Part shown: positions 1 through 64,000 of the stretch, piece after piece
Position numbering within the stretch: the stretch's first letter is position 1
How the letters are laid out: each line of letters starts with the position of its first letter
Assembly: GCA_021324885.1 (NCBI GenBank)
Contig: JAJPIF010000011.1
Coordinates: 124,001 to 188,000, forward strand
DNA length: 64,000 bases
Source of the DNA: Pseudomonadota bacterium
GTDB taxonomy: Bacteria; Desulfobacterota; Binatia; Binatales; Binataceae
Direction of reading: 5' to 3'
The notes under the pieces: model-generated
The model's database searches: none
The model's input: the letters and a program-made list of their open reading frames with translations, nothing else
Told to the model about the DNA's origin: nothing
Made by a program: the position numbers and the translations under genes

Positions 1-313
1 TCAACTGCCGATCGTGGTGGTGATCTTCAACAACGGCGGCGTTTATCGGGGCGATGACGTCAATCGCGGCGGCGGCGCCGATCCCGCTCCTACCGTTCTG
101 ATGAAGCAGGCTCATTATGAAAAGCTGATCGAAGCCTTCGGCGGCGCCGGCTATCAGGTGACCGATCCGCAGGCGCTCGCCACGACCCTGGCCGCTGCGC
201 TCGCTTCGGGCAAGCCGGCCTTGATCAATTGCGTAATCGATCCCACAGCGGGCACGGAAAGCGGCCATATCGGCAATCTCAACCCGCAAAGCGCGATCGC
301 GTTCAGGAACTGA
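1..313 (+). CDS. oxc: Oxalyl-CoA decarboxylase, C-terminal fragment
   Basis: Partial gene cut by the left edge; the reading frame begins at base 2 and stops at 311-313. The roughly 103 visible residues are the end of a thiamine-diphosphate enzyme: a hydrophobic strand LPIVVVIFNNGG, then YRGDD, and the closing block TESGHIGNLNP, which I recognise as the C-terminus of oxalyl-CoA decarboxylases. This family converts oxalyl-CoA to formyl-CoA and CO2 in oxalate breakdown, in the cytoplasm. A related ThDP enzyme such as 2-hydroxyacyl-CoA lyase is the main alternative. The partner formyl-CoA transferase is not in the window. Confidence 0.8.
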   Translation, partial: QLPIVVVIFNNGGVYRGDDVNRGGGADPAPTVLMKQAHYEKLIEAFGGAGYQVTDPQALATTLAAALASGKPALINCVIDPTAGTESGHIGNLNPQSAIAFRN

Positions 314-525
314 AATCGGTCAACAGCCCCCTCCGCGTTTCGAAGGCCGGGCCATGGAACCACTTGCCGATTCTCTCCTCGGACGAGAGAGGGAAACGGC
401 GCCGAGCAGGTCGAGTTCCTGCCCCTGACGGCATCCGAGGCGAAAAACTGTCCGCGGCTGCGGCTGTTTAGTTGACAGCAAAGACCACTGCGGAAAGTCC
501 GCGTCGCTCAGCCGACGCATCGCGC

Positions 526-1608
526 TCAGAACGACGAGGACGGGTCGAGGCGGTCTCGCAGGTGATCGCCGAGAAAATTGAAGGCCATCACCGTCAGGAA
601 GATGAAGATGCCGGGAATCAGGATCCATGGATAGCGGACCAGGTTCTGCGGGTCTTCGGCCTGACTCAGCAGGTTGCCCCAGCTCGGTGTCGGCTCCTGG
701 ATTCCCAGGCCCAGCAGCGACAGCGCGCTCTCGCCCAAAATAAATCCGGGAATCGACAGCGTGGCGGCGACGATCGCGTAGCCCAGCACGGAGGGGATTA
801 CATGGCGCGTTATAATGCGCCATCGCGATCCGCCCAACGCGCGTCCCGCTTCGACATAGGGCAGCGAGCGCACCGACGATGACATCCCGCGGATTACTCT
901 CGCCAGTCCCGCCCAACTGATGAAGCTCATAATCGCTACTATCAGAAGGAAACGCTGGGCGGCGCTGATTCCGGGCGGGATCACCGCGGCCAGCGCAAGC
1001 AGGAAATAAAACGACGGCAGCGACATCTCGATTTCCGACCATCGCATGATCAGATTATCGGTCAGCCCGCCGACGTATCCCGACAGCGCGCCTACGGCGA
1101 TTCCCAGCGAGAAGCTGATCAGCACGCCGATAAGCCCCACGCACATGCTGACGCGCGCGCCGTATACGATGCGTGAGAAGAGGTCGCGGCCCAATCCGTC
1201 GCTGCCCATCAGGTAAAAGGGTGCCTGTTCGGAATCGGTCGTGAACAGATGGCCCCGGGAAAACAGATGGATATAGATGCGATGATTGCGGTCGGGCGCG
1301 TAGCTGCGTTCCTCGGCGTCAACCATGTGCAGCGGATAGGTCCAGAACACGCCGTAACCCCACTGCGAGGGCGCGCTGAGGTGCAGGCGCATCGGCGGGC
1401 AATCGGGCATCGAGCGGTTCTGATAAATCGGATCGTAGGGTGCGAAGAAGGGCGAGAACGCGGCGAACAGGTAGAACACAACCAGGCAAATGACCGAAGC
1501 GCGTACGGTGCGCGAGGCCAGACGCCATTCGCGCGCGAGCCCGCCGCGAATCGGCCCGGCAACGGCGGCGGCTTGCAGCCGCGGCAGCGTAGTTACAGGA
1601 GCGCTCAT
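526..1608 (-). CDS. Oligopeptide-type ABC importer permease (OppC/DppC family)
   Basis: A 360-residue inner-membrane permease. It has an N-terminal cytoplasmic stretch, one early membrane span (residues about 35-52), a long periplasmic loop, and the five-span binding-protein-dependent transport module. The EAGRALGGS segment near residue 255 is the cytoplasmic EAA loop that docks on the ATPase. The loop between the first two spans is longer than in typical DppC, as in permeases of uncharacterised peptide or nickel-type systems. Its start overlaps the stop of the preceding permease by four bases (ATGA), showing translational coupling. The substrate cannot be read from sequence. No ATPase gene follows before the operon ends. 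Confidence 0.88.
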   Translation of the reverse strand: MSAPVTTLPRLQAAAVAGPIRGGLAREWRLASRTVRASVICLVVFYLFAAFSPFFAPYDPIYQNRSMPDCPPMRLHLSAPSQWGYGVFWTYPLHMVDAEERSYAPDRNHRIYIHLFSRGHLFTTDSEQAPFYLMGSDGLGRDLFSRIVYGARVSMCVGLIGVLISFSLGIAVGALSGYVGGLTDNLIMRWSEIEMSLPSFYFLLALAAVIPPGISAAQRFLLIVAIMSFISWAGLARVIRGMSSSVRSLPYVEAGRALGGSRWRIITRHVIPSVLGYAIVAATLSIPGFILGESALSLLGLGIQEPTPSWGNLLSQAEDPQNLVRYPWILIPGIFIFLTVMAFNFLGDHLRDRLDPSSSF

Positions 1609-2591
1609 TGCGAGGCCATCGAGGAGAAGTCCACCCGCGGATCGACCGCGACCAGCGCGATATCGGCCAGCAGATTGCCGACCAGCAGCAGCATCGTGCC
1701 AATCAACACCGATCCCATCACCAGGTAGATGTCAAGCGAGCGGACCGCGTTAAGCAGGAGCAGTCCCAACCCCTGGAGGTTCATCACCGCTTCGACCAGG
1801 GCGGCGCCGCCCAGCAGATCACCCAACGAATATCCGGCCATCGTGATGAACGGGTTGAGCGCGTTGCGCAGCACGTGCTTGTAGATCACGACGCGCTCGG
1901 GCAGGCCTTTGGCCCGCGCCGTGCGCACGAATTCCGAATTTTTTATTTCCAGGATTTGCGAACGCATGAGCCGCATCAGACCCGCCATCCCGGCGACGCC
2001 CAGCACGAACACCGGCAGGATCAGATGATTGATGCGGTCGGCGATGCGGTTCATCAGGGTCAGCGAATTGTAATCGACCGAGAACGTTCCGCCCGGCGGC
2101 AGCCAGTCCTTGCCCATCCACATCGCGAAATAAACCATCAAAAAGGCAAGGAAGAAATTGGGCACCGACATGCCAAGGAAAGCGAGGAAGGACAGGATGC
2201 GATCCCAAATCGAGTTCTGCCGCAGCGCGACCACGATCCCGATCGGAATCGCCAGTATCCAGGCAAACACCATGCTGGCCACCGCCAGGATCACGGTGTT
2301 AAAAGCGCGGGCGGCGATCAGGCTGGTAACGCTGACGCGGTATTGCAGCGAATAGCCGAAATCCAGATGGATCACGCCCCACAGCCATTTGACGTAGCGC
2401 ACGAGCAGCGGCTTATCCAGTCCGAACTGCGCCTGAAGCTGATGTATGATCTCGGGCGAGATCCTCGGGTTCATCTTCAGGTTGGAAAGATAATCGCCCG
2501 GCACCAGCGACATCGCCAAAAACGAAATGAACGTGATGCCGATGATCAACGGGATCATGTTCAGCAAACGCCGAATGAGAAAGCGGGCCAT
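1605..2591 (-). CDS. Oligopeptide-type ABC importer permease (OppB/DppB family)
   Basis: A 328-residue permease with the OppB layout. A first span at residues 9-30 is followed by a periplasmic domain (PGDYLSNLKMNPRISPE), then five further spans. The cytoplasmic loop FVRTARAKGLPERVV, near residue 220, is the family's EAA motif. It pairs with the downstream OppC-type permease to form the channel of a peptide-class importer. Its translation is coupled to that gene by a 4-base overlap. It is separated from the upstream binding-protein gene by 83 bases that contain a GC hairpin, which could lower permease expression relative to the binding protein. Confidence 0.9.
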   Translation of the reverse strand: MARFLIRRLLNMIPLIIGITFISFLAMSLVPGDYLSNLKMNPRISPEIIHQLQAQFGLDKPLLVRYVKWLWGVIHLDFGYSLQYRVSVTSLIAARAFNTVILAVASMVFAWILAIPIGIVVALRQNSIWDRILSFLAFLGMSVPNFFLAFLMVYFAMWMGKDWLPPGGTFSVDYNSLTLMNRIADRINHLILPVFVLGVAGMAGLMRLMRSQILEIKNSEFVRTARAKGLPERVVIYKHVLRNALNPFITMAGYSLGDLLGGAALVEAVMNLQGLGLLLLNAVRSLDIYLVMGSVLIGTMLLLVGNLLADIALVAVDPRVDFSSMASQ

Positions 2592-2650
2592 ATATCAGAA
2601 GTGATGGTTTGTCGGGTAGTCCGATAATATTGTTGCGAAACGGTAAACCT

Positions 2651-2674
2651 CAAAGCGCGCCACGGCGCGCACTT
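2651..2674 (-). terminator. GC hairpin between binding-protein and permease genes
   Basis: GCGCGCC at 2655-2661 pairs perfectly with GGCGCGC at 2664-2670. Read on the minus strand the stem is followed by TTTGAGGTTT. The T-run is short, so this is more likely a partial attenuator or an mRNA-stabilising stem after the binding-protein gene than a full terminator. Confidence 0.35.
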
Positions 2675-4402
2675 CTACAGCTTGAACTGGATCCATTCGG
2701 GTTTATACAGGCCCCACACCGTGGGCTGATAATTTTCCAGTGAATCAGTCCAGCTTACGTAATCCTTGCGCCGCACGGTTTCGATTATCGCCAGTTGATC
2801 GTGCAGGATCTGCTGGATTTGCCAATAGTAGGGCGCGCGCTTTTGCGGGTCCATTTCGGACGCGCCCGCGTCCATCAGCCGATCGATCTCGGCTTCCCAC
2901 GGGGTCGCCGGTCGGGGCTGATTGGGGTTCCACAGGTGCAGGTTTCCCGACGAGCGGTAGAAATTGGAGCCGTCGTTGGGGTCGATCGTGCCGGTCAGGC
3001 CCAACAACACGCAGTCCCAGTCGAAACTTGAGTCGATCTTTTCAACCAGCGTGGTGAATTCCAGCGGCTGGTAATCAACCTTGATTCCCTGGTTTTCCAG
3101 ATCCTGTTTGAGAATCGCGCAGATCTGATCCGCTTCGGGCCGTCCGGTTGGAGCTGTCAGATTGAACTCGATGGGATGGCCTTGCGGATCGGTCCGGCGG
3201 CCGTTGACCATATGATAACCGGCGGTCTCAAAAATCTCCGACGCCAGACCCGGATTGTAGTCAAAATCCCTGAGATTGGGGTTATAGAAAAGCTTGTTCT
3301 CCGGTGATATGTCGGAAACGGCCGGAACCGCCAGGCCGTGATAGACGAGGTTGATAATCGCCTGTTTGTCCACCAGGTGAGCGATCGCGCGCAGGAAATT
3401 TCGATCGGTGAACCAGGTTAGTTTGGGATCGGTTACGCCGTTTTTCACATAATGGCGCGGGTTGCGGTTGAAGCAAAAGAAGAGCTCGCCGGTGTCGATT
3501 CCGATCTGCCGCAGGCGTGCATGCAGCCGGCCGGTTCCAATCTTCTGCCTGATATCGAGCACTTCCTCGGCGCGCGGCGCATAAACGTCGAGTTGGCCAT
3601 ACTGGTAGCGCAAATAGGTGGCGTTGGCATCGGGGATTACCTGGACCACCCGGCCATGCAGCCGCGGCAGGCGCGCGCCGTGCTCGTCGGTCATCCAATA
3701 ATCGTCGTTGCGATCCATCCGGATGAACTGGTTCTGGACATAGCGCGTCAGCTTGTAGGGACCGTCCCCGATTATCTTTTGCGGCGGCGTGTTGATTCCC
3801 CACACGCGGTTGAAGTTGCCGGCTTTCCACACCGGCTCCAGGATGTGCGCCGGAATCACCGGAATCCCGATCGAATACAGCAGCGGCGCGAACGGCTTGG
3901 GCAGATGCACTACCACGGTGTAATCGTCGGGCGCCTCCGCCGCCAGCGGCTTGCCGTCAACCAGCAATCCGGGCCGGATGCTGTTGGGCACTTTGGGATC
4001 GTAGATCACCTTAAGCGTGAACAGCACGTCGCGCGCGGTCAGCGGGTGCCCGTCGAACCATCGTACGTCGTGGCGCAGATGGAAGGTGATGGTTTTCTGG
4101 TCGGGGGAAATGTCCCAGCTCTGGGCCAGTCCGGGCTCCGGCAAGGTGGTAACCGGATTGACGCGGATCAGGCTCTCGAATACGTCGCCCAGCAGTTCGC
4201 CCGACACGGCGTCGGTGACCAGGATCGGATTGAAGGTCTGCGGATCGGCCCCGACCGCAGTGTACAGGATCTGCTGGTCTGCATGATTATTGGTCGGGCG
4301 GCGGACTTCGCATCCTGCTGCCAACGCCGCAATCAGGCACAACAGCCCGACGGCACCTCGACCTGCCGGATGTGCGCAGGTGTCTTTCAGTCGTCTAGCC
4401 AT
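2675..4402 (-). CDS. Family 5 extracellular solute-binding lipoprotein
   Basis: A 575-residue binding protein of the SBP_bac_5 (oligopeptide/dipeptide/nickel) family. The N-terminus has a charged start, a hydrophobic core and the lipobox LAAGC near residue 31, so it should be anchored by lipid at the periplasmic face. Family hallmarks are visible: GADPQTFNPI, LAQSWDISPD, and the paired F-HLR-DV-W-DG motif (LRHDVRWFDGHPLTARDV). It delivers substrate to the two permeases encoded downstream. Its start lies inside the end of the upstream lipoprotein gene (8-base overlap), consistent with one transcript. The ligand is unknown. Confidence 0.93.
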   Translation of the reverse strand: MARRLKDTCAHPAGRGAVGLLCLIAALAAGCEVRRPTNNHADQQILYTAVGADPQTFNPILVTDAVSGELLGDVFESLIRVNPVTTLPEPGLAQSWDISPDQKTITFHLRHDVRWFDGHPLTARDVLFTLKVIYDPKVPNSIRPGLLVDGKPLAAEAPDDYTVVVHLPKPFAPLLYSIGIPVIPAHILEPVWKAGNFNRVWGINTPPQKIIGDGPYKLTRYVQNQFIRMDRNDDYWMTDEHGARLPRLHGRVVQVIPDANATYLRYQYGQLDVYAPRAEEVLDIRQKIGTGRLHARLRQIGIDTGELFFCFNRNPRHYVKNGVTDPKLTWFTDRNFLRAIAHLVDKQAIINLVYHGLAVPAVSDISPENKLFYNPNLRDFDYNPGLASEIFETAGYHMVNGRRTDPQGHPIEFNLTAPTGRPEADQICAILKQDLENQGIKVDYQPLEFTTLVEKIDSSFDWDCVLLGLTGTIDPNDGSNFYRSSGNLHLWNPNQPRPATPWEAEIDRLMDAGASEMDPQKRAPYYWQIQQILHDQLAIIETVRRKDYVSWTDSLENYQPTVWGLYKPEWIQFKL

Positions 4403-5252
4403 GTGTGCCTGCCGGCGCGGCCGGCTGGTCCAGGTCGATAACCCGCGCGGCGCCCTGCGGAACCAAAACGAACTGCGAATTGTTGATGACGGGATTGACG
4501 ATCACGTTACTGTACCTGACGTCGAGATGAGTGCCGGTGTTCAAAAATCCCGCATCCAAACGATGGGCGAACTCGAGGCCGCCAATATCATGGTACTCGC
4601 TGTAAGTGACTTCGTAATCGCTCCCCCGCCCGCGCGTTCTGACCAGGCGCAATTGGCCGTCGGCAAAGCCCAGTTCATCCGTTTCCCCGCCCGGCAAGTC
4701 ATAGGTTCCGATCACCAGGTCATCCTCGGTCCGCACTGAAGCGGGTCTGACGAAGTACGATTCGCTTTCGGGCAAAAGACCCATCAGCAGTTTGACCGCC
4801 TGCTCCGGCGGCAGCGGAATTCGGGCAAAGCGGCTGAGCGTGTCGGCGGTCGCGGCGCCGCGATAAAAAGTATTGTCGGAACTCTGGTAAATAGTGACTG
4901 TAGTGCCGTTGGCGGCGACGACCGCCGCGACCCCGAAAGGTGTCATCGCCTGCACCCGCAGACTGGCGGGACGCTTGATCGCCATCTCCTCGCGCACCTT
5001 GACGTGCTGGCCGCCGCCCGCATAATCCATCACGGCGTCGGCCTGCATCGCGTCAAGCCGCCGGGAGCGCTCGATCAGAGCGTCAGTCCAGTGCTGGAAT
5101 TGGGAAATCTCAGGCGCGGCCGGCGCCGCTGCGGGCGGCGGTCCTGGCGGCGCAAACAGGGCGCAACCCCCGACCATCGCCATGCCAATGGCGGCGATCC
5201 ACGATCTTAACGCGCCTGCCCGGCCTTGCAGGCTCTTAATGTTGGCCAACAA
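4395..5252 (-). CDS. Exported lipoprotein, LolA/LolB-like fold (DUF4292-like)
   Basis: A 285-residue lipoprotein starting at TTG, with a signal peptide ending in VGGC near residue 29 and then a Pro/Ala linker. The body carries the pattern of LolB/DUF4292 lipoprotein-carrier relatives: a helical segment RSRRLDAMQADAVMDYAG, then VKVREEMAIKRPASLRVQ and TPFGVAAVVAANGTTVTIY. These barrels bind lipid or lipoprotein acyl chains at the outer membrane. It sits 3 bases after the TPR lipoprotein gene and overlaps the binding-protein gene, so all three are probably co-transcribed. Similarity is read by eye only; assignment as a true LolB is not secure. Confidence 0.6.
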   Translation of the reverse strand: MLANIKSLQGRAGALRSWIAAIGMAMVGGCALFAPPGPPPAAAPAAPEISQFQHWTDALIERSRRLDAMQADAVMDYAGGGQHVKVREEMAIKRPASLRVQAMTPFGVAAVVAANGTTVTIYQSSDNTFYRGAATADTLSRFARIPLPPEQAVKLLMGLLPESESYFVRPASVRTEDDLVIGTYDLPGGETDELGFADGQLRLVRTRGRGSDYEVTYSEYHDIGGLEFAHRLDAGFLNTGTHLDVRYSNVIVNPVINNSQFVLVPQGAARVIDLDQPAAPAGTHG

Positions 5253-5255
5253 CGG

Positions 5256-7028
5256 TCAGGGCTGGGTACGGCTGTCGTCGCGCAAAGCCTGAAGTTTGTC
5301 CTTGAGCCTGGCGACCTGATCGGTTTCCTTGGCCTTCTTCAGCGCCTCCTTGTACAGGTTGTCGGCCTGCTTGTACTTACCGATCTTTTCGTAGGCGTCG
5401 GCCAGATGCTCGGTGATCGTGGGGTCATCGCCGGCGAGGTCCCAGGCCCGCTCCAGTTCCTTGACCGCCTGATCGTAATGGCCCTGCTGATAGTAGACCC
5501 AGCCCAGGGAGTCGATATAAAACCCGTCTTCCGGCTCGATCTGGAGGGCGCGGCGGATCAGGCGTTCGGCTTCGTTCAGATTGGTGCCCATCTCGGCGTA
5601 GGTGTAGCCCAGATAATTGAGGGCCTGCGCGTTGCTGGGATTAAGCTCGATCGTCTCGCGCATCTCGTCGATACTGAGCTGCTTTTGCTTGTCCTCGTCG
5701 TACAGCGCGCCCAATGTAAAATGGAACTTGTCGTTTTTGGGCTCCAGCGCGACCATCTTTTTGGCGATGCTGATGGCGGCGGGCAGGTCTTTCTTCTCGC
5801 GGTAGACCCCCGCCATGAAATTCATCAGCTCGGTATCGTTGGGCTTCTTGTTCAGCGCCTGCTGGAGCGCTGCCAGCGCCTGGTCGTAGTGCTCGTCCTT
5901 GTCATACAGATAGGCAAGGTGAATGCGCGATTCGATGTAATGCTCCGAATCGGGCGGCACCAGGTCGAACTGCGCTTCCGCTTTGGCCGGCTCGCCCATC
6001 TCGCCGTAAACCGTCCCCAGATAATAATGGACCCGCGCATTGTTGGGCTCCGCCCCCAGCACCAGGTTGAATTCGGTAGCCGCGCGATCGAAGTCGCCGC
6101 GCTCGAAATAGAGCAATCCGATCTTGACCCGCGTGTCCTCGGGGTTGGTCTCCATCCGCTCGACATGCTGCAATTGGGTCAAAGCCTCATCGAACTTCTT
6201 CTGACCGACGTACAAACTCGCCAGACGCTTGCGCGCCGTCTCATTGCTGGGATCGGTGATCAGCACGCGTTGATAGACCTTGATAGCCTCCTGCGGCTTG
6301 TCCTCCAGTTCATGCAGCAGCCCCAGATCCATCATCACCAGCTCGGAGTCAGGATTGAGCCTCAGGGCCTGATGGAAATAGGTTTCGGCCAGCGGATAAT
6401 TCTGCGCGGCGGCGGCGACGCGTCCGGCGTAATAGTAGCCAAGGAAGGAATTGGGATCGACGGCGATCATCTTGCGGAAGGTGGCAAGCGCCTCGTCGTA
6501 TTTTCCCTGTTTGGCGTAAAGCGTGCCGAGGTAGAGGTAGGCCTCCTGGCTGTCGGGATCGATTTTCAGGGTTTCCTGGTACTGCTTTTCGGCGCCCGCT
6601 TCATCGCCGGTGGCGGATTGCAATCCCGCCGCCAGCAGGTGCGCTTCGACCAGGGTCGGATCAAGCGCCAGGGCTGCATTAACCTCGCTCAGAGCCTCAT
6701 GGAGGTCGCCGTCACGCACGTAGATGGAAGCCAGCTTCAGACGCAGCGACGCGTTGTTCGGATCGGCCTGCGCGGCATCTCGGTAAAATTGGGTCGCGGC
6801 CTTGTGATCGCCCTGATCGCTGGCGTATTCGGCCTTCAGAAAGTCAGCCATCGCGGCTGCGTCGCGAGGGAGCGTCACGGCGGGGATTCCGCCGAAAGCT
6901 TCCACCGGCGCCGCTTCAGCCCTGGTCGCAGCCTCGGTCTTGGACGTGGGTTTGATGCTGGCGCAGGCAGCCAACAGCGCCGAGCCCGCCACCAGCACGG
7001 CGAGTGTTGCTTTACCGCGCCACTTCAT
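5256..7028 (-). CDS. TPR-repeat lipoprotein
   Basis: About 590 residues, made almost entirely of 34-residue tetratricopeptide repeats (for example ALALDPTLVEAHLLAAG, TLKIDPDSQEAYLYLG and IELNPSNAQALNYLGYTYA), at least 13 of them. I start at ATG 7028 because it gives a clean lipoprotein signal peptide ending LLAAC near residue 22; an ATG 33 bases upstream is also open. TPR arrays of this kind are protein-protein scaffolds in envelope assembly or biofilm export. It heads an apparent five-gene minus-strand operon with the LolB-like lipoprotein and the peptide importer. Its partner is unknown. A run of eight T bases lies just before the start and no Shine-Dalgarno is evident. Confidence 0.87.
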   Translation of the reverse strand: MKWRGKATLAVLVAGSALLAACASIKPTSKTEAATRAEAAPVEAFGGIPAVTLPRDAAAMADFLKAEYASDQGDHKAATQFYRDAAQADPNNASLRLKLASIYVRDGDLHEALSEVNAALALDPTLVEAHLLAAGLQSATGDEAGAEKQYQETLKIDPDSQEAYLYLGTLYAKQGKYDEALATFRKMIAVDPNSFLGYYYAGRVAAAAQNYPLAETYFHQALRLNPDSELVMMDLGLLHELEDKPQEAIKVYQRVLITDPSNETARKRLASLYVGQKKFDEALTQLQHVERMETNPEDTRVKIGLLYFERGDFDRAATEFNLVLGAEPNNARVHYYLGTVYGEMGEPAKAEAQFDLVPPDSEHYIESRIHLAYLYDKDEHYDQALAALQQALNKKPNDTELMNFMAGVYREKKDLPAAISIAKKMVALEPKNDKFHFTLGALYDEDKQKQLSIDEMRETIELNPSNAQALNYLGYTYAEMGTNLNEAERLIRRALQIEPEDGFYIDSLGWVYYQQGHYDQAVKELERAWDLAGDDPTITEHLADAYEKIGKYKQADNLYKEALKKAKETDQVARLKDKLQALRDDSRTQP

Positions 7029-7196
7029 CGAAAAAAAACAATTTCGTGATTCGCATTTCACTGGTTAACACAGCCTTTTCCGACGGTCAACCTGCGCGCC
7101 GCGCTCCCCTGGAGTATGGCTTCCATCGCAGTGACCAATAATATGATCGATGCAACGGCCAATTCGACACGCGCCCTGACTTTATTTTTTGCCGGT

Positions 7197-8573
7197 ATGA
7201 ATTCCAGCGCACCAAAAGAGTTTCCACCCAGCCCGGTTTCGTCGCTTTCCTCCCATAACGTCCTCGGCAGCCGCCAAATCGGTCTGCTCCCCCTTATCGC
7301 AGTAATGTACCTGACGATCAGCGGTGGTGCATACGGGATCGAGGACGCAGTAGCGGCGGGCGGTCCGGCATTGACGCTCTTGCTTTGCCTGCTGGTGCCT
7401 GTTGCGGTTAGCCTGCCCACCGCCCTCATGGCCGCCGAACTCACCGCGCTGTTGCCGATCGAAGGTGGGTTTTACTTCTGGGTCAAGGAAGGCTTCGGTT
7501 CGTTCGCCGGCTTTGCTGAAGCGTATCTTACCATTCTTTATACCGGCGTCGATATGGCAATCTACCCGGTTTTGTTCGCCGCCTACCTTTCCTATCTCTT
7601 TCCGCTGCGCGGCCTGCCCGCCATCCTGACCGCCGTCGCGATGGTCTGGGGGTGTGGCATCCTCAACCTGCTCGGCATCCGCCTGGTCGGCCGCGCGTCG
7701 ATTCTGCTGACCATCGTTCTGTTGGCTCCTTTTGCCGGCCTGATTGGCATCGCCATCCCGTCGCTTGCTCACTGGCATCTCCCAGCCGCTTCGGTGGCGC
7801 GCGGAGCGGGGAGGATGGGAGCCCTGGGAGCGGGGCTCATGGTCGTGATCTGGAACTTCTGCGGATGGGAAAACCTCAGCGTGGTGGCGGCCGAAATCAA
7901 GGGCGCGCAACGCAACTACGCCCGCGCCGTGGCTGTTGTCCTCCCGCTCGTAGTGATTGGCTACATCCTGCCCTTGGCGGCTGGTACCGCTGTAATCGCC
8001 GATCCGAGACAATGGACGACCGGCGCCTTCGCCCACATCGGCGAACGCCTGGGCGGCGCTTATCTGGGCGGGGCGCTGGCCGCCGGCGGGATGATCAGCG
8101 CGCTGGCGGTGTTCCAGGCCGCGATGCTCTGGGTGTCGCGGATGCCGTTTGTCCTGGCACGCGAACGCTTCCTGCCCGCCTCCCTGACCCGGATCTGGGA
8201 GCGTCAGGCGACGCCATGGATGGCGATCGTGGCCAGTTGCGTGGTCTGCACCTTGCTCCTGCCGTTGGGATTTACCGCCTTGGTCACTCTGGACGTGACG
8301 TTTTACATGGCGGCGCTGGCGCTGGAGATGGCGGCGCTGGTCAGGCTTCGACGGCTTTACCCCGGACGCGTTGGGCTGTTCGTCGTCGGCGCGGGACGAT
8401 TGGGACTGTTCCTGGTGGTAATCGCGCCGATGGCGGTATGGATCGCGACGTTCGCAGTGGCAGTCAACGGTCCGCAGGGCAAGATCCAGTTGCTGGTCGC
8501 GGCCATCCTGACGATGGCGGTCTGGCCGATCTACTATCTCTCGCGCCGGTTTTTTGGCGGCCCGTCCGGTTAG
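7197..8573 (+). CDS. APC-family amino-acid permease
   Basis: About 458 residues with roughly 12 membrane spans and the APC-superfamily first-helix signature ISGGAYGIEDAV, where the unwound glycine stretch binds substrate. TM3 and the following loop (LPIEGGFYFWVKEGFG) resemble the plant polyamine/amino-acid permease branch. An ATG at 7116 is also open, but the 27 extra residues are not membrane-like, and starting at 7197 (MNSSAPKE) gives the usual short cytoplasmic tail. It is divergent from the TPR lipoprotein gene. The substrate (amino acid or polyamine) is not determinable here. Confidence 0.85.
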   Translation: MNSSAPKEFPPSPVSSLSSHNVLGSRQIGLLPLIAVMYLTISGGAYGIEDAVAAGGPALTLLLCLLVPVAVSLPTALMAAELTALLPIEGGFYFWVKEGFGSFAGFAEAYLTILYTGVDMAIYPVLFAAYLSYLFPLRGLPAILTAVAMVWGCGILNLLGIRLVGRASILLTIVLLAPFAGLIGIAIPSLAHWHLPAASVARGAGRMGALGAGLMVVIWNFCGWENLSVVAAEIKGAQRNYARAVAVVLPLVVIGYILPLAAGTAVIADPRQWTTGAFAHIGERLGGAYLGGALAAGGMISALAVFQAAMLWVSRMPFVLARERFLPASLTRIWERQATPWMAIVASCVVCTLLLPLGFTALVTLDVTFYMAALALEMAALVRLRRLYPGRVGLFVVGAGRLGLFLVVIAPMAVWIATFAVAVNGPQGKIQLLVAAILTMAVWPIYYLSRRFFGGPSG

Positions 8574-8874
8574 CGCGACAGACCTATGGCGTAAGCCCTT
8601 CCCCGCATATCCGATGTTGCAGGTCCGACGCCGTTCTTACCGGTTGTTACAGGGGAAAACGAAATTCGAAATAAAGCTCGTTGTCAGTCTGCGCGATCCA
8701 TTTAGTGCCGGATTTGAGCCGCTTGATTGTCGAGACGCTTCCCTATAAGGTGTGCGCAAGTCAATCGTTGGCTCAAACGCGTGGATTCACGCGCTTTCAC
8801 CCTTAAGCCTCAGAACCTTTCGTTCGGCTCATCGCCCAACCTGGATCCACTGGCTCTGAAAAAATGGAGTCCAT
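8574..8874. other. Intergenic region, no gene seen
   Basis: Three hundred bases between permease and helicase. I see no convincing ORF or RNA. Two short self-complementary stretches are present, including GCGTGGATTCACGC near 8780. The Shine-Dalgarno of the helicase (GGAG, 8866-8869) lies at the end. Confidence 0.5.
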
Positions 8875-10134
8875 TTGTCTTTTTCTGAACTGTCCTTGTC
8901 CCCTGCCATTGTCGAGTCGGTGCGCCGGCGAGGCCATCAGCAACCTGCCCCAATCCAGTCCGCCGCAATACCGGTGGTGCTGTCCGGCCGCGACCTGATT
9001 GCCACAGCGGCAACCGGTAGCGGAAAAACCGCGGCGTTTCTGTTGCCGATCCTCGATCGTCTTTATCGCAAACCGGGGCCCGGAATAGGCGCTTTGGTGC
9101 TTGCGCCGACCCGCGAACTCGCATCACAGATCGCCCGCGAGTTTCAGCTTCTGTCGGTCAGCCCCCGCATGCGCGCGGCTGTGATTGTCGGCGGTGAATC
9201 GATGGACCGGCAGATCCGCGACGTACGCGGCGGCGTCCAGGTTGTAGTCGCATGTCCGGGGCGCCTGGTCGACCATCTTGAACGCCGCACTATCAAACTC
9301 GACCGGGTTGAAGTAGTGGTCATCGATGAAGCGGACCGGATGCTCGACATGGGCTTCCTTCCGCAATTGCGCCAGGTGCTGCGCGCGGTCCGGAAACCGC
9401 GTCAGAGCCTGATGTTTTCGGCGACCATGGATGCCGAGGTCGAGCGCGTCGCGCGCGAGTTTCTGAGCGATCCGGTGAGGGTGCGCATGAATGATACCGC
9501 GACGCCGCCCACGGCCATCCGGCAGGCCATCTATCCCGTGACCCAGGACAACAAGGCGGGAATCCTGTTGGGTCTGCTTGCCCGCGAGGGCCTCAACTCA
9601 GCGATCGTCTTCGCGCGAACCCGCAGCCGGGCGGACCGCGTGGCAAGACTGCTGGCGCGAAATCGGATCAGCGTAGTCGCGATTCACGGCGGTCGTTCCC
9701 AAAATCAGCGCAACGCTGCGTTGGCCGGATTTCGAAGTGGCCATTATTCAGTGCTGGTCGCGACCGACATCGCCGCACGCGGCCTCGATATCCCCGGCGT
9801 CTCCCATGTGGTCAACTTCGACCTCCCCGAGACGCCCGATGCCTACATCCATCGAATCGGTAGAACGGCCAGGATGGGCAAATCGGGCGAGGCCTTGAGC
9901 CTGGTGATGCCGGAGGATGGAGCATCGCTGCGCGGCATCGAGCGAACCCTGGGAGTCAGGCTCCAACGCGCAAGCGTAAGCGGGATTGCGATGCCCGATT
10001 TGGCCACCGTCGCGCCCGAGCGGGCGCCCCGCCAGGCGATAGCTCGCCATGCCAGCGCGGGCGCTCACCGGAAAAATTCCCAGCTCTCTTCTCCAAAGCA
10101 TGTGAGTTCATCAGGATGGAGGCGCGGCAGTTGA
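8875..10134 (+). CDS. DEAD-box ATP-dependent RNA helicase (RhlE-like)
   Basis: A 419-residue helicase with all core motifs in order: the Q-motif (QPAPIQSAAIP), motif I ATGSGKT (46-52), PTRELA, DEAD near residue 152, SAT (MFSATMD), the TDIAARGLDIPGV block, and HRIGRTAR. It remodels RNA, typically in ribosome assembly, RNA decay or cold adaptation. The start is TTG at 8875: GGAG sits 5 bases upstream, and the nearby ATG at 8864 is in another frame. The C-terminal tail is short and basic. Its 3' end overlaps the desaturase gene by 19 bases. An RRM protein encoded downstream may share a cold-response role (inference). Confidence 0.93.
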   Translation: MSFSELSLSPAIVESVRRRGHQQPAPIQSAAIPVVLSGRDLIATAATGSGKTAAFLLPILDRLYRKPGPGIGALVLAPTRELASQIAREFQLLSVSPRMRAAVIVGGESMDRQIRDVRGGVQVVVACPGRLVDHLERRTIKLDRVEVVVIDEADRMLDMGFLPQLRQVLRAVRKPRQSLMFSATMDAEVERVAREFLSDPVRVRMNDTATPPTAIRQAIYPVTQDNKAGILLGLLAREGLNSAIVFARTRSRADRVARLLARNRISVVAIHGGRSQNQRNAALAGFRSGHYSVLVATDIAARGLDIPGVSHVVNFDLPETPDAYIHRIGRTARMGKSGEALSLVMPEDGASLRGIERTLGVRLQRASVSGIAMPDLATVAPERAPRQAIARHASAGAHRKNSQLSSPKHVSSSGWRRGS

Positions 10135-11000
10135 TATCACCGCTGATTCAACCATCGCTCAACCGGCGGATCTCAGCTTGCGCAACCGAATGGCCGTGGT
10201 GGCGGACGACGCCGCAGAACCGGGTCATTCTGCCTTGGGTGATTCTGATTCACGCCACCGCGCTGGTTGGTCTGATGCTGTTTCCGCTGCCCGGATGGCG
10301 TGTCGTGCTCGGCGCGGTGGCGATCGCCTGGCTGGGCGGGATCGGTACAACCGTGGGCTATCACCGCGCGATCGCGCATCGCGCTTTGCGGCCGCACCCT
10401 GCGGTCCGCGCGGTATTAATCTTTTTGGCGATGTTCAACGGCTCCGGAGCACCAACTACGTGGGCGGCGACCCACCGGATGCATCACAAGAACGCGGACA
10501 CGCTCGATGACGTCTCGAGTCCTGCCCTGCACGGATTCTGGTGGGCTCATCTGCGATGGTTGTGGCAGGTTGACGCGCCTTCGGTGGAGCGTTACTGCCC
10601 CGACCTGGATCATGTTTCGTATCGAATCTGGAGTCACTTTCAGCCGGCGATCCTGACCTTGTCCTACTTCGGCGGAGGCTACTTTGGCCTGGCGGCCTTC
10701 TTCTGGCTCGGCGCGATCCGCCTGGTGTTCTCGCTCCACGCGCAATGCTTCGTGAACAGCGTCTGTCATACCAAACCCAATACTCCGTTGGGAGAGGATT
10801 CGAGCCGCAACGTGAGATGGCTCGCTGTTATGCATCTCTTCCAGGGCGAGAACTGGCATGAAAATCATCACGCTCGTCCAGGCCTCGCCTGCCTGGGACG
10901 GGCCTGGCATCAGCCGGACGTTGGTTTTGCGGTGATTTGTCTTCTGGAAATGATGGGACTGGTCAGCGAAGTTCGACGCATCCGGCGGGTCGAGTCCTGA
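10116..11000 (+). CDS. Acyl-lipid/acyl-CoA desaturase (membrane di-iron)
   Basis: A 294-residue membrane fatty-acid desaturase with the three histidine boxes that hold the di-iron centre: HRAIAH (HxxxxH), HRMHH (HxxHH) and HENHH (HxxHH). Membrane spans flank the boxes in the usual two pairs. It should introduce a delta-9-type double bond into saturated acyl chains using O2, adjusting membrane fluidity. It starts inside the end of the helicase gene, so both are probably on one mRNA. Together with the helicase and the RRM protein it makes a plausible cold-adaptation group, though that link is inferred from neighbours only. Confidence 0.9.
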   Translation: MEARQLISPLIQPSLNRRISACATEWPWWRTTPQNRVILPWVILIHATALVGLMLFPLPGWRVVLGAVAIAWLGGIGTTVGYHRAIAHRALRPHPAVRAVLIFLAMFNGSGAPTTWAATHRMHHKNADTLDDVSSPALHGFWWAHLRWLWQVDAPSVERYCPDLDHVSYRIWSHFQPAILTLSYFGGGYFGLAAFFWLGAIRLVFSLHAQCFVNSVCHTKPNTPLGEDSSRNVRWLAVMHLFQGENWHENHHARPGLACLGRAWHQPDVGFAVICLLEMMGLVSEVRRIRRVES

Positions 11001-11103
11001 AGACCGGGCAGGCGATGGTTGGTGCTGAAACCCGGAGTTGGCGCCGCCCTATATCATCGGGCTCGCCAATCGCGTATAGTGACGTTGTACTGCTCGGATT
11101 GTT

Positions 11104-11135
11104 CCTTTCACCCAGCCCGGGAATGCGCCTGGGTT
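11104..11135 (+). promoter_or_regulatory. Stem-loop with T-run in the leader of the RRM gene
   Basis: ACCCAG at 11110-11115 can pair with CTGGGT at 11129-11134, followed by TTTTCT. It may end desaturase transcripts or form a 5' leader structure of the RRM gene, which starts 45 bases downstream. The stem is short (6 bp) and unproven. Confidence 0.3.
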
Positions 11136-11178
11136 TTCTGTTCGGAGCCGCCCAGCAAAAACTATCGGAGGGCAATCT

Positions 11179-11478
11179 ATGCCCAGCAAATTATATGTCG
11201 GAAACCTGGCCTACACGGTATCAGGCGCCGATCTCCAGGAACTGTTCGCGCAAGCGGGCGAGGTGCAAAGCGCCACCGTAATCACGGATAAGTTCTCCGG
11301 ACAATCCAAGGGCTTTGGGTTTGTGGAGATGGCCAGTTCCGGTGATGCCGCAACGGCCATCCAGCGCTTCAACGATGCCGATCTCAAGGGCCGCAACATC
11401 AAGGTGAGCGAAGCCAAACCGCGCACCTCGAACGGCGGCGGGGGCGGCGGTGCGAGCCGCGGGCGCAACCGCTGGTAG
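11179..11478 (+). CDS. Small RNA-binding protein with a single RRM
   Basis: A 99-residue protein consisting of one RNA-recognition motif and a short Gly/Arg tail. RNP2 is LYVGNL (5-10) and RNP1 is KGFGFVEM (44-51), with the aromatic residues that stack on RNA intact. The tail (GGGGGGASRGRNRW) resembles that of cyanobacterial and proteobacterial glycine-rich RRM proteins, which are usually cold-inducible. GGAGGG lies just upstream of the ATG. A strong hairpin terminator follows 10 bases after the stop, so it is probably expressed as a short abundant mRNA. Confidence 0.94.
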   Translation: MPSKLYVGNLAYTVSGADLQELFAQAGEVQSATVITDKFSGQSKGFGFVEMASSGDAATAIQRFNDADLKGRNIKVSEAKPRTSNGGGGGGASRGRNRW

Positions 11479-11483
11479 AGAAG

Positions 11484-11514
11484 AAAAAGGCGGGCCGTCG
11501 GCCCGCCTTTTTTC
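11484..11514 (+). terminator. Intrinsic terminator after the RRM gene
   Basis: GGCGGGCC (11489-11496) pairs perfectly with GGCCCGCC (11500-11507) around a 3-base loop. The stem is flanked by AAAAA on the left and TTTTTT on the right, so it can act in both directions. Confidence 0.93.
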
Positions 11515-11968
11515 GTATCCGACGGCCGCGATTTCCCGGCGCCGCGTCTACGTTTCATGTTAGCGCGCGGACCGGGCATGAATGCGCAAAGGGCGCCGGA
11601 CCGGCACGATGGCGCATCGGAAGGTCGAATCGGCTCAGGTAATAATAACTCGACAATTGGATTGTCCTTTGCGTGAGGCCAGCTTACGTTCCGCCTTTGG
11701 CCGACGACTTGCAAGCACACCAGCCTCTTTCGCTGTAATTGTATGGAAATATCCATTTTTGCGGCTCCGGGGCGGGTTAACCGTGGGACTATGCTCTGGG
11801 CTGCTTATCAGATAGAATCATGATACTCGCCCCTCGGATAGAGTCCGCCATATAGATGGCTCCTTGCCGGGACTCCGATGGCCAAAAACAGACGAGCGGC
11901 AAACAGCTTCCAGGCTGCAAGCCCAGTTTCCAATCGCGGAGATTCGTGGATTGGAGGAGGTTCGTACA
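11515..11968. other. Intergenic stretch, no gene seen
   Basis: About 450 bases of mixed composition after the terminator. I find no supported gene. A strong Shine-Dalgarno (GGAGGAGG, 11953-11960) at its right end belongs to the next small gene. Confidence 0.5.
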
Positions 11969-12253
11969 TTGAATGACGTGACGAAGAGAGTCTGGGCAAC
12001 GCATGACTTCAAGGTAAAGATGCTCGATTGGTCCGGCTCTCGTGGTTCACGACTTGCTTACACGTGCCGATTGTGCGGGCGCAAGTTCTGCCTTTTCACA
12101 ATCTCCAATCAGGGCGCCTGGGCGGTGGACGGCGAAGGCCGCGCGCTCCAAAGCGCAGTGAGCGACCGATGGCTGGCAGAAAGCTGCCCCCGCCAGACCG
12201 GTACCAGCGATGACGAGGATCGCAAGCTGCTTTCCAGACCGCCGGCGCATTGA
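11969..12253 (+). CDS. Small hypothetical protein with CxxC-type cysteine cluster
   Basis: A predicted 94-residue protein beginning at TTG 11969, chosen because GGAGGAGG lies 8 bases upstream; the frame is also open further 5' from ATG 11864. Residues 30-42 hold CRLCGRKFC, the half-site of a zinc ribbon, followed by a second cysteine (ESCP) near residue 75. A Zn-binding or nucleic-acid-binding role is possible but not shown. I do not recognise the family. It is the first of several small plus-strand genes in a row. Confidence 0.5.
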   Translation: MNDVTKRVWATHDFKVKMLDWSGSRGSRLAYTCRLCGRKFCLFTISNQGAWAVDGEGRALQSAVSDRWLAESCPRQTGTSDDEDRKLLSRPPAH

Positions 12254-12382
12254 ACTGTTGAATGGCTGAAAGCCATTCTCGATCCGATTTGCATTGCACT
12301 TAAAACGGCTGATGACGGCGATTTCAGCCGCGCCTTTTCGCTTGCATAGCGGGATATCGCAAAAGCTAAAGGAGTATTTGCT

Positions 12383-12676
12383 ATGGAGACCATCTCAGGA
12401 TCACTGGCTATCAGCTACGATTCCAGGAATGAGATGTATACATTGCGCTTCAACCCGGCCTCATCCGGAGCTGACCAATCAACGCACAAGGCTTGTCAGG
12501 CCGACGGGCGTTCCTGCGGCAGGCTCCGAGTGAACCTGGCGGACGCGGTGCAGTTTCTGCAAAAAGCCGGCACCTCTGATCCCATCGCGCTGCTGGCGGC
12601 AACGCGGGTGCAGGGAGGAACGTCGGTGCCGGTGAGCATCACCCGCCATCAGCATGGCAGCCTGCTGCGGGCTTAG
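12383..12676 (+). CDS. Small hypothetical protein
   Basis: A 97-residue soluble protein with a good Shine-Dalgarno (AAAGGAG, 9 bases before ATG). The N-terminal half reads as beta strands (SGSLAISYDS, EMYTLRFNP) and the middle as a helix (NLADAVQFLQKAG). No known motif is recognised. Spacing and strand match the neighbouring small genes at 11969 and 12758. Confidence 0.55.
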   Translation: METISGSLAISYDSRNEMYTLRFNPASSGADQSTHKACQADGRSCGRLRVNLADAVQFLQKAGTSDPIALLAATRVQGGTSVPVSITRHQHGSLLRA

Positions 12677-12757
12677 CAGCAAGGTCTTTTTGCCACGGTT
12701 CGTGATTATGTAATGCCGATGCTTATCGGCCGGTGAAATGCGAATTGAAGGTCAGAA

Positions 12758-13111
12758 ATGATTAATTCCAGTGAACAGGAAGAGCGCAGAACTCAGCGCA
12801 GGAAACAAGAGGAGCGCAGTCGCACGGTTGCGGGGGCGCGAAAGCAAACCCGGGAAGAGGAACTCAGGCGATTGCACCTGCTCGCGACGGAGGTCGCCGG
12901 GTTGATGGGTGGAACGGTGCGGACGCCGGCACCGGGCAATGCCTGGATGTTCATCGATCTCGGCGAGAAGCACGAACTGAGCTTTTACCGCGAAGCCGAC
13001 GAGATCAACATCCGCGGCCGCATCGACGGGATGGCCTACGCTCTTAACGTATCGCCGCGCCTGGCGCCTGCCGACATCGTCAAGGCAATCACGCGAAAGC
13101 GCACGGCATAG
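12758..13111 (+). CDS. Small hypothetical protein with charged N-terminus
   Basis: 117 residues: residues 1-40 are extremely rich in Arg/Glu/Gln and likely a solvent-exposed helix or coiled coil. The rest alternates strands and helices (VAGLMGGTVRTPAPGNAWMFIDLG, shown only as start and end: VAGLMGG ... MFIDLG). It ends in ADIVKAITRKRTA. I recognise no family. The basic, charged N-terminus could contact nucleic acid, but nothing in the sequence proves this. Confidence 0.5.
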   Translation: MINSSEQEERRTQRRKQEERSRTVAGARKQTREEELRRLHLLATEVAGLMGGTVRTPAPGNAWMFIDLGEKHELSFYREADEINIRGRIDGMAYALNVSPRLAPADIVKAITRKRTA

Positions 13112-13305
13112 CTCGTGAGCTTTTGCCGGAATGCGTAGTCATTCACAAGCCGCGGCGGCCGCGGCCGGGTAATTACCGGACCAATTTGCCTGACGCCTCG
13201 GGGCTGGAGTTGAGGCGCAAGCCCGCTTGCGCGCCAAACGGCGCTCTTGCCACTTTGGCCGCTCGGCGCGTGGCATAAAATTCGAAAACCGCCGATCAAG
13301 CAAAG

Positions 13306-13509
13306 ATGAAGCTATTCCATTTGGAACGCACGGAAGACGCCAGCGGCGTCAGCGGCATCGGCAAGGTGGCTGAAGGGGTTGTGTTTGGCGACGGGACCGT
13401 CGTGCTGCGCTGGTTGACGGAAATAAAATCCACCGTCATTTTCGAAAGTATCAAAGACGTGGAGTCCGTTCACGGCCACGAGGGCAGGACCACGATCGTG
13501 TACGAGTGA
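13306..13509 (+). CDS. Small hypothetical protein (GVSGIG...VHGHEGRT type)
   Basis: A 67-residue protein with the pattern ERTEDASGVSGIGKVAEG, then VLRWLTEIKSTVIFES and a C-terminal VHGHEGRTTIVYE. The layout (a compact beta protein ending in a His-Gly-His motif) resembles short proteins I have seen annotated as hypothetical in mobile and accessory DNA, but no function is known to me. Nothing obvious couples it to its neighbours apart from strand. Confidence 0.6.
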   Translation: MKLFHLERTEDASGVSGIGKVAEGVVFGDGTVVLRWLTEIKSTVIFESIKDVESVHGHEGRTTIVYE

Positions 13510-13822
13510 TCGCGCCGCAACCGCGGTTTGCAGTCGGCGCGAACGAATCAGGCGAGGTAATACTCTGTTCTTTCCTCTTTTTGGCCGGCGGGCGACTCCT
13601 CTATCTCAGGACGGACGCAGCCGGTTGGACTTTATCCTCAATTGAGGATAGCCTGTAACACCTGACCTTCCAGGTTTCATTCACTTGCTGAAACGCGCCG
13701 CCACGCTGGCCGCCTTTCCCCAACGATTCAGGGGTATTTGCAGCGGCCCTGGCCGAGCAATCGATGCAAGCAGACATGAAGCCGTGTCACGCACGAATTG
13801 ACGAGCAGCCGAGGACACCCGC
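13510..13822. other. Intergenic region with one perfect palindrome
   Basis: Just over 300 bases without a supported gene. Its main feature is the 18-base palindrome at 13633-13650, listed separately. Confidence 0.5.
13633..13650. promoter_or_regulatory. Perfect 18-bp palindrome, candidate operator
   Basis: TATCCTCAATTGAGGATA is identical to its reverse complement and contains no loop, so it suits a dimeric repressor better than an RNA hairpin. It lies 173 bases upstream of the small gene at 13823. The cognate regulator is unknown. Confidence 0.4.
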
Positions 13823-14026
13823 ATGAACATGAATGATCTTTTTTATCTCGAACAACGAATTACGCACCTCGAGAGCACGTTGCCGGGCCTCAGATTAGCC
13901 CAACTGCGCCATCCGCACGTTGCCTCGCACAAGATCGACCTTCACAATCGCGAATTTGAAATTGCAAATCTCAAGGATAAATTCGGCAGGCTCCAGCACC
14001 AAATGGCGGCTGGAGAACTGTGGTAG
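13823..14026 (+). CDS. Small helical hypothetical protein
   Basis: 67 residues, predicted almost fully helical, with heptad-like spacing (LEQRITHLESTLPGLRLAQ and EIANLKDKFGRLQHQM), suggesting a short coiled coil. GAGGA lies 8 bases before the ATG. There is no recognisable family. It could be a small DNA- or protein-binding accessory protein; confidence that it is a gene rests on the ribosome site and the non-random composition. Confidence 0.45.
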   Translation: MNMNDLFYLEQRITHLESTLPGLRLAQLRHPHVASHKIDLHNREFEIANLKDKFGRLQHQMAAGELW

Positions 14027-14442
14027 GTCTCAGTCGAGCTGGGTGGACTCCACAATTGTATCAGGCGCAAGCGCCTCTTCGGATTGGCGATCGATTGGAA
14101 GCGGCGGGAGGCAGGCACCCTTTCGTGGCGGCTCGCGGACGAGAGGCGCCGGGCCGGCGTTTGGGAAAAGAACATGCGCTGCCATGGTCAGCGGCGCCGT
14201 ACCGGGTTTCGTGCCGCCGGCGGCTTCGATTAGTCCGGGGTCAACCAGAGCGCGCGGAACATTCGATCCGAGCCGCAACAGATTGTATAGTTAGGTTTTT
14301 CGGCCGACAGACGGTATACGCTGTTCTGCTTTGAAATGTTCTCCGCAACATGCTGCGAGTGGAGTTAAAATAGAATCTAACTGAGATGTGAAACGGCGAG
14401 CCTGAGTCTCCTACGGATAATGATTCTGACAGGTGAAAAATA
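14027..14442. other. Intergenic region, no gene seen
   Basis: About 415 bases. Several short frames are open, but none has a ribosome site and convincing composition. The right part is AT-richer, as expected for a promoter of the small membrane protein at 14443. Confidence 0.4.
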
Positions 14443-14565
14443 ATGCTGCCTGTTGATTTAATGTTACTTTCCTTTCTCGTCGGTGTGAGCTTCTTTCTGA
14501 TTTTTTTCACCGGTGCGGTCGCACTGGGTCGCGAAAAAGGCAAACGGAGGAACCCTGACCGGTGA
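14443..14565 (+). CDS. 40-residue single-span membrane protein
   Basis: A very short gene: ATG 14443, stop 14563-14565. It encodes MLPVDLMLLSFLVGVSFF, continuing through LIFFTGAVALG, then a basic tail (REKGKRRNPDR). This is one hydrophobic helix with positive charges on the C-terminal side, so the C-terminus should face the cytoplasm. AGGTGA lies 6 bases upstream of the ATG. Single-span proteins of this size often regulate larger membrane complexes, but no partner is indicated. Confidence 0.5.
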   Translation: MLPVDLMLLSFLVGVSFFLIFFTGAVALGREKGKRRNPDR

Positions 14566-14587
14566 TTACCAGGTCCCGGCAAGGGCC

Positions 14588-14617
14588 AGGTTGCGGAAAA
14601 TCCTTTTTCCGCAACCT
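14588..14617. terminator. 13-bp perfect hairpin after the small membrane gene
   Basis: AGGTTGCGGAAAA (14588-14600) pairs with TTTTCCGCAACCT (14605-14617) around TCCT. It lies 23 bases after the small gene's stop and could end its transcript. No T-run follows, so termination may be weak. Confidence 0.45.
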
Positions 14618-14633
14618 GCTTCCCTTACTTCAG

Positions 14634-14736
14634 TCCCGGAGGGAGAGGAGTAAAGGAAAGCAGCCATCTTTTATCCAGCGTGCGGAACGCAGCATCTTGA
14701 TAAAGGCGTTACCCCGCTTTTTTCCGCACCCTGCCA
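14634..14736 (+). repeat. Dispersed palindromic repeat, copy A
   Basis: This segment matches, in inverted orientation, the segment near 42998-43090. The best-conserved part runs from CAGCCATCTTTTATCC (14661-14676) through GTGCGGAA (14680-14687) to TTCCGCAC (14722-14729); those last two are inverted repeats bounding the core. It is non-coding and small, like a miniature or REP-type element. Confidence 0.7.
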
Positions 14737-14860
14737 CAAATCGCGCGGGCATCGTTGCCGGGTCTTGCTCAGAGTCGGGTTTCGCGAGTCGGAGGGCAGG
14801 GGTTGACGGTATTTGGCACCGTTGTCGCCAAATGATACGAGTAGTGAGTCCGCGCTCGAG

Positions 14861-16318
14861 TTAATCCATCTCTTGCGAGCGCAGTTTGGCGGCGGCGTCT
14901 TCCAGCACCGTGCCCTTGAAGAAATCCGGGTTGAGCGCGGTCCATAACCGCACCGGGTTGGCGAACACGAAATCCCGAAAGTCCTCCTCCTTCATGATGC
15001 CTTTTTCCACCAGTTCGTAGGCCTCGGAGGTCACCTCGCTCATGTCAGGCACGTCCCAATGGCCGATGTCCGAGCCGAAGATCGCGCCCAGCCGCGCCCC
15101 GAACGGATTGGCCTTGCTGTCGAACGCTGACGCCGTTACCGGGTCGTCGGCTTCGCACCCGAAGTAGAAGTGCGGCACGAACAAATCTCGGATGTCCTGC
15201 TTGCGCTGGATTGCGCATCGCTCGAATTCGTCGATCGCCTCGCGATCCTCGCCGATCCCGAGAAAATCGATTCCTTCGCTCGGGTCGCCGTATTTGGCCA
15301 TCTCGCTGCCGAACCGTTGGAACAGGCTGATGAACAGTTCGCGGTCGAGATAGGCGGGATTGTAATTCTCGATCGCGGCGCGGTTGCGCTTTTCCCAATG
15401 CCCAATCAAATCGCAATACAGGCTGCGCGCCCACCCCACGCCGCCTTCCAAAAAAGCGAATTTGAGTTGCGGGAAACGCCGCGTGACGCCGCCCAGAAAC
15501 AGCGACTTGCAAATCGCTTCGCCGGCGGCCCCGAAATGGCCGATATGGTTGTACACGTAGTTGGAAATCGACCGGCGGCTGCCCCATCCCATACCATGGG
15601 AATGGAACGTCGGCACCACGCCCAGTTCGATGCATTTGGCCCACACCGGATCGTAGTCGTATTCGCTGTCGATCCCGTAGGTGTCCATCCAGGTGGCATA
15701 GGGCGCCGCTTGCGGATTTTTGCTGACAATCGCGCTGATCGGGCGGCGCACGAAACTGGGCATCAGGATGGCCTTGAGCTTTAGTTCGCGGACTACATAC
15801 TCGAGTTCATCCAGCGCCTCCTGCGGCGTGTTCATCGGAATCACCGCCACCGGGGTCAGGCGATCGGCGCATTCAGCAAAGACTTCAGCGTGCAGATTGT
15901 TGATCGCGCGGCAGACGGCCAGCCGCACCTCGGCGTCGTCGAAATGGATCGGCAACAGGCATCCGCCGGCGTACACGACCGAGAAATCCAGCCCGATGTC
16001 GTCCAGCCGTTCGCGCAGCAGCCGCGGAATGATCGACGTCGACAGGTCAAGAGTGTTTTTGGTCGGCACGTTCCACCACGGCGTGCGCAGAGCGCGATGC
16101 TCGCGGCGTCCGCGTTCGTCCAGCCGGTACCATGCCGGATCCATCTGGGTGCAGGCGATTTGCGCCGCAAAGCGCGGCAGGATGCTCGGTCCGCCGACCG
16201 CCTTCAGATGGTCAATCAGGGCGGGCCGGTAGTCCAGGCTGTGACCATCGGAGTCGATCACCGGATGGTTCAATTTGGAACGGACGGCCGCCGATTTCGA
16301 GTTCTGCACGAATGCCAT
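14861..16318 (-). CDS. Amidohydrolase-2 family metal-dependent hydrolase/decarboxylase
   Basis: A 485-residue TIM-barrel enzyme of the amidohydrolase-2 (ACMSD/gamma-resorcylate decarboxylase-like) family. The start at 16318 is set by GGAGG 8 bases upstream; the frame stays open further 5' but that part is antisense to the SDR gene. Metal-site landmarks are visible: VIDSDGH near residue 21, FHSHGMGWGS, FLEGGVGWA and IFGSDIGHWD near the end. These enzymes hydrolyse or decarboxylate small aromatic or carboxylated substrates in the cytoplasm. It is divergent from an SDR and a second amidohydrolase, which suggests a shared catabolic route; the substrate is unknown. Confidence 0.88.
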   Translation of the reverse strand: MAFVQNSKSAAVRSKLNHPVIDSDGHSLDYRPALIDHLKAVGGPSILPRFAAQIACTQMDPAWYRLDERGRREHRALRTPWWNVPTKNTLDLSTSIIPRLLRERLDDIGLDFSVVYAGGCLLPIHFDDAEVRLAVCRAINNLHAEVFAECADRLTPVAVIPMNTPQEALDELEYVVRELKLKAILMPSFVRRPISAIVSKNPQAAPYATWMDTYGIDSEYDYDPVWAKCIELGVVPTFHSHGMGWGSRRSISNYVYNHIGHFGAAGEAICKSLFLGGVTRRFPQLKFAFLEGGVGWARSLYCDLIGHWEKRNRAAIENYNPAYLDRELFISLFQRFGSEMAKYGDPSEGIDFLGIGEDREAIDEFERCAIQRKQDIRDLFVPHFYFGCEADDPVTASAFDSKANPFGARLGAIFGSDIGHWDVPDMSEVTSEAYELVEKGIMKEEDFRDFVFANPVRLWTALNPDFFKGTVLEDAAAKLRSQEMD

Positions 16319-16474
16319 GACGGATCCTCCATCTATCGTACGGCCATCATATAGAATTCCCCGGCCGTGCGGGTCAAATCTCCGCCACCCCCGCCTTGCG
16401 CCGGCGGCATTTCCTTTGTCATTCGCCCGCTGGTTGTCGCATTCTGGCAATAACTCAACGGCGGAGAAAAAACG

Positions 16475-17236
16475 ATGGGACAACTGGACGGCAAAATCGC
16501 GCTGGTCACGGGCGCTGGACGCAGTGTCGGACTTGGTATCGCGCAGGAACTGGCCGAAGCGGGAGCCTCGGTCGCGGTCAACGACCTCCACGCCGAGCGC
16601 GCGCAGGAAGCGGTCGATCAGATCAAGAGCGCCGGCGGGCGTGTGATTGCCGCGCCGTTCGACGTCGCCAATCTGGAATCGGTCCGCGCCGGCATCGGAC
16701 GAGTCGAGCGGGAACTCGGCCCTGTCGACATCCTGGTCAACAATGCCGGCATCCCGGAAGGCGTCGGCCCGACCGGCCCCTTCGTCGAGTCGGATCCCGC
16801 GCAATGGCACTTCAATATCGATTTGAACCTTTACGGCTCGATGTACTGTATCCGCACGGTGCTGCCCGGGATGGCGCAGCGCAAATGGGGCCGCATAATC
16901 CAGATTTCCTCCGGCGCGGGCTCGCGTGGTGTCCCCAACGTGTCGATCTACAGCGCGGCCAAGGCCGGTATCGAGGGCCTGCTGCGCAGCGTCGCGATCG
17001 AGATGGCGCAAAGCGGCGTCACGCTCAACGCGATCGCGCTGGGTCTGATGGCCAACACCGGCGAGCGGATGGGCAATTCGGCCTACCTCCAGCGCATCTT
17101 CAGCACGATCCCGATGGGCCGGTTGGGCGAGCCGCGCGAGATTGGCGCGTGCGCGGTGTGGCTGGCCTCCGAGAAGGCCGGCTACGTCACCGGCCAGACC
17201 ATCCATGTCAATGGCGGCTCGGTCCACGGCCGCTGA
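16475..17236 (+). CDS. SDR-family NAD(P)-dependent oxidoreductase
   Basis: A 253-residue classical short-chain dehydrogenase. The nucleotide-binding turn is TGAGRSVGLG (11-20), NNAG lies near residue 90, and the catalytic Ser and YSAAK (Tyr/Lys) follow, with the closing VTGQTIHVNGG. GGAG lies 8 bases before ATG. It probably oxidises or reduces an alcohol/ketone in a degradation or fatty-acyl pathway. It is flanked by divergent and co-directional amidohydrolase genes, so a joint pathway is plausible, but the substrate is not determinable. Confidence 0.93.
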   Translation: MGQLDGKIALVTGAGRSVGLGIAQELAEAGASVAVNDLHAERAQEAVDQIKSAGGRVIAAPFDVANLESVRAGIGRVERELGPVDILVNNAGIPEGVGPTGPFVESDPAQWHFNIDLNLYGSMYCIRTVLPGMAQRKWGRIIQISSGAGSRGVPNVSIYSAAKAGIEGLLRSVAIEMAQSGVTLNAIALGLMANTGERMGNSAYLQRIFSTIPMGRLGEPREIGACAVWLASEKAGYVTGQTIHVNGGSVHGR

Positions 17237-17381
17237 CGCCTGTGAGGCGGCCGCCAGCCGCCGCCATTACTTAACAACGCGTGCGGCCTGGTGCTAGTTT
17301 TCGGACCAGGTCGCCATTTCCGTTGGGAGCAGACGCCATGGCAGAAAGCAACGGTACAGGTTTGTCTCCGCCGATGGGCAC

Positions 17382-18500
17382 GTGCAGGAACCGCCCAATC
17401 TGTGGGTCGAGCGGATGGATCGGCGCTTTCGCGATCGCGCGCCGCGAATCGTCACCAAAACCTCGACCCGCGGCAACCATGAAGAGTACGACGTCTTCCA
17501 AATCGACGGTTTGGCGCCGGTCGATTTTATCGACACCATCGCCACGATGGCCAACGAAAAGGCCGCGGGCACGCCGATTACCGGCCGCGGTCACAATCGG
17601 ATTGCCGACGTGCGTCCGGGCGCGGCCGACCCTATCGCGCGGCTGGCCGATCAGGAACTGGACAACATCCGCGCCGAGGTGATCTATCCCAACTGCGGGA
17701 CGTACATCCTGGCCGCTCCCGACCTGGAGTACCGCCGGGAGTGCATCCGCGTTTACAATGATTTTCTTTCAGAATTCTGCTCCGCCGCGCCCCAGCGCCT
17801 GGTAGGCGTGGGAATCCTGCCGATTGGCGGCCCGATCCAATGGGCGGTCGAGGAGGCCAAGCGCATCGCGAAAATGAATCTGAAGTCGGTCCTGCTGCCC
17901 GCCGATACTCCCAATCGTCCCTGGTGGGATCCTTATTACGTCCCGCTGTGGGACGCGCTGGCGGACCTCGCGATGCCGCTGTCGTTTCACAACACCGCCA
18001 CCGAGCAGTTCATGTCGCCGACCGAAAAAGCCGCCGGCATCAGCCTGGCGGCGAGGGTCGGCGGTTACGGTATCGTCGAGACCAAGATCGGCAACCAGAT
18101 GCGCAGCCTGACCTGCCTGCTCGGTTCCGCCGTGGCTCAGCGTTATCCGAGCCTGCAATTTGTAATCGCCGAAGGCGGCATCGGCTGGGTCGCGCCGGTA
18201 ATCCGCCTGATGGACCATTGGTGGGAGGACCATCATCATTATCTCGAGCCGCGTTTGGACGAGCCGCCCAGTTTCTATTGTCATCGGCAGTTCTGGTTCA
18301 CCTTCGAAGACGACCGCGCCGGCCTGCTGACCCGCGAACTGCTCAACGTCGACCATCTGATGTGGGGCTCCGACTACCCGCACACCGAGGGCACGTTCCC
18401 GGGCTCAAAGCGCCGCGTCGAGAAAGACTTCGCCGGCGTCCCGGACGACGAGCGGCGCCGGATCACGTCCGGCAATGCCGCCCGCCTGTACGGGGTCTGA
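17382..18500 (+). CDS. Amidohydrolase-2 family enzyme with frameshifted start
   Basis: The open frame, from GTG 17382, encodes 372 residues of an amidohydrolase-2 protein (FVIAEGGIGWVAP, MWGSDYPHTEGTFPG). The family's N-terminal metal motif (SADGHVQEP) is encoded just upstream at 17355-17390 in this same frame, but that frame has no start codon before the stop at 17295. The natural start, ATG 17338 with GGGAG 8 bases before it (MAESN...), is in a different frame, so one base appears missing near 17353. Either the gene is damaged or the assembly has an error. With the GTG start the enzyme would lack a metal-ligand histidine segment. It shares strand and neighbourhood with the SDR gene. Confidence 0.8.
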   Translation: MQEPPNLWVERMDRRFRDRAPRIVTKTSTRGNHEEYDVFQIDGLAPVDFIDTIATMANEKAAGTPITGRGHNRIADVRPGAADPIARLADQELDNIRAEVIYPNCGTYILAAPDLEYRRECIRVYNDFLSEFCSAAPQRLVGVGILPIGGPIQWAVEEAKRIAKMNLKSVLLPADTPNRPWWDPYYVPLWDALADLAMPLSFHNTATEQFMSPTEKAAGISLAARVGGYGIVETKIGNQMRSLTCLLGSAVAQRYPSLQFVIAEGGIGWVAPVIRLMDHWWEDHHHYLEPRLDEPPSFYCHRQFWFTFEDDRAGLLTRELLNVDHLMWGSDYPHTEGTFPGSKRRVEKDFAGVPDDERRRITSGNAARLYGV

Positions 18501-18612
18501 CCCGAACCGCCAGTGGGGGACAGGAGCAGTCCCGGTACTCCCCGACGACCTGCTCTCGCAGCCCGAAAACGTCAAATGGCATCGAGCGTCGCCCCTCAAA
18601 TCGCTTTTTCGG

Positions 18613-18942
18613 TCACGCTGCGGAGGATGCGCGGTGGACTGGAATCCGTTCAAGCTCCGCGCGCAGCTCGCGCTCGGCATGCCAGAGGTCGTACGCTTGC
18701 TGCATCCGGAGCCACAATCCCGGACCGTTGCCGCAGAAGCGCCCCAGCCGCACGGCCATCTCCGGCGTGATCGACACCTTCTCGGCCATAATCCGATGAA
18801 GCGTCTGGCGCGTTACGCCAAGCTGCCGCGCCGCCTCGCTAACCGAGAGACCGAGCGCAGGAAGGACATCCTCGCGCAGGATCGCGCCCGGATGGGTAGG
18901 CCGTCGCTTCAAGCCGGTTTTAGTTTTCGAATCGCGACTCAT
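18613..18942 (-). CDS. higA: HigA-family antitoxin (XRE helix-turn-helix)
   Basis: A 109-residue antitoxin of the HigA/VapA addiction-module family. A short N-terminus with RPTHPGAILREDVLPALG leads into the helix-turn-helix LSVSEAARQLGVTRQTLHRIM (about 31-51) and RLGRFCGNGPGLWLRMQ, all typical of HigA. It binds the HigB toxin and represses its own promoter. It follows the toxin gene by 9 bases, the normal higBA order. The partner toxin frame is broken by an amber codon, so this antitoxin may be an orphan. It lies at the left edge of a conjugative-element remnant. Confidence 0.92.
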   Translation of the reverse strand: MSRDSKTKTGLKRRPTHPGAILREDVLPALGLSVSEAARQLGVTRQTLHRIMAEKVSITPEMAVRLGRFCGNGPGLWLRMQQAYDLWHAERELRAELERIPVHRASSAA

Positions 18943-18951
18943 ATGTTTTCC

Positions 18952-19227
18952 TCAATGGTACTGTTCCAGGTCAACGTTCCACGCGTCGCCGTCGCCCCAT
19001 TCGAACGTGATGCGGCAGGGACCGTTAACGTGAAGCCTGTAGCGCTGCGGCTTGCCCCTGAGAGGATGGAAATCGAAGCCGGGGACGTTGAGGTCGCGCA
19101 GCGTCGCAGCCTATTCCAGCGCATCCAGTCTCCGGAGCGCCCTCTCTTGGAGGTCCGCCGCCACTTTTCGGCTTCGGCCTTTGCGAAACAACTCCTCAAG
19201 CCCCTTGTAGCGAAAGCTCCGGATCAC
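18952..19227 (-). pseudogene. higB: HigB toxin gene interrupted by an amber codon
   Basis: Read from GTG 19227 on the minus strand, the frame gives MIRSFRYKGLEELFRKGRS, a textbook HigB start, and runs to a TGA at 18952-18954 as a 91-codon gene ending in DAWNVDLEQYH. Codon 39 (19111-19113) is TAG, between LDALE and AATLRDL. HigB is a ribosome-dependent mRNA endonuclease of the RelE fold; truncation after 38 residues should abolish activity. The rest of the frame is undamaged, so the mutation is recent, or the codon is suppressed, or it is a sequencing error. Confidence 0.85.
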
Positions 19228-19242
19228 CGCGAGAGCGTAACA

Positions 19243-19485
19243 TCATGCGTTACAGGTGTAAATGCGCGAGTCACGGAGACAAGACGGCCCGACGGCGTGT
19301 CTGCGTCCTTCCAGCTCGGCCTTGATCTGCTTGCACAGGCGCCACATCGACGCGGTAATGGTCTCGCCAAGGTCGAAACCCGCAGCTTCGGCTCGGCTGC
19401 GCAGTCCCTCTATCTCGCGCTTGAGCGACGCCGGCAGCTTGAAGATGATCGCTTCACTTTCCTGTTTGCGCTTCAGAACTCCCAT
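19243..19485 (-). CDS. Small conjugation-cluster protein (DUF2274-like position)
   Basis: 80 residues, with an excellent Shine-Dalgarno (AAGGAGAAG, 5 bases before ATG). The N-terminal half, AIIFKLPASLKREIEGL..., has the strand-helix-helix look of a ribbon-helix-helix or DUF2274 protein, followed by a helical tail. In trb-type conjugative elements a small DUF2274 gene normally follows trbI, and this one starts 30 bases after trbI, so I infer the same role; the sequence similarity itself is weak. The C-terminus overlaps nothing but ends 15 bases before the toxin pseudogene. Confidence 0.55.
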   Translation of the reverse strand: MGVLKRKQESEAIIFKLPASLKREIEGLRSRAEAAGFDLGETITASMWRLCKQIKAELEGRRHAVGPSCLRDSRIYTCNA

Positions 19486-19515
19486 CGTTCTTCTCCTTCG
19501 AAGTTGATTGCAGCC

Positions 19516-20670
19516 TCAATTCCGATAGGGGGCCGCAAATGCCAGGTCCTGGGTCACCATCACATTGAATTGATAGCCGGGCCGGATTTCGATTGTCGGA
19601 GGCCGGTTCATGCCGTTCCCAAGCATTTGCTGGCCTAACGCGCCGTACTGTCCCGACGCTGCTGAACCTGCCATCTCACCGGCCATCGCCCACTGGTTGG
19701 GCTGGTAGTAGCCGTATTGCCCGTAAAGTCCTCCGCCACCGAAGGTCGCCATTTGTCCGACCATCTGGCCGGCACTGATCAGGCTCATCAACGCGGCGGT
19801 GCCAAAGGTGCGCAGATAATGGTTGTCAACCTGGTCGGAAAAGCCGGTATGGCCGCTCTGATCGGCGCCGGGCATTTGCGGCAAGTCCATGCTGGCAGTG
19901 TTTGGGAAGATGAGGCGTTGCCACCCGATTTGAATGCGCTGCTGACCAAAGGCCGACGCGTTTTGGTACGCTCCGATTAGCCTGCTGCCTTGCGGGATAA
20001 GCAGGTACCTGCCGGTGGCGCTATCCAGGACATTTTCACTCACCTGCGCGATGATCGGTCCGGGCAGATCGGAGTTGATTCCGCTTCCGAGAACGGCGGG
20101 AATCACGCTTCCTGCCATGACCGTGTAGACAGACGCGGGCGGACGGACCGTTATAGTCTGCCCGCTGGGAGTTGTTGGACTGGAACCAGCCGAACTAAAC
20201 GAACTATTCGCCTGGCTCTTCGAACTCGCGATCTCCAGTGCCTGACCACCATGGAAGGCCGCCACCATCTCCGGCGATTCCAGCGCCTTCATGAACTTCT
20301 CCTCGCGCCACTGCGCGTATCGACTCGGGGGCTTTGGTGGCCTGTGCTCGAAGGGTTTCTGGACGGCGGCGATGATCGCGGGAGTCGGAGCAAAGCTGGG
20401 TGCCGAATTGCGCTCAACGCCGTGTGCCGCCAAGTCTTCTATCTCGCCCCGGTCGCGCGCCGCGGCACCTGGGTCGTCTATCGCCCTCTGGACGGCGGCG
20501 TCCTGGCTCGTACCCGATGACTGGACTCCCAGTGCCAGCAGCACGCCGCCAAGCATCGCCACGCTGACGAAGGTGACTCCCAGCAGCCTGTTGAAGCGGC
20601 CTCCGTCAGGATGCTCTTCGTGCTCTTCTTCCCGCTCTTCTTGTTCGTCGATGAGGTTTTCTGTCGCCAT
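19516..20670 (-). CDS. trbI: TrbI/VirB10-like conjugal transfer protein
   Basis: A 384-residue protein with a short acidic cytoplasmic N-terminus, one membrane span (about 31-50), a proline-containing periplasmic linker (HRPPKPPSRYAQWREEKF) and a C-terminal VirB10/TrbI domain. Recognisable blocks are GSVIPAVLGSGINSDLPG, YLLIPQGSRLIGAYQ and GADQSGHTGFSDQVDNHYLRTFG (partly quoted: GADQSGHTGF). In mating-pair formation it spans both membranes and couples inner-membrane energy to the outer-membrane pore. ATG 20670 is preceded by AAGGTGA; an in-frame GTG lies 9 bases upstream. It is somewhat shorter than usual TrbI but not visibly truncated. Confidence 0.93.
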   Translation of the reverse strand: MATENLIDEQEEREEEHEEHPDGGRFNRLLGVTFVSVAMLGGVLLALGVQSSGTSQDAAVQRAIDDPGAAARDRGEIEDLAAHGVERNSAPSFAPTPAIIAAVQKPFEHRPPKPPSRYAQWREEKFMKALESPEMVAAFHGGQALEIASSKSQANSSFSSAGSSPTTPSGQTITVRPPASVYTVMAGSVIPAVLGSGINSDLPGPIIAQVSENVLDSATGRYLLIPQGSRLIGAYQNASAFGQQRIQIGWQRLIFPNTASMDLPQMPGADQSGHTGFSDQVDNHYLRTFGTAALMSLISAGQMVGQMATFGGGGLYGQYGYYQPNQWAMAGEMAGSAASGQYGALGQQMLGNGMNRPPTIEIRPGYQFNVMVTQDLAFAAPYRN

Positions 20671-20675
20671 GATTT

Positions 20676-21626
20676 TCACCTTGCACCGCCAGCGTAGGTG
20701 ATGGTCACGTGGTCCTGATTGCGTCCTACTCCCGAGACCAGAATCGCGTCCGTGAAGAGGCGATCGACGACGTAGTAATTGCCCCTGACGCGATAGTTGA
20801 CCATCTGGGTTCCGCTGCCGGCGTTAACCAGCAGGGCCGGGGCGTCGCTGGTCTTCATTCCGGCCGGCATCTGGATGTAAACGTGAGAGCTGTCGTCGAA
20901 GGCTCGAACGGGCTTCCAGGGGACATTCGGACCGGCCACCTTGTACGCGAAGTTGAGTTGCGCTGGTTCGACGCTCGCGACCTTCACAACGTTGTCCGAA
21001 TCGGGAGGCGGATCAGCGGCCTCCTGTGTCGTCTTTACTGCCGCAGAATCCGCCTCTTTCATGGCGGTCAGCAGTTCGTCGGGATAGTAAAACTCGACCT
21101 GCTGCATCGAATGGCCGGCGCGCGAGCGGAGCAGGACGTGATAGATGTGCCTGGTCGTGTAGATCGTGAGGTTGGTGCCGATGCCGGCGTTCTGTGGCTT
21201 CACGGCGAGATGAGGAACAGGATTACGCGGGTCGCCTGAAGCTGCTGGTGTCGCCATCCAGCGCTCGGTATCGCCCATCGCCACGTCGGTGATCGTCTCG
21301 CCCGGTTGAAGTTCGATGTCCGTCGTACGCAGCGGTTGGCAATCGACGACGGGCTCCGGTCCTTCGCCGTACGGATAGAGAACCGATTCAGGCGTTCTGT
21401 AGAGTGGCCATTGACCGTTCTTTTGATGCTCCTTAACCGCCGCCCGGACCTCGGATCTCTGTTGAGCCAGGAGGTCAGCGCCTGTTAGCGGTGCCGGTGT
21501 CGCTTCGGGCCGGGGAGCAGCCTCGGTGACGATTTTGAGGGGTGGCGCGGCTGGCGGAGGTTGTGCCGCGCAAGCGGCTAACGTCAGCGCCAATGTAAAA
21601 CTGCTTGCGGTCACGATTTGCTTCAT
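20676..21626 (-). CDS. trbG: TrbG/VirB9-like conjugal transfer lipoprotein
   Basis: 316 residues with a lipoprotein-like signal peptide (LALTLAACAAQ) and the VirB9/TrbG architecture: ELQPGETITDVAMGDTERW in the N-terminal domain, NLTIYTTRHIYHVLLRS, then the C-terminal domain ending FTDAILVSGVGRNQDHVTI. It forms the outer-membrane core with TrbI/VirB10 and a VirB7-type lipoprotein. The start at ATG 21626 is chosen because GGAGG lies 7 bases upstream. It ends 5 bases before trbI and starts 21 bases after trbF, so the three are one operon. Confidence 0.93.
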   Translation of the reverse strand: MKQIVTASSFTLALTLAACAAQPPPAAPPLKIVTEAAPRPEATPAPLTGADLLAQQRSEVRAAVKEHQKNGQWPLYRTPESVLYPYGEGPEPVVDCQPLRTTDIELQPGETITDVAMGDTERWMATPAASGDPRNPVPHLAVKPQNAGIGTNLTIYTTRHIYHVLLRSRAGHSMQQVEFYYPDELLTAMKEADSAAVKTTQEAADPPPDSDNVVKVASVEPAQLNFAYKVAGPNVPWKPVRAFDDSSHVYIQMPAGMKTSDAPALLVNAGSGTQMVNYRVRGNYYVVDRLFTDAILVSGVGRNQDHVTITYAGGAR

Positions 21627-21647
21627 GGCTGATGCCTCCACGCATCG

Positions 21648-22316
21648 CTAGTTCTGCTGCTCGGTCCAGCTGATCTGCGTCACGTAAAATCCGAGCGGAT
21701 TGCTCACGATGGTGTCGTCCGAATTGGGTGGAACAATCTGAGTTTGAAGCGCCGCCTCCCAGTGAGTCGGCAGGCCGATCCGAACGCCATTAAGGTCGTG
21801 CTGCAGTTCGGTCCATCGAACCTGATAGCTGCGCGGCGAGAGCCGGAGGATCGAATCAATCTGGACCGAAACCGTTCCCTTCTCGGCGAGCTTGAACGGG
21901 GTATGTGCGAAGTCGTCGGAGTGGTAGTAGCCGTCAAGGAATCTGTCTGCGGCTCCGCGCGTGTGCGCGAGCAGAGAATCAAGCATCTGATGCTCGACTT
22001 GGGGATCGCTGGTGATCGACCTTGCGTTACGAATGAACGTGGCGATTTCGTAGCGCTCGATGCGTGTCGTAACGTCCGGTGATGCCGCGGGGGTGAGTGG
22101 TTGCGGAACCGTCAACGCGTAACCAAGTTTGTCGACCTCAACGACATAGGGGATGTAGCGGCTTCGGCGGCTCAGCCAGACCATGCCGCTGGCGAGAATA
22201 ACCGAGAGAACCAGCAGGCCTCCGGCGGCGATCTGCCAGTTGCGTTTGCCGAGGACTAAATCGGCGTACCGTTCATCCCATTCGCGACGTGCCTGGACGT
22301 AGAGATCGCGCTCCAT
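21648..22316 (-). CDS. trbF: TrbF/VirB8-like conjugal transfer protein
   Basis: A 222-residue inner-membrane protein: a cytoplasmic head with a conserved ARREWDERYADLV, one span at about 27-49, then a periplasmic VirB8-like NTF2-fold domain (IPYVVEVDKLGYAL, RNARSITSDP, YQVRWTE). It is an assembly factor of the type IV secretion machine. GTAGGGGATC precedes the ATG. In complete trb operons trbL lies directly upstream. Here the next gene upstream is unrelated and divergent, so the transfer operon is cut at this point. Confidence 0.9.
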   Translation of the reverse strand: MERDLYVQARREWDERYADLVLGKRNWQIAAGGLLVLSVILASGMVWLSRRSRYIPYVVEVDKLGYALTVPQPLTPAASPDVTTRIERYEIATFIRNARSITSDPQVEHQMLDSLLAHTRGAADRFLDGYYHSDDFAHTPFKLAEKGTVSVQIDSILRLSPRSYQVRWTELQHDLNGVRIGLPTHWEAALQTQIVPPNSDDTIVSNPLGFYVTQISWTEQQN

Positions 22317-22509
22317 AAGTGTGATCCCCTACCGCTCGAAATCTGTCGTCTTTTTCGAAAGCCTATAGGTCGTTTGAGCAAGTCCTGGGCCACCGCAAGA
22401 GGTTCTACGGCCAGTCGCGCTGAACTGGCGACACTGCGGCGAAACGTCCGCAGTTACAAAGTGTTGAGTTCTCTTCGCGGATGGGGGTAGGTTTCAGGCC
22501 TGGGTTCTG

Positions 22510-23559
22510 ATGACCCACGAGAAGATGGGGTTCGATTTACTTCGACTGAGCGGTCGGCCGCTGAGCGTTCATAAGGCCATCGTCGCGCCTGATTTCAAGA
22601 GCAAGACCGTTCTAGTAACCGATACTTGGGAGTATGTTACCCTCTGGCTTAGGCGCCATCACCAGAAAAGTGCGGCCTTCTACTGGGAACAGGCGAACCA
22701 GTTTTTCGATGCGAGTCGCGATCTTCCGAACACGTCGTCGCCGCTTACGCTCTACTACTGCTTTCTGAACGCGGTCAAATGCCTTCTTAGCGTCAGAGGC
22801 ATCCCGCTGACGGAATATCATGGCGTTTCTGGAGAGTCGGAGCCCGGAAGAACTTCGCTGAGCAACGAGAAGATCGCGTTTAAGGGAAGCGGAGTGCTTG
22901 CAGGACTTTGCACTTATTTGGGTGAACCCGCCGGAGGGAAGTATTCTCTGCAGGATCTCCTCTACAATCTCGTGTACATTCACCGTGCGTACAAGCTCAC
23001 GTATTCATCGCGGCCCGAGCTTTTTGTACCCGTAGCGCACCCGCGTTTTGTCCGGAAGAGCGGTTCAAACAAGGCTTGGTTTTGTGCTGAGCTTGAAGGC
23101 CGTGACGCCAGCCTACATAGTGTCAACAAGCTCCCCGGATTTGAACGAGACAATGGGGTAGAAACACCGTTTACGATAAGGAGAAAGAAGCGATTCAACT
23201 GGCTCTATGGAGCCGGCCATAAAATCAAAAATCTCCAAGAACTCACTAGGTACCATCGTGAATTGCGCGCGCGGCTGTTTTACATTCATGGCCCTACTCG
23301 TCTGTGGTATCTGAAGCGAGGCGGAGAATTGGACGGACTGATTCCACGAAGTTCTTTGACCATGACGTTTGCGGCGATGCACCGCCTTAGTGAGTTGGCG
23401 CGCTATGAGCCGATGGGTTTGGTACGACACTTCGAGTGCCAGCACAACTGGCTGCTCTCCGAGTTTATCGCAACCGCCCGGACGCAATTTATCGACGAAA
23501 TCTCCTCAGAAATTACCGGACAAGAATTCATGATTCCCGGCCGCAAGAGCGTTGCTTGA
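22510..23559 (+). CDS. YaaC-like protein
   Basis: About 349 residues. The pattern WEYVTLWLRRHHQKSAAFYW, ASRDLPNTSSPLTLYYCFLN, then EYHGVSGE and a C-terminal RHFECQHNWLLSEFIATA matches the general layout of YaaC-family proteins, an uncharacterised bacterial family often found in variable DNA. ATG 22510 or ATG 22525 could be the start; neither has a strong ribosome site. It lies between the trb remnant and tRNA-Lys and is divergent from trbF, so it is probably cargo of the mobile element. Function unknown. Confidence 0.6.
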   Translation: MTHEKMGFDLLRLSGRPLSVHKAIVAPDFKSKTVLVTDTWEYVTLWLRRHHQKSAAFYWEQANQFFDASRDLPNTSSPLTLYYCFLNAVKCLLSVRGIPLTEYHGVSGESEPGRTSLSNEKIAFKGSGVLAGLCTYLGEPAGGKYSLQDLLYNLVYIHRAYKLTYSSRPELFVPVAHPRFVRKSGSNKAWFCAELEGRDASLHSVNKLPGFERDNGVETPFTIRRKKRFNWLYGAGHKIKNLQELTRYHRELRARLFYIHGPTRLWYLKRGGELDGLIPRSSLTMTFAAMHRLSELARYEPMGLVRHFECQHNWLLSEFIATARTQFIDEISSEITGQEFMIPGRKSVA

Positions 23560-23957
23560 CCCTGACCGCTGTCGCGCGCATGGCTGGCTCACAGTTTCCC
23601 GCTGGCCGTTGTAGCGCTATCCGACTCGTCAGTAATGGATCAGAACCCATCCCATCATTCGCTCTCCATTCAACGGAACGCGCAAACGAGCTCCCGAGGT
23701 GCGCGACCAGACTGCCCCACCGTCGTTTTTTTGCAGCCGCGCTAAAAGTCGCTTCTGGGCCATGCAGAACCCAGAGGCCTTTCGGGCGGTGCCCCAATTG
23801 TAGTTTTAGAGACTGCGGGCGGGTTGCGGAGGCGCTGCCGCAACGGAGCTCGGCGGCGAGATACGGTGATAAGGGTGACACGAGAGTGACACGGCGGACA
23901 GCGCGGGCCGTGCGGCTATCAGTCGATCCAAATTATCCAAGCTTTCTGGGCATTTTT
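23560..23957. other. Intergenic region next to tRNA-Lys
   Basis: Roughly 400 bases with no gene I can support and no integrase. It contains a hairpin (GTTGCGG ... CCGCAAC, about 23825-23846) and a tandem GTGACAC motif at 23876 and 23887. The position beside the tRNA 3' end makes it the natural place for an element boundary. Confidence 0.4.
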
Positions 23958-24034
23958 TGGTGAGCCGTCCGGGACTCGAACCCGGGACCCTCTGATTAAA
24001 AGTCAGATGCTCTACCGGCCTGAGCTAACGGCTC
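23958..24034 (-). tRNA. tRNA-Lys (anticodon TTT)
   Basis: Complete cloverleaf on the minus strand: acceptor GAGCCGT (24034-24028) pairs with ACGGCTC (23968-23962), the D arm is GCTC/GAGC, the anticodon stem is TCTGA/TCAGA with loop CTTTTAA (TTT reads lysine AAA/AAG), and the T arm is CCGGG-TTCGAGT-CCCGG. The 3' CCA is encoded (23960-23958). The 3' end faces the conjugative-element remnant, the usual geometry for integration at a tRNA. Confidence 0.97.
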
Positions 24035-24133
24035 ACCGCCAAGGTCCGCGAAACCTAACTATCTTACGGGCTTTGCAAATCTTGGCAAGCGCCGCGGCTG
24101 GGACAGAAGATTTCCGCAACCAGCGCTGCGCAA

Positions 24134-24592
24134 CTACCGGTCAGACCCTGAAGTCAGCCGCATCAGGCGCTCGCCCAGTTGATGGTCGGGCAGGTGCGTA
24201 ATGTCTTTGTCTATTTCCTTTACCACCCTTTTGCGCACGGTTTCGGGCAGGGTTGCGCGCAGGTCACCCAGGGTTTGCGGCGCCGCCACGATTACCAGTT
24301 CATCGTACCTGTGCAGCGCAAGCTCGTGTTCCAGCACCTCGGCAAGGTCCCGCGCGAAGTCGGCTTTGACTTTGCGATGAGGATCGGTGGGGGGCTCCTT
24401 CGCATGGCGGACCGTCCCCCGCGACTCGTGCCCGCGGCCCGGCCGGTCCGCGTTGATCTCGCGCGATTTCAAATTGACACCGATAAAATCCTCACCCAAT
24501 GGTGAGGTAACATTTCCGCCGTTCAGTTCGACCACGCGGGCCCTGACTCCGTCAGCTACTACGTACCATCTCCGCTTCTTTACCCAGTCCAT
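24134..24592 (-). CDS. Host-attachment-protein family (PF10116-like, baeRF fold)
   Basis: About 152 residues from ATG 24592 (a further start at 24628 is possible). It has the family pattern: RRWYVVADGVRARVVELNGG at the N-terminus, INADRPGRGHESRGTVRH, DPHRKVKADFARDLAEVLE and ELVIVAAPQTLGDLRATL, ending ITHLPDHQL. The family was named from a plant-attachment mutant but is related to bacterial eRF1-like (RNase H/Sm-like) domains, so the real role is unsettled. It is divergent from the FHA-CAP gene, sharing a short promoter region. Confidence 0.85.
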   Translation of the reverse strand: MDWVKKRRWYVVADGVRARVVELNGGNVTSPLGEDFIGVNLKSREINADRPGRGHESRGTVRHAKEPPTDPHRKVKADFARDLAEVLEHELALHRYDELVIVAAPQTLGDLRATLPETVRKRVVKEIDKDITHLPDHQLGERLMRLTSGSDR

Positions 24593-24703
24593 ATACCCAA
24601 TGATAACCGGGCGCAGCCGCCAGTGCACGCAGCAGGCTCAGCGGGCTCTTGTTTTTGGAAGTCTTTTCACGTAAACACGCACTTTGAGGGAGAATTCGGG
24701 CTT

Positions 24704-26158
24704 TTGGCCAATTCAGGCGACCAACGAAAATCCGTAAGAAACGCCCGGTTGATATTCCTCACGGGAGAAACGGTCGGTAAAGCTTTCGCCCTGACGCGCA
24801 AAAAGACCACGATCGGGTCCGCTGAAGATAACGATTTGGTAATAAAGCGTGAGTTGATTTCACGCCATCATGCGCGCATTAAGCGGCGCCTTGGCCGCGG
24901 ATTTGTTCTGGAAGACCTTAACTCCACCAACGGCACCTTCCTCAACGGTCAGCGGCTGAAAAAACCGGCGCCGCTGTCGCGCGGGGATGAATTGCGCTTT
25001 GGCGATGCCGACCTGGCCTTTCTGCAATTGCCCGGCCGCGGAGCGTTTTCTCTGCGCACCGTAGTTGGAGTCCTGATCGTAGTGGCCTCGGTCAGTTTTG
25101 GCGCTGCTGAATATCTTGCCCGAATTGCGGAAATGCCTGCCCCGGCTGATCCTTCCAATCATGCGCTGACCCGGAATGCCGCGTTGCCAGAAAGTTCGGC
25201 TGCCGCCACACCCAAGGCTCCCGTTACTGCGGCGGCGCTCCAGCCAATTTCAACCCGGGAGCCGGCTGCCGGGATAAATTCTCGCGCTCGGCATGACTCG
25301 ACTGACGTTGCAAGTTCTGCTGATTTGCGTTCAACGCGTGCTGAAAGCTGGCTCGCGAGGCTCAACGGTTACAGAATACAAGCCGGATTGAAACCAGTTC
25401 GGGAAGATGTCGAATTTAGTCATGCGGAAGTGATGCATGCGCGGTATCTGGTGAAAAATTATGCCCGTTCTTTCCGCAGAGGTGAAAACCCAGGCGGCTC
25501 CATGCACACGGAAAATCCTGGAAATATCTGGTACAGCAGCAATGGCTTGGCGGCGGCAAAGAAGAGCGACTTGTACGAAGGTTGTGGGAGTCCGATCACC
25601 GCGGCGGCCGCGATAGACGGCTGGATTAGCGGATTATTTCACCGCGTGTCATTGTTGAATCCGAACTTGACCGGCGCGGCTTACGGATTGTACCAGGACG
25701 GGAGCGGGTGTTGGGTTGTCGGTATTGGCCTGCTGCCAGGTAAAGCTTCCAATTGGGACAGGCCGGTCAGATTCCCTGGCCCGGGGAGCAGGATTTTTAT
25801 GAATACCCTAACCCCCGGGGAATGGCCCGATCCGCTCGCCAACTGCCCGGATTACACCTACCCGTCGGGCTTTCCGATAACGATAGAATTCGGTTTCGGC
25901 AAAAGCCCGATCGTTCGCCGTGGCTTACTGCGCCACGATGGAGAGGTGCTTCCGGTTTGCCTTGTTTACCGGGACAACTATCAAAACAGCGATCTGAACG
26001 CTCAGGCATGGGGCAGGAGCGTTCTTAATGGATTTGGGGCCGCAGCAATGATTCCGCGCCGTGCGCTGGAGCCCGGAAAATATGATGTGGCGATGGAGAC
26101 AAGCAGGGGCGGATATGAATGGAGTTTTTGGATAATCAGGCGTTCGTCCGACCAGTGA
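24704..26158 (+). CDS. FHA domain - membrane span - CAP domain fusion
   Basis: About 484 residues from TTG 24704 (GAGGGAG upstream; the frame is open from ATG 24623). Residues about 20-110 form a forkhead-associated phosphothreonine-binding domain: TIGSAEDNDLV, ISRHHARI and NSTNGTFLNG are all intact. A hydrophobic helix (TVVGVLIVVASVSFGAAE) follows, then an Ala/Pro-rich linker, then a CAP/SCP-like domain (SWLARLNGYRIQAGLKPV, SHAEVMHARYL, MHTENPGN) with a further C-terminal beta region. FHA would be cytoplasmic and CAP periplasmic or outside, so the protein may transmit Ser/Thr phosphorylation across the membrane. No kinase gene is in view. Confidence 0.78.
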   Translation: MANSGDQRKSVRNARLIFLTGETVGKAFALTRKKTTIGSAEDNDLVIKRELISRHHARIKRRLGRGFVLEDLNSTNGTFLNGQRLKKPAPLSRGDELRFGDADLAFLQLPGRGAFSLRTVVGVLIVVASVSFGAAEYLARIAEMPAPADPSNHALTRNAALPESSAAATPKAPVTAAALQPISTREPAAGINSRARHDSTDVASSADLRSTRAESWLARLNGYRIQAGLKPVREDVEFSHAEVMHARYLVKNYARSFRRGENPGGSMHTENPGNIWYSSNGLAAAKKSDLYEGCGSPITAAAAIDGWISGLFHRVSLLNPNLTGAAYGLYQDGSGCWVVGIGLLPGKASNWDRPVRFPGPGSRIFMNTLTPGEWPDPLANCPDYTYPSGFPITIEFGFGKSPIVRRGLLRHDGEVLPVCLVYRDNYQNSDLNAQAWGRSVLNGFGAAAMIPRRALEPGKYDVAMETSRGGYEWSFWIIRRSSDQ

Positions 26159-26225
26159 GTGTGAGCGCCGATTATCACAAAAGGCCGTCGTGTGATTGGG
26201 GTCCGGCGCCCGCCTGCAACCGCCC

Positions 26226-27008
26226 TTATCTTAGCCGCAAAACGCTCAACAGCAATTCGACGACGATCAGCACCACGATCGCTGCTTCGAGCAGCACGAG
26301 GCGCCGATCGCGCGCCACATCGAGCAGCAGTTCGAGCGATTCCTGCACACTGCGCAGTTTCATTTCCAGCGCCGCGAACCGGTCGCCCAAATCGAATTCG
26401 GCGCGCAAGTCGTCGTAGATTCGATCCATCGCGGGGTCTTCCCAGGTTTCCTCCGGCTTGTCCAGCAGATGGAGCACGGCGAGGACCTCGGTGCGCGTGG
26501 AAATTGCCTCGCCGATAAAGCGGTGGAGCGGGCGGGTTCGAATCGCGACGGTGCCCCGTTTCTCCAGCCGATCGACCAGGCGGCTGGCGCGTTCGAACAG
26601 TTGGTCGACGAGTCGCTCGTAGTATTCCATCGCGGCGCTCTGGGCGACGGTTAAGGCCACCACGCCCGCGCGCGCCGGGGTCAGGCGGTCCACCTGGAGC
26701 ATCCCGTCGTGGATTCCGGTCACGCAGCGCGGATCCTCCAGCACGGAGTAGTCTTCGCGCACGGCCTGGGTGGTGAGTCCCGGCCGCGCCTGATGGAGGC
26801 GGGCCAGTTGCGCCTCGCGCTGTTCGGGGGTGACATCATAGGTTACTACCGCGCCGAACGGATAAATGAACATGCCGCCCGCGGGCGCAAGCGTCTGATA
26901 CATTCGGTGGGGCGTTACCCGGGCGTTGGGAAATGCGCTGGCAAGCTGCCTTAGCTGGAGATTTTCGACAAAAGCCACAGCATAGAATTGATGGATGCGG
27001 TCGGCCAC
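26226..27008 (-). CDS. RMD1/DUF155 family membrane protein
   Basis: 260 residues matching the RMD1/YagE (DUF155) family: GGMFIYPFGAVVTYDV in the N-terminal half, IAVLTVAQSAAMEYYE-like helix (ALTVAQSAAMEYYERL), then EAISTRTEVLAVLHLLDKPEETWEDP, ALEMKLRSVQESLELL and a single C-terminal membrane helix (LLEAAIVVLIVVELLLSVL). Eukaryotic relatives act in mitochondria and meiotic division; bacterial function is unclear. Convergent with the FHA-CAP gene and divergent from the radical-SAM gene. Confidence 0.87.
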   Translation of the reverse strand: MADRIHQFYAVAFVENLQLRQLASAFPNARVTPHRMYQTLAPAGGMFIYPFGAVVTYDVTPEQREAQLARLHQARPGLTTQAVREDYSVLEDPRCVTGIHDGMLQVDRLTPARAGVVALTVAQSAAMEYYERLVDQLFERASRLVDRLEKRGTVAIRTRPLHRFIGEAISTRTEVLAVLHLLDKPEETWEDPAMDRIYDDLRAEFDLGDRFAALEMKLRSVQESLELLLDVARDRRLVLLEAAIVVLIVVELLLSVLRLR

Positions 27009-27157
27009 GGCGCGATCTTACTGCAACCGGTGAGACCGGCGCCACCTTGAGTTCATCCGTTGTGGAGCGTGCCGGAGTTGAGTAAGCTGTGCGCGATGCC
27101 TTGCAAAAGCGCGCCCCAGGTGGGGATTCGCCATCCGGGAGGCGGCGGCGCATTTTC

Positions 27158-28924
27158 ATGAGCACGGTTAATCGCACGCGCCCGTCGAAATTCCTGCTCG
27201 AGTTGATCAAGCCGTCTCATTACGACGATGACGGCTACGTCATCCAGTGGTGGCGGGGATGGATACCGTCCAATTCGCTGTCGTGCCTGTATGGTCTGGC
27301 CAACGACGCCCAATCGCGCCGCGTCCTCGGCGCGGACGTGGAAATCGAGATCAGAGCGTACGACGAGACCAACTCCGTGCTGCCTTTGCGCAGGATTATC
27401 AGGCGTTTTGGCCGCAACGCCAACTGCGGAGCCGTCTTCCTGGTCGGCGTGCAATCCAATCAGTTCCCCCGCGCGATGGACCTTGCCAGGAGGCTGCGCC
27501 GCCATGGGATTGCGGTCGTGATCGGGGGTTTTCACGTCAGCGGTTCGATCGCGATGCTGCCCGGGATGCCGGCCGAGCTTAAGGAGGCGCTCGACCTCGG
27601 TATCACGCTGTTCGCCGGCGAAGCCGAAGGACGCATCGACGAAGTCCTGAAGGACGCGTATTACGGGCGGCTTAAGCCGGTTTACAATTTCATGGCGGAT
27701 TTGCCCGGTCTGGAGGGGCAGCCGCCGATTCACCTGCCAGCAAGTCTTATCCGCAACAACCTGGGCAACATCAGCTCCTTCGATGCGGGAAGGGGATGCC
27801 CCTTCAGTTGCAGCTTCTGCACTATCATCAACGTGCAGGGGCGCAAATCGCGTTACCGCACCGCCGACGATGTGGAAAAGGTGATCCGGACCAATCACGG
27901 CGCCGGGGTCAAGACCTACTTCATCACCGACGACAACTTCGCGCGCAATCGCAACTGGGAAGCGATCCTGGACCGGATCATCGAGTTGCGCGAGCGGGAT
28001 CGGCTGAAGATCCATCTCACGATCCAGGTTGATACTCTATGCCATAAGATTCCACGCTTTATCGAGAAGGCGGCGCGCGCGGGATGCAAGCGGGTTTTTA
28101 TCGGCCTTGAGAACATCAATCCCGACAGTCTCAAGGGCGCCTCCAAGGGCCAGAACCGGATCACCGAATATCGCGCGATGCTGCAGGCATGGCGCCGGGC
28201 CGGCGTCCTGACCTACGCGGGTTATATCCTGGGCTTTCCGGCCGATACCCCGGAAACGATCGCGCGCGATATCGCGATCATCCAGCGGGAATTGCCGATC
28301 GACATGCTGGAATTTTTCGTGCTGACGCCGCTGCCCGGATCCAAGGACCATCAGCAGGCGGTGGCGCGCGGGGAGCGGCTGGAGGCGGACCTCAATCGCT
28401 ACGACGCCGAACACGTCACCGCCGACCATCCGCTGATGACGGCGCAGCAATGGCAGTCCATTTACGATCGGGCCTGGCATCTTTATTACTCGCCGGCGCA
28501 TATCGAGACGCTGATCAAGCGGGCGATTGCGGACCGTATCAATCCCGCCCGGCTGACCTCGATGATTTTCACCTTCTACGCGAGCCATGCCTTCGAGCGG
28601 GTGCATCCCCTGCAAAGCGGCGCCTTTCGTCGCAAGCGGCGCCGCGACCGGCGTTGGGGACTGCCGCGGGAAAGCCCATTGGTCTTCTACCCGCGCCGGC
28701 TCAAGGAAATCGCCTGCACCTATGTTCCCGCATTGTGGTTTTTGTGGCGGCTGACCCGGCTGCGCCATCGGCTGGAGAAGGACCCGTCGACGCGCCATTA
28801 CACGGACCTTGCCATCACACCGCTGGAGAACGAACTCGACCACACCCTGGGCCTTTACGAGGCAACTGAGGGCGCGCGCAAGGTGGCCACCAGGGCCCGC
28901 GCCCGCGCCGCTGCAACCCCTTGA
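27158..28924 (+). CDS. B12-binding-type radical SAM enzyme
   Basis: About 588 residues from ATG 27158 (an in-frame GTG lies at 27089). The N-terminal domain has a Rossmann-like B12-binding pattern (RRLRRHGIAVVIGGFHVSG). The radical SAM core follows with CxxxCxxC, Cys214/218/221 in GCPFSCSFC, plus ITDDNFARNR, FIGLENINPDSL and YAGYILGFPADTPETI, all typical. Such enzymes use adenosyl radical, often with cobalamin, for methylation or complex rearrangement. The C-terminal 200 residues hold a helical extension common to this subfamily. Substrate unknown; neighbours (RMD1 and thiolase genes) do not point to a pathway. Confidence 0.9.
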   Translation: MSTVNRTRPSKFLLELIKPSHYDDDGYVIQWWRGWIPSNSLSCLYGLANDAQSRRVLGADVEIEIRAYDETNSVLPLRRIIRRFGRNANCGAVFLVGVQSNQFPRAMDLARRLRRHGIAVVIGGFHVSGSIAMLPGMPAELKEALDLGITLFAGEAEGRIDEVLKDAYYGRLKPVYNFMADLPGLEGQPPIHLPASLIRNNLGNISSFDAGRGCPFSCSFCTIINVQGRKSRYRTADDVEKVIRTNHGAGVKTYFITDDNFARNRNWEAILDRIIELRERDRLKIHLTIQVDTLCHKIPRFIEKAARAGCKRVFIGLENINPDSLKGASKGQNRITEYRAMLQAWRRAGVLTYAGYILGFPADTPETIARDIAIIQRELPIDMLEFFVLTPLPGSKDHQQAVARGERLEADLNRYDAEHVTADHPLMTAQQWQSIYDRAWHLYYSPAHIETLIKRAIADRINPARLTSMIFTFYASHAFERVHPLQSGAFRRKRRRDRRWGLPRESPLVFYPRRLKEIACTYVPALWFLWRLTRLRHRLEKDPSTRHYTDLAITPLENELDHTLGLYEATEGARKVATRARARAAATP

Positions 28925-29192
28925 TTGCGCCGCTCTGGTTTGACTTTGATACCGCCTCTGGCTTAAAGCCTCGCGCAGGAGACCAGGCTTGCCGCGTGGG
29001 ATTTCCCGGGGTTCGCTCCAAAGCCCGGCGAAGTTCGCCGCGCGCGGGAGGGCGGCAAGGGACTAATGTCGAACTGGTTTGGGCCAATGAGGCGCAACGG
29101 GCCTTTATGCTTGACCTGGCGCAACGGCAAACAAAGCTAAAGGACCGGCGCGTCGGTTTGCCGCTATCGTTTAGATGCAGAAGGAGGTTGCA

Positions 29193-30365
29193 ATGGCGGG
29201 TTCGCTCAAAGATCAGTCATGTATTGTCGGAATCGGTGAAAGCAAATACAGCCGGGGAACGCCCTACAGCGATCTCGAACTTGGTTTGCAGGCGTCGATG
29301 ACCGCGATCGAGGACGCCGGACTCAAGCCCAACGAGATCGACGCTATTGTCATTCCCGGCGGCTTCGGCACCACGGCGGGTGACTACGCCGCCTGCTTCG
29401 GAATCAAGGACCTGCGGTTTACCGCGTCGCTGGAGGAAATGGGCGGGGCGATGACGGTTAGCGCGGTCGAAACCGCGGCAATGGCGCTGGTGGCGGGAGT
29501 GGCCAATTACGTCCTGATTCCGTTCGTCGCGCGCTGGTATTCCGGAATGAAGGCGCGCGAGGGCACCGCCAATGAAGCCAGCCGTATCCCGGCCGCGGTC
29601 GCGGTGCGCGACTTTTATATGCCCTATGGGATGGGAGCGCCGCCGCAGTACTACTCCTGGATGTGCCAGCGGCACATGCTCGAATACGGCACCACCCACG
29701 AGCATCTGGGCACGATCGCGGTGACGATGCGCCGCCATGCCCAGCTTCATCCCAATGCCGTGATGCGCGACCGGCCGATGAGCCTCGACGATTACATGAA
29801 CTCGCGCTGGGTGACGTATCCCTATCATCTGCTGGATTGCTGCCTTGAGACCGACGGCGCGGCGGCGGTTGTCCTGACCACGCCCGAGCGCGCGCGCGAC
29901 CTCAAATCGCGGCCGGTTTATGTTGCGGGAATCGCCAGCGGCCATCCCTACCCGGCGCACGAAATACCCAATCGCAAGGAGATGTTCACGATCGGTTTGA
30001 CCCACGCCGCGCCGCGCGCCTTTTCGATGGCCGGCGTCACGCCGCAGGATTTGGATTTTGCCGAAATTTACGACTGCTTTACGTTTCAGACCTTGCAGCA
30101 AATCGAGGAGATGGGGCTGTGCAAACGCGGCGAAGGCGGTCCATTTGTAATGGGCGGGCGCATTGAACTGGGCGGCGAGATACCGATTAACACCCATGGC
30201 GGGCTGCTGTCGCAAGCCCATGTCTGCGCGATGAACCATATCGTCGAGGCGGTCTGCCAACTGCGCCACGACGCCGACCTGCGTCAGGTCAAGGATGCCG
30301 AGCTGGGCGCGGTCTGCGCATGGGGCGGCCACGGCCATGGATCAATCGCCGTATTGAGGAGGTAG
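29193..30365 (+). CDS. Thiolase-like / SCP2-type lipid-transfer protein (DUF35-associated)
   Basis: 390 residues from ATG 29193, set by AAGGAGG 5 bases upstream. The thiolase fold is clear: VGIGESKYSRGTPYSDLEL, LDCCLETDGAAAVVLT, FAEIYDCFTFQTLQQIE, INTHGGLLSQAHVCAM and CAWGGHGHGSIAVL. In the position of the usual nucleophilic cysteine the sequence reads LEEMGGAMTVSAVE, with no Cys, as in thiolase-like retro-aldolases rather than true acetyltransferases (inference). It is followed 2 bases later by a DUF35 gene; such pairs form complexes that process CoA thioesters, for example in steroid side-chain cleavage. Confidence 0.87.
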   Translation: MAGSLKDQSCIVGIGESKYSRGTPYSDLELGLQASMTAIEDAGLKPNEIDAIVIPGGFGTTAGDYAACFGIKDLRFTASLEEMGGAMTVSAVETAAMALVAGVANYVLIPFVARWYSGMKAREGTANEASRIPAAVAVRDFYMPYGMGAPPQYYSWMCQRHMLEYGTTHEHLGTIAVTMRRHAQLHPNAVMRDRPMSLDDYMNSRWVTYPYHLLDCCLETDGAAAVVLTTPERARDLKSRPVYVAGIASGHPYPAHEIPNRKEMFTIGLTHAAPRAFSMAGVTPQDLDFAEIYDCFTFQTLQQIEEMGLCKRGEGGPFVMGGRIELGGEIPINTHGGLLSQAHVCAMNHIVEAVCQLRHDADLRQVKDAELGAVCAWGGHGHGSIAVLRR

Positions 30366-30367
30366 CG

Positions 30368-30793
30368 ATGTCAACCGAAGCCGGCGCCTACGGCAAGCCA
30401 TTGCCGCTGATGCGGGGATACACCAAGGAATTTTACGATTTCTGCAAAAATCGCGAACTGCGCTTTCAGCGCTGCGCGAAGTGCGGCGCATGGCGCCATA
30501 CGCCGCGCCCGATGTGCGGCGAATGTCAGTCCCTGCAGTGGAGTTGGGAGAAGGTCAGCGGCAAGGGCAGGGTTTACACCTGGACGGTCACCTTTCAGCC
30601 GCTGTACCCACAGTTCAAGGACGACGTGCCGTATGCGGGCGTGATCGTGGAACTGGAGGAGGGACCCCGGATGGTAAGCTGGGTGACCGGAATCGATCCG
30701 ATGCAACTCAAGCTCAACCTGCCCGTCGAGGTCTGGTTCGACGATGTCACCCCGGAAGTAACTATTCCGAAGTTCAAGCCGATTAAGGCGTGA
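30368..30793 (+). CDS. Zn-ribbon/OB-fold protein (DUF35) partner of the thiolase
   Basis: 141 residues starting at ATG 30368 after GGAGG. An N-terminal helix (KEFYDFCKNRELRFQRC) is followed by a rubredoxin-like zinc ribbon (CAKCGAWRHTPRPMCGEC, two CxxC pairs) and an OB-fold (KGRVYTWTVTF, YAGVIVELEEGPRMVSWV). DUF35 proteins bind CoA substrates and are needed for activity of the adjacent thiolase-like enzyme; the 2-base spacing supports a stoichiometric complex. Confidence 0.93.
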   Translation: MSTEAGAYGKPLPLMRGYTKEFYDFCKNRELRFQRCAKCGAWRHTPRPMCGECQSLQWSWEKVSGKGRVYTWTVTFQPLYPQFKDDVPYAGVIVELEEGPRMVSWVTGIDPMQLKLNLPVEVWFDDVTPEVTIPKFKPIKA

Positions 30794-30867
30794 AGCCGTG
30801 CGCTCCATTGTGAATTTTCCGTCGCGAAGGCGATGCGGCTGGCGGCGGTCGGGAGTATATTGGGCTT

Positions 30868-31053
30868 ATGCGTTGTCCCATTTGCAAAAAACCGGCGGAG
30901 AACTCGCCGGCCAATCCGTTTCGTCCATTCTGCTCGGAGCGATGCCGGTTGGTTGACCTCGGAACATGGGCCGGCGAGGGCTATCGGATCCCCGGCGGAA
31001 AAGTCCCCGATCGCCAGCATCCTGACGACCGTTCCAGGAAAATACTGCATTAG
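30868..31053 (+). CDS. yacG: DNA gyrase inhibitor / zinc-binding protein YacG
   Basis: 61 residues with the YacG pattern: CPICKKP at the start, FCSERCRLVDLGTWAGEGYRIP in the middle (quoted as FCSERCRLVDLG ... EGYRIP). The four cysteines form one structural zinc site. The family binds GyrB and inhibits gyrase. It lies between the DUF35 gene and lpxA on the same strand. Length is typical for the family. Confidence 0.93.
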   Translation: MRCPICKKPAENSPANPFRPFCSERCRLVDLGTWAGEGYRIPGGKVPDRQHPDDRSRKILH

Positions 31054-31091
31054 GTCGCCAGCGGAGCGATCGTATCGGCCCAGGGTAAAGG

Positions 31092-31925
31092 ATGGCGGGA
31101 GGTTCTCGGCCAACACGCGGCGACCCCGTGGTGCATCCCAGCGCGGTGCTGGGAGAGGGGGTTGAACTGGATGACGGCGTCGAGGTCGGCCCTTTTTGCT
31201 TTCTGCAAGGGCGCATCCGCATCGGGGCCGGCACCTGCCTGATGAGCCATGTGACAATCCTGGGCAATACCGAAATCGGCCGCGACAACGTGCTTCATCC
31301 CAATGTCGTCATTGGCGATGAGCCGCAGGACATCAGCTACACGGGCGGGCCGCGAGCAGTCAGGATCGGCGACCGCAATATCTTTCGCGAAGGCGTCACG
31401 ATCCATCGTGGGAGCGAGAAGGGCGAGGTCACGATTGTCGGCAACGACAATTACTTCATGCAGAATTCGCATGCGGCGCACGATTGCCGGATCGGCAATT
31501 CGACGATTATCGCGGGCGGCGCGCTGCTCGCCGGATGGGTCGAAGTCGGTGATCGGGCACTGGTCTCCGGCAACTGCGTGGTTCATCAGTTCGTGCGCAT
31601 CGGACGGCTGTCGCTGATGCGGGGACTCAGCCGGACCAGCCGCGACATCCCCCCGTTCTGTATCGCCGACGGAACGCATACCGTGCACGCGGTGAACGTG
31701 CGCGGCCTGCAGCGCGCCGGTTGGAACACCGATCAGATTCGTGCGGTGCGCAACGCTTTCCGGCAGCTTTTTATGAGCCGGCGAAATCTTAAAGCAGCGG
31801 TTGAGGAAATGGTGAACCAGGGGCCGCTGGCCGCGGAAGTGATGGAGCTGATCGACTTCATCAGGAGTTCGCGTCGAGGCGTTGCCTTTGGTCCCCGCTC
31901 CACCGCTCCAGTGGCTGGCGATTAA
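31092..31925 (+). CDS. lpxA: UDP-N-acetylglucosamine acyltransferase
   Basis: 277 residues of left-handed beta-helix hexapeptide repeats (VHPSAVLGEGVELDDGVEVG and similar), ending in the helical C-terminal domain (NQIRAVRNAFRQLF-like: DQIRAVRNAFRQLF). The catalytic-histidine region NYFMQNSHAAHDCRIG and GDEPQDISYTGG mark it as LpxA, the enzyme that transfers a hydroxyacyl chain from ACP to UDP-GlcNAc, the first step of lipid A. This shows a diderm host. It is not surrounded by other lpx or fab genes; the next gene is convergent. Confidence 0.94.
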   Translation: MAGGSRPTRGDPVVHPSAVLGEGVELDDGVEVGPFCFLQGRIRIGAGTCLMSHVTILGNTEIGRDNVLHPNVVIGDEPQDISYTGGPRAVRIGDRNIFREGVTIHRGSEKGEVTIVGNDNYFMQNSHAAHDCRIGNSTIIAGGALLAGWVEVGDRALVSGNCVVHQFVRIGRLSLMRGLSRTSRDIPPFCIADGTHTVHAVNVRGLQRAGWNTDQIRAVRNAFRQLFMSRRNLKAAVEEMVNQGPLAAEVMELIDFIRSSRRGVAFGPRSTAPVAGD

Positions 31926-31937
31926 ACTTCGGTTGCT

Positions 31938-32819
31938 CTAATCAAGCGCGATCCGGGCCAGCACGCCGAAATGGTCGGACGCCCACAGCCATCCTCCGCC
32001 GGGCTGCGCGCAGGGGCGATCCAGAAACAAGCGGACCGATTCGATCCTGAAATCTCGCCCCTTACCCGGACGCAGGAAGACGTAATCGATGCGCTGGTTG
32101 GGCCGGGCTTCGGCGGCTTCGATATCCAGGTCGTGGCGATCGTTAGTGAAGCCAGGGGAGCTGCTGAAGGCGGCATGAAGATCGATGAACCCATTTTCCG
32201 TTAACGTGCGGATCGTGTCCGATTCGGGAACATCGTTGAAGTCGCCGCCGATCAGCACTGGATTGCGCGGATCGCTCGTGTGCCGCACCCATTGCAGCAG
32301 TTCCCGCGCCTGCTGGACTCGTATCGGTTCACCGCCCGAACTCTCGTCGCGATCCGTCAGATGAGTGGCGTAGGCTTCAAGTTCGATCCCGGGAGCCACT
32401 TTGTATCTGAGATGCAACGCGACGCGATCATCCGGTAGCCGATACTGTTGGCTGCCGACCGCCGCGCCGATCCGGACCTGAGCTGCGTACTTGAGTATTT
32501 CCGGCCCCCTGTCAGCGTGCTCGTGAAGGCTCATCAGGGCGATGCCTTCCTCGAATTTCCATTCGTCCTCGCCCAATCCGTCGGCGGGCGCGTAATGGAT
32601 CCGGTATGGAGCGCCTGCGCGGGTGCGATTGACCAATTCGTGGAGCTTGCGATCCATCTGACCGCAGGCCCGCGCACGGACTATCTCCTGGAGCGCGACG
32701 ATTCCTGGCTGTTCGGCCGCGATTGCGTTTGCCGCAATTTCCAGGCGGCGGTCCAGATGGCGGAAAGTGGGGAGATCGGAGAACAGGTTGAAGGTGAGGA
32801 AAGATACGCTCGCGCTCAT
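31938..32819 (-). CDS. Endonuclease/exonuclease/phosphatase-family protein
   Basis: 293 residues from ATG 32819 (AAGGAG upstream). EEP-fold motifs are all present: SFLTFNLFSDLP, IVALQEIV (catalytic Glu), YATHLTDRD, VLIGGDFNDVP (Asp/Asn), and at the end RIDYVFLRP and ASDHFGVLARI (Asp-His). These enzymes hydrolyse phosphodiesters in nucleic acids, phosphoinositides or sphingomyelin. No signal peptide is evident, so it is probably cytoplasmic. Convergent with lpxA and divergent from ccmE. Confidence 0.9.
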   Translation of the reverse strand: MSASVSFLTFNLFSDLPTFRHLDRRLEIAANAIAAEQPGIVALQEIVRARACGQMDRKLHELVNRTRAGAPYRIHYAPADGLGEDEWKFEEGIALMSLHEHADRGPEILKYAAQVRIGAAVGSQQYRLPDDRVALHLRYKVAPGIELEAYATHLTDRDESSGGEPIRVQQARELLQWVRHTSDPRNPVLIGGDFNDVPESDTIRTLTENGFIDLHAAFSSSPGFTNDRHDLDIEAAEARPNQRIDYVFLRPGKGRDFRIESVRLFLDRPCAQPGGGWLWASDHFGVLARIALD

Positions 32820-32989
32820 GGTTTGCGTTCTCCTTAATCGCACGTTGTCGCATCGTTTGGACGTGCGTATGCTCGGACAATTCTACCGCCAGGTACCCTT
32901 TTCGCGCTCCGTCCACAACGATGCAGCCGCCCGGTTTATTGCGCGCCTTCCTTGCGACGAAGTGGGGGGTGCGGTAGAGAATAAGGTCA

Positions 32990-33430
32990 ATGCGAATAAA
33001 ACCCCGGTTTCTGTTCGGCGGAGCGCTGATCGTCGCCGCGATTGCGTATCTGATCGTTATTGGAATCCGTAGCACTTCGGAATACTACCTGACAGTGGAC
33101 GAGGCCGCGGCCCGCCAAACCGAGCTGATGGGGCAGTCGATCCGGGTGGCCGGCCGGGTCAAGGCCGGCACCATCGAGTGGGATCCGACAAAATTGAAGC
33201 TAAGCTTTACAATCGTGCCGCCGCCTCAGGACGGCGCCGCCGTGCAGCCGGTCAGCATGCGTCCGGCGCAGGAGATCAGGGTCGTTTGTACGGGGGAACC
33301 CAAGCCTGACATGTTCGCTGCTGGGCGCGACGTTATTGTCGAAGGCCATTTGACGGCGCACAATTTCGTGACGGCCGACCAGGTGATGACCAGTTGCCCG
33401 TCGAAGTATCAGGCTAAGAAGGCGGGCTGA
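32990..33430 (+). CDS. ccmE: Cytochrome c maturation haem chaperone CcmE, Cys-type
   Basis: 146 residues: one N-terminal span (about 7-26) then the periplasmic OB-fold (GQSIRVAGRVKAGTIEW, VVCTGEPKPDMFAAGRDVIVEG). At the C-terminus the usual haem-binding His of HDExY is replaced: the sequence is TSCPSKY, i.e. Cys136-x3-Tyr140. This CxxxY form is known from Desulfovibrio-type and archaeal Ccm systems. The protein accepts haem from CcmC and delivers it to CcmF. First gene of an eight-gene operon. Confidence 0.95.
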   Translation: MRIKPRFLFGGALIVAAIAYLIVIGIRSTSEYYLTVDEAAARQTELMGQSIRVAGRVKAGTIEWDPTKLKLSFTIVPPPQDGAAVQPVSMRPAQEIRVVCTGEPKPDMFAAGRDVIVEGHLTAHNFVTADQVMTSCPSKYQAKKAG

Positions 33431-33436
33431 TTCCTG

Positions 33437-35455
33437 ATGACTCTGATCGGACAGTTGGCGCTGGCGCTCGGCCTTTTGCTGGCGGTTTACTCCATTGGCG
33501 CCAACATCTATGGGCTTCGCCGACGCAGCGGCGAAGTACTTGCCAGCGCGCGTCACGCCTTGTGGGCGATGACCGCGATGGTGGCGCTGGCGGCCTGCGG
33601 GCTGTGGACCGGGCTGCTGCGCAGCGATTTCTCGCTCGAATACGTGGCGAGTTATTCCAGCACCACCTTGCCGACGGTGTACAAGATCACGGCATTGTGG
33701 GGCGGGCAGCAGGGATCGCTGCTGTTCTGGACGCTGCTGCTTTCAATTTTCAGCGCGATCGTTGCTTTTCAAACCCGCGAACGAAATTCCGAAATCGCCC
33801 CGTATGTTCTGATCGTGATGGCCGCGGTCGCGGTATTCTTCCTGGCGATGCTGAATTTCGTCACGCGGCCTTTTGACGCGATGATTCCGGTGCCTGCGCA
33901 AGGCACCGATCTCAACCCGCTGTTGCAGAACTACTGGATGGCGATCCATCCGCCCTCCCTTTATACCGGTTACGTCAGCACCACGGTTCCGTTTGCGTTC
34001 GCCACGGCGGCGCTGATGACCGGGCGTCTGGACGACGGATGGATCCGCAGCACTCGCCGATGGGCCTTGTTCTCGTGGTTTTTCCTGACTTTGGGCAACA
34101 TGTTCGGCGCGCGATGGGCCTACGAGGTGCTGGGCTGGGGTGGTTACTGGGCCTGGGATCCGGTGGAGAATGCCGCCTTCATGCCGTGGCTGGTGATGAC
34201 CGCGTATCTGCATTCGGTAATGGTCCAGGAGCGCAAGGACATGCTGAAAGTCTGGAACCTCGCCCTGATCGGCCTGGCCTTCGCGCTGACCTTGTTCGGC
34301 ACGTTCATCACGCGCAGCGGCGTTATCTCTTCGGTGCATTCCTTCACGCAGTCGGGTCTGGGGCCGTATTTTCTGACTTTCCTCCTGGTCGTGGTGGTAG
34401 CGTACACGGGCCTGCTGCTCAGCCGGATCAAAGATTTGCGCAGCCCGGCAGAGTTGGAGTCCTATCTGTCGCGGGAAGCGGCGTTCCTGTTCAACAACCT
34501 GGTGCTCGTTGGCATCGCGTTCGCGGTTTTTTGGGGAACGGTTTTCCCGGTCATCTCGGAGGCGGTGCGCGGTGTAAAGATCACCGTGGGCCCGCCGTTT
34601 TTCAACAAAGTCAACGGACCGCTGGCGCTCGCGCTGATTTTCCTGATGGGCGTGGGGCCGCTGATCGCATGGCGGCGCGCCACGCGCAAAAACCTGGTGC
34701 AGAGCTTCACCGCGCCGGCTGTAGTCGGGATCGTGACCGGGCTGTTGGCCTACGCCTTCGGCATCCGCGGATGGTACGTGCTGACCGGATTTTCGCTGGC
34801 CGCGTTCGTCCTCGGTACAATCGTCGTGGAGTTTGAGCGCGGGGTGTTGGCGCGGGGGCGGATGGTCCATGAGCGGCCGCCTCGCGCCCTGGTGAATCTG
34901 GTCGCGAAGAACAATCGCCGCTATGGCGGTTATATCGTCCATCTCGGCGTCGTGCTCGCTTTTGTCGCGATTATCGGTTCGTCATTTTTCAAGACCGAAG
35001 TGAAGCAAAGCGTTAAACCGGGCCAAAGCTTCGCGGTCGGCCCCTACCGTCTGGTTTACCTCGGGCTCGCTTCCTTCGAAACGGCCCACCTCGAAAACTT
35101 AAGCGCCCGCGTCAACGTCACCCGCGACGGCAGGTCGCTGGAGGTGATCGAACCCGCCAAGCTCTTTTTCAAGCGCCAGCAACAGCCTGCCACCAGGGTG
35201 GCAATCCGCTCCACGCTCGCCGCGGATCTTTACGTGGTGCTGGCCGGGGTGGATGACAAGACCGGGATGGCGACTTTCGATGTCTTTCTGACCCCGCTGG
35301 TCAGTTGGCTCTGGCTGGGCGGATTGACGATGGCCCTGGGGACCGTCGTGACGATGTGGCCTAATGCGCATGAGCGCGAAGTGATTGCCGCGGCGGCCCG
35401 CCGCCGGATGGGCGAACTGGAGCGGCAACTGGCCGCCGAAGTGCGCGGTACCTGA
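33437..35455 (+). CDS. ccmF: Cytochrome c haem lyase subunit CcmF
   Basis: 672 residues with about 15 membrane spans and the CcmF landmarks: WGGQQGSLLFW, the Trp-rich WGGYWAWDPVENAAFMPW, FGTFITRSGVISSVHSF and a large C-terminal periplasmic domain. It attaches haem to CxxCH apocytochromes together with CcmH. It begins 6 bases after ccmE; its TGA overlaps the next start (TGATG). Confidence 0.97.
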   Translation: MTLIGQLALALGLLLAVYSIGANIYGLRRRSGEVLASARHALWAMTAMVALAACGLWTGLLRSDFSLEYVASYSSTTLPTVYKITALWGGQQGSLLFWTLLLSIFSAIVAFQTRERNSEIAPYVLIVMAAVAVFFLAMLNFVTRPFDAMIPVPAQGTDLNPLLQNYWMAIHPPSLYTGYVSTTVPFAFATAALMTGRLDDGWIRSTRRWALFSWFFLTLGNMFGARWAYEVLGWGGYWAWDPVENAAFMPWLVMTAYLHSVMVQERKDMLKVWNLALIGLAFALTLFGTFITRSGVISSVHSFTQSGLGPYFLTFLLVVVVAYTGLLLSRIKDLRSPAELESYLSREAAFLFNNLVLVGIAFAVFWGTVFPVISEAVRGVKITVGPPFFNKVNGPLALALIFLMGVGPLIAWRRATRKNLVQSFTAPAVVGIVTGLLAYAFGIRGWYVLTGFSLAAFVLGTIVVEFERGVLARGRMVHERPPRALVNLVAKNNRRYGGYIVHLGVVLAFVAIIGSSFFKTEVKQSVKPGQSFAVGPYRLVYLGLASFETAHLENLSARVNVTRDGRSLEVIEPAKLFFKRQQQPATRVAIRSTLAADLYVVLAGVDDKTGMATFDVFLTPLVSWLWLGGLTMALGTVVTMWPNAHEREVIAAAARRRMGELERQLAAEVRGT

Positions 35456-35943
35456 TGCGTTACTTACAGCCCCTGGTGGTGATTATCGCCTTGATCGCAG
35501 CGGCTTGGGCGACGGCTGCGGCAGCTCCGACGACCACCGTTCAGGACGTGGCCGAAGGGCTGACCTGCCAATGCGGCTGCGGTCTGACGGTGGCCAACTG
35601 CAATCATCCCAATTGCGGTTTTTCGGTGCCGATGCGCGGTGAAATCGCCGGGATGATCCGCAAAGGCATGAGCCGGATCGAGATTCTCGACGCTTTTCGC
35701 CATAAATATGGCGAAAAGATCCTGTCCGCGCCGACCACTCAGGGGTTCAACCTGCTTGCCTGGGTCATTCCCTATGTTGCCGTCGGCGCCGGTATGCTGT
35801 TGATATTGATCGCGGTGGCGCGATGGCAAAGACCCGACGCGGCTGAAGGCGGCCCGCAGCGTCAGGCCACCGTCTCCGCCGTCAATCAGTTTGACCCCGG
35901 TCTCAGGCAGCGGCTTGAACGAGACCTCAAACGCCAGTTATAG
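35455..35943 (+). CDS. ccmH: CcmH-like thiol protein with CxCxC motif
   Basis: 162 residues: a signal anchor (4-24), a small periplasmic domain and one C-terminal span (WVIPYVAVGAGMLLILIAV). Canonical CcmH has LRCxxC; here the motif is LTCQCGC (Cys38, 40, 42) with two more cysteines at 49 and 54 (NCNHPNCGF). The following helix (GEIAGMIRKGMSRIEILDAFRHKYG, quoted in part) matches CcmH/NrfF. It should reduce the apocytochrome thiols, but with altered cysteine chemistry. Its start is coupled to the ccmF stop. Confidence 0.9.
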   Translation: MRYLQPLVVIIALIAAAWATAAAAPTTTVQDVAEGLTCQCGCGLTVANCNHPNCGFSVPMRGEIAGMIRKGMSRIEILDAFRHKYGEKILSAPTTQGFNLLAWVIPYVAVGAGMLLILIAVARWQRPDAAEGGPQRQATVSAVNQFDPGLRQRLERDLKRQL

Positions 35944-35946
35944 GCC

Positions 35947-36408
35947 GTGATCTATCTCGCGCTGTTTTTGATCGTCGTTGGTGTGGCCCTCTTTGTGGCG
36001 GCGCCACTGTTCGAAACCGCGACCGCCGGCGGCCCAGGCGATGCCGACTCGGAACGCAGCCGCCTTGAGCACGAGCGCGCGCTGGCCGTCCAGGCCCTTC
36101 GCGACCTGGAATTCGATCACGAGATGCGCAAGCTGTCGGAGCAGGACTGGTCCGAACTGAGACAGACCCTCGAAGCGCGAGCGCTGCGTGCGATGGCGGC
36201 GCTCGAAAAACTCGACCAGGCAGCCGCCGACCGTGGTCTGCGGGCGCGCAAGCGCCCCGTGCGCATCGCCGATGCTCCGACCGGGGGGCGGCCGAGGTTC
36301 TGTCCTGAGTGCGGCCAGCCGCTTACTGCCGGTGCCAACTTCTGCGGGCAATGCGGTGGCGCCCTGAAATTTCCGGAAAACCAGCAAGACGCCCGAAGCC
36401 ATGGCTGA
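35947..36408 (+). CDS. CcmI-like membrane protein with C-terminal zinc ribbon
   Basis: 153 residues from GTG 35947. A single N-terminal span is followed by a helical segment (HERALAVQALRDLEFDHEM, KLSEQDW) like the N-terminal part of CcmI, which handles apocytochromes. Instead of the TPR domain of CcmI, the C-terminus carries a zinc ribbon: CPECGQPLTAGANFCGQCG. It sits between ccmH and ccmA and overlaps ccmA by 8 bases. An apocytochrome-binding accessory role is inferred. Confidence 0.75.
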   Translation: MIYLALFLIVVGVALFVAAPLFETATAGGPGDADSERSRLEHERALAVQALRDLEFDHEMRKLSEQDWSELRQTLEARALRAMAALEKLDQAAADRGLRARKRPVRIADAPTGGRPRFCPECGQPLTAGANFCGQCGGALKFPENQQDARSHG

Positions 36409-37096
36409 GGTGGTGCTGCAAGCGCAGCGCATTGCCAAATTTTTCGGTGAACGGCCGGTTCTTTACGGCCTTGACCTGACCCTCCGGGCGGGCCAAGCGG
36501 CAGTAATCGTTGGACGAAATGGAGTCGGCAAGTCGACGCTAATCAAAATCCTGTGCGGCCTTTCCCCGCCCAGCGCCGGACGGCTATGGCTGTTTGGTCA
36601 GGAGCCTCGGAGCATGGCGGCACAACAGTTTCGACGCGTCGGCGTCCTGCTCCATCAGAGCCTGCTCTATCCCCGGCTTACCTGCCGCGAGAATATGGAG
36701 TTTTACAGCGAACTTTTCGCAATCCCGGATGCCGGCGCGCATGCCCGCCGATGGTTGGAGCGGGTCGGACTTCAGCGGGCCGCCGACGAACTGGTCAGCG
36801 CGCTGTCGCGGGGAATGGAACAGCGCCTGGGCATCGCGCGCGCGATGCTCGCCGACCCCGACCTGATCCTGCTCGATGAGCCGTTTGCCGCGATGGACGC
36901 CGACGGTGTGGCGCTGGTCTCGTCCCTTGTTCGCGAGGCCTTGGCGCGTGAGGCGGCGGTGATTTTTACGGCGCATGCCCCGCTGGAAATCGCCGGCGTC
37001 GACCTCCGAATGTTCAAGCTGGAGAGCAATGGTTTGACGCCGTTCAAGGATGAAGGCCGGCGCGGCTCTCTGCGCAATCTGCTGCGGCGGAATTAG
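36401..37096 (+). CDS. ccmA: Haem exporter ATPase CcmA
   Basis: 231 residues with Walker A GRNGVGKST, the signature LSRGMEQRLGIARAM, and Walker B LILLDEPFAAMD. It is the ATPase of the CcmABCD complex that releases holo-CcmE. Overlaps the CcmI-like gene by 8 bases and is followed 2 bases later by ccmB. Confidence 0.94.
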   Translation: MAEVVLQAQRIAKFFGERPVLYGLDLTLRAGQAAVIVGRNGVGKSTLIKILCGLSPPSAGRLWLFGQEPRSMAAQQFRRVGVLLHQSLLYPRLTCRENMEFYSELFAIPDAGAHARRWLERVGLQRAADELVSALSRGMEQRLGIARAMLADPDLILLDEPFAAMDADGVALVSSLVREALAREAAVIFTAHAPLEIAGVDLRMFKLESNGLTPFKDEGRRGSLRNLLRRN

Positions 37097-37098
37097 CA

Positions 37099-37773
37099 AT
37101 GCTGGAAGGATTCGGTCCCATCCTGCGCAAGGATTTGCGGCTTGAGGTCCGCACCGGCGAAAGCACGGTCGTCCTGGTTTCAATCTCGGTATTGATCCTG
37201 GTCGTGATGGTTCTGGCCTTTGGTCCCGCCGGCGCGCGCCGCGCCGAGGTCGCGGCGGGAGCGTTGTGGACCGCTCTGATCTTTGCCGGCACGATGGGCG
37301 CCACGCGCGCGCTGCTGTCCGAGCGTGAGTCCGGATGTCTTCGCGGCTTGCTGCTCAGCCCGGTCGAACCAGCGACGATTTATGCCGCCAAGTTGTCGGT
37401 GGCGATGATCTTCATGGCGCAAGCCGGCATCGCGGTGCTGGTCGTGCTGGTGCTGTTCTTCAATCTTGATTTTGGCGGCGCCTTGCTGCGCCTGCTCCCG
37501 GTCTTTCTGCTCGGAATCGTGGGACTGGCCGCCCTGTGCACATTGCTCGCCACTGTTTCCGGCCGGGTCCGCGCGGGCGCGATGCTGTTGCCGGTGATGG
37601 TCGTGCCGCTCTTTGCTCCAGCCCTGATCGCCGGCAGTAAGGCCAGTGCGGCGGTGTTGGCAGGGCAGCCCCTGGGCGCGGTGATCACCTGGCTCAAGCT
37701 GCTCGGCGCTTTCGACGTCCTCTTCGTCACCGCCGGGTATCTGCTCTTTGAGCACGTTATTTTTGAGGATTGA
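37099..37773 (+). CDS. ccmB: Haem exporter permease CcmB
   Basis: 224 residues, six membrane spans, with the early cytoplasmic RKDLRLEVRTGE and the SERESGCLRGLLLSPVEPATIY loop typical of CcmB. Works with CcmA, CcmC and CcmD. Starts 2 bases after ccmA. Confidence 0.95.
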   Translation: MLEGFGPILRKDLRLEVRTGESTVVLVSISVLILVVMVLAFGPAGARRAEVAAGALWTALIFAGTMGATRALLSERESGCLRGLLLSPVEPATIYAAKLSVAMIFMAQAGIAVLVVLVLFFNLDFGGALLRLLPVFLLGIVGLAALCTLLATVSGRVRAGAMLLPVMVVPLFAPALIAGSKASAAVLAGQPLGAVITWLKLLGAFDVLFVTAGYLLFEHVIFED

Positions 37774-37781
37774 CGCGATTG

Positions 37782-38489
37782 ATGAAAAACCCGATATCGA
37801 TTGGTCTGGCTGCGGCCACTTGCCTCTCGATGGTGGCCGCGCTGTTCATGGTATTCGTATACGTTCCCACCGAAGCCGAACAGGGAATCGTCCAGCGCAT
37901 CTTCTATTTCCATCTGCCTTGCGCGTGGGTCGCCTTCCTTGGTTTTGGGATCGTGGCGCTTGCCGGGGGATTATATCTATGGCTGGGCCACAAGGTGTGG
38001 GACGACCTGAGCTACGCGGCGGCGGAACTGGGGATGCTGTTCTGCACGCTGGTGCTGGTTACCGGATCGATCTGGGCCAAACCGATTTGGGGTGTTTGGT
38101 GGACGTGGGACTCGCGCCTGACCACGACGTTCATCCTGTGGCTGCTTTACGGCAGTTATCTGCTGCTGCGCGCCTTCGCCGATGACACCGACGGTATCGC
38201 GCGATTCGCCGCCGTGCTGGGGATCGTCGGTGTGCTGGACATCCCGATCATCATAATTTCGGTCAGGCTGTGGCGCACGATTCATCCGGCGGTGCTGCTG
38301 ACGCGCCAGGGTGAGCACGGGCTGCAGGATCTCAGGATGGTGGCGACGCTGCTGGTTTCGCTGGCAGCATTTACGATTATGTTCGTATGGCTGCTATGGA
38401 TGAGAGTCGCGACCCTGCGCTTGCGCACGCGGATTGTCAGATTGCGCAGGACTCTGGCCTTGCGGGAATTGGCGGAGGCGCATCGCTGA
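37782..38489 (+). CDS. ccmC: Haem-handling protein CcmC
   Basis: 235 residues from ATG 37782 (TTG 37770 is also open and would overlap ccmB). Six spans with the periplasmic haem-binding Trp-rich segment WWTWDSRLTTTFILW and flanking histidines, one at FYFHLPCAW and one at TIHPAV. It presents haem to CcmE. Its TGA overlaps the ccmD start. Confidence 0.95.
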   Translation: MKNPISIGLAAATCLSMVAALFMVFVYVPTEAEQGIVQRIFYFHLPCAWVAFLGFGIVALAGGLYLWLGHKVWDDLSYAAAELGMLFCTLVLVTGSIWAKPIWGVWWTWDSRLTTTFILWLLYGSYLLLRAFADDTDGIARFAAVLGIVGVLDIPIIIISVRLWRTIHPAVLLTRQGEHGLQDLRMVATLLVSLAAFTIMFVWLLWMRVATLRLRTRIVRLRRTLALRELAEAHR

Positions 38490-38686
38490 TGGATCATCTG
38501 GGATATCTGTTCGCCGCCTACAGCATCATTTTCCTCCTGATCGGGCTTTACGTGATCTTCATCGGGACGCGGCAAGCCCGTTTGGAGCGCGAAGTCCGCC
38601 GCCTGGAATCCGAGTTGCGCAAGAACGAGCCTCCCCTTGCGCCCGCAGACAATGTCGAAGAGATCAAAACCCCCGGCGGCGTATAG
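38489..38686 (+). CDS. ccmD: Small haem-exporter subunit CcmD
   Basis: 65 residues starting at ATG 38489, directly on the ccmC stop (TGATG). One membrane helix (YLFAAYSIIFLLIGLYVIF) with a charged C-terminal tail (RLEREVRRLESELRKNE) fits CcmD, which helps release holo-CcmE from CcmABC. The longer in-frame extension upstream is antiparallel noise inside ccmC. Last gene of the ccm operon. Confidence 0.85.
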   Translation: MDHLGYLFAAYSIIFLLIGLYVIFIGTRQARLEREVRRLESELRKNEPPLAPADNVEEIKTPGGV

Positions 38687-38921
38687 ATAGGAGCCGCAAA
38701 GCCCGGGAGAAGAAATCCTGGCCACGAAGGTCGGCGCCGGGTAGATTCGCGCGTGAACGCGGCAGCTTCCTCCTTACCAACCACGGACGGTGTTGGGAGC
38801 CCCGCGCCGGAATTTGGGACGCTATGGCCTTGCTTGGCTTGGTTCCGTGCGCAGTTTATAAGAAGGGCTTGGCTTTCGCCTTGTGGCCAGAACTGCCGAG
38901 CTTGAGGTGCTTTTGCGATAG

Positions 38922-40028
38922 ATGGAATTCCAGGATTACTACAAAACCTTGGGCGTCGAGCGCACGGCCACCGAGCAAGAGATCAAATCCGCCTATCGCA
39001 AGCTGGCCCGCAAATTTCACCCCGACGTTAATCCCGGTAACAAGGAAGCGGAAAAGCGCTTCAAGGAAATCAATGAGGCGTACCAGGTGCTCGGGGACCC
39101 CGACAAGCGCAAGAAATACGACGAACTCGGCGCCGATTGGCAGCGCGGCGCGGCGGAAGACGAATTGCGCCGCCGCTACGCGCAACAGGGCGGACCGTCG
39201 AGCGGATTCCGCGCCGGTCCGGGTGCGGAAGACTTCAGTGACTTTTTTGCCAGCTTCTTCGGCGGCATGGGCGGCGGCGGGATGGGCGGCCGCAGAACCC
39301 GCACTGCGGGCTTCGAGGACTTCGGCGATTTCGGGTTCGCCCCACGCGAAGAAAAGGCTCCAGACCTCACGGCCGAAGTCCAGATTACTCTGGCCGAAGC
39401 CGCGCACGGGACCAGGCGCCGTCTTGAGTTGACCGCCCAGGACGATTGCCCCGTCTGCAAAGGCGCGGGCATGGTGATGCAGGAAGAGCGAATGGGGCAG
39501 GCGCGCGTGGTGCGTTCCGCCAAAACTTGTTCGCGATGCAAGGGCAGCGGGATCATCCCCAACCGCCGCACCCTGGAAGTAACGATTCCGGCCGGCACCA
39601 CCGACGGCACCCGGATGCGCCTGGCGGGGCAGGGAGGACGCGGCCCGCGTGCGGACCTCAATGGCGACCTTTTCCTGACCGTGCGCCTTCAGCCGGATCG
39701 GGTTTTCAAAGTCAACGGAAGGGATTTGCGAGTCGAGCTCCCGGTATGGGATTACGAAGCCGTTCTGGGCGCCGAGGTCACCGTTCCGACGCTGACCGGC
39801 AAACTGTCGCTCAAAATTCCCGCCGACAGCCAGACCGGCAGAGTGATGCGACTTAAGGGCAAAGGCTTGCCTGGCCGGGGCAAAGACCCGGCCGGCGATC
39901 TGTTCTTCGAATTGAAAGTGCTGGCGCCGAACAATCTCACCGAGGATGAACGCGCTTTGTTCCGCGAACTGGCGGAAAAAGAGCGCCGGCGCGGAACCCC
40001 TGACCCTCGCTCCGAATTGTTTAGATAG
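38922..40028 (+). CDS. DnaJ-family J-protein with half zinc centre
   Basis: 368 residues. J domain at 1-70 with HPD (33-35), a Gly/Phe-rich linker (95-140), a reduced cysteine region with only two CxxCxGxG repeats (Cys176/179 and Cys203/206; DnaJ has four), and two C-terminal beta domains ([19 protein letters not shown]-like: [17 protein letters not shown]). It stimulates DnaK and binds unfolded clients, here with a single zinc site at most. It is an intermediate between DnaJ and CbpA. A CbpM/MerR-like partner gene follows 2 bases later. Confidence 0.88.
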
Positions 40029-40030
40029 CT

Positions 40031-40321
40031 ATGACCGCTCGAAACAAATCAAAAAAAGGTTCCCGCCGCGAATTGCGCTTTTACACCAGGTCCGTGGTCT
40101 GCGGCTTGTGCGGCGTTTCGGAATCGGAGCTCGCCCTGTGGGAATCCGAGGACCTGGTGACTCCCGCCCGCCTGCTGGAGCATGGCAGCCGCTTCGAGCC
40201 GCTTTATGACGCCGACTCGCTGCGGCGCATCCGCCTGATCCGCACCCTCGCCGATGAACTGGAGGTCAACATCCCGGGCATCAGCGTAATCCTTCATCTG
40301 CTGGAACAGATGCAGCGTTAG
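40031..40321 (+). CDS. MerR-like/CbpM-type chaperone modulator
   Basis: 96 residues: a winged-helix MerR-type N-terminus (VCGLCGVSESELALWESEDLV, then DADSLRRIRLIRTLADEL) and a C-terminal helix (ISVILHLLEQMQR). In E. coli CbpM binds CbpA and blocks its J-domain; HspR-type relatives repress dnaK operons. Either role fits, and adjacency to the J-protein supports it. The DNA-binding helix looks intact. Confidence 0.8.
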   Translation: MTARNKSKKGSRRELRFYTRSVVCGLCGVSESELALWESEDLVTPARLLEHGSRFEPLYDADSLRRIRLIRTLADELEVNIPGISVILHLLEQMQR

Positions 40322-40507
40322 CGAATCCGGCAGCGCGCATCGGTTATATTGAATCGGGGTTTTAGCGGGACAATGATAACCAATGTCCCCTTCAGGCTCC
40401 CCTCCCACCCATAACCTCACCCCAGGAGCCTGGCGAGGTGATAGACAGGCTGCGAGCAACGACTTCTGCTGAGGATCGGTATGCCCGATCATTTCGTTGG
40501 AGCAAAA

Positions 40508-41131
40508 ATGATGTTCAACCGCGAAAGGAAATATCTTGTCAAGCTGGCAACGGCCGCCGTCTGTGCCACAGTGCTGATGGCTGTGGTTGGCTGCGATCGT
40601 CCCGGATCGATGGCAAGTTATACGCCGATCAAAACAACTGATTGCCTTCCGTCGATCGCGTTGACCGATCAACACGGCAGGGTCGTCGAGCTGTCTTCGT
40701 TCAAAGGCAAGCCGGTCCTTGTCAACTTTATTTATACGTCCTGCCCGGGTCCTTGTGTGACCGAAACGCAGCATCTGGCCAAGGTGGCGGACAGAATATC
40801 CGGCGAATTGGGACGCAAAGTCGTCATGCTTTCGATCACGGTGGATCCCGAGCACGACGGACCCGGACAGTTGCTCGCCTATGCCAGGCGGCAGGACGCG
40901 CAACGGCCAGGGTGGTATTTCCTGACCGGCGCGCCCAACACGATTGACAAGGTACTGAGCAACTTCAAGCTGATTCGGCAGCGCGAACCGAATGGCGAAA
41001 TTGCGCATATCGTCGCCGTCTTTCTCCTGGGGCCCGACGGACGCGTGGTGCGCGAATATAACGGTGAGATTCTTCAGGCCGCCACGGTCACGGCCGACAT
41101 CAACCATGAAATGACCAAGGGAAAGGCCTGA
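40508..41131 (+). CDS. SCO1/SenC copper-binding lipoprotein
   Basis: 207 residues from ATG 40508 (GGAG upstream; ATG 40481 is also possible). Signal peptide with lipobox MAVVGC, then a thioredoxin fold with the copper-binding CPGPC (Cys79/83) and the distal histidine in GEIAHIVAVFLLGPDG. SCO proteins deliver copper to the CuA site of cytochrome oxidase or act as thiol reductases. It is the first of four plus-strand genes with redox or cysteine themes (to 42965). Confidence 0.92.
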   Translation: MMFNRERKYLVKLATAAVCATVLMAVVGCDRPGSMASYTPIKTTDCLPSIALTDQHGRVVELSSFKGKPVLVNFIYTSCPGPCVTETQHLAKVADRISGELGRKVVMLSITVDPEHDGPGQLLAYARRQDAQRPGWYFLTGAPNTIDKVLSNFKLIRQREPNGEIAHIVAVFLLGPDGRVVREYNGEILQAATVTADINHEMTKGKA

Positions 41132-41232
41132 CCGCAATACGCCCATGTCAGCGGGCAAGGCATCTGTCTTCAAGCGCTGCGCGATCTCCCGTAGCTGGTA
41201 GAACCCAAACGCATGCGAGCAGAAGGACGACT

Positions 41233-41874
41233 GTGAGCAGGAATCCAGGGAAAGGCGCAACCCGCATCCCAGGATGGCTGTGCGCTGGTGGCGCGATAGC
41301 GCTGATGATGGGATTTCTTCTGTGGTGGATGTCTCCCGACTATCGATGCACCGCGCTGCAGGCCAACGATTCCGGCGCCTTGCTGATCGACGTCAATCCG
41401 CTGGCGCGCGCAAGCGCCAGGCTATATTGCTGGAGCACGCCGGATCGCGCCGAAACCGTCCGCTTTATAGTCGGCCGGCGCAGCGACGGCGCGATCGAAG
41501 CGGTGCTCGATGCCTGCAGGACCTGCTACCGCAGCAATCTTGGTTACCGGATCGAAAATGGCGTACTGATATGCCGCTTTTGCGCAAACCGCTACTCTCT
41601 TGACAAGCTTGCGGATGGTATGGCGTCATGCCGGGCGTTGGCGCTTCCGTTCACGGTCGATCATGGAATCGTGATGATCACAACCGCCGACCTGATGAGA
41701 AGCGCGCGCTATTTCCCGCGCTTGTCGATCGCCAACCGGCTCCTGACATCGCCCTTCAGATTGCTGGAGCGTTTAGCGCACGCGGACCGTTGGCAGCGGG
41801 CGGACGCGCCGAAACCGGCAGATCGGATGGGTATCGCATCCAAACCATCGATTTCCACGCTGCTTGACAACTGA
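41233..41874 (+). CDS. DUF2318-type membrane-anchored cysteine protein
   Basis: 213 residues from GTG 41233 (AAGGA upstream). One N-terminal span, then a periplasmic domain with DACRTCYRSNLGYRIENG and CRFCANRYSLDKL, the pattern of DUF2318 proteins, which carry two CxxC pairs that probably bind a metal or Fe-S cluster. Found beside copper or iron import and cytochrome genes. The C-terminal 60 residues are extra and basic. Confidence 0.78.
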   Translation: MSRNPGKGATRIPGWLCAGGAIALMMGFLLWWMSPDYRCTALQANDSGALLIDVNPLARASARLYCWSTPDRAETVRFIVGRRSDGAIEAVLDACRTCYRSNLGYRIENGVLICRFCANRYSLDKLADGMASCRALALPFTVDHGIVMITTADLMRSARYFPRLSIANRLLTSPFRLLERLAHADRWQRADAPKPADRMGIASKPSISTLLDN

Positions 41875-41919
41875 CGGGAGCGCCGCGGCAATGATCAGCA
41901 CACTCGGGTCTTGTCCCAT

Positions 41920-42510
41920 ATGAGCTCAGCGCCGCCGATTGCCAGGCAGGAGCCGGCGCGCGTTTCCTGCGCAAGCACCCTGGGGCAGGCGATTGTACGC
42001 GACCTGGGCGCCGTAATCGTGGTCGTCATTTTGAGCCTGGCGGCCGGAGTTTTGATCAATCGGCTCTCCTCGCAGCCGCTGCCGATCGTTTATCAAACTC
42101 CCGAACAGCGGCTCGATGCGGAGCTTACTTCTTTGGTCAAAGTGCCGCCGTTTCAGATTGCGCCAGCCGCGACCCTGGGCCTCGCGCAATTTCGTGCAGC
42201 GGTCGAGAACAGGAGCGCGCTGATCCTCGATGCGAGGCCGTCCGCGTTTTTCAAAGCGGGACACGTGCCGGGCGCCCTGAATCTGGCGCGCGACAATTTC
42301 GCGCAGGACTATCATCACCTTTCCGGAGTTCTGAAGCCTGCCGAAGATAAGCCCGTCATTGTGTACTGCTCCGGCGGGACATGCCACGACAGCCGTCTGG
42401 TCGCCAACGCGCTGCTGAGCCTGGGCTTCAGCGATGTCAGGGTGTTCACCGGGGGATGGGAGGAATGGTCGGCGGCCGGTCTGCCGGTGTCCAAGGGGGA
42501 AGCACCATGA
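41920..42510 (+). CDS. Membrane-anchored rhodanese-like protein
   Basis: 196 residues: one membrane span (GAVIVVVILSLAAGVLI), a periplasmic linker, and a rhodanese domain (LILDARPSAFFKAGHVPGA, active-site loop YCSGGTCHDSR, VRVFTGGWEEW). It carries sulfur or performs thiol exchange outside the inner membrane. Its TGA overlaps the next start (ATGA), coupling it to the MauE gene. Confidence 0.85.
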   Translation: MSSAPPIARQEPARVSCASTLGQAIVRDLGAVIVVVILSLAAGVLINRLSSQPLPIVYQTPEQRLDAELTSLVKVPPFQIAPAATLGLAQFRAAVENRSALILDARPSAFFKAGHVPGALNLARDNFAQDYHHLSGVLKPAEDKPVIVYCSGGTCHDSRLVANALLSLGFSDVRVFTGGWEEWSAAGLPVSKGEAP

Positions 42511-42965
42511 AACCGGGTCGGAATCTCAGTCGCGATTATATTGTGATTGGCATCAGCCTGGCGCTTGCCGCCATTTTCATCTATGCGGGCGCCGGGAAGA
42601 TTTTCGATCCACTGCGGTTTGCCGACGCTATCTATGCCTTTTCGATTCTGCCCGCGGTGCTGATCAACCTGCTGGCCCTGGGTCTGCCGGTATTCGAAAT
42701 CGCATGCGGAGTTATGCTCATCGCGCCCTGGACGCGAAGGATCGGCGCCCTCGCTGTGGCGCTCACCTCATTGCTCTATTTCTCGGTTCTGCTGTCGGCG
42801 CTCGTCCGCGGTCTGACGCTGGATTGCGGATGCTTCGGGACTGGCGCACCGTCGCGGGCGCGGATGTGGGTCGAACTCGGTCTGGACGCGGTGCTGTTCG
42901 CCGGATCGCTCCTGGTTTATTTCCGCATCCTGGAAAGTGCGGCAAAAGTCGGCGACCGGGCGTGA
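42507..42965 (+). CDS. MauE/DoxX-family membrane protein
   Basis: 152 residues with four to five spans; YAGAGKIFDPLRFADAI and the periplasmic LDCGCFG motif are typical of MauE/DoxX proteins. In methylamine dehydrogenase biogenesis MauE works with a periplasmic disulfide enzyme to form disulfides. The paired cysteines (CGC) and coupling to the rhodanese gene suggest a thiol-redox relay. No mau structural genes are in the window. Confidence 0.8.
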   Translation: MKPGRNLSRDYIVIGISLALAAIFIYAGAGKIFDPLRFADAIYAFSILPAVLINLLALGLPVFEIACGVMLIAPWTRRIGALAVALTSLLYFSVLLSALVRGLTLDCGCFGTGAPSRARMWVELGLDAVLFAGSLLVYFRILESAAKVGDRA

Positions 42966-42997
42966 CCGCAAAACGCCAATGCCCGGCCCTCTCCTCT

Positions 42998-43090
42998 GGC
43001 AGAGTGCGGAAAAAACAGCGGGTACGCCTTTATCAGGATGCTGCGTTCCGCACCCCCGGATAAAAGATGGCTGCTTTTATTTACTTCTGT
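42998..43090 (-). repeat. Dispersed palindromic repeat, copy B
   Basis: Inverted partner of the segment at 14634-14736. The conserved core is bounded by GTGCGGAA (43004-43011) and TTCCGCAC (43046-43053); GGATAAAAGATGGCTG (43058-43073) follows as in copy A. It lies between the convergent MauE and WYL genes and its stem could end both transcripts. Confidence 0.7.
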
Positions 43091-43111
43091 CCCTCTGGGA
43101 GAGACTGGAAT

Positions 43112-44128
43112 CTAGGCGTAATGGTTTGCGGCTGTCTTCAATAGCTCTGCAAGTTCCCGGCGCAGAGCCGCTGGCTTCAGCACTTCCAGCCATGGGCCGA
43201 AACCGAGGATCCAGTTCCTCAGCTCGGTGGTGCCGCGCACCGTCATGGTCAGCACCGTTTTGCCGTCGCGCCGCCTGATGAACTTCTGCGTCGGATGAAT
43301 CTGGCGCTCGCGCAGGTATTTTTCCGTTTCGGCGTTATGGATCAGGATTTCGACCGCGGCCGGTTTGTCTTCAACTATGATTCCGAACGCGCCCTCCGTG
43401 TAGCGATCGGGCCGAAATGTTGCCGGATAGACAAACTTCCGGAACGCAGCGCCGTCGCCGGGCATTAATTCCACTTTGCGCATCCGGTCCACCGCCATCG
43501 TGGTGATCCTGCCGTTGACGTGGGTCTTGCCGATCAGGTAGAGGCCTCCGCGGTATGCAATCAGGGTGTAAGGATCGACCTCATGCACCACTCCTGTGGC
43601 ATAGTCGATCTGCAGACGGTATTCGCGAATCAGGCCGCGGATGATCGGGTCGAGCGCATGGCCGAGCTTGCGATAGTCCTTGGGCAAATACGGTATGGCA
43701 AAGAATTTCCGATCCAGCGATCCGAGATCGGCGCGCTCAAAGGCGGGCAAAGCCCTGGCAAATCGGTCCCATAGCTCGTCGATGCCCTCCTTGAGCACCG
43801 TGCCCTCCAGGAACTGAAGGATGGTTAACGTGAAGTAAAGCGACACCGCCTGATAGGCGCTGGAGTCAACCGCCCTGGCCGATACGGGCTGGCGCAGCTT
43901 GATTTTTCCACCGTCGCTGACGACGTGGAAGTAAGGCCGTCCCGAACGATCCACCAGGGTGTTTTTGCCCGCTGCCAGATAGCGCTTGAGCGTGCGTTCG
44001 GAGATTCCGAGTTCGCGCTGGATGGCGTCAAGGGCCCATCCGAAAGGATGAGACGGCAGTTCAAAAGCTATCCGCGCCATCCGCAGCGCCGCGGAGTAGC
44101 TGGGTTTGCGATGCTCTTTCTTTGCCAT
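43112..44128 (-). CDS. WYL-domain transcriptional regulator
   Basis: 338 residues. The N-terminal helix-turn-helix (WALDAIQRELGISERTLKRYL) is followed by a WYL domain (DPYTLIAYRGGLYLIGKTH, quoted in part, ITTMAVDRMRKVELM) and a WYL C-terminal domain (VLTMTVRGTTELRNWILGFG). WYL regulators sense nucleic acid or small ligands, and often control DNA-damage or defence genes. Target genes are not evident; the upstream VOC gene runs in the same direction. Confidence 0.9.
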   Translation of the reverse strand: MAKKEHRKPSYSAALRMARIAFELPSHPFGWALDAIQRELGISERTLKRYLAAGKNTLVDRSGRPYFHVVSDGGKIKLRQPVSARAVDSSAYQAVSLYFTLTILQFLEGTVLKEGIDELWDRFARALPAFERADLGSLDRKFFAIPYLPKDYRKLGHALDPIIRGLIREYRLQIDYATGVVHEVDPYTLIAYRGGLYLIGKTHVNGRITTMAVDRMRKVELMPGDGAAFRKFVYPATFRPDRYTEGAFGIIVEDKPAAVEILIHNAETEKYLRERQIHPTQKFIRRRDGKTVLTMTVRGTTELRNWILGFGPWLEVLKPAALRRELAELLKTAANHYA

Positions 44129-44284
44129 AATGCGGGCTTATAACATTATGGCGATGCTTAGTGACAACGGTTGTCAAACCCGGTAGTGTCCTGAATCAGG
44201 CAATTCGGACGGCGTCCAACGCCCGCCATCAATAAAAATGTCGGCCGAGGATGAGCATGGCGGCCCGCCCTCCCGTCGCGACGA

Positions 44285-44728
44285 TTAGGCGGTGCGGAAG
44301 TTCAATTCCAGCGTGATGCCGTTGGGGTCATTGACGAAAATCTGGCGCAGGCCCATCTGCGGCACTTCGTTAAAACGCATCTCCAGCCCGTTGCGCCGCA
44401 GCCGCTCGCGAACCGCATCGTAATCGTGGCAGGCAAAGGCCACGTGCTCGATCGAAGCGCTGCCGTTGAGGTCCGCAAGGCCGATCGAAGTGCGCAGGTT
44501 CCCCAGCCGCTGGCGGATACTGTCGAAGGTGGACTGCGGGTCCTGGGGATCAACGCCCTGTATGTGAAGCACCGCGTTGTCGTTGTCGTCGCAGATGAAC
44601 GCGTTTTTGTTCGAAACCATGCCGCCCGGCAGGCCGGCGTTTTTCATGCCGAGCACCTCGGTATAGAAGCGGATGGTTTCCGGGAAGTTCTTCGTCACGA
44701 TATTGACGTGATCAAGGCTCCTGATCAT
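44285..44728 (-). CDS. VOC-superfamily (glyoxalase-like) protein
   Basis: 147 residues with two beta-alpha-beta-beta-beta repeats: LDHVNIVTKNFPETIRFYTEVLGM at the start (quoted in part) with metal-ligand His, VAFACHDYDAVRERLRRNGLEM and the closing Glu in NDPNGITLELNF. It is a metal-dependent lyase, isomerase or dioxygenase of unknown substrate, or a ligand-binding protein. GGAGGCGG precedes the ATG. Confidence 0.9.
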   Translation of the reverse strand: MIRSLDHVNIVTKNFPETIRFYTEVLGMKNAGLPGGMVSNKNAFICDDNDNAVLHIQGVDPQDPQSTFDSIRQRLGNLRTSIGLADLNGSASIEHVAFACHDYDAVRERLRRNGLEMRFNEVPQMGLRQIFVNDPNGITLELNFRTA

Positions 44729-44957
44729 AGCCGCCTCCTTGGCGCTGCCGGATATCGATGCAGCGCGGTCGTCAGGTAGAGCTATTCATCCCATGGCGAG
44801 GCGGCCGGACGCAAGAAGGGGCGAATGACGGTGGGCGGTTACGTCCGAATCGCCGCCATTTGCGCGGCCGCCACGGTTCGGACAACACCGCGAACACCGT
44901 TGCGCGGCGGGGAAAAAAACACCGGGGACCTCACCGAGATGCCGGCCCTGGCGGTGC

Positions 44958-45842
44958 TTATTCGCGGTTTTTCAGATGATTGTTGTCCCCCAGTCCGTAG
45001 ACCATCGCGGTCTTGGTCGTGCCCAGTTTGATCCACTCCGCGCAATCGAGCTGGACTTTTTTGTAGAATTCCTCCGACAGCTCGATCGATTCCGCCGGAA
45101 CATCCTCCAGCCGATCGAACTTGCACTGGAAAGCAAACTCGCCGGCCAGGGATTTTTCCAGCGCCCGGCTGCGCCAGATTGCGATCGTCGCTTTGCCCTT
45201 GAAATGATGGTGGAAGTGAATCATGCCGATGGTGCTCTGGACTTCCTCGACCGCCACGTTATTGACCAGCGCCATCTTGGTTCGCGGGCGGATGTCGATT
45301 TTCTTAAGCGTTGGAAAGGCGCGGGTGATGTCCTCGATGCCGCGTTCAAGCTCGATATTGGGCGAGGTCAGCACGCATCCGTGCGAGTAAACGCTGCGCA
45401 TGCCGCCCAGGCGATCGCGTTCGAGCAGCAGCTCTTCCTTGAATTTAATCTCGTCATGACCGCCCAGTTGCGGATGCACATCGACGGCCGCGGCGTCTTT
45501 GAGTTCGGGGGCGCGGTATTTGAAAGTCAACTCGTGCCCGGGACGGGGCCATCCCTGGTCATAGAAGGTGCGTTTGCGCAGGATGAAATGATGGTTGTAG
45601 AGGTCGAACTCCGGGGTGTCGTAAAACAGGACTTCGCGAACCTGGCTGTCGAACGCGCGTGGATCGATGTCCACCTTCAGGCCGAGCTTCTTGAGCGTTT
45701 TGGAAGCGCAATTCCAAAAATCAAGGAAGCCCTGCCTGCTGGTGAAGCGATCGGGTTGCAGCAGGATCTTGTATTCACGGTAGTGCACGACATCGGCGCC
45801 AAGATGGCGCGTTTCCGCGTTCTTGCTGATGTGGCTGCGCAT
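44958..45842 (-). CDS. Hypothetical protein, possibly CYTH/triphosphate-tunnel fold
   Basis: 294 residues with many alternating charged strands: VHYREYKILLQPDRF, FYDTPEFDLYNHHFILRKRT, HELTFKYR and RPRTKMAL. The order of basic and acidic strands resembles the CYTH tunnel fold, in which Lys/Arg/Glu line a triphosphate-binding tunnel, but the signature ExExK is not exact (REYK). No signal peptide. Function unknown; I list the fold as a possibility only. Confidence 0.6.
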   Translation of the reverse strand: MRSHISKNAETRHLGADVVHYREYKILLQPDRFTSRQGFLDFWNCASKTLKKLGLKVDIDPRAFDSQVREVLFYDTPEFDLYNHHFILRKRTFYDQGWPRPGHELTFKYRAPELKDAAAVDVHPQLGGHDEIKFKEELLLERDRLGGMRSVYSHGCVLTSPNIELERGIEDITRAFPTLKKIDIRPRTKMALVNNVAVEEVQSTIGMIHFHHHFKGKATIAIWRSRALEKSLAGEFAFQCKFDRLEDVPAESIELSEEFYKKVQLDCAEWIKLGTTKTAMVYGLGDNNHLKNRE

Positions 45843-45935
45843 AAGCGGTTATTGCAGCACATCGCCCGATTTATGGCAAAATCGGCCGCCGCCTTTTCAA
45901 TCGGGATCGCGAATCGATTGCCGATTGAATCGATT

Positions 45936-46907
45936 TCAGGCCGGAGCGCCCCCTGCCTGCTCATCCTCGGCCGGAACGCGTTCCCAGGTCGAATCGGGGT
46001 CAAAGGATTTGATCGACGCAGCGATCGTGTTGGTCGCCGCACCCAAATCCTTCTGATACACGGTGCCGTCCTCACCCGCGATAAAGGTCATCACGCCTGA
46101 AGCGCGATAAACCGCCGGGTATGCCAGCACGGCGAAACCCCTGGTCATTTTGCCATCCTGCAGGTAACTGTGCGCGCCGCCCGGAGCGTGCGGTCCCTGC
46201 TCCTTGAGAATTCTGTAGATGTAGCCGTGGTAGGGCGTCGGCTTGCTTCCGCTGTGGCGATAACCTTGGGCGGAAGCGGAGGCGACCAGCGGGCCCAGCG
46301 GACTGGTGGGCTCGCCGGGCGCGGTCTTCCAGAAAAGACCGTTGTGTTTGCCGCTGTCGCTCAGTATTTTCTGTGCATATTGCGCCGTGCTCTCGCCGGC
46401 CTGTGCCTGGCTGGCGTACTGATGCTGGGCCTGGACGATAGCTTCACACACCTGGATCGCGTCCAATTCGTTTCGTCCGACGCGGCGGGCAAGGATTTCC
46501 TCCTTGCCGAAAGCGGTATCGAAATACCACTTGCCGGCGCGCTCAATAAGCGGGATCGGCAAAGGCCAATTCTCCGCGCCAACGTACAGGAAGATGCGTC
46601 GGTCGCTGGTGGGGACGAATCGATGCATCTGGTCGTAGGCTGACACTATCCTGTTTATCACCGCGTGGTCGGCCACCGGATCTCCCGAGTTGACGATGCT
46701 TTTGGCATCAGGGCCGAGGATTTTTAACAGCGCGGCCTGGTTGTTGCCGCGCATTGCCTGGATAAATGCCTGGGCGGCGTCCTGCCTGGAGGCAAACGCC
46801 TCGCCCCATGACTGATGCGGCGAGGCCAGGGCGATACCAGCCAGACCCATCAGCAGAGCCGCCAAGACAGTGGCGAGCGCGCATGGGCGGTTTTGCGATC
46901 GGTTCAT
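45936..46907 (-). CDS. DUF2950 exported protein
   Basis: 323 residues from ATG 46907 (GAGGAGG upstream). Signal peptide ending near GIALASPHQ, then a mixed alpha/beta body with FASRQDAAQAFIQAMRGNN, NELDAIQVCEAIVQAQ, TPYHGYIYRILKEQGPHAPGG (quoted in part) and YPAVYRASGVMTFI, the pattern of DUF2950. The family is exported and of unknown role, and is often encoded next to DUF3300, as here. Confidence 0.9.
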   Translation of the reverse strand: MNRSQNRPCALATVLAALLMGLAGIALASPHQSWGEAFASRQDAAQAFIQAMRGNNQAALLKILGPDAKSIVNSGDPVADHAVINRIVSAYDQMHRFVPTSDRRIFLYVGAENWPLPIPLIERAGKWYFDTAFGKEEILARRVGRNELDAIQVCEAIVQAQHQYASQAQAGESTAQYAQKILSDSGKHNGLFWKTAPGEPTSPLGPLVASASAQGYRHSGSKPTPYHGYIYRILKEQGPHAPGGAHSYLQDGKMTRGFAVLAYPAVYRASGVMTFIAGEDGTVYQKDLGAATNTIAASIKSFDPDSTWERVPAEDEQAGGAPA

Positions 46908-46937
46908 GTTTCCTTCCTCCTCGGTTTGCATGCTCGA

Positions 46938-48296
46938 CTAGCGGCGCAATCTGCCGCCGCGTCCTCCCTGGAAGCCTCCGGCTCGCCCGCCGCCGAGGCC
47001 TCCTCCACCTTTACCGAAGTTGCCGCTGCCCAGGCTGGCACGGCCGCGGTCGCTCGCCATGCGGGCATTCCCGCCGGCGTCGAATCCGCCAAAAGCACCC
47101 GCTCCGCGACTGCCCGATCCGGATTGTCCGAAGCCACGGAAGTTTTGAAAATTCTGATTTGCGCCCTTGGAAGCCTTCATCGGCGTGAAGGATTTGGCCG
47201 GCTCCCGGCTTGCCAGTTGCTGCCCGCTGGGACGGTTCACGTTGGTGCGATTGGCATTTATGCGGTTGGCGTTATTGTTGGTCCGGTTCACGTTATTGAT
47301 GTTCGCCGGCCGATTCACGTTAACCGGCCGATTGGCCGGAAGCGTCGAGGGGCGTTTGTAGCCGCTGTTCCAACCCCCGGGGCGGTTAGCATTGCCGTTC
47401 CATCCCGGCGGCCGATGATAGTTCGGATTACGATAACCACCCCAGTAACCGCGGCCTCCCGCAAAGACGTTGCTGCGCGATACGAATACATTGTTTTGGT
47501 ACACGACATTCCCGCCGCGCCAGTTGCATCCCCAGGAATTCCATCCCCAACTGCTGTTGCTGATCGCCGATCCCACCAACATCCCAACGCCGAATGAAAC
47601 CGCCGCCGTGGCCACCATTTCGCCCGTCGTATAGCCCGGATATGCAGGTACCGGCGCGCCATATACGACGGTGGGATTGTAGGTCGGCACGTAAACGACC
47701 GAGGGTTGTGCCGGTTGGATGATGATCGTCTGCGTGCCGTTGTCGGTGGTGACGATTTGCTGCGGCGTCGTTTTCAGGGTGCCCGCCTGCTGGGCGCGCA
47801 GACGCAATTCCTGTATCGCCTGGAGCACTTCCTGGGGCGCGTTGTAGTAGGCGTCGCCCAGCGACGAAGTCCACGACAGGTTCCGGTTCATGTTGTCGAG
47901 CACGGATGGGAACTGCGTCAGCGCCATCACGCTGGGGTCCCACGGTTGCTGATTGACCGCGTTGACCAGGGCGGCGCCGCTCAGGCCGGGATTGTTTTGG
48001 ATGAATCGGGCGGCCTCAACGATCTGAGTCGGATAAGTTGCCGCGGCCAAAATCTGTGCGACGAGTGCGTCAGGATAAAGCGCAATCGGCGCCACCAGTT
48101 GCAGCAGTTGATCATGCGTGGGGCCGACCTCCGCTTCATCGTCAGACTGGGCAAGCGCCTGGCTGGTTGAAAAAAAACTGACCGCCAGCAAGGCGGCAAC
48201 GAGGACGGCCAGTGCGCGTGATTGGATCGCAAAGCACCGCGATGACGATCGCCTGCGCGCCGGTAAACGCCGATGAAGGGATTTTGGGCAATTCAT
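46938..48296 (-). CDS. DUF3300 exported protein with Asn/Arg/Gly-rich tail
   Basis: 452 residues from ATG 48296. Signal peptide (AVLVAALLAVSFF), then the DUF3300 block: LLQLVAPIALYPDALVAQIL, then YPTQIVEAARFIQNNPGL, and YVPTYNPTVVYG. The C-terminal 180 residues are low-complexity, rich in Asn-Arg (NVNRPANINNVNRTNNNANR) and Gly-Arg, ending GGRGGRLRR. It lies 30 bases upstream of the DUF2950 gene in the same direction. The tail may bind nucleic acid or cell-wall polymer; this is speculation. Confidence 0.9.
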   Translation of the reverse strand: MNCPKSLHRRLPARRRSSSRCFAIQSRALAVLVAALLAVSFFSTSQALAQSDDEAEVGPTHDQLLQLVAPIALYPDALVAQILAAATYPTQIVEAARFIQNNPGLSGAALVNAVNQQPWDPSVMALTQFPSVLDNMNRNLSWTSSLGDAYYNAPQEVLQAIQELRLRAQQAGTLKTTPQQIVTTDNGTQTIIIQPAQPSVVYVPTYNPTVVYGAPVPAYPGYTTGEMVATAAVSFGVGMLVGSAISNSSWGWNSWGCNWRGGNVVYQNNVFVSRSNVFAGGRGYWGGYRNPNYHRPPGWNGNANRPGGWNSGYKRPSTLPANRPVNVNRPANINNVNRTNNNANRINANRTNVNRPSGQQLASREPAKSFTPMKASKGANQNFQNFRGFGQSGSGSRGAGAFGGFDAGGNARMASDRGRASLGSGNFGKGGGGLGGGRAGGFQGGRGGRLRR

Positions 48297-48695
48297 CGTT
48301 GCTGCTCCATGGGTTCGCTGATTTTGTCTCCGTGGCGATTTTCCCGTCGCCGTATCCCACAACGATCAAACATGCTTTGTACCAGTTAAATCAAAGCAAC
48401 ACCACCTCCTCGATGCCGAAAGTGGTTAAAATAGCTCATTTTTCAATCATTATCCTTCTGAATGTGGATGAAGCTTCTTTAACGCGCCGATTCGTGGAAG
48501 GGTCCCGATTGCGTCTCATATTCGGCGCGGGTTCAGCCTTGCCAAACTTTTTAAAAGATGACTAGATATTAGCTATAGTCGCACGGTCTTCGATGGCTGA
48601 CCCGCGTAGGCGGCGGACTGAATCCGGCGCAGGAGAGCGAAATCGGTAATACCGCCTCCGCGGCTTTAAAGCAGGGCGTTTGGGTTTGCGATCAA
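48297..48695. other. Divergent intergenic region (DUF3300 / PDZ genes)
   Basis: Four hundred bases between two genes that point away from each other. The middle is AT-rich (around 48410-48580), as expected for two promoters. I cannot identify specific -35/-10 boxes with confidence and see no gene. Confidence 0.4.
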
Positions 48696-49409
48696 ATGTC
48701 TCAGGGCAGTTCAGCTCAGTGCGCGGGAGGCGCTCGCATAAGGTTGGCGCGTGCGGCAACGGTCGTGCTTGCCGCTATCCTGGCCGCCAGCGCCGTTTAC
48801 GCCCAGGACAAGTCAACCATTGAAGTGGATCCGCAGAATCGAACCCAGGTAATCGACAATGCCGTCCCCGATTCCACCAATTCGCCCGCGGCGCCTTCCA
48901 ATTCCGATCAATATAACGATGAGACCAACCCGCAGGCCGCGGACGGCGGCGCCGCCTTCGCCGATATGGATCAATTCGTCACCAATGACGATGTCTATCA
49001 GTCGCCGATAGGCGCGCTTTTGCAACACAATTGTGTGGATTTGGTGCCGCGGCAACTGGCCTGCGGCCTGGCGGTCCTGGAGGTCCGCCCGGGCAGCCCC
49101 GCCGCGATTGCCGGGATGCGGCCGTATTCAGGGCTGGTCCATACCCTGCTCGGGGCTACAGTGGTGGGTGTCGCCATGGTCTTTCCGCCGGCCTTCGCCG
49201 CGATAGGCCTGGTCGATAACAATCACGTCGGCGAGGCCTTTGATTTGATAATCGGGGTTGACGGCCAGCGTGTGCGCGCCATCTCCGATTTCCAGCGGGC
49301 GCTTTCCCAGGCGCGGCTGGGCGACGTCCTCTACGTCACAATAGTTCGCCAGGGTAAACGCCTGCAGCTCCCAGTCAGGCTCACGGAGCAAAACGCCGGC
49401 GGCCAGTAG
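48696..49409 (+). CDS. Exported PDZ-domain protein with hydrophobic insertion
   Basis: 237 residues. Signal peptide ending near AVYAQD, a long Asn/Ser/Pro/Asp linker, then a PDZ domain. The PDZ ligand-loop half is [17 protein letters not shown] and the second half is [23 protein letters not shown]. Between them, where about five residues are usual, lie about 39, including a hydrophobic stretch ([21 protein letters not shown]). This may be a membrane or lipid-contacting insertion. No protease domain is attached, so it likely acts as a periplasmic adaptor. Confidence 0.75.
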
Positions 49410-49836
49410 ATGGGCGGCTGCCGCTTGAAACGAACCGGTCGATGGTCGGAAATCGCGGCAGTGGTACCACAGCATATGTGGCCGAGCAGTGTGGGCGTCG
49501 CCGGATCACCTGCGATACTTCGCGCGTTGCAATCGCACTGGCGAAGCAGCGTTTGATGACGGCGGTCTTCGACTACTACGAGCTTGCGCGCCCTGATGAG
49601 GACGTTTGGAAGCGGCCTTAATACGAGAGCGTCCCGCATGTCATGCTGAAATCAATTGCCAACAACCCAGAAATCAAGCAGGGCATGACCAGGGCAGAGA
49701 TCGACGCAGCAATCGGGAGTTTCGAATGCGGTAAGCCCGGAGCGGGGAATGGAAGCCTCGATGCTTCCTCCAGACGGTTTCGAACAGAGCATGGGTTGGA
49801 ACCTTATGTGACAGGGAGAGCGGCGGAATGAAGGCG
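49410..49836. other. Region with only degraded or doubtful coding potential
   Basis: About 430 bases. In one plus frame a weakly protein-like run ([19 protein letters not shown]) ends at TAA 49619-49621, and the same frame reopens as a 62-codon ORF at 49643-49831. This may be an eroded gene, or chance. I call no gene here. Confidence 0.35.
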
Positions 49837-50265
49837 CTAACGATCCATGGCGACAATCATTGCGGTGGAGACGCCAAACATCAGCATCCCGTCGGCCGAC
49901 TCCAGCGGCCCGAGCAACTTCCACCTCGGGGACATTACTATATCGCCGTAGCCCAGGGTCGTGTAATTTTCCGCTGAACAATAAAATGCCGACGCGAAAA
50001 TACGAAATTCACGGCACAGCATGAATACCCCGGCCCACAGAGCAATTTCCAGCAGATGGGCGGCGAATGCCACCAGCACGGCGCCCGCGACTATGCTCAC
50101 GTCCTTCCAGAACCAGACCCCCGCAACGCCGAGTTTTTGCACACGGCGGACGAATTGAATCATCGTCATCAGCGCCAGCGCATGAATAATTATTGTCGAG
50201 GATACGGCCGCAGCGCTGATTCCCAGTGGCAGCACAATCCACGGCGTGTCTTGCGAAGGGAGCAT
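49837..50265 (-). CDS. Two-pore-helix potassium channel family protein
   Basis: 142 residues from ATG 50265 (the frame is open further 5' but that part overlaps the next gene antisense-free only by chance reading). Three to four hydrophobic segments, with a pore helix and the K+ selectivity filter TLGYGD between the last two. It is an Ion_trans_2-type channel. It lacks any visible ligand-binding domain. Lies 101 bases after the NIPSNAP-like gene on the same strand. Confidence 0.78.
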   Translation of the reverse strand: MLPSQDTPWIVLPLGISAAAVSSTIIIHALALMTMIQFVRRVQKLGVAGVWFWKDVSIVAGAVLVAFAAHLLEIALWAGVFMLCREFRIFASAFYCSAENYTTLGYGDIVMSPRWKLLGPLESADGMLMFGVSTAMIVAMDR

Positions 50266-50366
50266 ATCGGCCGTGGACTCAGCCGCCAGCCCATGGGAAC
50301 GGAGCAGAGCATCGCTTCCAGCACCTGGTCGTCGTTCTCGGCATATGACGGCTGGGAGCGGTCCCT

Positions 50367-51044
50367 CTATTTCAACGGCGTGGGCGGCAGAGCATGCAGC
50401 AGGCCGTCGTCGTAGCGCTCGCGCAGCGCGATCGCAATCTGCATCCAGGTCTTCAACTCGATGTCGCCTGAAGGATCGCGGCTGTAATGCTCGGCCAGCG
50501 TGTCCCATCCCTTTTCCAGGGCCCAGATACTGACCGCTTCATGGTTCTTCCAACTGGTGCTGTACGTGCCGATCCATCGGCGGCCGTTGCGCACCGCGTA
50601 TGGCATCCAAAGCCGTTGGATGCCGTCGACGTAATCGCGCTGTTTGTCCGGTTGGGTGGTCAGAATTTCGTGAACGCAGACCTGCGCGGAAACACCGGAG
50701 TCCATGAGGTCCTTCAAGGTGGGGTTTGCGGCGGCCGGAACGAGTATGCGTCCCTCGCCGTTGCGCGCCAGAGTTCCCAGGGCGCCGCGCCATCGGCGGA
50801 AGTTCGCGCTCCTGATCCCATCGTCGTATTGGGCGCGGGCCAACTGCGCATAATGCTTCAGATTATCCAATTCCCACAGCGCTATAGTACGCGGCCATGG
50901 CAATGAAATGCCGACTGTTTCCCACAACGCCACCAGGCGCGCCCCGGCTTCGCGCATGGCGGGATGGTACGCCTGTTCGAACGCATCGACGAAATTATCG
51001 AGTTGTCCCGCTATTAGATCGGTCGTTTCGTGGATGTATATAAT
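50367..51044 (-). CDS. NIPSNAP-like protein, likely ATT start
   Basis: About 225 residues if started at ATT 51044 (IIYIHETTDLIAGQLDNFV), or 196 from ATG 50957. I prefer 51044 because AGAGGAG lies 8 bases upstream, the intervening codons continue the protein pattern, the residues match the usual MIYxHE family start, and no ATG/GTG/TTG exists between the upstream TAA and residue 33. Two ferredoxin-like halves (a dimeric alpha-beta barrel) are suggested, the second starting VCVHEILTTQPDKQRDYVD. Its role is unknown. It follows an amidohydrolase gene by 52 bases in the same direction, so the two may share a pathway. Confidence 0.6.
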   Translation of the reverse strand: MIYIHETTDLIAGQLDNFVDAFEQAYHPAMREAGARLVALWETVGISLPWPRTIALWELDNLKHYAQLARAQYDDGIRSANFRRWRGALGTLARNGEGRILVPAAANPTLKDLMDSGVSAQVCVHEILTTQPDKQRDYVDGIQRLWMPYAVRNGRRWIGTYSTSWKNHEAVSIWALEKGWDTLAEHYSRDPSGDIELKTWMQIAIALRERYDDGLLHALPPTPLK

Positions 51045-51096
51045 CGAAGTCTCTCCTCTGAACTGCCATTAGCTGATTCAGTTCGAGCGTGATTAT

Positions 51097-52209
51097 TCAG
51101 ATCCCATACAGGGAGGCGGCGTTGCCATATACGATTTTATGACGATCGCTCTGCGCGACTCCGCGAAACATTTCTTCAATCACCTGCTGCGATTGCGGCC
51201 AGGTGCTGTCGTTATGAGGATAATCAGATCCCCACATCAGGATGTCGCTGCCCGTGCTTTCCAGCGTCAGAATTCCGGGCCTGTCGTTCTGAAATACGCA
51301 CTTGATTTGACGCTTGAAAAAATCGCTGGGCAGCATATCGGACCTGATATGTCTTTCATAGCGCGGTCCCTTGCGCAGATACACGTGGTCCATCCGCTTG
51401 AGCAGATGGGCCACCCAGCCGCAATCGCTTTCCACGCAGAGCACGCGCAATCCCGGATGGCGCTCCAGAACTCCGGCGAAGATCATCATCGCAAGCTGAC
51501 GTTGGAGCAAGGCGGGGGCGACGGTGTAATCGGCCAGGAAATGGTTGAGGCGGCCGCTGCCTTCCTCGCCGCCGAACACCGGCGCCGTTCCCGCAAACAG
51601 ATGGAAGCTCGCCATGATGTCGTTGGATTCCAGTTCCGTCCACAGCGGCTCCCACAGCGGATTGTCGTAATAGCGCGACGCCGGAGGATGGGCGTCGATT
51701 AGAACGTTGACGTATCCCTGGGCGGAAATCCGGCGCAGTTCGGCGAGGGCCAGGTTCAGATCGGCGGTGGGCAGAATGGCGACGCCCTTGAGGCGCCCAG
51801 GTGCCGCGGAACAGTACTCGTGCAGCCAGTCATTGTAGGCGCGGGCACAGGCGATCTGGATCGAGGCGTCTGTGATGGTGGAAAACAGTTGCATCGCATA
51901 GCTGGGATAAAGCACTTCCGCGATCACGCCGTCGGCTTCCATCTCACGCAGGCGGGCGGTGGGTTCCCACGCGCCTTTCGGCACATCAGCGAAACTCATC
52001 GCCGAACTGGTCTTGCCCTGCCAGGCGCCGGCGCTGGCGAAAGCGGCCAGCGAGGTCACCATCCCATTGGGAAAATGCCAGGCTTCGCCGAGTTTGTCGT
52101 CCGCGCCGCAATAAGGCACCTGGCCGCGCAGGGCCCGGTCAACACGGCTGGTAAAAAGATCCGGTGTCTCGCAAATGTGAGAGTCGGCTGAAATCGTCGC
52201 TGATGCCAT
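51097..52209 (-). CDS. Amidohydrolase-2 family metal-dependent hydrolase/decarboxylase
   Basis: 370 residues, the third family member in the window. N-terminal metal motif ISADSHICE (6-14), central DAHPPASRYYDNPLW and SFHLFAGTAP, CVESDCGWVAHLLKRMDHVY, and MWGSDYPHNDSTWP near the end. Compared with the other members it is shorter in the middle. Probably decarboxylates or hydrolyses a small aromatic or carboxylic compound. It is upstream of the NIPSNAP-like and K+ channel genes on the same strand. Confidence 0.9.
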   Translation of the reverse strand: MASATISADSHICETPDLFTSRVDRALRGQVPYCGADDKLGEAWHFPNGMVTSLAAFASAGAWQGKTSSAMSFADVPKGAWEPTARLREMEADGVIAEVLYPSYAMQLFSTITDASIQIACARAYNDWLHEYCSAAPGRLKGVAILPTADLNLALAELRRISAQGYVNVLIDAHPPASRYYDNPLWEPLWTELESNDIMASFHLFAGTAPVFGGEEGSGRLNHFLADYTVAPALLQRQLAMMIFAGVLERHPGLRVLCVESDCGWVAHLLKRMDHVYLRKGPRYERHIRSDMLPSDFFKRQIKCVFQNDRPGILTLESTGSDILMWGSDYPHNDSTWPQSQQVIEEMFRGVAQSDRHKIVYGNAASLYGI

Positions 52210-52392
52210 GGCGCTGACCCCTTTTGGCGCGGCCGCTGATGCCCCGCCTCATCTGTCAGTGCCGGATCGTTTGCCGTCCGCGTTCGAAAAGTCAAGGTCG
52301 AATGCCAACTCGAGTCAACTTCGCCGCGGGAGCGGGGTTTGATTGTAGCAGGCATGGTTCGTGGCGTATTTTAAGCAAAATTCGATGGAGGG

Positions 52393-53046
52393 ATGCTCAT
52401 GACCCGCGAGTTCGAGTTCACCCGGCTCCTGCGCGCTTATCGCAAAGGTATCATCAGCGAACAGACCTTCGAGGCGGAGATGGCCCTGCTGGAGGGTAAC
52501 GGCGGCGGCTTCACCGCGATGGGCAAAACCTATGGCTGCGAGCGCGACGCGATCGTTGCCTACATCCAGCGCGCGCGCAATGGCGAGGCGGCGGGGGCCG
52601 CGGCCCTGTCCAACTGGGCCGGCGTGTGCAAAACCGATTGCATGCGCAGCGCTCTGCGCACAATCGCCGAGCGCGAAGCCTATCACGTGCGAGTGATGGA
52701 TCGAAAACTCAGCGATCTCGGTGCTCAATGCGAAAAGGCCGCCGATCCGGAGCTCGACAAATTCATCAGTATGCAGTCCGATCCCAACATCAGTGATCTG
52801 GATAAACTGCGCCGGATCGTATCCAGCTTCGGCAACCCCGAGGAAATCATCAAACCGATTCACGACTTCGTCAGTTTGATCAAAGATGACCTCGATGCCA
52901 AAGAGATGTTGACGCTGTGGGCGGAGGACGAGTACTCAAGCCTCAAATGGTTTGTGCACGCCTTCACCGCGCTGGGAGGCTCGCTCGAAGAGGCCGGGAA
53001 TGCCGCTGCGGCCGGCATGTCTTCGGCCCAAGCGCCGCAAAACTGA
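52393..53046 (+). CDS. Hypothetical protein, possibly ferritin-like
   Basis: 217 residues, strongly helical, no signal peptide. One ferritin-type EAYH (ExxH) occurs in TIAEREAYHVRVMDRKL, and a second acidic helix is LTLWAEDEYSSLKWF; the complete pair of ExxH motifs of a di-iron ferritin is not visible. A short strong N-terminus (REFEFTRLLRAYRKGIISEQTFEAEM, quoted in part) resembles four-helix-bundle proteins near rubrerythrins. The function is a guess. GGAGG lies 7 bases before ATG. Confidence 0.6.
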   Translation: MLMTREFEFTRLLRAYRKGIISEQTFEAEMALLEGNGGGFTAMGKTYGCERDAIVAYIQRARNGEAAGAAALSNWAGVCKTDCMRSALRTIAEREAYHVRVMDRKLSDLGAQCEKAADPELDKFISMQSDPNISDLDKLRRIVSSFGNPEEIIKPIHDFVSLIKDDLDAKEMLTLWAEDEYSSLKWFVHAFTALGGSLEEAGNAAAAGMSSAQAPQN

Positions 53047-53178
53047 GTAAGCTTCGTGCCGGGCCGCCGGCAAACTGAAGGTTGTCCGCTGAGCCCATGT
53101 ACGGGTCTTGCGCGCCCGCGGCGCATCGCGATGGATCTGGGCCGCCGCAAAACCCTGTCTCCGGCGTAAAGTCGAAAG

Positions 53179-54264
53179 ATGGATCTCGCGGTTAAGCCGC
53201 CGATACTGCCGATGCTCTCCAGACGCATCGCGGAGATTCCGGCGCGCGGAGATTGGATCTTCGAGCCGAAATGGGATGGCTTCCGCGCGCTGGTCTTTCG
53301 CGGTGCGGACGAGGTTGTGATCCAGAGCCGCGACGCAAAATCGCTTAACCGCTATTTCCCTGAATTGCTCGAACCGATACGCGCGCAGATACCGCCGCGA
53401 TGCGTGCTCGATGGCGAAGTGGTTATTGCACGGGACGGCGAACTGGATTTCGAGGCGCTCCAACTCCGCATCCATCCGGCGGCCTCGCGGGTGAAGCTGC
53501 TGTCGCAACAAACGCCGGCCTCGATCGTATTCTTCGACCTGCTCTGCGCCGACAATCGCGACCTGCGCGGCGAGCCGTTTGAAAACCGCCGCCGCAAACT
53601 CCAATCGTTGCTGGCTTGCGCAAAGCCGCCGCTCCATCTGACGCCCGCCACGCGTGATGCCGCGGTCGCAGCGGACTGGTTTCGCCGTTTCGAAGGCGCG
53701 GGGCTCGACGGAGTGATGGCGAAGCCTGCTGCGGGGATCTACCAGCCTGGCAAGCGCGTCATGTTCAAGGTCAAGCACGAGCGCGATTGCGATTGCGTCG
53801 TGGCAGGTTTTCGATGGCACAAAAACGGGGAGGGCAGGGCGGTCGGCTCGCTGCTGCTGGGCCTTTACGACGAGGCGGGCGCGTTGCAGCACGTGGGCGT
53901 CTGCGCCAGCTTTACCGACCGCAAGCGGCACGAACTGGTCGATTTTCTCGCGCCCTACCGGCGCGATGCGCTTGTGGATCATCCGTGGAAGAGGTGGGCT
54001 GAGCTTGGCGCGGGCGCCGCCCAAGGCGGTAATCGGATGCCCGGAGGGCAGAGCCGATGGAGCCAGGGCAAGGACCTGTCGTGGGAGCCGTTGCGGCCCG
54101 AACTGGTGGTCGAAGTCGCGTATGAGCATATGCAGGGCGCGCGCTTTCGTCACATCGCGCAATTTCGAAGATGGCGTCCCGACAAGAAGCCCAGGGACTG
54201 CACCTACGCGCAACTTGAAGTCGTGCCGCCCCACGAGCTGGCGGAGATTTTCGCGGGCCGCTGA
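53179..54264 (+). CDS. ATP-dependent DNA ligase (LigC-like)
   Basis: 361 residues. The adenylated lysine lies in KWDGFR (Lys31), then GEVV, ASIVFFDLLCAD, GLDGVMAKPA, VMFKVKHERDCDCVV, and a C-terminal OB-fold. This is the LigC branch used in repair, distinct from replicative LigA. It is convergent with a LigD-type polymerase domain (3 bases apart). Together they supply the two catalytic halves of bacterial end-joining; Ku is not in the window. Confidence 0.94.
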   Translation: MDLAVKPPILPMLSRRIAEIPARGDWIFEPKWDGFRALVFRGADEVVIQSRDAKSLNRYFPELLEPIRAQIPPRCVLDGEVVIARDGELDFEALQLRIHPAASRVKLLSQQTPASIVFFDLLCADNRDLRGEPFENRRRKLQSLLACAKPPLHLTPATRDAAVAADWFRRFEGAGLDGVMAKPAAGIYQPGKRVMFKVKHERDCDCVVAGFRWHKNGEGRAVGSLLLGLYDEAGALQHVGVCASFTDRKRHELVDFLAPYRRDALVDHPWKRWAELGAGAAQGGNRMPGGQSRWSQGKDLSWEPLRPELVVEVAYEHMQGARFRHIAQFRRWRPDKKPRDCTYAQLEVVPPHELAEIFAGR

Positions 54265-54267
54265 GCC

Positions 54268-55578
54268 TCAGCTATGCTGATTCGAAAAGCGCCTCATGCG
54301 CCATTGGCGGGTCGGATCGTCGTCGGGGTCGGGAGCTTCCTGCGCGGGGCGGATCTCTTCAGGCACATGGCGAAGATTTACCCGGATTCGAGTCCAGGTC
54401 GAGGACCGGCCGCGCATCGAATCAACCAGAACATCGTCGGGGGCAAGCAGTGCGGCGGCTGCGGGATATTTGCTCTTCCACCGTTCCAGCCCGGCCAGCG
54501 CGGCGTCTTTACTGGGAGAATTCGCCACCACGATCAGCGGCATTTTCGTGCGCGGCTTTTTCGCGGCGGATTTGGCGCGCGAGGGCGCGACGCGCGTCCC
54601 CTCGCCCGCCATCTTGCGAAAGTGCGGCGGCCACGGTGCGTCGCCCAGTCCGGCGGCGGCGTCTCTTGCGGCGAGTTCGAGCAATGGCTCCAACGAGCCC
54701 GGCGCGCGGTCGATGTCCCTATGCGGGTCACCCCTTTCAGCGAAACGCCGCGGCACGCTAAAGACGGTGAAATCGCCCGGCTCGCAGTCGGGTACCTCAT
54801 GCCAATAAAGCGGCGTGGACACGCGAGCATCGGGCAGCGGGCGCACCGAATACGCCGAGCACGTGGTGCGATCCTTCGCGTTCTGGTTGTAATCGAGGAA
54901 CACGCCGTGGCGCTCCTCCTTCCACCATTTGGAGCTGGCCAGCGTCGGGGCGCGGCGCTCGATTTCGCGCGAGAGCGCCAGCGCGGCCCGGCGCACCTCG
55001 TCGAAGGTCCAGCGCGGATGAATTCGCACATTGATATGCATGCCGCGCGAACCGCTGGTCTTGGGCCATCCTTGCAGTCCGGTCTCCTCCAGCAGCGATT
55101 TCACTTCCAGCGCCACCAGGCGCACGTCGGCCCAGGCTACCCCGGGGCACGGATCGAGATCGACCCGCAGTTCGTCGGGATGTTCAAGGTCGCCGCAGCG
55201 CACGGGATGGGGATGCAGTTCGAGGCACCCGAGATTGACGATCCACGCCAAACCGGCGGCGTCGTCCACCACGATTTCTTCCGCGACACGCCCGGAAGGA
55301 AAAGCCAGAGTGACGGTTCGCAGCCAGCCGGGACGTTTTACCGGAGCGCGCTTTTGGTAGAAAGCTTCGCCCTCGGCTCCGTCCACGAAGCGTTTGAGTA
55401 CCAGCGGGCGGTCGCGGATTGCGTTGAGCGCGCCGGGCGCGACCGCCAGATAATAGCGGACGATATCAAGTTTCGAGAGCTTGACCTGGCGCGAAAAATA
55501 GAGTTTTTCCGGATGCGTGATGCGCACCTCACGCCCATCGATCGTGAGCAGCTCTACGCTTTCGTTTTTTGCCACCAA
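54268..55578 (-). CDS. LigD-type polymerase/primase domain protein
   Basis: 436 residues: residues about 15-290 form the LigD polymerase domain (ITHPEKLYF, RPLVLKRFVDG, LRVDLDPCPG with metal aspartates, TSGSRGMHINVRI, PLYWHEV). The last 130 residues are a Lys/Ala-rich linker and a small helical domain (ALAGLERWKSKYPAAAALLA) that I do not recognise. It fills gaps and adds ribonucleotides at broken ends. The ligase is encoded by the convergent gene, so the usual LigD fusion is split here. Confidence 0.9.
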   Translation of the reverse strand: MVAKNESVELLTIDGREVRITHPEKLYFSRQVKLSKLDIVRYYLAVAPGALNAIRDRPLVLKRFVDGAEGEAFYQKRAPVKRPGWLRTVTLAFPSGRVAEEIVVDDAAGLAWIVNLGCLELHPHPVRCGDLEHPDELRVDLDPCPGVAWADVRLVALEVKSLLEETGLQGWPKTSGSRGMHINVRIHPRWTFDEVRRAALALSREIERRAPTLASSKWWKEERHGVFLDYNQNAKDRTTCSAYSVRPLPDARVSTPLYWHEVPDCEPGDFTVFSVPRRFAERGDPHRDIDRAPGSLEPLLELAARDAAAGLGDAPWPPHFRKMAGEGTRVAPSRAKSAAKKPRTKMPLIVVANSPSKDAALAGLERWKSKYPAAAALLAPDDVLVDSMRGRSSTWTRIRVNLRHVPEEIRPAQEAPDPDDDPTRQWRMRRFSNQHS

Positions 55579-55830
55579 AAACAGTTTACGCCGATTCGCA
55601 CAAATAGTCGGACGATCGCAGCGTCGCGAGCAGTTCGAGGGTCTGGTTCATGCGGATTTCCATCCGCCCAAAGCGGCTGACGCAGTGAGGGAGAGTAACA
55701 GCGGCGTCGTTCGGGATTTTTTGACAGAACTTGTGACCGCTAAGCGGCGGCCGCCGCACGCTGGTCAAAGGCGCCGCGCTCCAGTAGTAATGTCTGTCCG
55801 AAGGCGCCTGGCACCTCACAGGATGGATTT

Positions 55831-56124
55831 ATGTTTCGTGCCGTGGTTATTTTCGTGATTCTTGCCGGAATTGGCGTGTACGTTGGATGGCGCTATCACG
55901 CCCAGGACCAGGCCCGGATCGCGAGACAATCACGTCAGCTTGACGATTTAGCCGCGCAACTCGACCAGCTTAAGCGCGACAACGATCAACTGCACGCGCA
56001 GCTTGACAAGGTTCAGGAGGAAAACAACAACCTTAAGACCTACAACGACATGCTGCAAAAGGCGCTGGAAACGGCGAAGGTCACCGGCAAAGTCCCCCTC
56101 GTCCCGCCATACCCGCCCAAGTAG
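55831..56124 (+). CDS. Single-span coiled-coil protein
   Basis: 97 residues: one N-terminal span (VVIFVILAGIGVYVGW), then a long coiled coil (QSRQLDDLAAQLDQLKRDNDQ... with heptad Leu), ending KVPLVPPYPPK. Its N-terminus is inside and the coil is periplasmic. The layout resembles FtsL/FtsB- or DUF-type spacer proteins, but no family is recognised. It is convergent with the deformylase gene. Confidence 0.7.
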   Translation: MFRAVVIFVILAGIGVYVGWRYHAQDQARIARQSRQLDDLAAQLDQLKRDNDQLHAQLDKVQEENNNLKTYNDMLQKALETAKVTGKVPLVPPYPPK

Positions 56125-56130
56125 AGCCGT

Positions 56131-56682
56131 TCATTTGCGAGGCGCACCCGAGCCCGCCTCCAGCACATAACGCTGGAATTCCGCCAGATGCGACAGCGTG
56201 CGCATGTCGCGCATCCGATCCAGGTAAACTTCGCCCTTGAGATGGTCGGTTTCGTGCTGGATGACGCGGGCATGAAAATCCTCCGCGATTATATCCAGCG
56301 GCTCGGCATTGCGTCCGAGCGCCTGCACGCGCAAACGCTTGAAGCGCGGCACCACGCCTCTCATGTCGGGAATCGACAGGCATCCTTCGTAACCATCAAC
56401 CAGCTCATTGTCGAGGATCGTGACAACCGGGTTGATCAGCACGGTGAGCGGTACAGAGGGAGCATCGGGGTAGCGCGGATTGCGCTCGACCTCCAGCACC
56501 GCGACTTGAATCGGCAGATGGATCTGGGTTGCGGCCAGCCCGACGCCGCTGTACTCGTGCATCGTTTCCACCATGTCATCGATCAGGACCTGGAAATCGT
56601 GGGTCTTGATTTCCTCGGCCGTGACCTGGCGGGCGGCCATCCGCACGATTGGATGGCCTAGACGCGCAACCTTCAGGATCAT
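56131..56682 (-). CDS. def: Peptide deformylase
   Basis: 183 residues with the three deformylase motifs: GVGLAATQ (motif 1), EGCLSIP (motif 2, metal Cys) and QHETDHLKG (motif 3, HExxH with the metal histidines). It removes the N-formyl group from new proteins. No methionyl-tRNA formyltransferase gene is in view. GGTTGAACGCCG lies before the ATG; the ribosome site is weak. Confidence 0.97.
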   Translation of the reverse strand: MILKVARLGHPIVRMAARQVTAEEIKTHDFQVLIDDMVETMHEYSGVGLAATQIHLPIQVAVLEVERNPRYPDAPSVPLTVLINPVVTILDNELVDGYEGCLSIPDMRGVVPRFKRLRVQALGRNAEPLDIIAEDFHARVIQHETDHLKGEVYLDRMRDMRTLSHLAEFQRYVLEAGSGAPRK

Positions 56683-56928
56683 CGGCGTTCAACCTCTGAG
56701 CGAACAATAGCGTTACGCAGCCCCTGGTTGAAGCGCCCGGATAACTCGGACCCGGGGTCGCAGCGACTCGCCGGGTTGCTTGTTCACCCCGTGCCCGCTG
56801 TCGACACCCGGGCCGCGCCGTCAATTAGCGCGAAGCAAGCAATTGCGCCTCTGGTTCTCCGATAATACATTGCAAGGAACCCAAGAATTCGTAAGCTCTA
56901 ACCCTCAATCGCGTGCGGGGGAACGGCG

Positions 56929-57228
56929 ATGAAACTGGTTGTCGGGGCAGCTTTGTCAGCGTGGCTTCTGATGGCGCCGCCGATCGACACCGGCTGGAGG
57001 GCCGATTTCGATCCGAGCACTCCGCTTTATCGATGGTCAGTCGTGAACGCCTACGACACCGAGCAGGAATGCAACATGGTCCGTGGATGGCGCATCATGA
57101 ACGCGATGCGCACGCTCGAGCATTCCGCGGATCTGGTCAAGCGCAAGCGCCATCGCCGGCTGCTGATTTGGGATTACCTCTGGGAATGCGCCAACAGCAG
57201 CGATCCGCGTCTGCATCCCCCGAAGTAG
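56929..57228 (+). CDS. Small exported hypothetical protein
   Basis: 99 residues: an N-terminal hydrophobic stretch (LVVGAALSAWLLMAPP) that looks like a signal peptide, then a soluble region with two cysteines (QECNMV, ECANSS) that might form a disulfide. No known family is recognised. GGGGAACGGCG precedes the ATG. Convergent with the large surface protein, separated by a bidirectional hairpin. Confidence 0.55.
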   Translation: MKLVVGAALSAWLLMAPPIDTGWRADFDPSTPLYRWSVVNAYDTEQECNMVRGWRIMNAMRTLEHSADLVKRKRHRRLLIWDYLWECANSSDPRLHPPK

Positions 57229-57259
57229 CAGACAACCTCCGCCACACCGAATTATCCGC

Positions 57260-57292
57260 GCGCGGGAGCCTGAATTAAGGAGGCTCCCGCGC
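57260..57292. terminator. 11-bp hairpin between convergent genes
   Basis: GCGCGGGAGCC (57260-57270) pairs perfectly with GGCTCCCGCGC (57282-57292), loop of 11. It lies between the stop at 57228 (plus) and the stop at 57303 (minus), so it could end both transcripts. No T-run is present on either side. Confidence 0.55.
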
Positions 57293-57302
57293 CGGATTGG
57301 AT

Positions 57303-60300
57303 CTACTTCAGCGTGAATGCGCCGCCCGGGTCGCTGCCGGTGCTGGTGAACGGCACGAAGGGCGGATTAAACGCCTGGACGTAGGATGCGGACTTGTTCG
57401 CCGCCGCGGGCACGGTGAAGCTGAAGCTGTCCTCATTGATAAACGTCAGCGGAATTGCCGGAGCGCCCCCCGACAGCCCGCCCAGGTTCACCACCCCGCC
57501 GCCGCTGGTCGTATTGAAGAAGTTGATCACGGTCAGGGTGGAAAACCCGGTCCCGTTGACGGTGATCGTCGAGCCGGACTGCGTTACCGAAAGCACCTGG
57601 ATTTTTGCGCCGAGCGGCACCGAAACCGCATTGCTCTTCCTGCTGTAGAGGTGATCCACGCCGGCGTTGCTGATGACGAACGAACCCGGCCCGGTCGCCG
57701 GCGAATTCGGCAGTCCCTTGGCTGGCAGCACGAAGGTCAAAAGCGTCGGGGTCAGACCGGGGTCGCCGGGGTTGATGAAAAAAGGCCCCACCTTTCCACC
57801 GATGCAGGCGCAGAACAGGTCGATTGCCACGCCGTTGGTGGTGTCGAATCCGGTGCCGCCGAGCTGCACCGTCGTGCCCTGCGGTACGACGGTCTCCACA
57901 TTGTCGATCGCATAGGCCGGATTGCTGCTGGTCGCCGCCAGACCCACGCCGTTGATCGTGGTGAGAGACGGTATTCCAGCCGCGGCCGAGCCCTGTAAAA
58001 GCGCATAGGCGAGGTTGGATGACTGGAAGCCCGTGTCGGTATTGACCACCTCCACCGCCACGAATCCTTCGCCCAACGAAATGGTTGCCGGGACCGGAAC
58101 CACCATCGAAGTTGAACCGTGAGGAGTATCAGGAGAGAGCGGTCCCGCATTTGCTGGTCCCGAGGAAGTGGCGACGAAGAAATTGATTTTGGAGCCGGGG
58201 GTAAAGCCCGAGCCGGTGATGCTGAAACTGCCGCCCACCAAAACTACACTCGGAATACTGCTGATGATCGGCCCCGATCGCGGTGTAGCTGTCGCAGTGG
58301 GCGTGGGAGTCGCGGTCGCCGTCGCAGTCCCGATGACGGTGATGGTAGCGGTTGCGGTGACGGTTTGCGTTGGGGTCGGCGTCAGACCTGGAGTTGGTGT
58401 GGCCGTTATGCTCGGGCTGGGCACCGGGCTCGGACAGACGGTGCTGCTGGGGTCAAGCTTGGTGATGAAGGCGTTGGTGGTTCCCGCCGCGAACGCATTG
58501 TTGCTGAACTGGAAGGCGGCGGCGTTGACCGGGAAGTCGCCCGAAAAAGTCGCTCCCGAGACGTAAATCTTGCCCGTCGAATCGATCGCGATCGCACCGG
58601 CCACGTCGATCTGGCTGCCGCCCAGATAAGTTGAAAACTTCAGTTGCGCGGACGCAGGCGTGGCGTTGGGGTCAAGAACGCTGACGAACGCATCCGCCGG
58701 GTCGTTGGCGCCGATCGTAGACAGAGGTCCGCAGGTGTTGGCAACTGGGAACGTGGTCGAACTCGCGGCGCCGGTCAGATAAATCTCGCCCGTCGTGCTG
58801 TCGACGGTGACGTCGGTTGCGGCGTCACCCGGACGGATCGGAGAGGTCAGCAGGCTTGCGGCGCCGCCGATGTACGTCGAATAGACCAGTTGTTTGGACG
58901 GAGTCTGGCTCGGATTCAGTTCGGTCACGAAACCGTTGGCGCCGCCAAGACCGCCCGCGTTGGAGCTGGGTTGATATGCAGGCTTGCTGCCGTTGGTGGG
59001 AAAATCCGACGACACGGCGACGCCGCTCACGTAAATGTTATCGCTGGAATCAAGCGCAATGCCTGACGCGAGATCCCCGAATGTCCCTACAAATGGAATC
59101 GATAAACCACTGCCGCCCAGGTAGGTCGAATACAGCAGCGATGCAGCCCCGCTCTGGCTGGGATCGATCTCGGAGACGACTGCATTTTGCACTCCCAGAG
59201 GAAAGCCGAGATTGCTGGACTGAAAAGCATTTTTGGTTGGATAGTTGGACGAAAACGTGGCGCCGGTTACATATAGCCGGCCTTTGCTATCGACCGCGAT
59301 GCGGTCCAGCGATTCGCCTCCCGTCGTGGTTCCAGTGCCGCCCAGGAAGCTGGAATAGATCAGCGACTTGCCGCCTCCAGCAATAACCTGGACGTAACCG
59401 GCACTGTTGCTGTGGGTGTCCGGATTAGTGGACTGGAATGCGCCCGCAGTTACCACGAAATCGCCGGCCCCCGCCCGCGTATTGCCGGCAGCGTAGGCGG
59501 CGCAATTGCTGGAACAGCCGGGTTCGATCGCGATACCACTGACCGGCGCCCCGCTGCTCCCGTGTACGAAACACGAATATATGAGTCCGCTGCCCGTCGG
59601 ATTAAGCTCGGCCACAAAGCCGTTGTTGTCATCTGGCGCGCTGCCATTGAGACCGGTGCCAAAGGTTCCGCAGTTGGCATTCGGGAAGTTGTGCGAGTAC
59701 GTTAATCCCCCCACGTATGCGTCGCCGCTGCCATCAACCGCGATAGCGGTCCCCTGGTCGCCATCGTTGCCCGGCGTGCACGGACTGGTGCTGCATCCGC
59801 TGCCGCCCAGGTAAGTGGAATAGACCAGCGAAGCTGCGCCGCTCTTACCGGGGTCGAACCTGGCCACAAAACCATTGGGCGTGGTGTTTGGACTGGCCTG
59901 GTTGGTGCTTTGAAAGGAACCCGGCGTCGCTGGGAAATTGGAGGAAAATGCGATACCGGTCGCGTAGACTGTGTTGCCAGGACCCAGTGCTAGCGAGATC
60001 GCGCCGTCGGAAAAATTCAGCGAGGTAATCTGGGACGGCAGCGTCGGAAAGCCCTGGATTGGTCCGCTGCGGTCGCCTTTTCCACCCAAATAGGTCGAAT
60101 AAAGGATCTCCGGGTCGATCACCAGGGGTGTCGCCGGATCGTGCGGGGCCAAAGCCAACGTGATCGTGGCTTTACCCGCGTGGGCCGCGCTCACGATATA
60201 GTGCGCGTCGATTACATGGCGCCGGCCCGCCCGGGTGTCTTGATAAACCTTCGGCCTGCGCATCATCAGATCACCCGCGACCGTGCTGAGAATCAGGTCT

Positions 60301-60953
60301 CCCGATTGACTGAGCTGCGTTTTCCGGGCGCCTTCGATTTGCAGCTCAATGGCCCGGGTATCGGCTCCGGGCGCGGCGATCAAATCATATTCCAGCGCTT
60401 GCGGGGTGCCATGATAAATCAGGTCTATGCCGGGATAGACGGAACGATATTTGACGCGCGCGTAAGTCGGTATGCCCGTATGCCAGTGCGCCGGGTCATT
60501 GCCAATCAAATAGTTGACCCGCCCCGGCAACGGATCGATTCCCTCGACTCGAGTCGCGCTGTTTGCGCTCGCCAGATTTATCCAGACCGAGGCGGTATTC
60601 ATCTTTACTTTGCGATCGGCGCTAGATTTGGGGCCCGAGCCATCGCTGGAAACCACCGCCCGCCGCAGAGAAAGCACAGTTCCGCTTGTGGTCAGGAACA
60701 CGGTGTAACCGGGGCCATGTGAGAGGAAACGCACGCGGGGATCGGTCTGGCCGCGATTTTGCTCGAAGTAAATGGGAAGCGTTGTGTAATCGGGACGGGG
60801 CGCTTCAGCCCCTTCAGAACCGCGGACTCCGTGCCAATGACGAAACGGCCACCGGCCCGCCGACGCCGCTATCGCGCTTACCAGTACCGCAACCGCGATT
60901 GAACCGTAGGGCAAAAAGTCAAGGCAACTCAAGCTCCGCAAGATCCGACGCAT
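57303..60953 (-). CDS. Large exported SBBP-repeat / IPT-TIG surface protein
   Basis: 1216 residues. N-terminal membrane or signal segment, then a DUF7948-type region (YFEQNRGQTDPRVRFLSHG), about seven SBBP beta-propeller-like repeats each with a YSTYLGG-like core, and at about 860-920 a Thr/Pro/Ala-rich spacer (TPTPTQTVTATATITV and similar). Three IPT/TIG immunoglobulin-like domains (VVLVGGSFSITGSGF, QGTTVQLGGTGFD, SGSTITVNGTGFS) end the protein. It is an extracellular or surface adhesin-like protein. No sortase or outer-membrane anchor is seen at the C-terminus; the nearest genes do not give a secretion partner. Confidence 0.88.
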   Translation of the reverse strand: MRRILRSLSCLDFLPYGSIAVAVLVSAIAASAGRWPFRHWHGVRGSEGAEAPRPDYTTLPIYFEQNRGQTDPRVRFLSHGPGYTVFLTTSGTVLSLRRAVVSSDGSGPKSSADRKVKMNTASVWINLASANSATRVEGIDPLPGRVNYLIGNDPAHWHTGIPTYARVKYRSVYPGIDLIYHGTPQALEYDLIAAPGADTRAIELQIEGARKTQLSQSGDLILSTVAGDLMMRRPKVYQDTRAGRRHVIDAHYIVSAAHAGKATITLALAPHDPATPLVIDPEILYSTYLGGKGDRSGPIQGFPTLPSQITSLNFSDGAISLALGPGNTVYATGIAFSSNFPATPGSFQSTNQASPNTTPNGFVARFDPGKSGAASLVYSTYLGGSGCSTSPCTPGNDGDQGTAIAVDGSGDAYVGGLTYSHNFPNANCGTFGTGLNGSAPDDNNGFVAELNPTGSGLIYSCFVHGSSGAPVSGIAIEPGCSSNCAAYAAGNTRAGAGDFVVTAGAFQSTNPDTHSNSAGYVQVIAGGGKSLIYSSFLGGTGTTTGGESLDRIAVDSKGRLYVTGATFSSNYPTKNAFQSSNLGFPLGVQNAVVSEIDPSQSGAASLLYSTYLGGSGLSIPFVGTFGDLASGIALDSSDNIYVSGVAVSSDFPTNGSKPAYQPSSNAGGLGGANGFVTELNPSQTPSKQLVYSTYIGGAASLLTSPIRPGDAATDVTVDSTTGEIYLTGAASSTTFPVANTCGPLSTIGANDPADAFVSVLDPNATPASAQLKFSTYLGGSQIDVAGAIAIDSTGKIYVSGATFSGDFPVNAAAFQFSNNAFAAGTTNAFITKLDPSSTVCPSPVPSPSITATPTPGLTPTPTQTVTATATITVIGTATATATPTPTATATPRSGPIISSIPSVVLVGGSFSITGSGFTPGSKINFFVATSSGPANAGPLSPDTPHGSTSMVVPVPATISLGEGFVAVEVVNTDTGFQSSNLAYALLQGSAAAGIPSLTTINGVGLAATSSNPAYAIDNVETVVPQGTTVQLGGTGFDTTNGVAIDLFCACIGGKVGPFFINPGDPGLTPTLLTFVLPAKGLPNSPATGPGSFVISNAGVDHLYSRKSNAVSVPLGAKIQVLSVTQSGSTITVNGTGFSTLTVINFFNTTSGGGVVNLGGLSGGAPAIPLTFINEDSFSFTVPAAANKSASYVQAFNPPFVPFTSTGSDPGGAFTLK

Positions 60954-61273
60954 TCAGGCCAACCCTCCCGCCCATATTTTGGCGGATTCCGCCCGCCTTA
61001 ATATGTGTTTAAGTAACTACGTTTAGCATTTGTGGCATTTGAGATGCAAGTGAAAAACGTCGGGATTGCAAGCTTGTAAGATTGGAACCATCAGAATATG
61101 GACGATTGCTCAGAAATCCTTGATAAAATCCAAGGCATCACAATTGAGCATGAGATAATCGATAATCCGAATCTTACTCTGATGGCGGGGGTTGGACGGC
61201 AGAAGATTGCGCGCAGGCAGACAATAAAGTGGCGGGAAAGCTGAGCCGGTGCCTTCCCGCCACGGCTGAGACT
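60954..61273. other. Intergenic region, AT-rich promoter candidate
   Basis: About 320 bases upstream of the minus-strand surface-protein gene and downstream of the minus-strand amidohydrolase gene. The part at 61000-61160 is AT-rich compared with the rest of the window, as expected for a promoter. It ends with a terminator hairpin (see next). No gene is seen. Confidence 0.4.
61222..61263 (-). terminator. Hairpin terminator after the amidohydrolase gene
   Basis: GTGGCGGGAA (61229-61238) pairs perfectly with TTCCCGCCAC (61254-61263). On the minus strand it is followed by TTTATTG, and it lies just after the amidohydrolase stop (61274), so it is placed as a terminator for that gene. Confidence 0.7.
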
Positions 61274-62431
61274 CTAGACCTCGATGTTGTAGCAGCGCTT
61301 GACGTTGTCCAGGATGATCTTATTTCTGATTTCTGGCGCGATACCGGCGAAATCCTTTTCAATCGCCTTGCGCGACCGCGGCCAGGTCGAGACGCCGTGC
61401 GGATAGTCGGACGCCCACATGAAATTGTTGGCGCCAAAGCGCTGCAATGATTCCGCACTCAGTGGTTCGTCTTCGAAGGTGCCGAAAAGCTGGCGGTTGA
61501 GGTAGTAGCTGGGCAGCTCCTTCAGCTTGGCGCCGGACAGCGAGCCATAATGGCGGTAGGCATGGTCCAGGCGCCACACCAGATGCGGCAGCCAGCCTAC
61601 ATCGTTCTCGGCCGAGACAATCTTCAGTCCGGGAAACCGCTCGAGGACTCCATTCAAAGTCAGCGCCGTGATGGCCTGCTGGATCGGATGGATTGCGTTG
61701 GTAAAACCTTCCATCCGTGACGCTATCGGATTACCGGGCCGTCGCGGCATCACGCTGGTCCCGACGTGGAGCGAAATTGGCATGTCGAGGTCCTGCGCTG
61801 CCTGCCAAAACGGGTAATATTCGGGGTTGGAGTAAGGCTTTTCTTCCGGCGCGTTGCCCCAGATTTCCGCCCCCCGCAGTCCGATTTTCGCGCACCGTTC
61901 CAGCTCCTTTACTGCTGTAGGAATGTCCCACATTGGAATCAAAGCCAGTCCGATGAGCCGCTTGGGATTGCTCGAGCAGAATTCCCCCAGCCAGGTGTTG
62001 TACACGCTGAAGCAGGCTTGCTGGAGTTCCTGGTCGGTGATCTGGAACAGCGGCATCCCCAGCGAGGTGTAAAGGACTTCCGCGCTGACCCCGTCCATCT
62101 CCTGATCCTTGATCCGTTCCACTGGATCCCAGGCGCCGGGTCTGGCCTCTTCGTACCCGGCCGAGGAGGTAACGAATTTCTTGAAATCGTCACTGGCCTC
62201 GCGCAGCAGCGCACCCGAACGGTTGACGTTTTGCCCGGCGGCAAACAGTTCGGCCAGGATTGGCAGGTCGAACAGGCCGGGAATCCGGAAAGCATAGCTG
62301 GGCCCCTCTTTGGTTTCCTTAACGATCACGCGGGGCGCCTTATCGGTGTACTTTTTGTCCAGCCGGCTCACCCAGAAGTCGGCCGGCTCAACGACGTGCG
62401 AATCCGCCGAAATATATTTTAACGCTTCCAT
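61274..62431 (-). CDS. Amidohydrolase-2 family metal-dependent hydrolase/decarboxylase
   Basis: 385 residues, fourth family member. ISADSHVVEP (8-17), ISLHVGTSVMPRRPG with metal His, IVSAENDVGWLPHLVWRLDH and FMWASDYPHGVSTWP are the landmarks. It keeps the same N-terminal order as the gene at 17338 (SADxHVxEP) in an unbroken frame, which helped show the frameshift there. Start ATG 62431 is set by AAAGGAG 8 bases upstream. Substrate unknown; the nearest upstream gene is YraN and unrelated. Confidence 0.92.
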   Translation of the reverse strand: MEALKYISADSHVVEPADFWVSRLDKKYTDKAPRVIVKETKEGPSYAFRIPGLFDLPILAELFAAGQNVNRSGALLREASDDFKKFVTSSAGYEEARPGAWDPVERIKDQEMDGVSAEVLYTSLGMPLFQITDQELQQACFSVYNTWLGEFCSSNPKRLIGLALIPMWDIPTAVKELERCAKIGLRGAEIWGNAPEEKPYSNPEYYPFWQAAQDLDMPISLHVGTSVMPRRPGNPIASRMEGFTNAIHPIQQAITALTLNGVLERFPGLKIVSAENDVGWLPHLVWRLDHAYRHYGSLSGAKLKELPSYYLNRQLFGTFEDEPLSAESLQRFGANNFMWASDYPHGVSTWPRSRKAIEKDFAGIAPEIRNKIILDNVKRCYNIEV

Positions 62432-62735
62432 AACCTAGCTCTCCTTTCGCCGGCCGCCGAGCACGGCAAGCGGCTATGATTTGCAGACAGTGCTGTTTGA
62501 GGCGGCTAAGCCAGCCGCGTGTACATCGGGCGAGGTCTCGCCAAAAAGTGCAACTCCCCGAAAATTCATCCCATTTGTTGGCGGGACAGCAAACCACGAT
62601 CGCGCAGCTATCGCTTTCGCCAACACGAACCCTGCCAGTTGATAAAGTTACGCTTTTGCCGTCCCCATCGTCAAACGCTCAGGAACGGGGAGCGGATGCG
62701 AGTTTTGTTTCCTCGTTATAGCTTGCTAGTTTGAT
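62432..62735. other. Divergent intergenic region with one small hairpin
   Basis: About 300 bases between the amidohydrolase and YraN genes. A small stem (GCGGCT/AGCCGC, 62502-62518) is present. No gene is seen; promoters for both flanking genes should lie here. Confidence 0.4.
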
Positions 62736-63224
62736 GTGGCAGTGAACCCGCAGCGGATAGCTGGCCTGCTCTTTGGTTCGCAGCATGCTCATTCAGGGGT
62801 GCGAGGCCGAAATCCGTTCAGATGGTTGATAGGACGTTTGCGCGCCGCCGCGGGACTTGAAACCCCGCGGCGCGCCCGCCGGCTGGCGCTGGGCGCGATG
62901 GGCGAGCGGATGGCGGTGCGGCGGTTGCGCCGCGAGGGCTACCGGATTGTCGCACGCAATTACCGGGCCGCCGGCGCCGAAATCGACGCCATCGCGATCG
63001 ACCGCGATACACTAGTCTTTGTCGAGGTGAAAACCCGGCTGAGCCTGGCCGCCGGACGCCCCGAAGATTCGGTTCACGAACTGAAGCAAAATCGTATTCG
63101 GCGGGCGGCGGCCGTTTACGCCCGTACCCGCGCGATGGAAGACTGGCCGATGAGATTTGACGTGGTGGCAATCTCGGGCCGGGACGGGCGGTGGCAGTTG
63201 GAGATTATCAAGGACGCATTTTGA
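62736..63224 (+). CDS. YraN/UPF0102 family nuclease-like protein
   Basis: 162 residues from GTG 62736. The N-terminus is basic, then the core GERMAVRRLRREGYRIVARNYR, followed by AEIDAIAIDRDTLVFVEVKTR (quoted as AEIDAIA ... FVEVKTR), the E-D-ExK pattern of a restriction-endonuclease-like fold. YraN proteins are common, often next to rnhB or dnaA-region genes. Its stop is 0 bases from the serS start (TGA then ATG), so the two are co-transcribed. Confidence 0.93.
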   Translation: MAVNPQRIAGLLFGSQHAHSGVRGRNPFRWLIGRLRAAAGLETPRRARRLALGAMGERMAVRRLRREGYRIVARNYRAAGAEIDAIAIDRDTLVFVEVKTRLSLAAGRPEDSVHELKQNRIRRAAAVYARTRAMEDWPMRFDVVAISGRDGRWQLEIIKDAF

Positions 63225-64000
63225 ATGCTTGACATCAGGCTGATTCGCGACAACCCCGATAAAATCAAGGCTGAACTCGCCAAAGTCTCATTCCCACCGC
63301 AGGAGGTGGACCGGCTGCTTGCCGCGGACGAACGCCGGCGCAAACTTCAACATGAACTCGACGAATTGCGCGCTCGACGCACCCGCGAATCCAGGGAATT
63401 GGGCAGGATGGAGCCGGCCGAACGCGAAAGCCGCCGCGCCCAGATGCGCGCCCTGGGCGAGCAAATCGCCGAAGGCGAGCGCGAATTGACCCGTGCTGAA
63501 GCTGAATTCAACCGTCTGATGCTGCTGGTGCCCAATTTGCCGCGCCCGTGGGTTCCCGCCGGCGAGGGCGAAAGCGCCAATTCAGTGGTGCGCCGCGAAG
63601 GCGAACCGAAACAGTTTGATTTCACCCCTCTGCCCCATTGGGAACTGGGCGAAAAGCTCGGCATCATCGACTTCGAGCGCGGCGTCAAGCTTGCCGGCAG
63701 CCGGTTTTATTTTCTGGTTGGGATGGGTGCGAGACTTGAGCGAGCGCTGATCGCGATGATGCTCGACCTCAAACGCGAGCAAGGTTACCTCGAACTGGCA
63801 CCGCCGCTGATGGTCAACACCGAAACCGTGACCGGGACCGCCCATCTGCCCAAGTTTGCCGACACCATGTACCGCGACATCGAGGAGGACTACTGGTTCG
63901 TTCCCACGGCCGAGGTTCCTCTGACCAACTTCTATGCGCGCGAAATTCTGGACTCTGCACGATTGCCCATTTACCTGACCGCCTATACTCCCTGTTTTCG
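63225..64000 (+). CDS. serS: Seryl-tRNA synthetase (5' part)
   Basis: Gene runs off the right edge; 258 residues are visible from ATG 63225. The N-terminal long coiled-coil arm that grips the tRNA-Ser long arm is seen at 30-105 (RRRKLQHELDELRARRT and AQMRALGEQIAEGERELTRAE), then the start of the class II catalytic domain (HWELGEKLGIIDFERGVKLAGSRFYFL, quoted in part; motif 2 region LTAYTPCF at the edge). It charges tRNA-Ser with serine. It starts directly after the YraN stop. Confidence 0.97.
   Translation, partial: MLDIRLIRDNPDKIKAELAKVSFPPQEVDRLLAADERRRKLQHELDELRARRTRESRELGRMEPAERESRRAQMRALGEQIAEGERELTRAEAEFNRLMLLVPNLPRPWVPAGEGESANSVVRREGEPKQFDFTPLPHWELGEKLGIIDFERGVKLAGSRFYFLVGMGARLERALIAMMLDLKREQGYLELAPPLMVNTETVTGTAHLPKFADTMYRDIEEDYWFVPTAEVPLTNFYAREILDSARLPIYLTAYTPCF

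Follow-up and report, generated by a model that had tools for sequence, protein, structure and literature searches.

A CcmI-like core joined to a zinc ribbon in the cytochrome c assembly cluster of a Binataceae bacterium and its relatives

Introduction

What does a small gene contribute to cytochrome c assembly when it is placed between ccmH and ccmA, begins like CcmI, and ends in a zinc ribbon? The gene lies in a window of 64,000 nucleotides (the whole stretch of DNA analyzed here) from a member of the Binataceae. A first-pass annotation had described its product as a CcmI in which the TPR domain is replaced by a zinc ribbon, which might chaperone cysteine-rich apocytochromes or sense thiol redox state. 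Classical System I CcmI/CycH (TIGR03142), as in R. capsulatus and P. aeruginosa, has in common with the window protein the N-terminal helix, the conserved helical segment, the presumed membrane order of the N-terminal part, and the adjacency to ccmH; in contrast to it, the window protein lacks the second membrane helix and the TPR domain and carries a zinc ribbon after the helical hairpin. The roles of CcmH and CcmI, and how System I* works with different parts, are described as unclear in passages of a review (PMC3601427), in which CcmI is given as a TPR protein and a short or ribboned form is not described.

Results

The cluster in the window has the order ccmE, ccmF, ccmH, ribboned CcmI gene, ccmA, ccmB, ccmC, and ccmD-like gene. 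Its features, and those of the protein under study, are as follows.

32990-33430, + strand: ccmE, with CPSKY replacing HxxxY (System I* type); Pfam CcmE 74.6 bits, and sequence
33437-35455, + strand: ccmF; Pfam CcmF_C and Cytochrom_C_asm
35455-35943, + strand: ccmH, with the variant Cys-rich motif LTCQCGCGLTVANCNHPNC; Pfam CcmH 65.5 bits, and motif
35947-36408, + strand: protein of 153 aa with CcmI core and zinc ribbon; ORF, TIGR03142 sub-threshold, Zn_Ribbon_1 over cut-off, 29 relatives aligned
35950-36012, + strand: single membrane helix, residues 2-22; AlphaFold2 model and hydropathy (one TM segment in 30/30 members)
36037-36252, + strand: helical hairpin of the CcmI-1 type, residues 31-59 and 65-102, motif ALRDLEFDHEMRKL...D; invariant or near-invariant columns and AlphaFold2
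36301-36357, + strand: zinc ribbon, residues 119-137, CPEC...CGQCG; Pfam Zn_Ribbon_1, four Cys in 30/30 members
36401-37096, + strand: ccmA; TIGR01189 ccmA 141.7 bits, over cut-off
37099-37773, + strand: ccmB; Pfam CcmB 94.9 bits
37770-38489, + strand: ccmC; TIGR01191 148.3 bits (cut-off 186), Pfam Cytochrom_C_asm 106.3 bits, over cut-off
38489-38686, + strand: ccmD-like gene, start codon inferred within the listed ORF 38387-38686; TIGR04391 CcmD_alt_fam 52.8 bits, over cut-off

The ORF starts with GTG at 35947 and its stop codon ends at 36408; the ccmH stop lies 3 bases upstream, and the last 8 bases overlap the start of ccmA. Its assignment to a cytochrome-assembly cluster was correct. The Cys-rich motif of the neighboring CcmH is unusual at a position where LRCxxCQN is expected, and other lineages with a short CcmI mostly have third-Cys variants of their own. 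On the 3′ side of the cluster, a DnaJ-like gene is accompanied by a small CbpM/MerR-like ORF (38922-40321; named by eye).

The N-terminus (residues 3-93) matches the NCBIfam model of CcmI (TIGR03142) with an E-value of 8e-5 and 22.9 bits, the curated cut-off being 29.3. This cut-off was passed by only 5 of 395 genomes of the phylum, all of them same-family relatives sharing the core-plus-ribbon architecture, and the next match in the window's own genome had an E-value of 0.55. The window protein and all of its 29 aligned relatives match the model at E ≤ 0.01, which upholds the CcmI-like N-terminus. Matches L237/L240 and L239/L241 of the phylum scan, without a CcmF match and, by eye, without ccm-like ORFs nearby, were taken as chance. 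The C-terminus (residues 118-137) scored 29.9 bits against Pfam Zn_Ribbon_1 (PF13240; cut-off 25); at E ≤ 0.01, that family was matched by 26 of the 30 members and DZR (PF12773) by all of them. With these families the protein has the four-Cys ribbon in common; it differs from them in that the ribbon is joined to a CcmI core in a ccm cluster. TPR families were not among the 16 Pfam matches (E ≤ 1) of the window protein, and the family has neither the second membrane helix of CcmI nor its periplasmic TPR domain, as judged from one TM segment in 30/30 members and the lack of a TPR match (Pfam).

The AlphaFold2 model of the window protein (mean pLDDT 83.7; metal not in the model) consists of a membrane helix (residues 2-22), a helical hairpin (31-59/65-102), and short strands across the ribbon region, with pLDDT between 89 and 98 for the block of residues 31-100 that holds the hairpin. 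Foldseek matches did not reach E ≤ 0.001, the best being at 0.077. Rows from a structural aligner were rejected as signs of kinship, since they mainly covered residues 25-102 and matched coiled coils of many kinds. The best among the PDB sequence matches listed fall on the ribbon, except for one weak match to the helical part, and a search of a plasmid collection yielded no match.

In the alignment of 30 members, Cys119, Cys122, Cys133, and Cys136 are invariant, as are V17, P20, L21, A47, D57, K62, D67, L75, A79, L80, and G137. Because the four cysteines are invariant while the linker preceding them varies in length and sequence, selection probably acts on the ribbon. Of the 29 relatives, 28 have ccmH upstream and 28 have ccmA downstream, and the full order ccmF-ccmH-short CcmI-ccmA-ccmB was found in 25 (L009 begins at a contig end).

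The distribution of the architectures was read in a set of 57 genomes, comprising the window's own and 56 relatives. Some match to the window protein was present in 55 of these, and the ccm locus was read in 55; G004 and G006 were scored as "locus not seen," since CcmH was not found (ccmF of G004 borders a contig edge, and the completeness of G006 is 53%). Core and ribbon occurred together in 40 genomes, the window's own included, and the core without ribbon in 12 (G008, G009, G036, G038, G040, G042, G044, G046, G047, G050, G052, and G054). In three, CcmH and CcmI are encoded by one ORF, which includes TPR in G035 and G055 and breaks off at the contig end ahead of the TPR part in G048. Scanning named genomes with the profile yielded 63 loci, 62 of them with ccm genes; the exception, L098, is a ribbon-only match, and so the search for homologues outside ccm operons found no unrelated setting for the core. 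The 62 ccm loci, labeled by reading, divide into 51 ribboned (39 with one ribbon, 12 with two in tandem), 6 core only, 4 TPR-bearing (TPR recognized by tblastn with TPR queries, not by Pfam), and 1 cut by a contig end. By genome name, ribboned forms were found in Binataceae, unclassified "Deltaproteobacteria"/"Proteobacteria," Chloroflexi, Gemmatimonadetes, and one member of the Acidobacteriota; core-only forms in Thermoleophilia/Actinomycetota, one member of the Anaerolineales, and one of the "Deltaproteobacteria"; TPR-bearing forms in Rokubacteria and one member of the "Deltaproteobacteria." No strong core match was found away from ccm genes; G023 (C29) contained one weak match in the core region (E 9.7e-4). 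Ribbon-only matches elsewhere (e.g., L002, L003, L004, L098, L134, L136, L137, L139, and L140) were set aside as other proteins.

Hydropathy gave one hydrophobic segment per member, at or near the start, in 30/30. In five ORFs in which CcmH and CcmI are fused (L083, L088, L089, L179, and L180), the order is hydrophobic segment, CxxC, TM, hairpin, TM, TPR; in L067, unfused and TPR-bearing, it is TM, hairpin, TM, TPR. Passages of PMC3884852 and PMC3601427 place the thiol domain of CcmH and the large domain of CcmI in the periplasm, and a review passage gives the segment between the helices of CcmI from R. capsulatus and P. aeruginosa as cytosolic. Because the hairpin lies between two TM segments in the fusions, and the CcmH thiol and large CcmI domains are periplasmic, the core hairpin should be cytosolic, opposite to the CcmH thiol site and the TPR domain. 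The ribbon is then probably also on the cytosolic side, because no further helix precedes it. The 20 residues after the helix contain on average 3.5 K/R, and none is present before the helix, where only 0-8 residues precede; the window protein has 2 K/R versus 4 D/E in the same stretch. This bias agrees weakly with a cytosolic hairpin and ribbon, the positive-inside support being modest.

On a quick CcmF tree that included 82 of the 91 labeled loci, the presence of the ribbon switches 8 times while the core is retained, so that the ribbon resembles a module that comes and goes on a lasting core. The ribbon is dispensable, as the 12 core-only genomes of the 57 demonstrate. Since the core-only form is also without TPR, the ribbon has been added to a short CcmI and does not stand in for the TPR domain; the earlier description was right in that TPR is lacking and the ribbon occupies the place of the remainder of CcmI. 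A ribbon remnant was sought in three frames 3′ of the core stop in G008, and none was seen. The core-only CcmI of G009 (L163:2899-3582) has a long low-complexity C-terminal tail in the usual place of the ribbon. In three Chloroflexota loci (L063:6447-7643, L075:6342-7631, and L087:6345-7583), the ribboned CcmI is followed by a gene for a protein of 398-429 aa; an MLHxWD-like stretch is common to these proteins by eye, and they have no Pfam match at E ≤ 0.001.

In the loci read, the type of CcmE goes with the type of CcmI. The C-terminus of the window's CcmE, ...TSCPSKYQAK, is the cysteine form that defines System I*, for which CPSKY is given as the commonest form, and delta-proteobacteria and chloroflexi among the carriers, in passages of PMC3601427 (the former in section 8). 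In the comparison, for which all loci had been gathered with a profile of the short CcmI core, cysteine CcmE was found in 62 of the 62 core or ribboned loci read (33 one-ribbon, 7 two-ribbon, and 22 core; 24 of 86 unread, ribboned G342 [L061] being among these), and histidine CcmE in each of the 6 loci read among the 7 with a TPR-bearing or fused CcmI. In ribboned genome G343 (L063), CcmE was sought and not found. Similarly, the CcmH motif contained at least three Cys in 78 of the 79 core or ribboned loci that showed the motif, all but L084 (it was unseen in 7 of 86, the motif of L175, a false pattern match, being scored as such), and two in 7/7 TPR-bearing or fused loci. Because the five TPR-bearing rows form one supported clade on the quick CcmF tree, the association with CcmE corresponds to one evolutionary split. 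The short or ribboned CcmI thus seems to belong to System I*, a less-studied variant of the assembly machine.

If the core persists without TPR, the TPR part may be encoded elsewhere. Of 11 short-core genomes from the wider phylum, wider regions were opened in 8, picked once TPR matches near ccm were known for some of them; with TPR queries partly drawn from L209 and L210 themselves, a separate TPR gene was found downstream in 7 of these 8 clusters (L203-L207, L209, and L210), after ccmC where labeled, and those of L209 and L210 were checked with Pfam TPR. A CcmI split into two proteins therefore seems to occur. No TPR gene was found in the eighth, L208, where a gene with six CxxCH motifs lies 3′ of ccmC (L208:7328-8485). 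Near ccm in Binatota-type loci, that of the window included, a TPR gene was sought and none was found.

Away from ccm, the window's genome encodes a protein of 389 aa with the order ribbon, TM, TPR (G000:C18:3263-4429; L143; L141:3263-4432). Homologues (E ≤ 1e-20) are present in 53 of the 57 genomes, i.e., all 52 with a core or ribboned CcmI plus G004 (that of G012, at a contig edge, is the C-terminal part only), and at the same threshold they are absent from the three CcmH-CcmI fusion genomes and the incomplete G006. This complementarity is suggestive, on the basis of three genomes from two families, with the relatives in one clade. The ribbon was present in 22/22 homologues inspected; in 31 other genomes, 15 had matches at E ≤ 1e-10, none extending into the ribbon or TM segment. 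Mean K/R around the helix was 1.9 before and 2.4 after (22 proteins), a charge distribution that leaves the side undecided. The protein scores 44.5 bits against the NrfG/CcmI-type TPR family (PF23914; cut-off 42), and several general TPR models score higher. PF23914 is the known counterpart of the separate TPR genes in some short-core clusters; none was found in the window cluster, and the match of the ribbon-TM-TPR protein to this family is non-specific. In three f6 genomes, the ribbon-TM-TPR gene is ∼10-13 kb from ccm; this linkage was discounted, as the ORFs between seemed unrelated by eye. The ribbon-TM-TPR protein may be the missing TPR half of a split CcmI.

Discussion

On balance, the protein is probably the scaffold half of CcmI in the heme-ligation complex of System I*, with the ribbon as a cytosolic docking module. 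Its architecture, conservation, linkage to ccm genes, and association with cysteine CcmE, as well as the one predicted TM segment and the membrane order of the fusions, are what the comparison of sequences covers; from these we infer zinc binding, contact with CcmF/CcmH, and the docking role and partner of the ribbon. The short, separate CcmI subunit, consisting of a membrane helix and a cytoplasmic helical segment, would join the CcmF/CcmH ligation complex of the cysteine-CcmE machine. Its one helix would anchor it in the membrane, the conserved hairpin would pack against the cytosolic face of CcmF/CcmH, and the C-terminal Zn(Cys)4 ribbon would dock a protein partner in the cytosol, for which CcmA, the ribbon-TM-TPR protein, and another copy of the short CcmI are candidates. 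The periplasmic, apocytochrome-binding TPR function would be absent or come from another protein. A bolder version of the second candidate, tentative and rather doubtful at present, is that CcmI of the Binatota type consists of two unlinked ribboned membrane proteins, the short core encoded with ccm and the ribbon-TM-TPR protein encoded elsewhere, whose ribbons would pair in the cytosol and thereby bring the apocytochrome-binding TPR arm to CcmF/CcmH of System I*.

CcmA is the main cytosolic Ccm protein, and the ribbon might dock on, or regulate, this ATPase, thereby connecting two complexes, the heme-releasing CcmABCD and the ligation complex, on the side of the cytosol; the overlap of the window gene with ccmA, and ccmA being next in 28 of the 29 aligned relatives, would fit. 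However, within 1.5-3 kb, ccmA was not found beside the ribboned gene in Chloroflexota loci or in families f4, f6, f8, f10, and f11 of the same class, and most core-only genes of f5, f7, and f9 do adjoin ccmA, which makes this role for the ribbon unlikely. A cytosolic sensor of metal, heme, or redox state that tunes cytochrome assembly is improbable as well: the invariant Cys4 site, which presumably faces the cytosol in a machine that handles heme, and a first knuckle that is mostly CP would suit it, but CPxCG knuckles are the usual form of structural zinc ribbons, no regulator domain was matched (Pfam), and 12 of the 57 genomes have a core with no ribbon. As for the functions first proposed, in which the ribbon assumes the job of the TPR domain by handling apocytochromes or sensing thiol redox in the periplasm, its position in the chain and the likewise cysteine-rich CcmH next to it speak for them, but a ribbon that is cytosolic cannot touch periplasmic apocytochromes, and the single TM segment (30/30), the cytosolic hairpin of the five fusions, the ordinary structural spacing of the cysteines, the 8 switches of the ribbon on the quick CcmF tree with the core staying, its dispensability, and the core-only forms that lack TPR too render both very improbable.

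The scaffold-and-docking reading assembles known parts, namely, the CcmI core, the zinc ribbon, and System I*, with its CcmE that mostly ends in CPSKY, according to passages of PMC3601427, as does that of the window. In open-access searches, mostly of titles and the starts of abstracts, no ribboned or short CcmI and no pairing of CcmI with a zinc ribbon was found, and no description of such a combined protein, of its occurrence in several phyla, or of its link with cysteine CcmE came up. A search within the Binatota genome paper (PMC8262859) turned up no passage with "ccm" or "maturation."

These observations suggest a minimal form of CcmI, a helix with a cytosolic hairpin, that is kept where there is no TPR domain and that has gained or lost a cytosolic zinc module on several occasions. 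The membrane half of CcmI thereby becomes testable on its own, and the ribbon-TM-TPR protein can be named as a candidate for its TPR counterpart. They also suggest that genes labeled as mere zinc-ribbon proteins by domain searches can be ccm subunits.

Follow-up and report, generated by a model that had tools for sequence, protein, structure and literature searches.

A SCO1, FtrD-like, rhodanese and MauE gene set in a Binataceae genome: a candidate copper-linked module for periplasmic thiol redox

The four genes and their cysteine motifs

Here, we analyse four consecutive genes on the forward strand of the window, the whole 64,000-nucleotide stretch examined, which corresponds to C13:124001-188000 in a genome of 4.53 Mb and 30 contigs (G000). 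As described in the initial annotation, the genes encode a SCO1, an FtrD-like/DUF2318, a rhodanese and a MauE protein, and each product scores above the Pfam cut-offs. The set and the genes preceding it are as follows.

32990..38686, + strand: ccmE-F-H-I-A-B-C-D operon for cytochrome c maturation, lacking ccmG (context, taken to lie outside the set)
38922-40028, + strand: dnaJ/cbpA, between the ccm operon and the set
40031-40321, + strand: cbpM/MerR-like gene, between the ccm operon and the set
40508..41131, + strand: SCO1/SenC-family protein (Pfam PF02630, 91 bits); another ATG lies upstream at 40481
41233..41874, + strand: FtrD-like/DUF2318 protein (Pfam PF10080, 60 bits)
41911..42510, + strand: membrane-anchored, periplasmic rhodanese (Pfam PF00581, 72 bits); TTG start at 41911 or ATG at 41920
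42507..42965, + strand: MauE/DoxX-type membrane protein (Pfam PF07291, 90.4 bits against a cut-off of 27)

Gaps of 101 bp (SCO1/FtrD-like) and 36 bp (FtrD-like/rhodanese) separate the first three genes, and the translational coupling claimed for the last two is borne out by a 4-bp ATGA overlap, in which the MauE start codon (ATG, 42507-42509) lies over the rhodanese stop codon (TGA, 42508-42510). An Rfam search of window positions 32000-44500 returned zero RNA elements, a promoter scan found none, and terminator-like sites occur close to the level of shuffled sequence. In PHROGs, neither the FtrD-like protein nor MauE matched a phage family.

All cysteine motifs named in the initial annotation, i.e., CPGPC in SCO1, a double CxxC in the FtrD-like protein, CSGGTC in the rhodanese and CGC in MauE, are present and are kept in relatives. 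The SCO1 protein has a lipoprotein-like signal (LMAVVGC) and a thioredoxin fold, and carries the copper ligands of its family, namely the CxxxC motif CPGPC and a downstream His in EIAHIV; it matches the solved Sco1 structures 1xzo and 1on4 (E 1e-20), aligning with 1on4, and nearly all SCO1 proteins in Binataceae clusters keep the CxxxC and the His. The FtrD-like protein has a single N-terminal transmembrane helix and an additional C-terminal tail without counterpart in its homologues. Its motif, CRTC-x15-CRFC-x15-C, in which all five Cys residues are invariant among 18 homologues, fits the PF10080 pattern CxxC-x(~13-15)-CxxC-x(14-15)-C; the published FtrD-like motif is CxxC-x13-CxxC-x14,15-C (PMC6083913). 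While a sequence search of the PDB gave no match for this protein, the top Foldseek matches of its AlphaFold model (pLDDT 80 overall, higher in the core) are Rieske proteins (E 5e-4, probability 0.99-1.00), with a TM of about 0.5 against a small Rieske-like protein. Judged from this model, the two CxxC pairs may lie at the site of the Rieske cluster-binding loops.

Among named sequences, those closest to the rhodanese come from Candidatus Binatus soli and Candidatus Binataceae MAGs, which places the window in Binataceae (Binatota). Its active-site loop, CSGGTC, is a CxxxxC dithiol, and both C153 and C158 are invariant across 30 sequences; the invariance of the second loop Cys, C158, suggests redox use instead of or besides sulfurtransferase activity. 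In MauE, C107-G-C109 is invariant across 26 sequences. The MauE model is a helical bundle (pLDDT 91) that gave no significant match to solved structures in a fold search of the PDB, DsbD and CcdA included; likewise, its profile matches are confined to MauE/DoxX and do not extend to DsbD_TM. Because they are invariant in the FtrD-like protein (n=18), the rhodanese (n=30) and MauE (n=26), these motif cysteines are not there by chance.

The upstream cytochrome c maturation operon

The initial annotation had the set following a ccm operon without ccmG. The absence of ccmG was confirmed; direct adjacency was not, with dnaJ and a cbpM-like gene lying in between. Within the operon, positions 35947-36408 of the window encode a CcmI-like protein with a C-terminal zinc ribbon. 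From this arrangement it had been proposed that the set substitutes for CcmG/CcdA; SCO1 or the rhodanese would then reduce apocytochrome c, and MauE would supply the electrons. The gene missing just upstream, the thiol motifs and the possible membrane carrier favour this idea, and the set does resemble CcmG/DsbE-CcdA in combining a periplasmic thiol protein with a membrane thiol carrier. However, the protein families differ, and the genome encodes candidates for both functions elsewhere. A full DsbD is encoded on C29 (569 aa as called, open frame 619), has CIPC and an N-terminal Cys pair, and accounts for the only DsbD_TM match in the genome. C2 encodes a membrane-anchored WCGPC thioredoxin, nearest to ResA (128 bits, cut-off 170; DsbE 65 bits, cut-off 123), and this ResA/CcmG-like protein is present in 34 of the 35 family genomes in the sample of relatives. 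It is also the best match in the genome, below cut-off, to the DsbE profile TIGR00385, and the four set proteins are not among the matches to that profile. We infer that the C2 thioredoxin does the job of CcmG.

Gene order in relatives argues in the same direction. Eighteen ccm regions of the family were read; one (L217, 4 kb) stops at ccmF and is uninformative downstream, leaving 17 for counting, and G044 and G048, which belong to other families, were left out of the count. In none of the 17 loci readable past ccmF, two congeners among them, does the set follow ccm. Instead, dnaJ comes after the ccm run in 14, with cbpM recognised in 12 of those; in the two congeners (CcmF 88% identical; L215, L216) the order is ccm, dnaJ, cbpM and then other genes. 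Shortly downstream, nine of the 14 ccm-dnaJ loci encode an FtsH-like protein (read from the start MNQFSRSIALWL and variants), and L215, L225, L226, L228 and L230 have other genes. The loci lacking dnaJ have other genes 3' of ccmC (L224, L234) or unrelated genes 3' of ccmF (L229). At the far end of L229 lie two matches labelled SCO1 and RHOD, which we read as a peroxiredoxin and a different kind of rhodanese by likeness to the C23 neighbourhood of the window's own genome (L071). In the remaining family loci read, neither the rhodanese gene nor the FtrD-like gene has a ccm operon beside it. The linkage of ccm to dnaJ, mostly with a cbpM-like gene, is itself seen in the window (32990-40321) and in L215-L231.

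Since 17 readable relatives, congeners included, lack the set at this place, its location next to ccm is, among the loci read, specific to this genome; and since these relatives have the ccm run without the set behind it, ccm without ccmG works in this family without the set. Replacement of CcmG/CcdA as the exclusive role of the set is thus ruled out by genome content and gene order, and we regard any such substitution as very improbable. Rather, absence of ccmG from the ccm operon is the normal state in this family and calls for no adjacent substitute.

Recurrence of the genes in Binataceae and beyond

To place the set in its family, 20 FtrD-like loci and 17 rhodanese loci of Binataceae were compared; both genes lie in one stretch in five genomes. 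The four-gene order of the window, the conservation of which beside ccm or oxidase genes had been suggested as a check, was seen in no other of these loci and is found in this genome alone among the loci read. By contrast with this order, parts of the set recur. The rhodanese and MauE genes are adjacent in 16 of the 17 family loci outside the window, and in the remaining one (G029) the contig ends after the rhodanese gene. SCO1 stands immediately 5' of the rhodanese gene in six of the 17 and also in L152, which carries SCO1 with the pair, is labelled Acidobacteriaceae and, with a rhodanese 60% identical to that of the window, is possibly mis-binned. An FtrD-like gene lies within 5 kb of the rhodanese gene in five of the 17. 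FtrD-like genes lie near CopC/CopD in 11 loci, and most family FtrD-like loci have SCO1 and/or CopC plus CopD nearby, together with an unnamed protein of 300 residues. G023 has, on one strand, genes for the FtrD-like protein, an unknown protein, CopC, CopD, SCO1, rhodanese and MauE. G008, G020 and G029 additionally encode a second unnamed protein along with one resembling TlpA; G026 encodes both of these as well, with no SCO1 in the stretch read. Rough binomial estimates of chance association, which rest on assumed copy numbers and ignore phylogeny, are 3e-15 for SCO1, 2e-8 for the FtrD-like gene and 6e-21 for CopC by the FtrD-like gene. Because SCO1, FtrD-like, CopC/CopD and rhodanese-MauE genes recur together in Binataceae, a reading in terms of copper gains support.

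Elsewhere in the window's genome, a probable metal-uptake locus on C14 (L240:365-8232) has TonB/ExbB/ExbD-like genes, a TonB receptor, a Fur-family gene, CopC, CopD and the unnamed 300-aa protein, and a second SCO1, about 49% identical to that of the window, adjoins a short CoxB-like gene (G000:C5:88434-89611; L067). The AMO profile, used for CuMMO as a client, gave no match in this genome, and the control genomes likewise gave none. In a tree, the FtrD-like protein of the window stands apart from the copies of its congeners and pairs weakly (81/58), on a long branch, with G008; at the threshold applied, the congeners lack a rhodanese match. These data fit either a transfer from another Binataceae lineage or a loss in the congeners.

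The rhodanese-MauE pair extends well beyond the family. In other loci of the phylum, MauE lies within 1.8 kb on the same strand for at least 36 of 49 further rhodanese matches, and in Acidobacteria the two genes are adjacent in all six loci read; matches from Legionella and Verrucomicrobia in the rhodanese scan are weak (E 1e-7 to 1e-14). The two partners are also found as fusions: L117:958-1959 encodes MauE and CxxxxC rhodanese domains in a single protein, and in L104, L120 and L123 a cation-efflux (CDF) transporter, encoded beside a CxxxxC rhodanese gene, carries by Pfam a C-terminal MauE fusion. L121 has the same long frame as these three, and further MauE matches near a rhodanese lie in open frames of >500 aa. 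In two phylum genomes (G410, G372) a SCO1-family gene lies divergently to the pair and is followed by oxidase-subunit-like genes (L141 SCO1 by Pfam). In many genomes, however, the pair stands alone, with copper or metal genes not nearby; because this is often so, copper is perhaps only one of several clients.

In three congeneric genomes (genus g87; L105, L107, L112), tandem rhodaneses have an in-frame TGA as the second loop residue (CxxxxU), and from their sequence these are possible selenoproteins. TsoB, a selenoprotein resembling a rhodanese/DsbD fusion, is listed as having UxxxxU in the loop motif (PMC13188914). Taken together, TsoB and the tandem proteins suggest a redox role for the second loop position. 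TsoB shares with the pair described here a transmembrane thiol carrier that is joined to a rhodanese whose two redox residues are spaced as in CxxxxC. However, the carrier of TsoB is DsbD-like, whereas here it is MauE, encoded by a separate gene, with Cys for Sec, and the TsoB profile scored 47 bits against a cut-off of 805. The open-access literature, to which our search was confined, yielded no paper on the rhodanese-MauE pair and nothing relevant on rhodanese with MauE or DoxX.

A candidate copper-linked thiol-redox module

Two characterised systems offer partial precedents. In Bradyrhizobium, TlpA reduces ScoI and COX II (PMC6696091). The TlpA-ScoI-CoxB system for CuA assembly resembles the set in its SCO1-type chaperone with CxxxC and His; its reductant is a membrane-anchored periplasmic thiol protein, and TlpA-like genes occur in several related Binataceae clusters. 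In the window, by contrast, the thiol protein nearby is a rhodanese with a CxxxxC loop and MauE as its partner, and the set has neither TlpA nor an adjoining oxidase gene. MauD-MauE of methylamine utilisation likewise joins a MauE-family membrane protein to a membrane-anchored periplasmic thiol protein; however, the partner of MauE in the set is a rhodanese and not MauD, and mauA and mauD lie on C17. The methylamine dehydrogenase cluster there (L078; G000:C17) has a MauA-like gene, MauD, a MauE-like neighbour and c-type cytochrome-like genes.

On the basis of gene context, we suggest, with about an even chance of being right, that the set is a lineage-specific periplasmic metal/thiol-redox module that is built on the conserved rhodanese-MauE core and linked to copper. 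The core would consist of the multi-helix MauE with its CGC dithiol and the membrane-anchored periplasmic rhodanese with its CxxxxC dithiol, translationally coupled to each other. MauE would relay thiol reducing equivalents at the membrane, as DsbD/CcdA do or as MauE does for MauD in methylamine dehydrogenase maturation, and the rhodanese would carry them through the periplasm to SCO1, the CxxxC of which must be reduced for copper binding and hand-over. The Cys-rich domain of the FtrD-like protein is perhaps a second recipient and would bind a metal or carry an Fe-S centre. Likely clients would be the haem-copper oxidases of the genome, at their CuA sites, or CopC/CopD-mediated uptake of copper. 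The order of the genes, the conserved cysteines, the linkage to copper genes, the fusions and the independence from ccm are observed, whereas the direction of electron flow, the identity of the metal as copper and the client are what we infer in this model; the linkage to copper is supported by recurrence in the family, the kept SCO1 ligands and the SCO1-oxidase neighbours in two phylum genomes. The copper-site assembly module considered in the initial annotation is therefore upheld by gene context, with its client still conjectural.

Several findings weigh against this model: the four-gene order is limited to this genome, the MauE model lacks a significant solved-structure match, and the pair often stands without copper genes. 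So does the cation-efflux domain fused to MauE, which has no assigned substrate here. Moreover, iron uptake is the process to which FtrD-like proteins are otherwise linked, raising the alternative that the FtrD-like protein acts as in Fet/Ftr uptake and that the other genes give redox power for iron. FtrD-like/DUF2318 proteins are linked to Campylobacter iron uptake with paired thioredoxins (PMC6083913, PMC10783030), the FetA/FtrD system shares the double CxxC, the fifth Cys and periplasmic thiol proteins alongside, and the genome's CopC/CopD locus adjoins the Fur-family gene and TonB receptor. However, the DUF2318 protein here is stand-alone with one transmembrane helix; the neighbouring ORFs include no FetM/Ftr1 permease, P19/FetP or ABC genes; the usual partners in the family are SCO1, CopC and CopD; and a copper-responsive CsoR regulon also includes DUF2318 proteins. 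We consider iron unlikely.

Rhodaneses are classically sulfurtransferases, and with the pair standing alone in so many genomes, it could be a general periplasmic thiol or sulfane-sulfur system next to which SCO1 and the FtrD-like protein are coincidental here. The invariant second loop Cys, which points to redox use, and the repeated linkage to SCO1, CopC/CopD and cation-efflux fusions speak against this explanation, and we hold it to be rather unlikely, if slightly less so than iron. Returning to the copper-linked model, a broader proposal is possible, although we advance it only tentatively: the CxxxxC rhodanese and MauE may form a widespread and previously undescribed system for thiol redox across the membrane in Desulfobacterota-type bacteria, Acidobacteria and Binatota. 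Such a system would serve as an alternative to DsbD/CcdA plus thioredoxin and keep periplasmic copper (and other metal) proteins redox-competent, and Binataceae clusters would add to it SCO1, CopC/CopD and an FtrD-like protein that is all-Cys and Rieske-like in fold.

Little is known of how reductant reaches periplasmic copper chaperones in bacteria that lack a dedicated TlpA-ScoI arrangement. The conserved rhodanese-MauE pair, with its fusions to each other and to cation-efflux proteins, is a concrete candidate for copper-chaperone reduction and, if this is true, a role for MauE proteins outside methylamine utilisation would follow.
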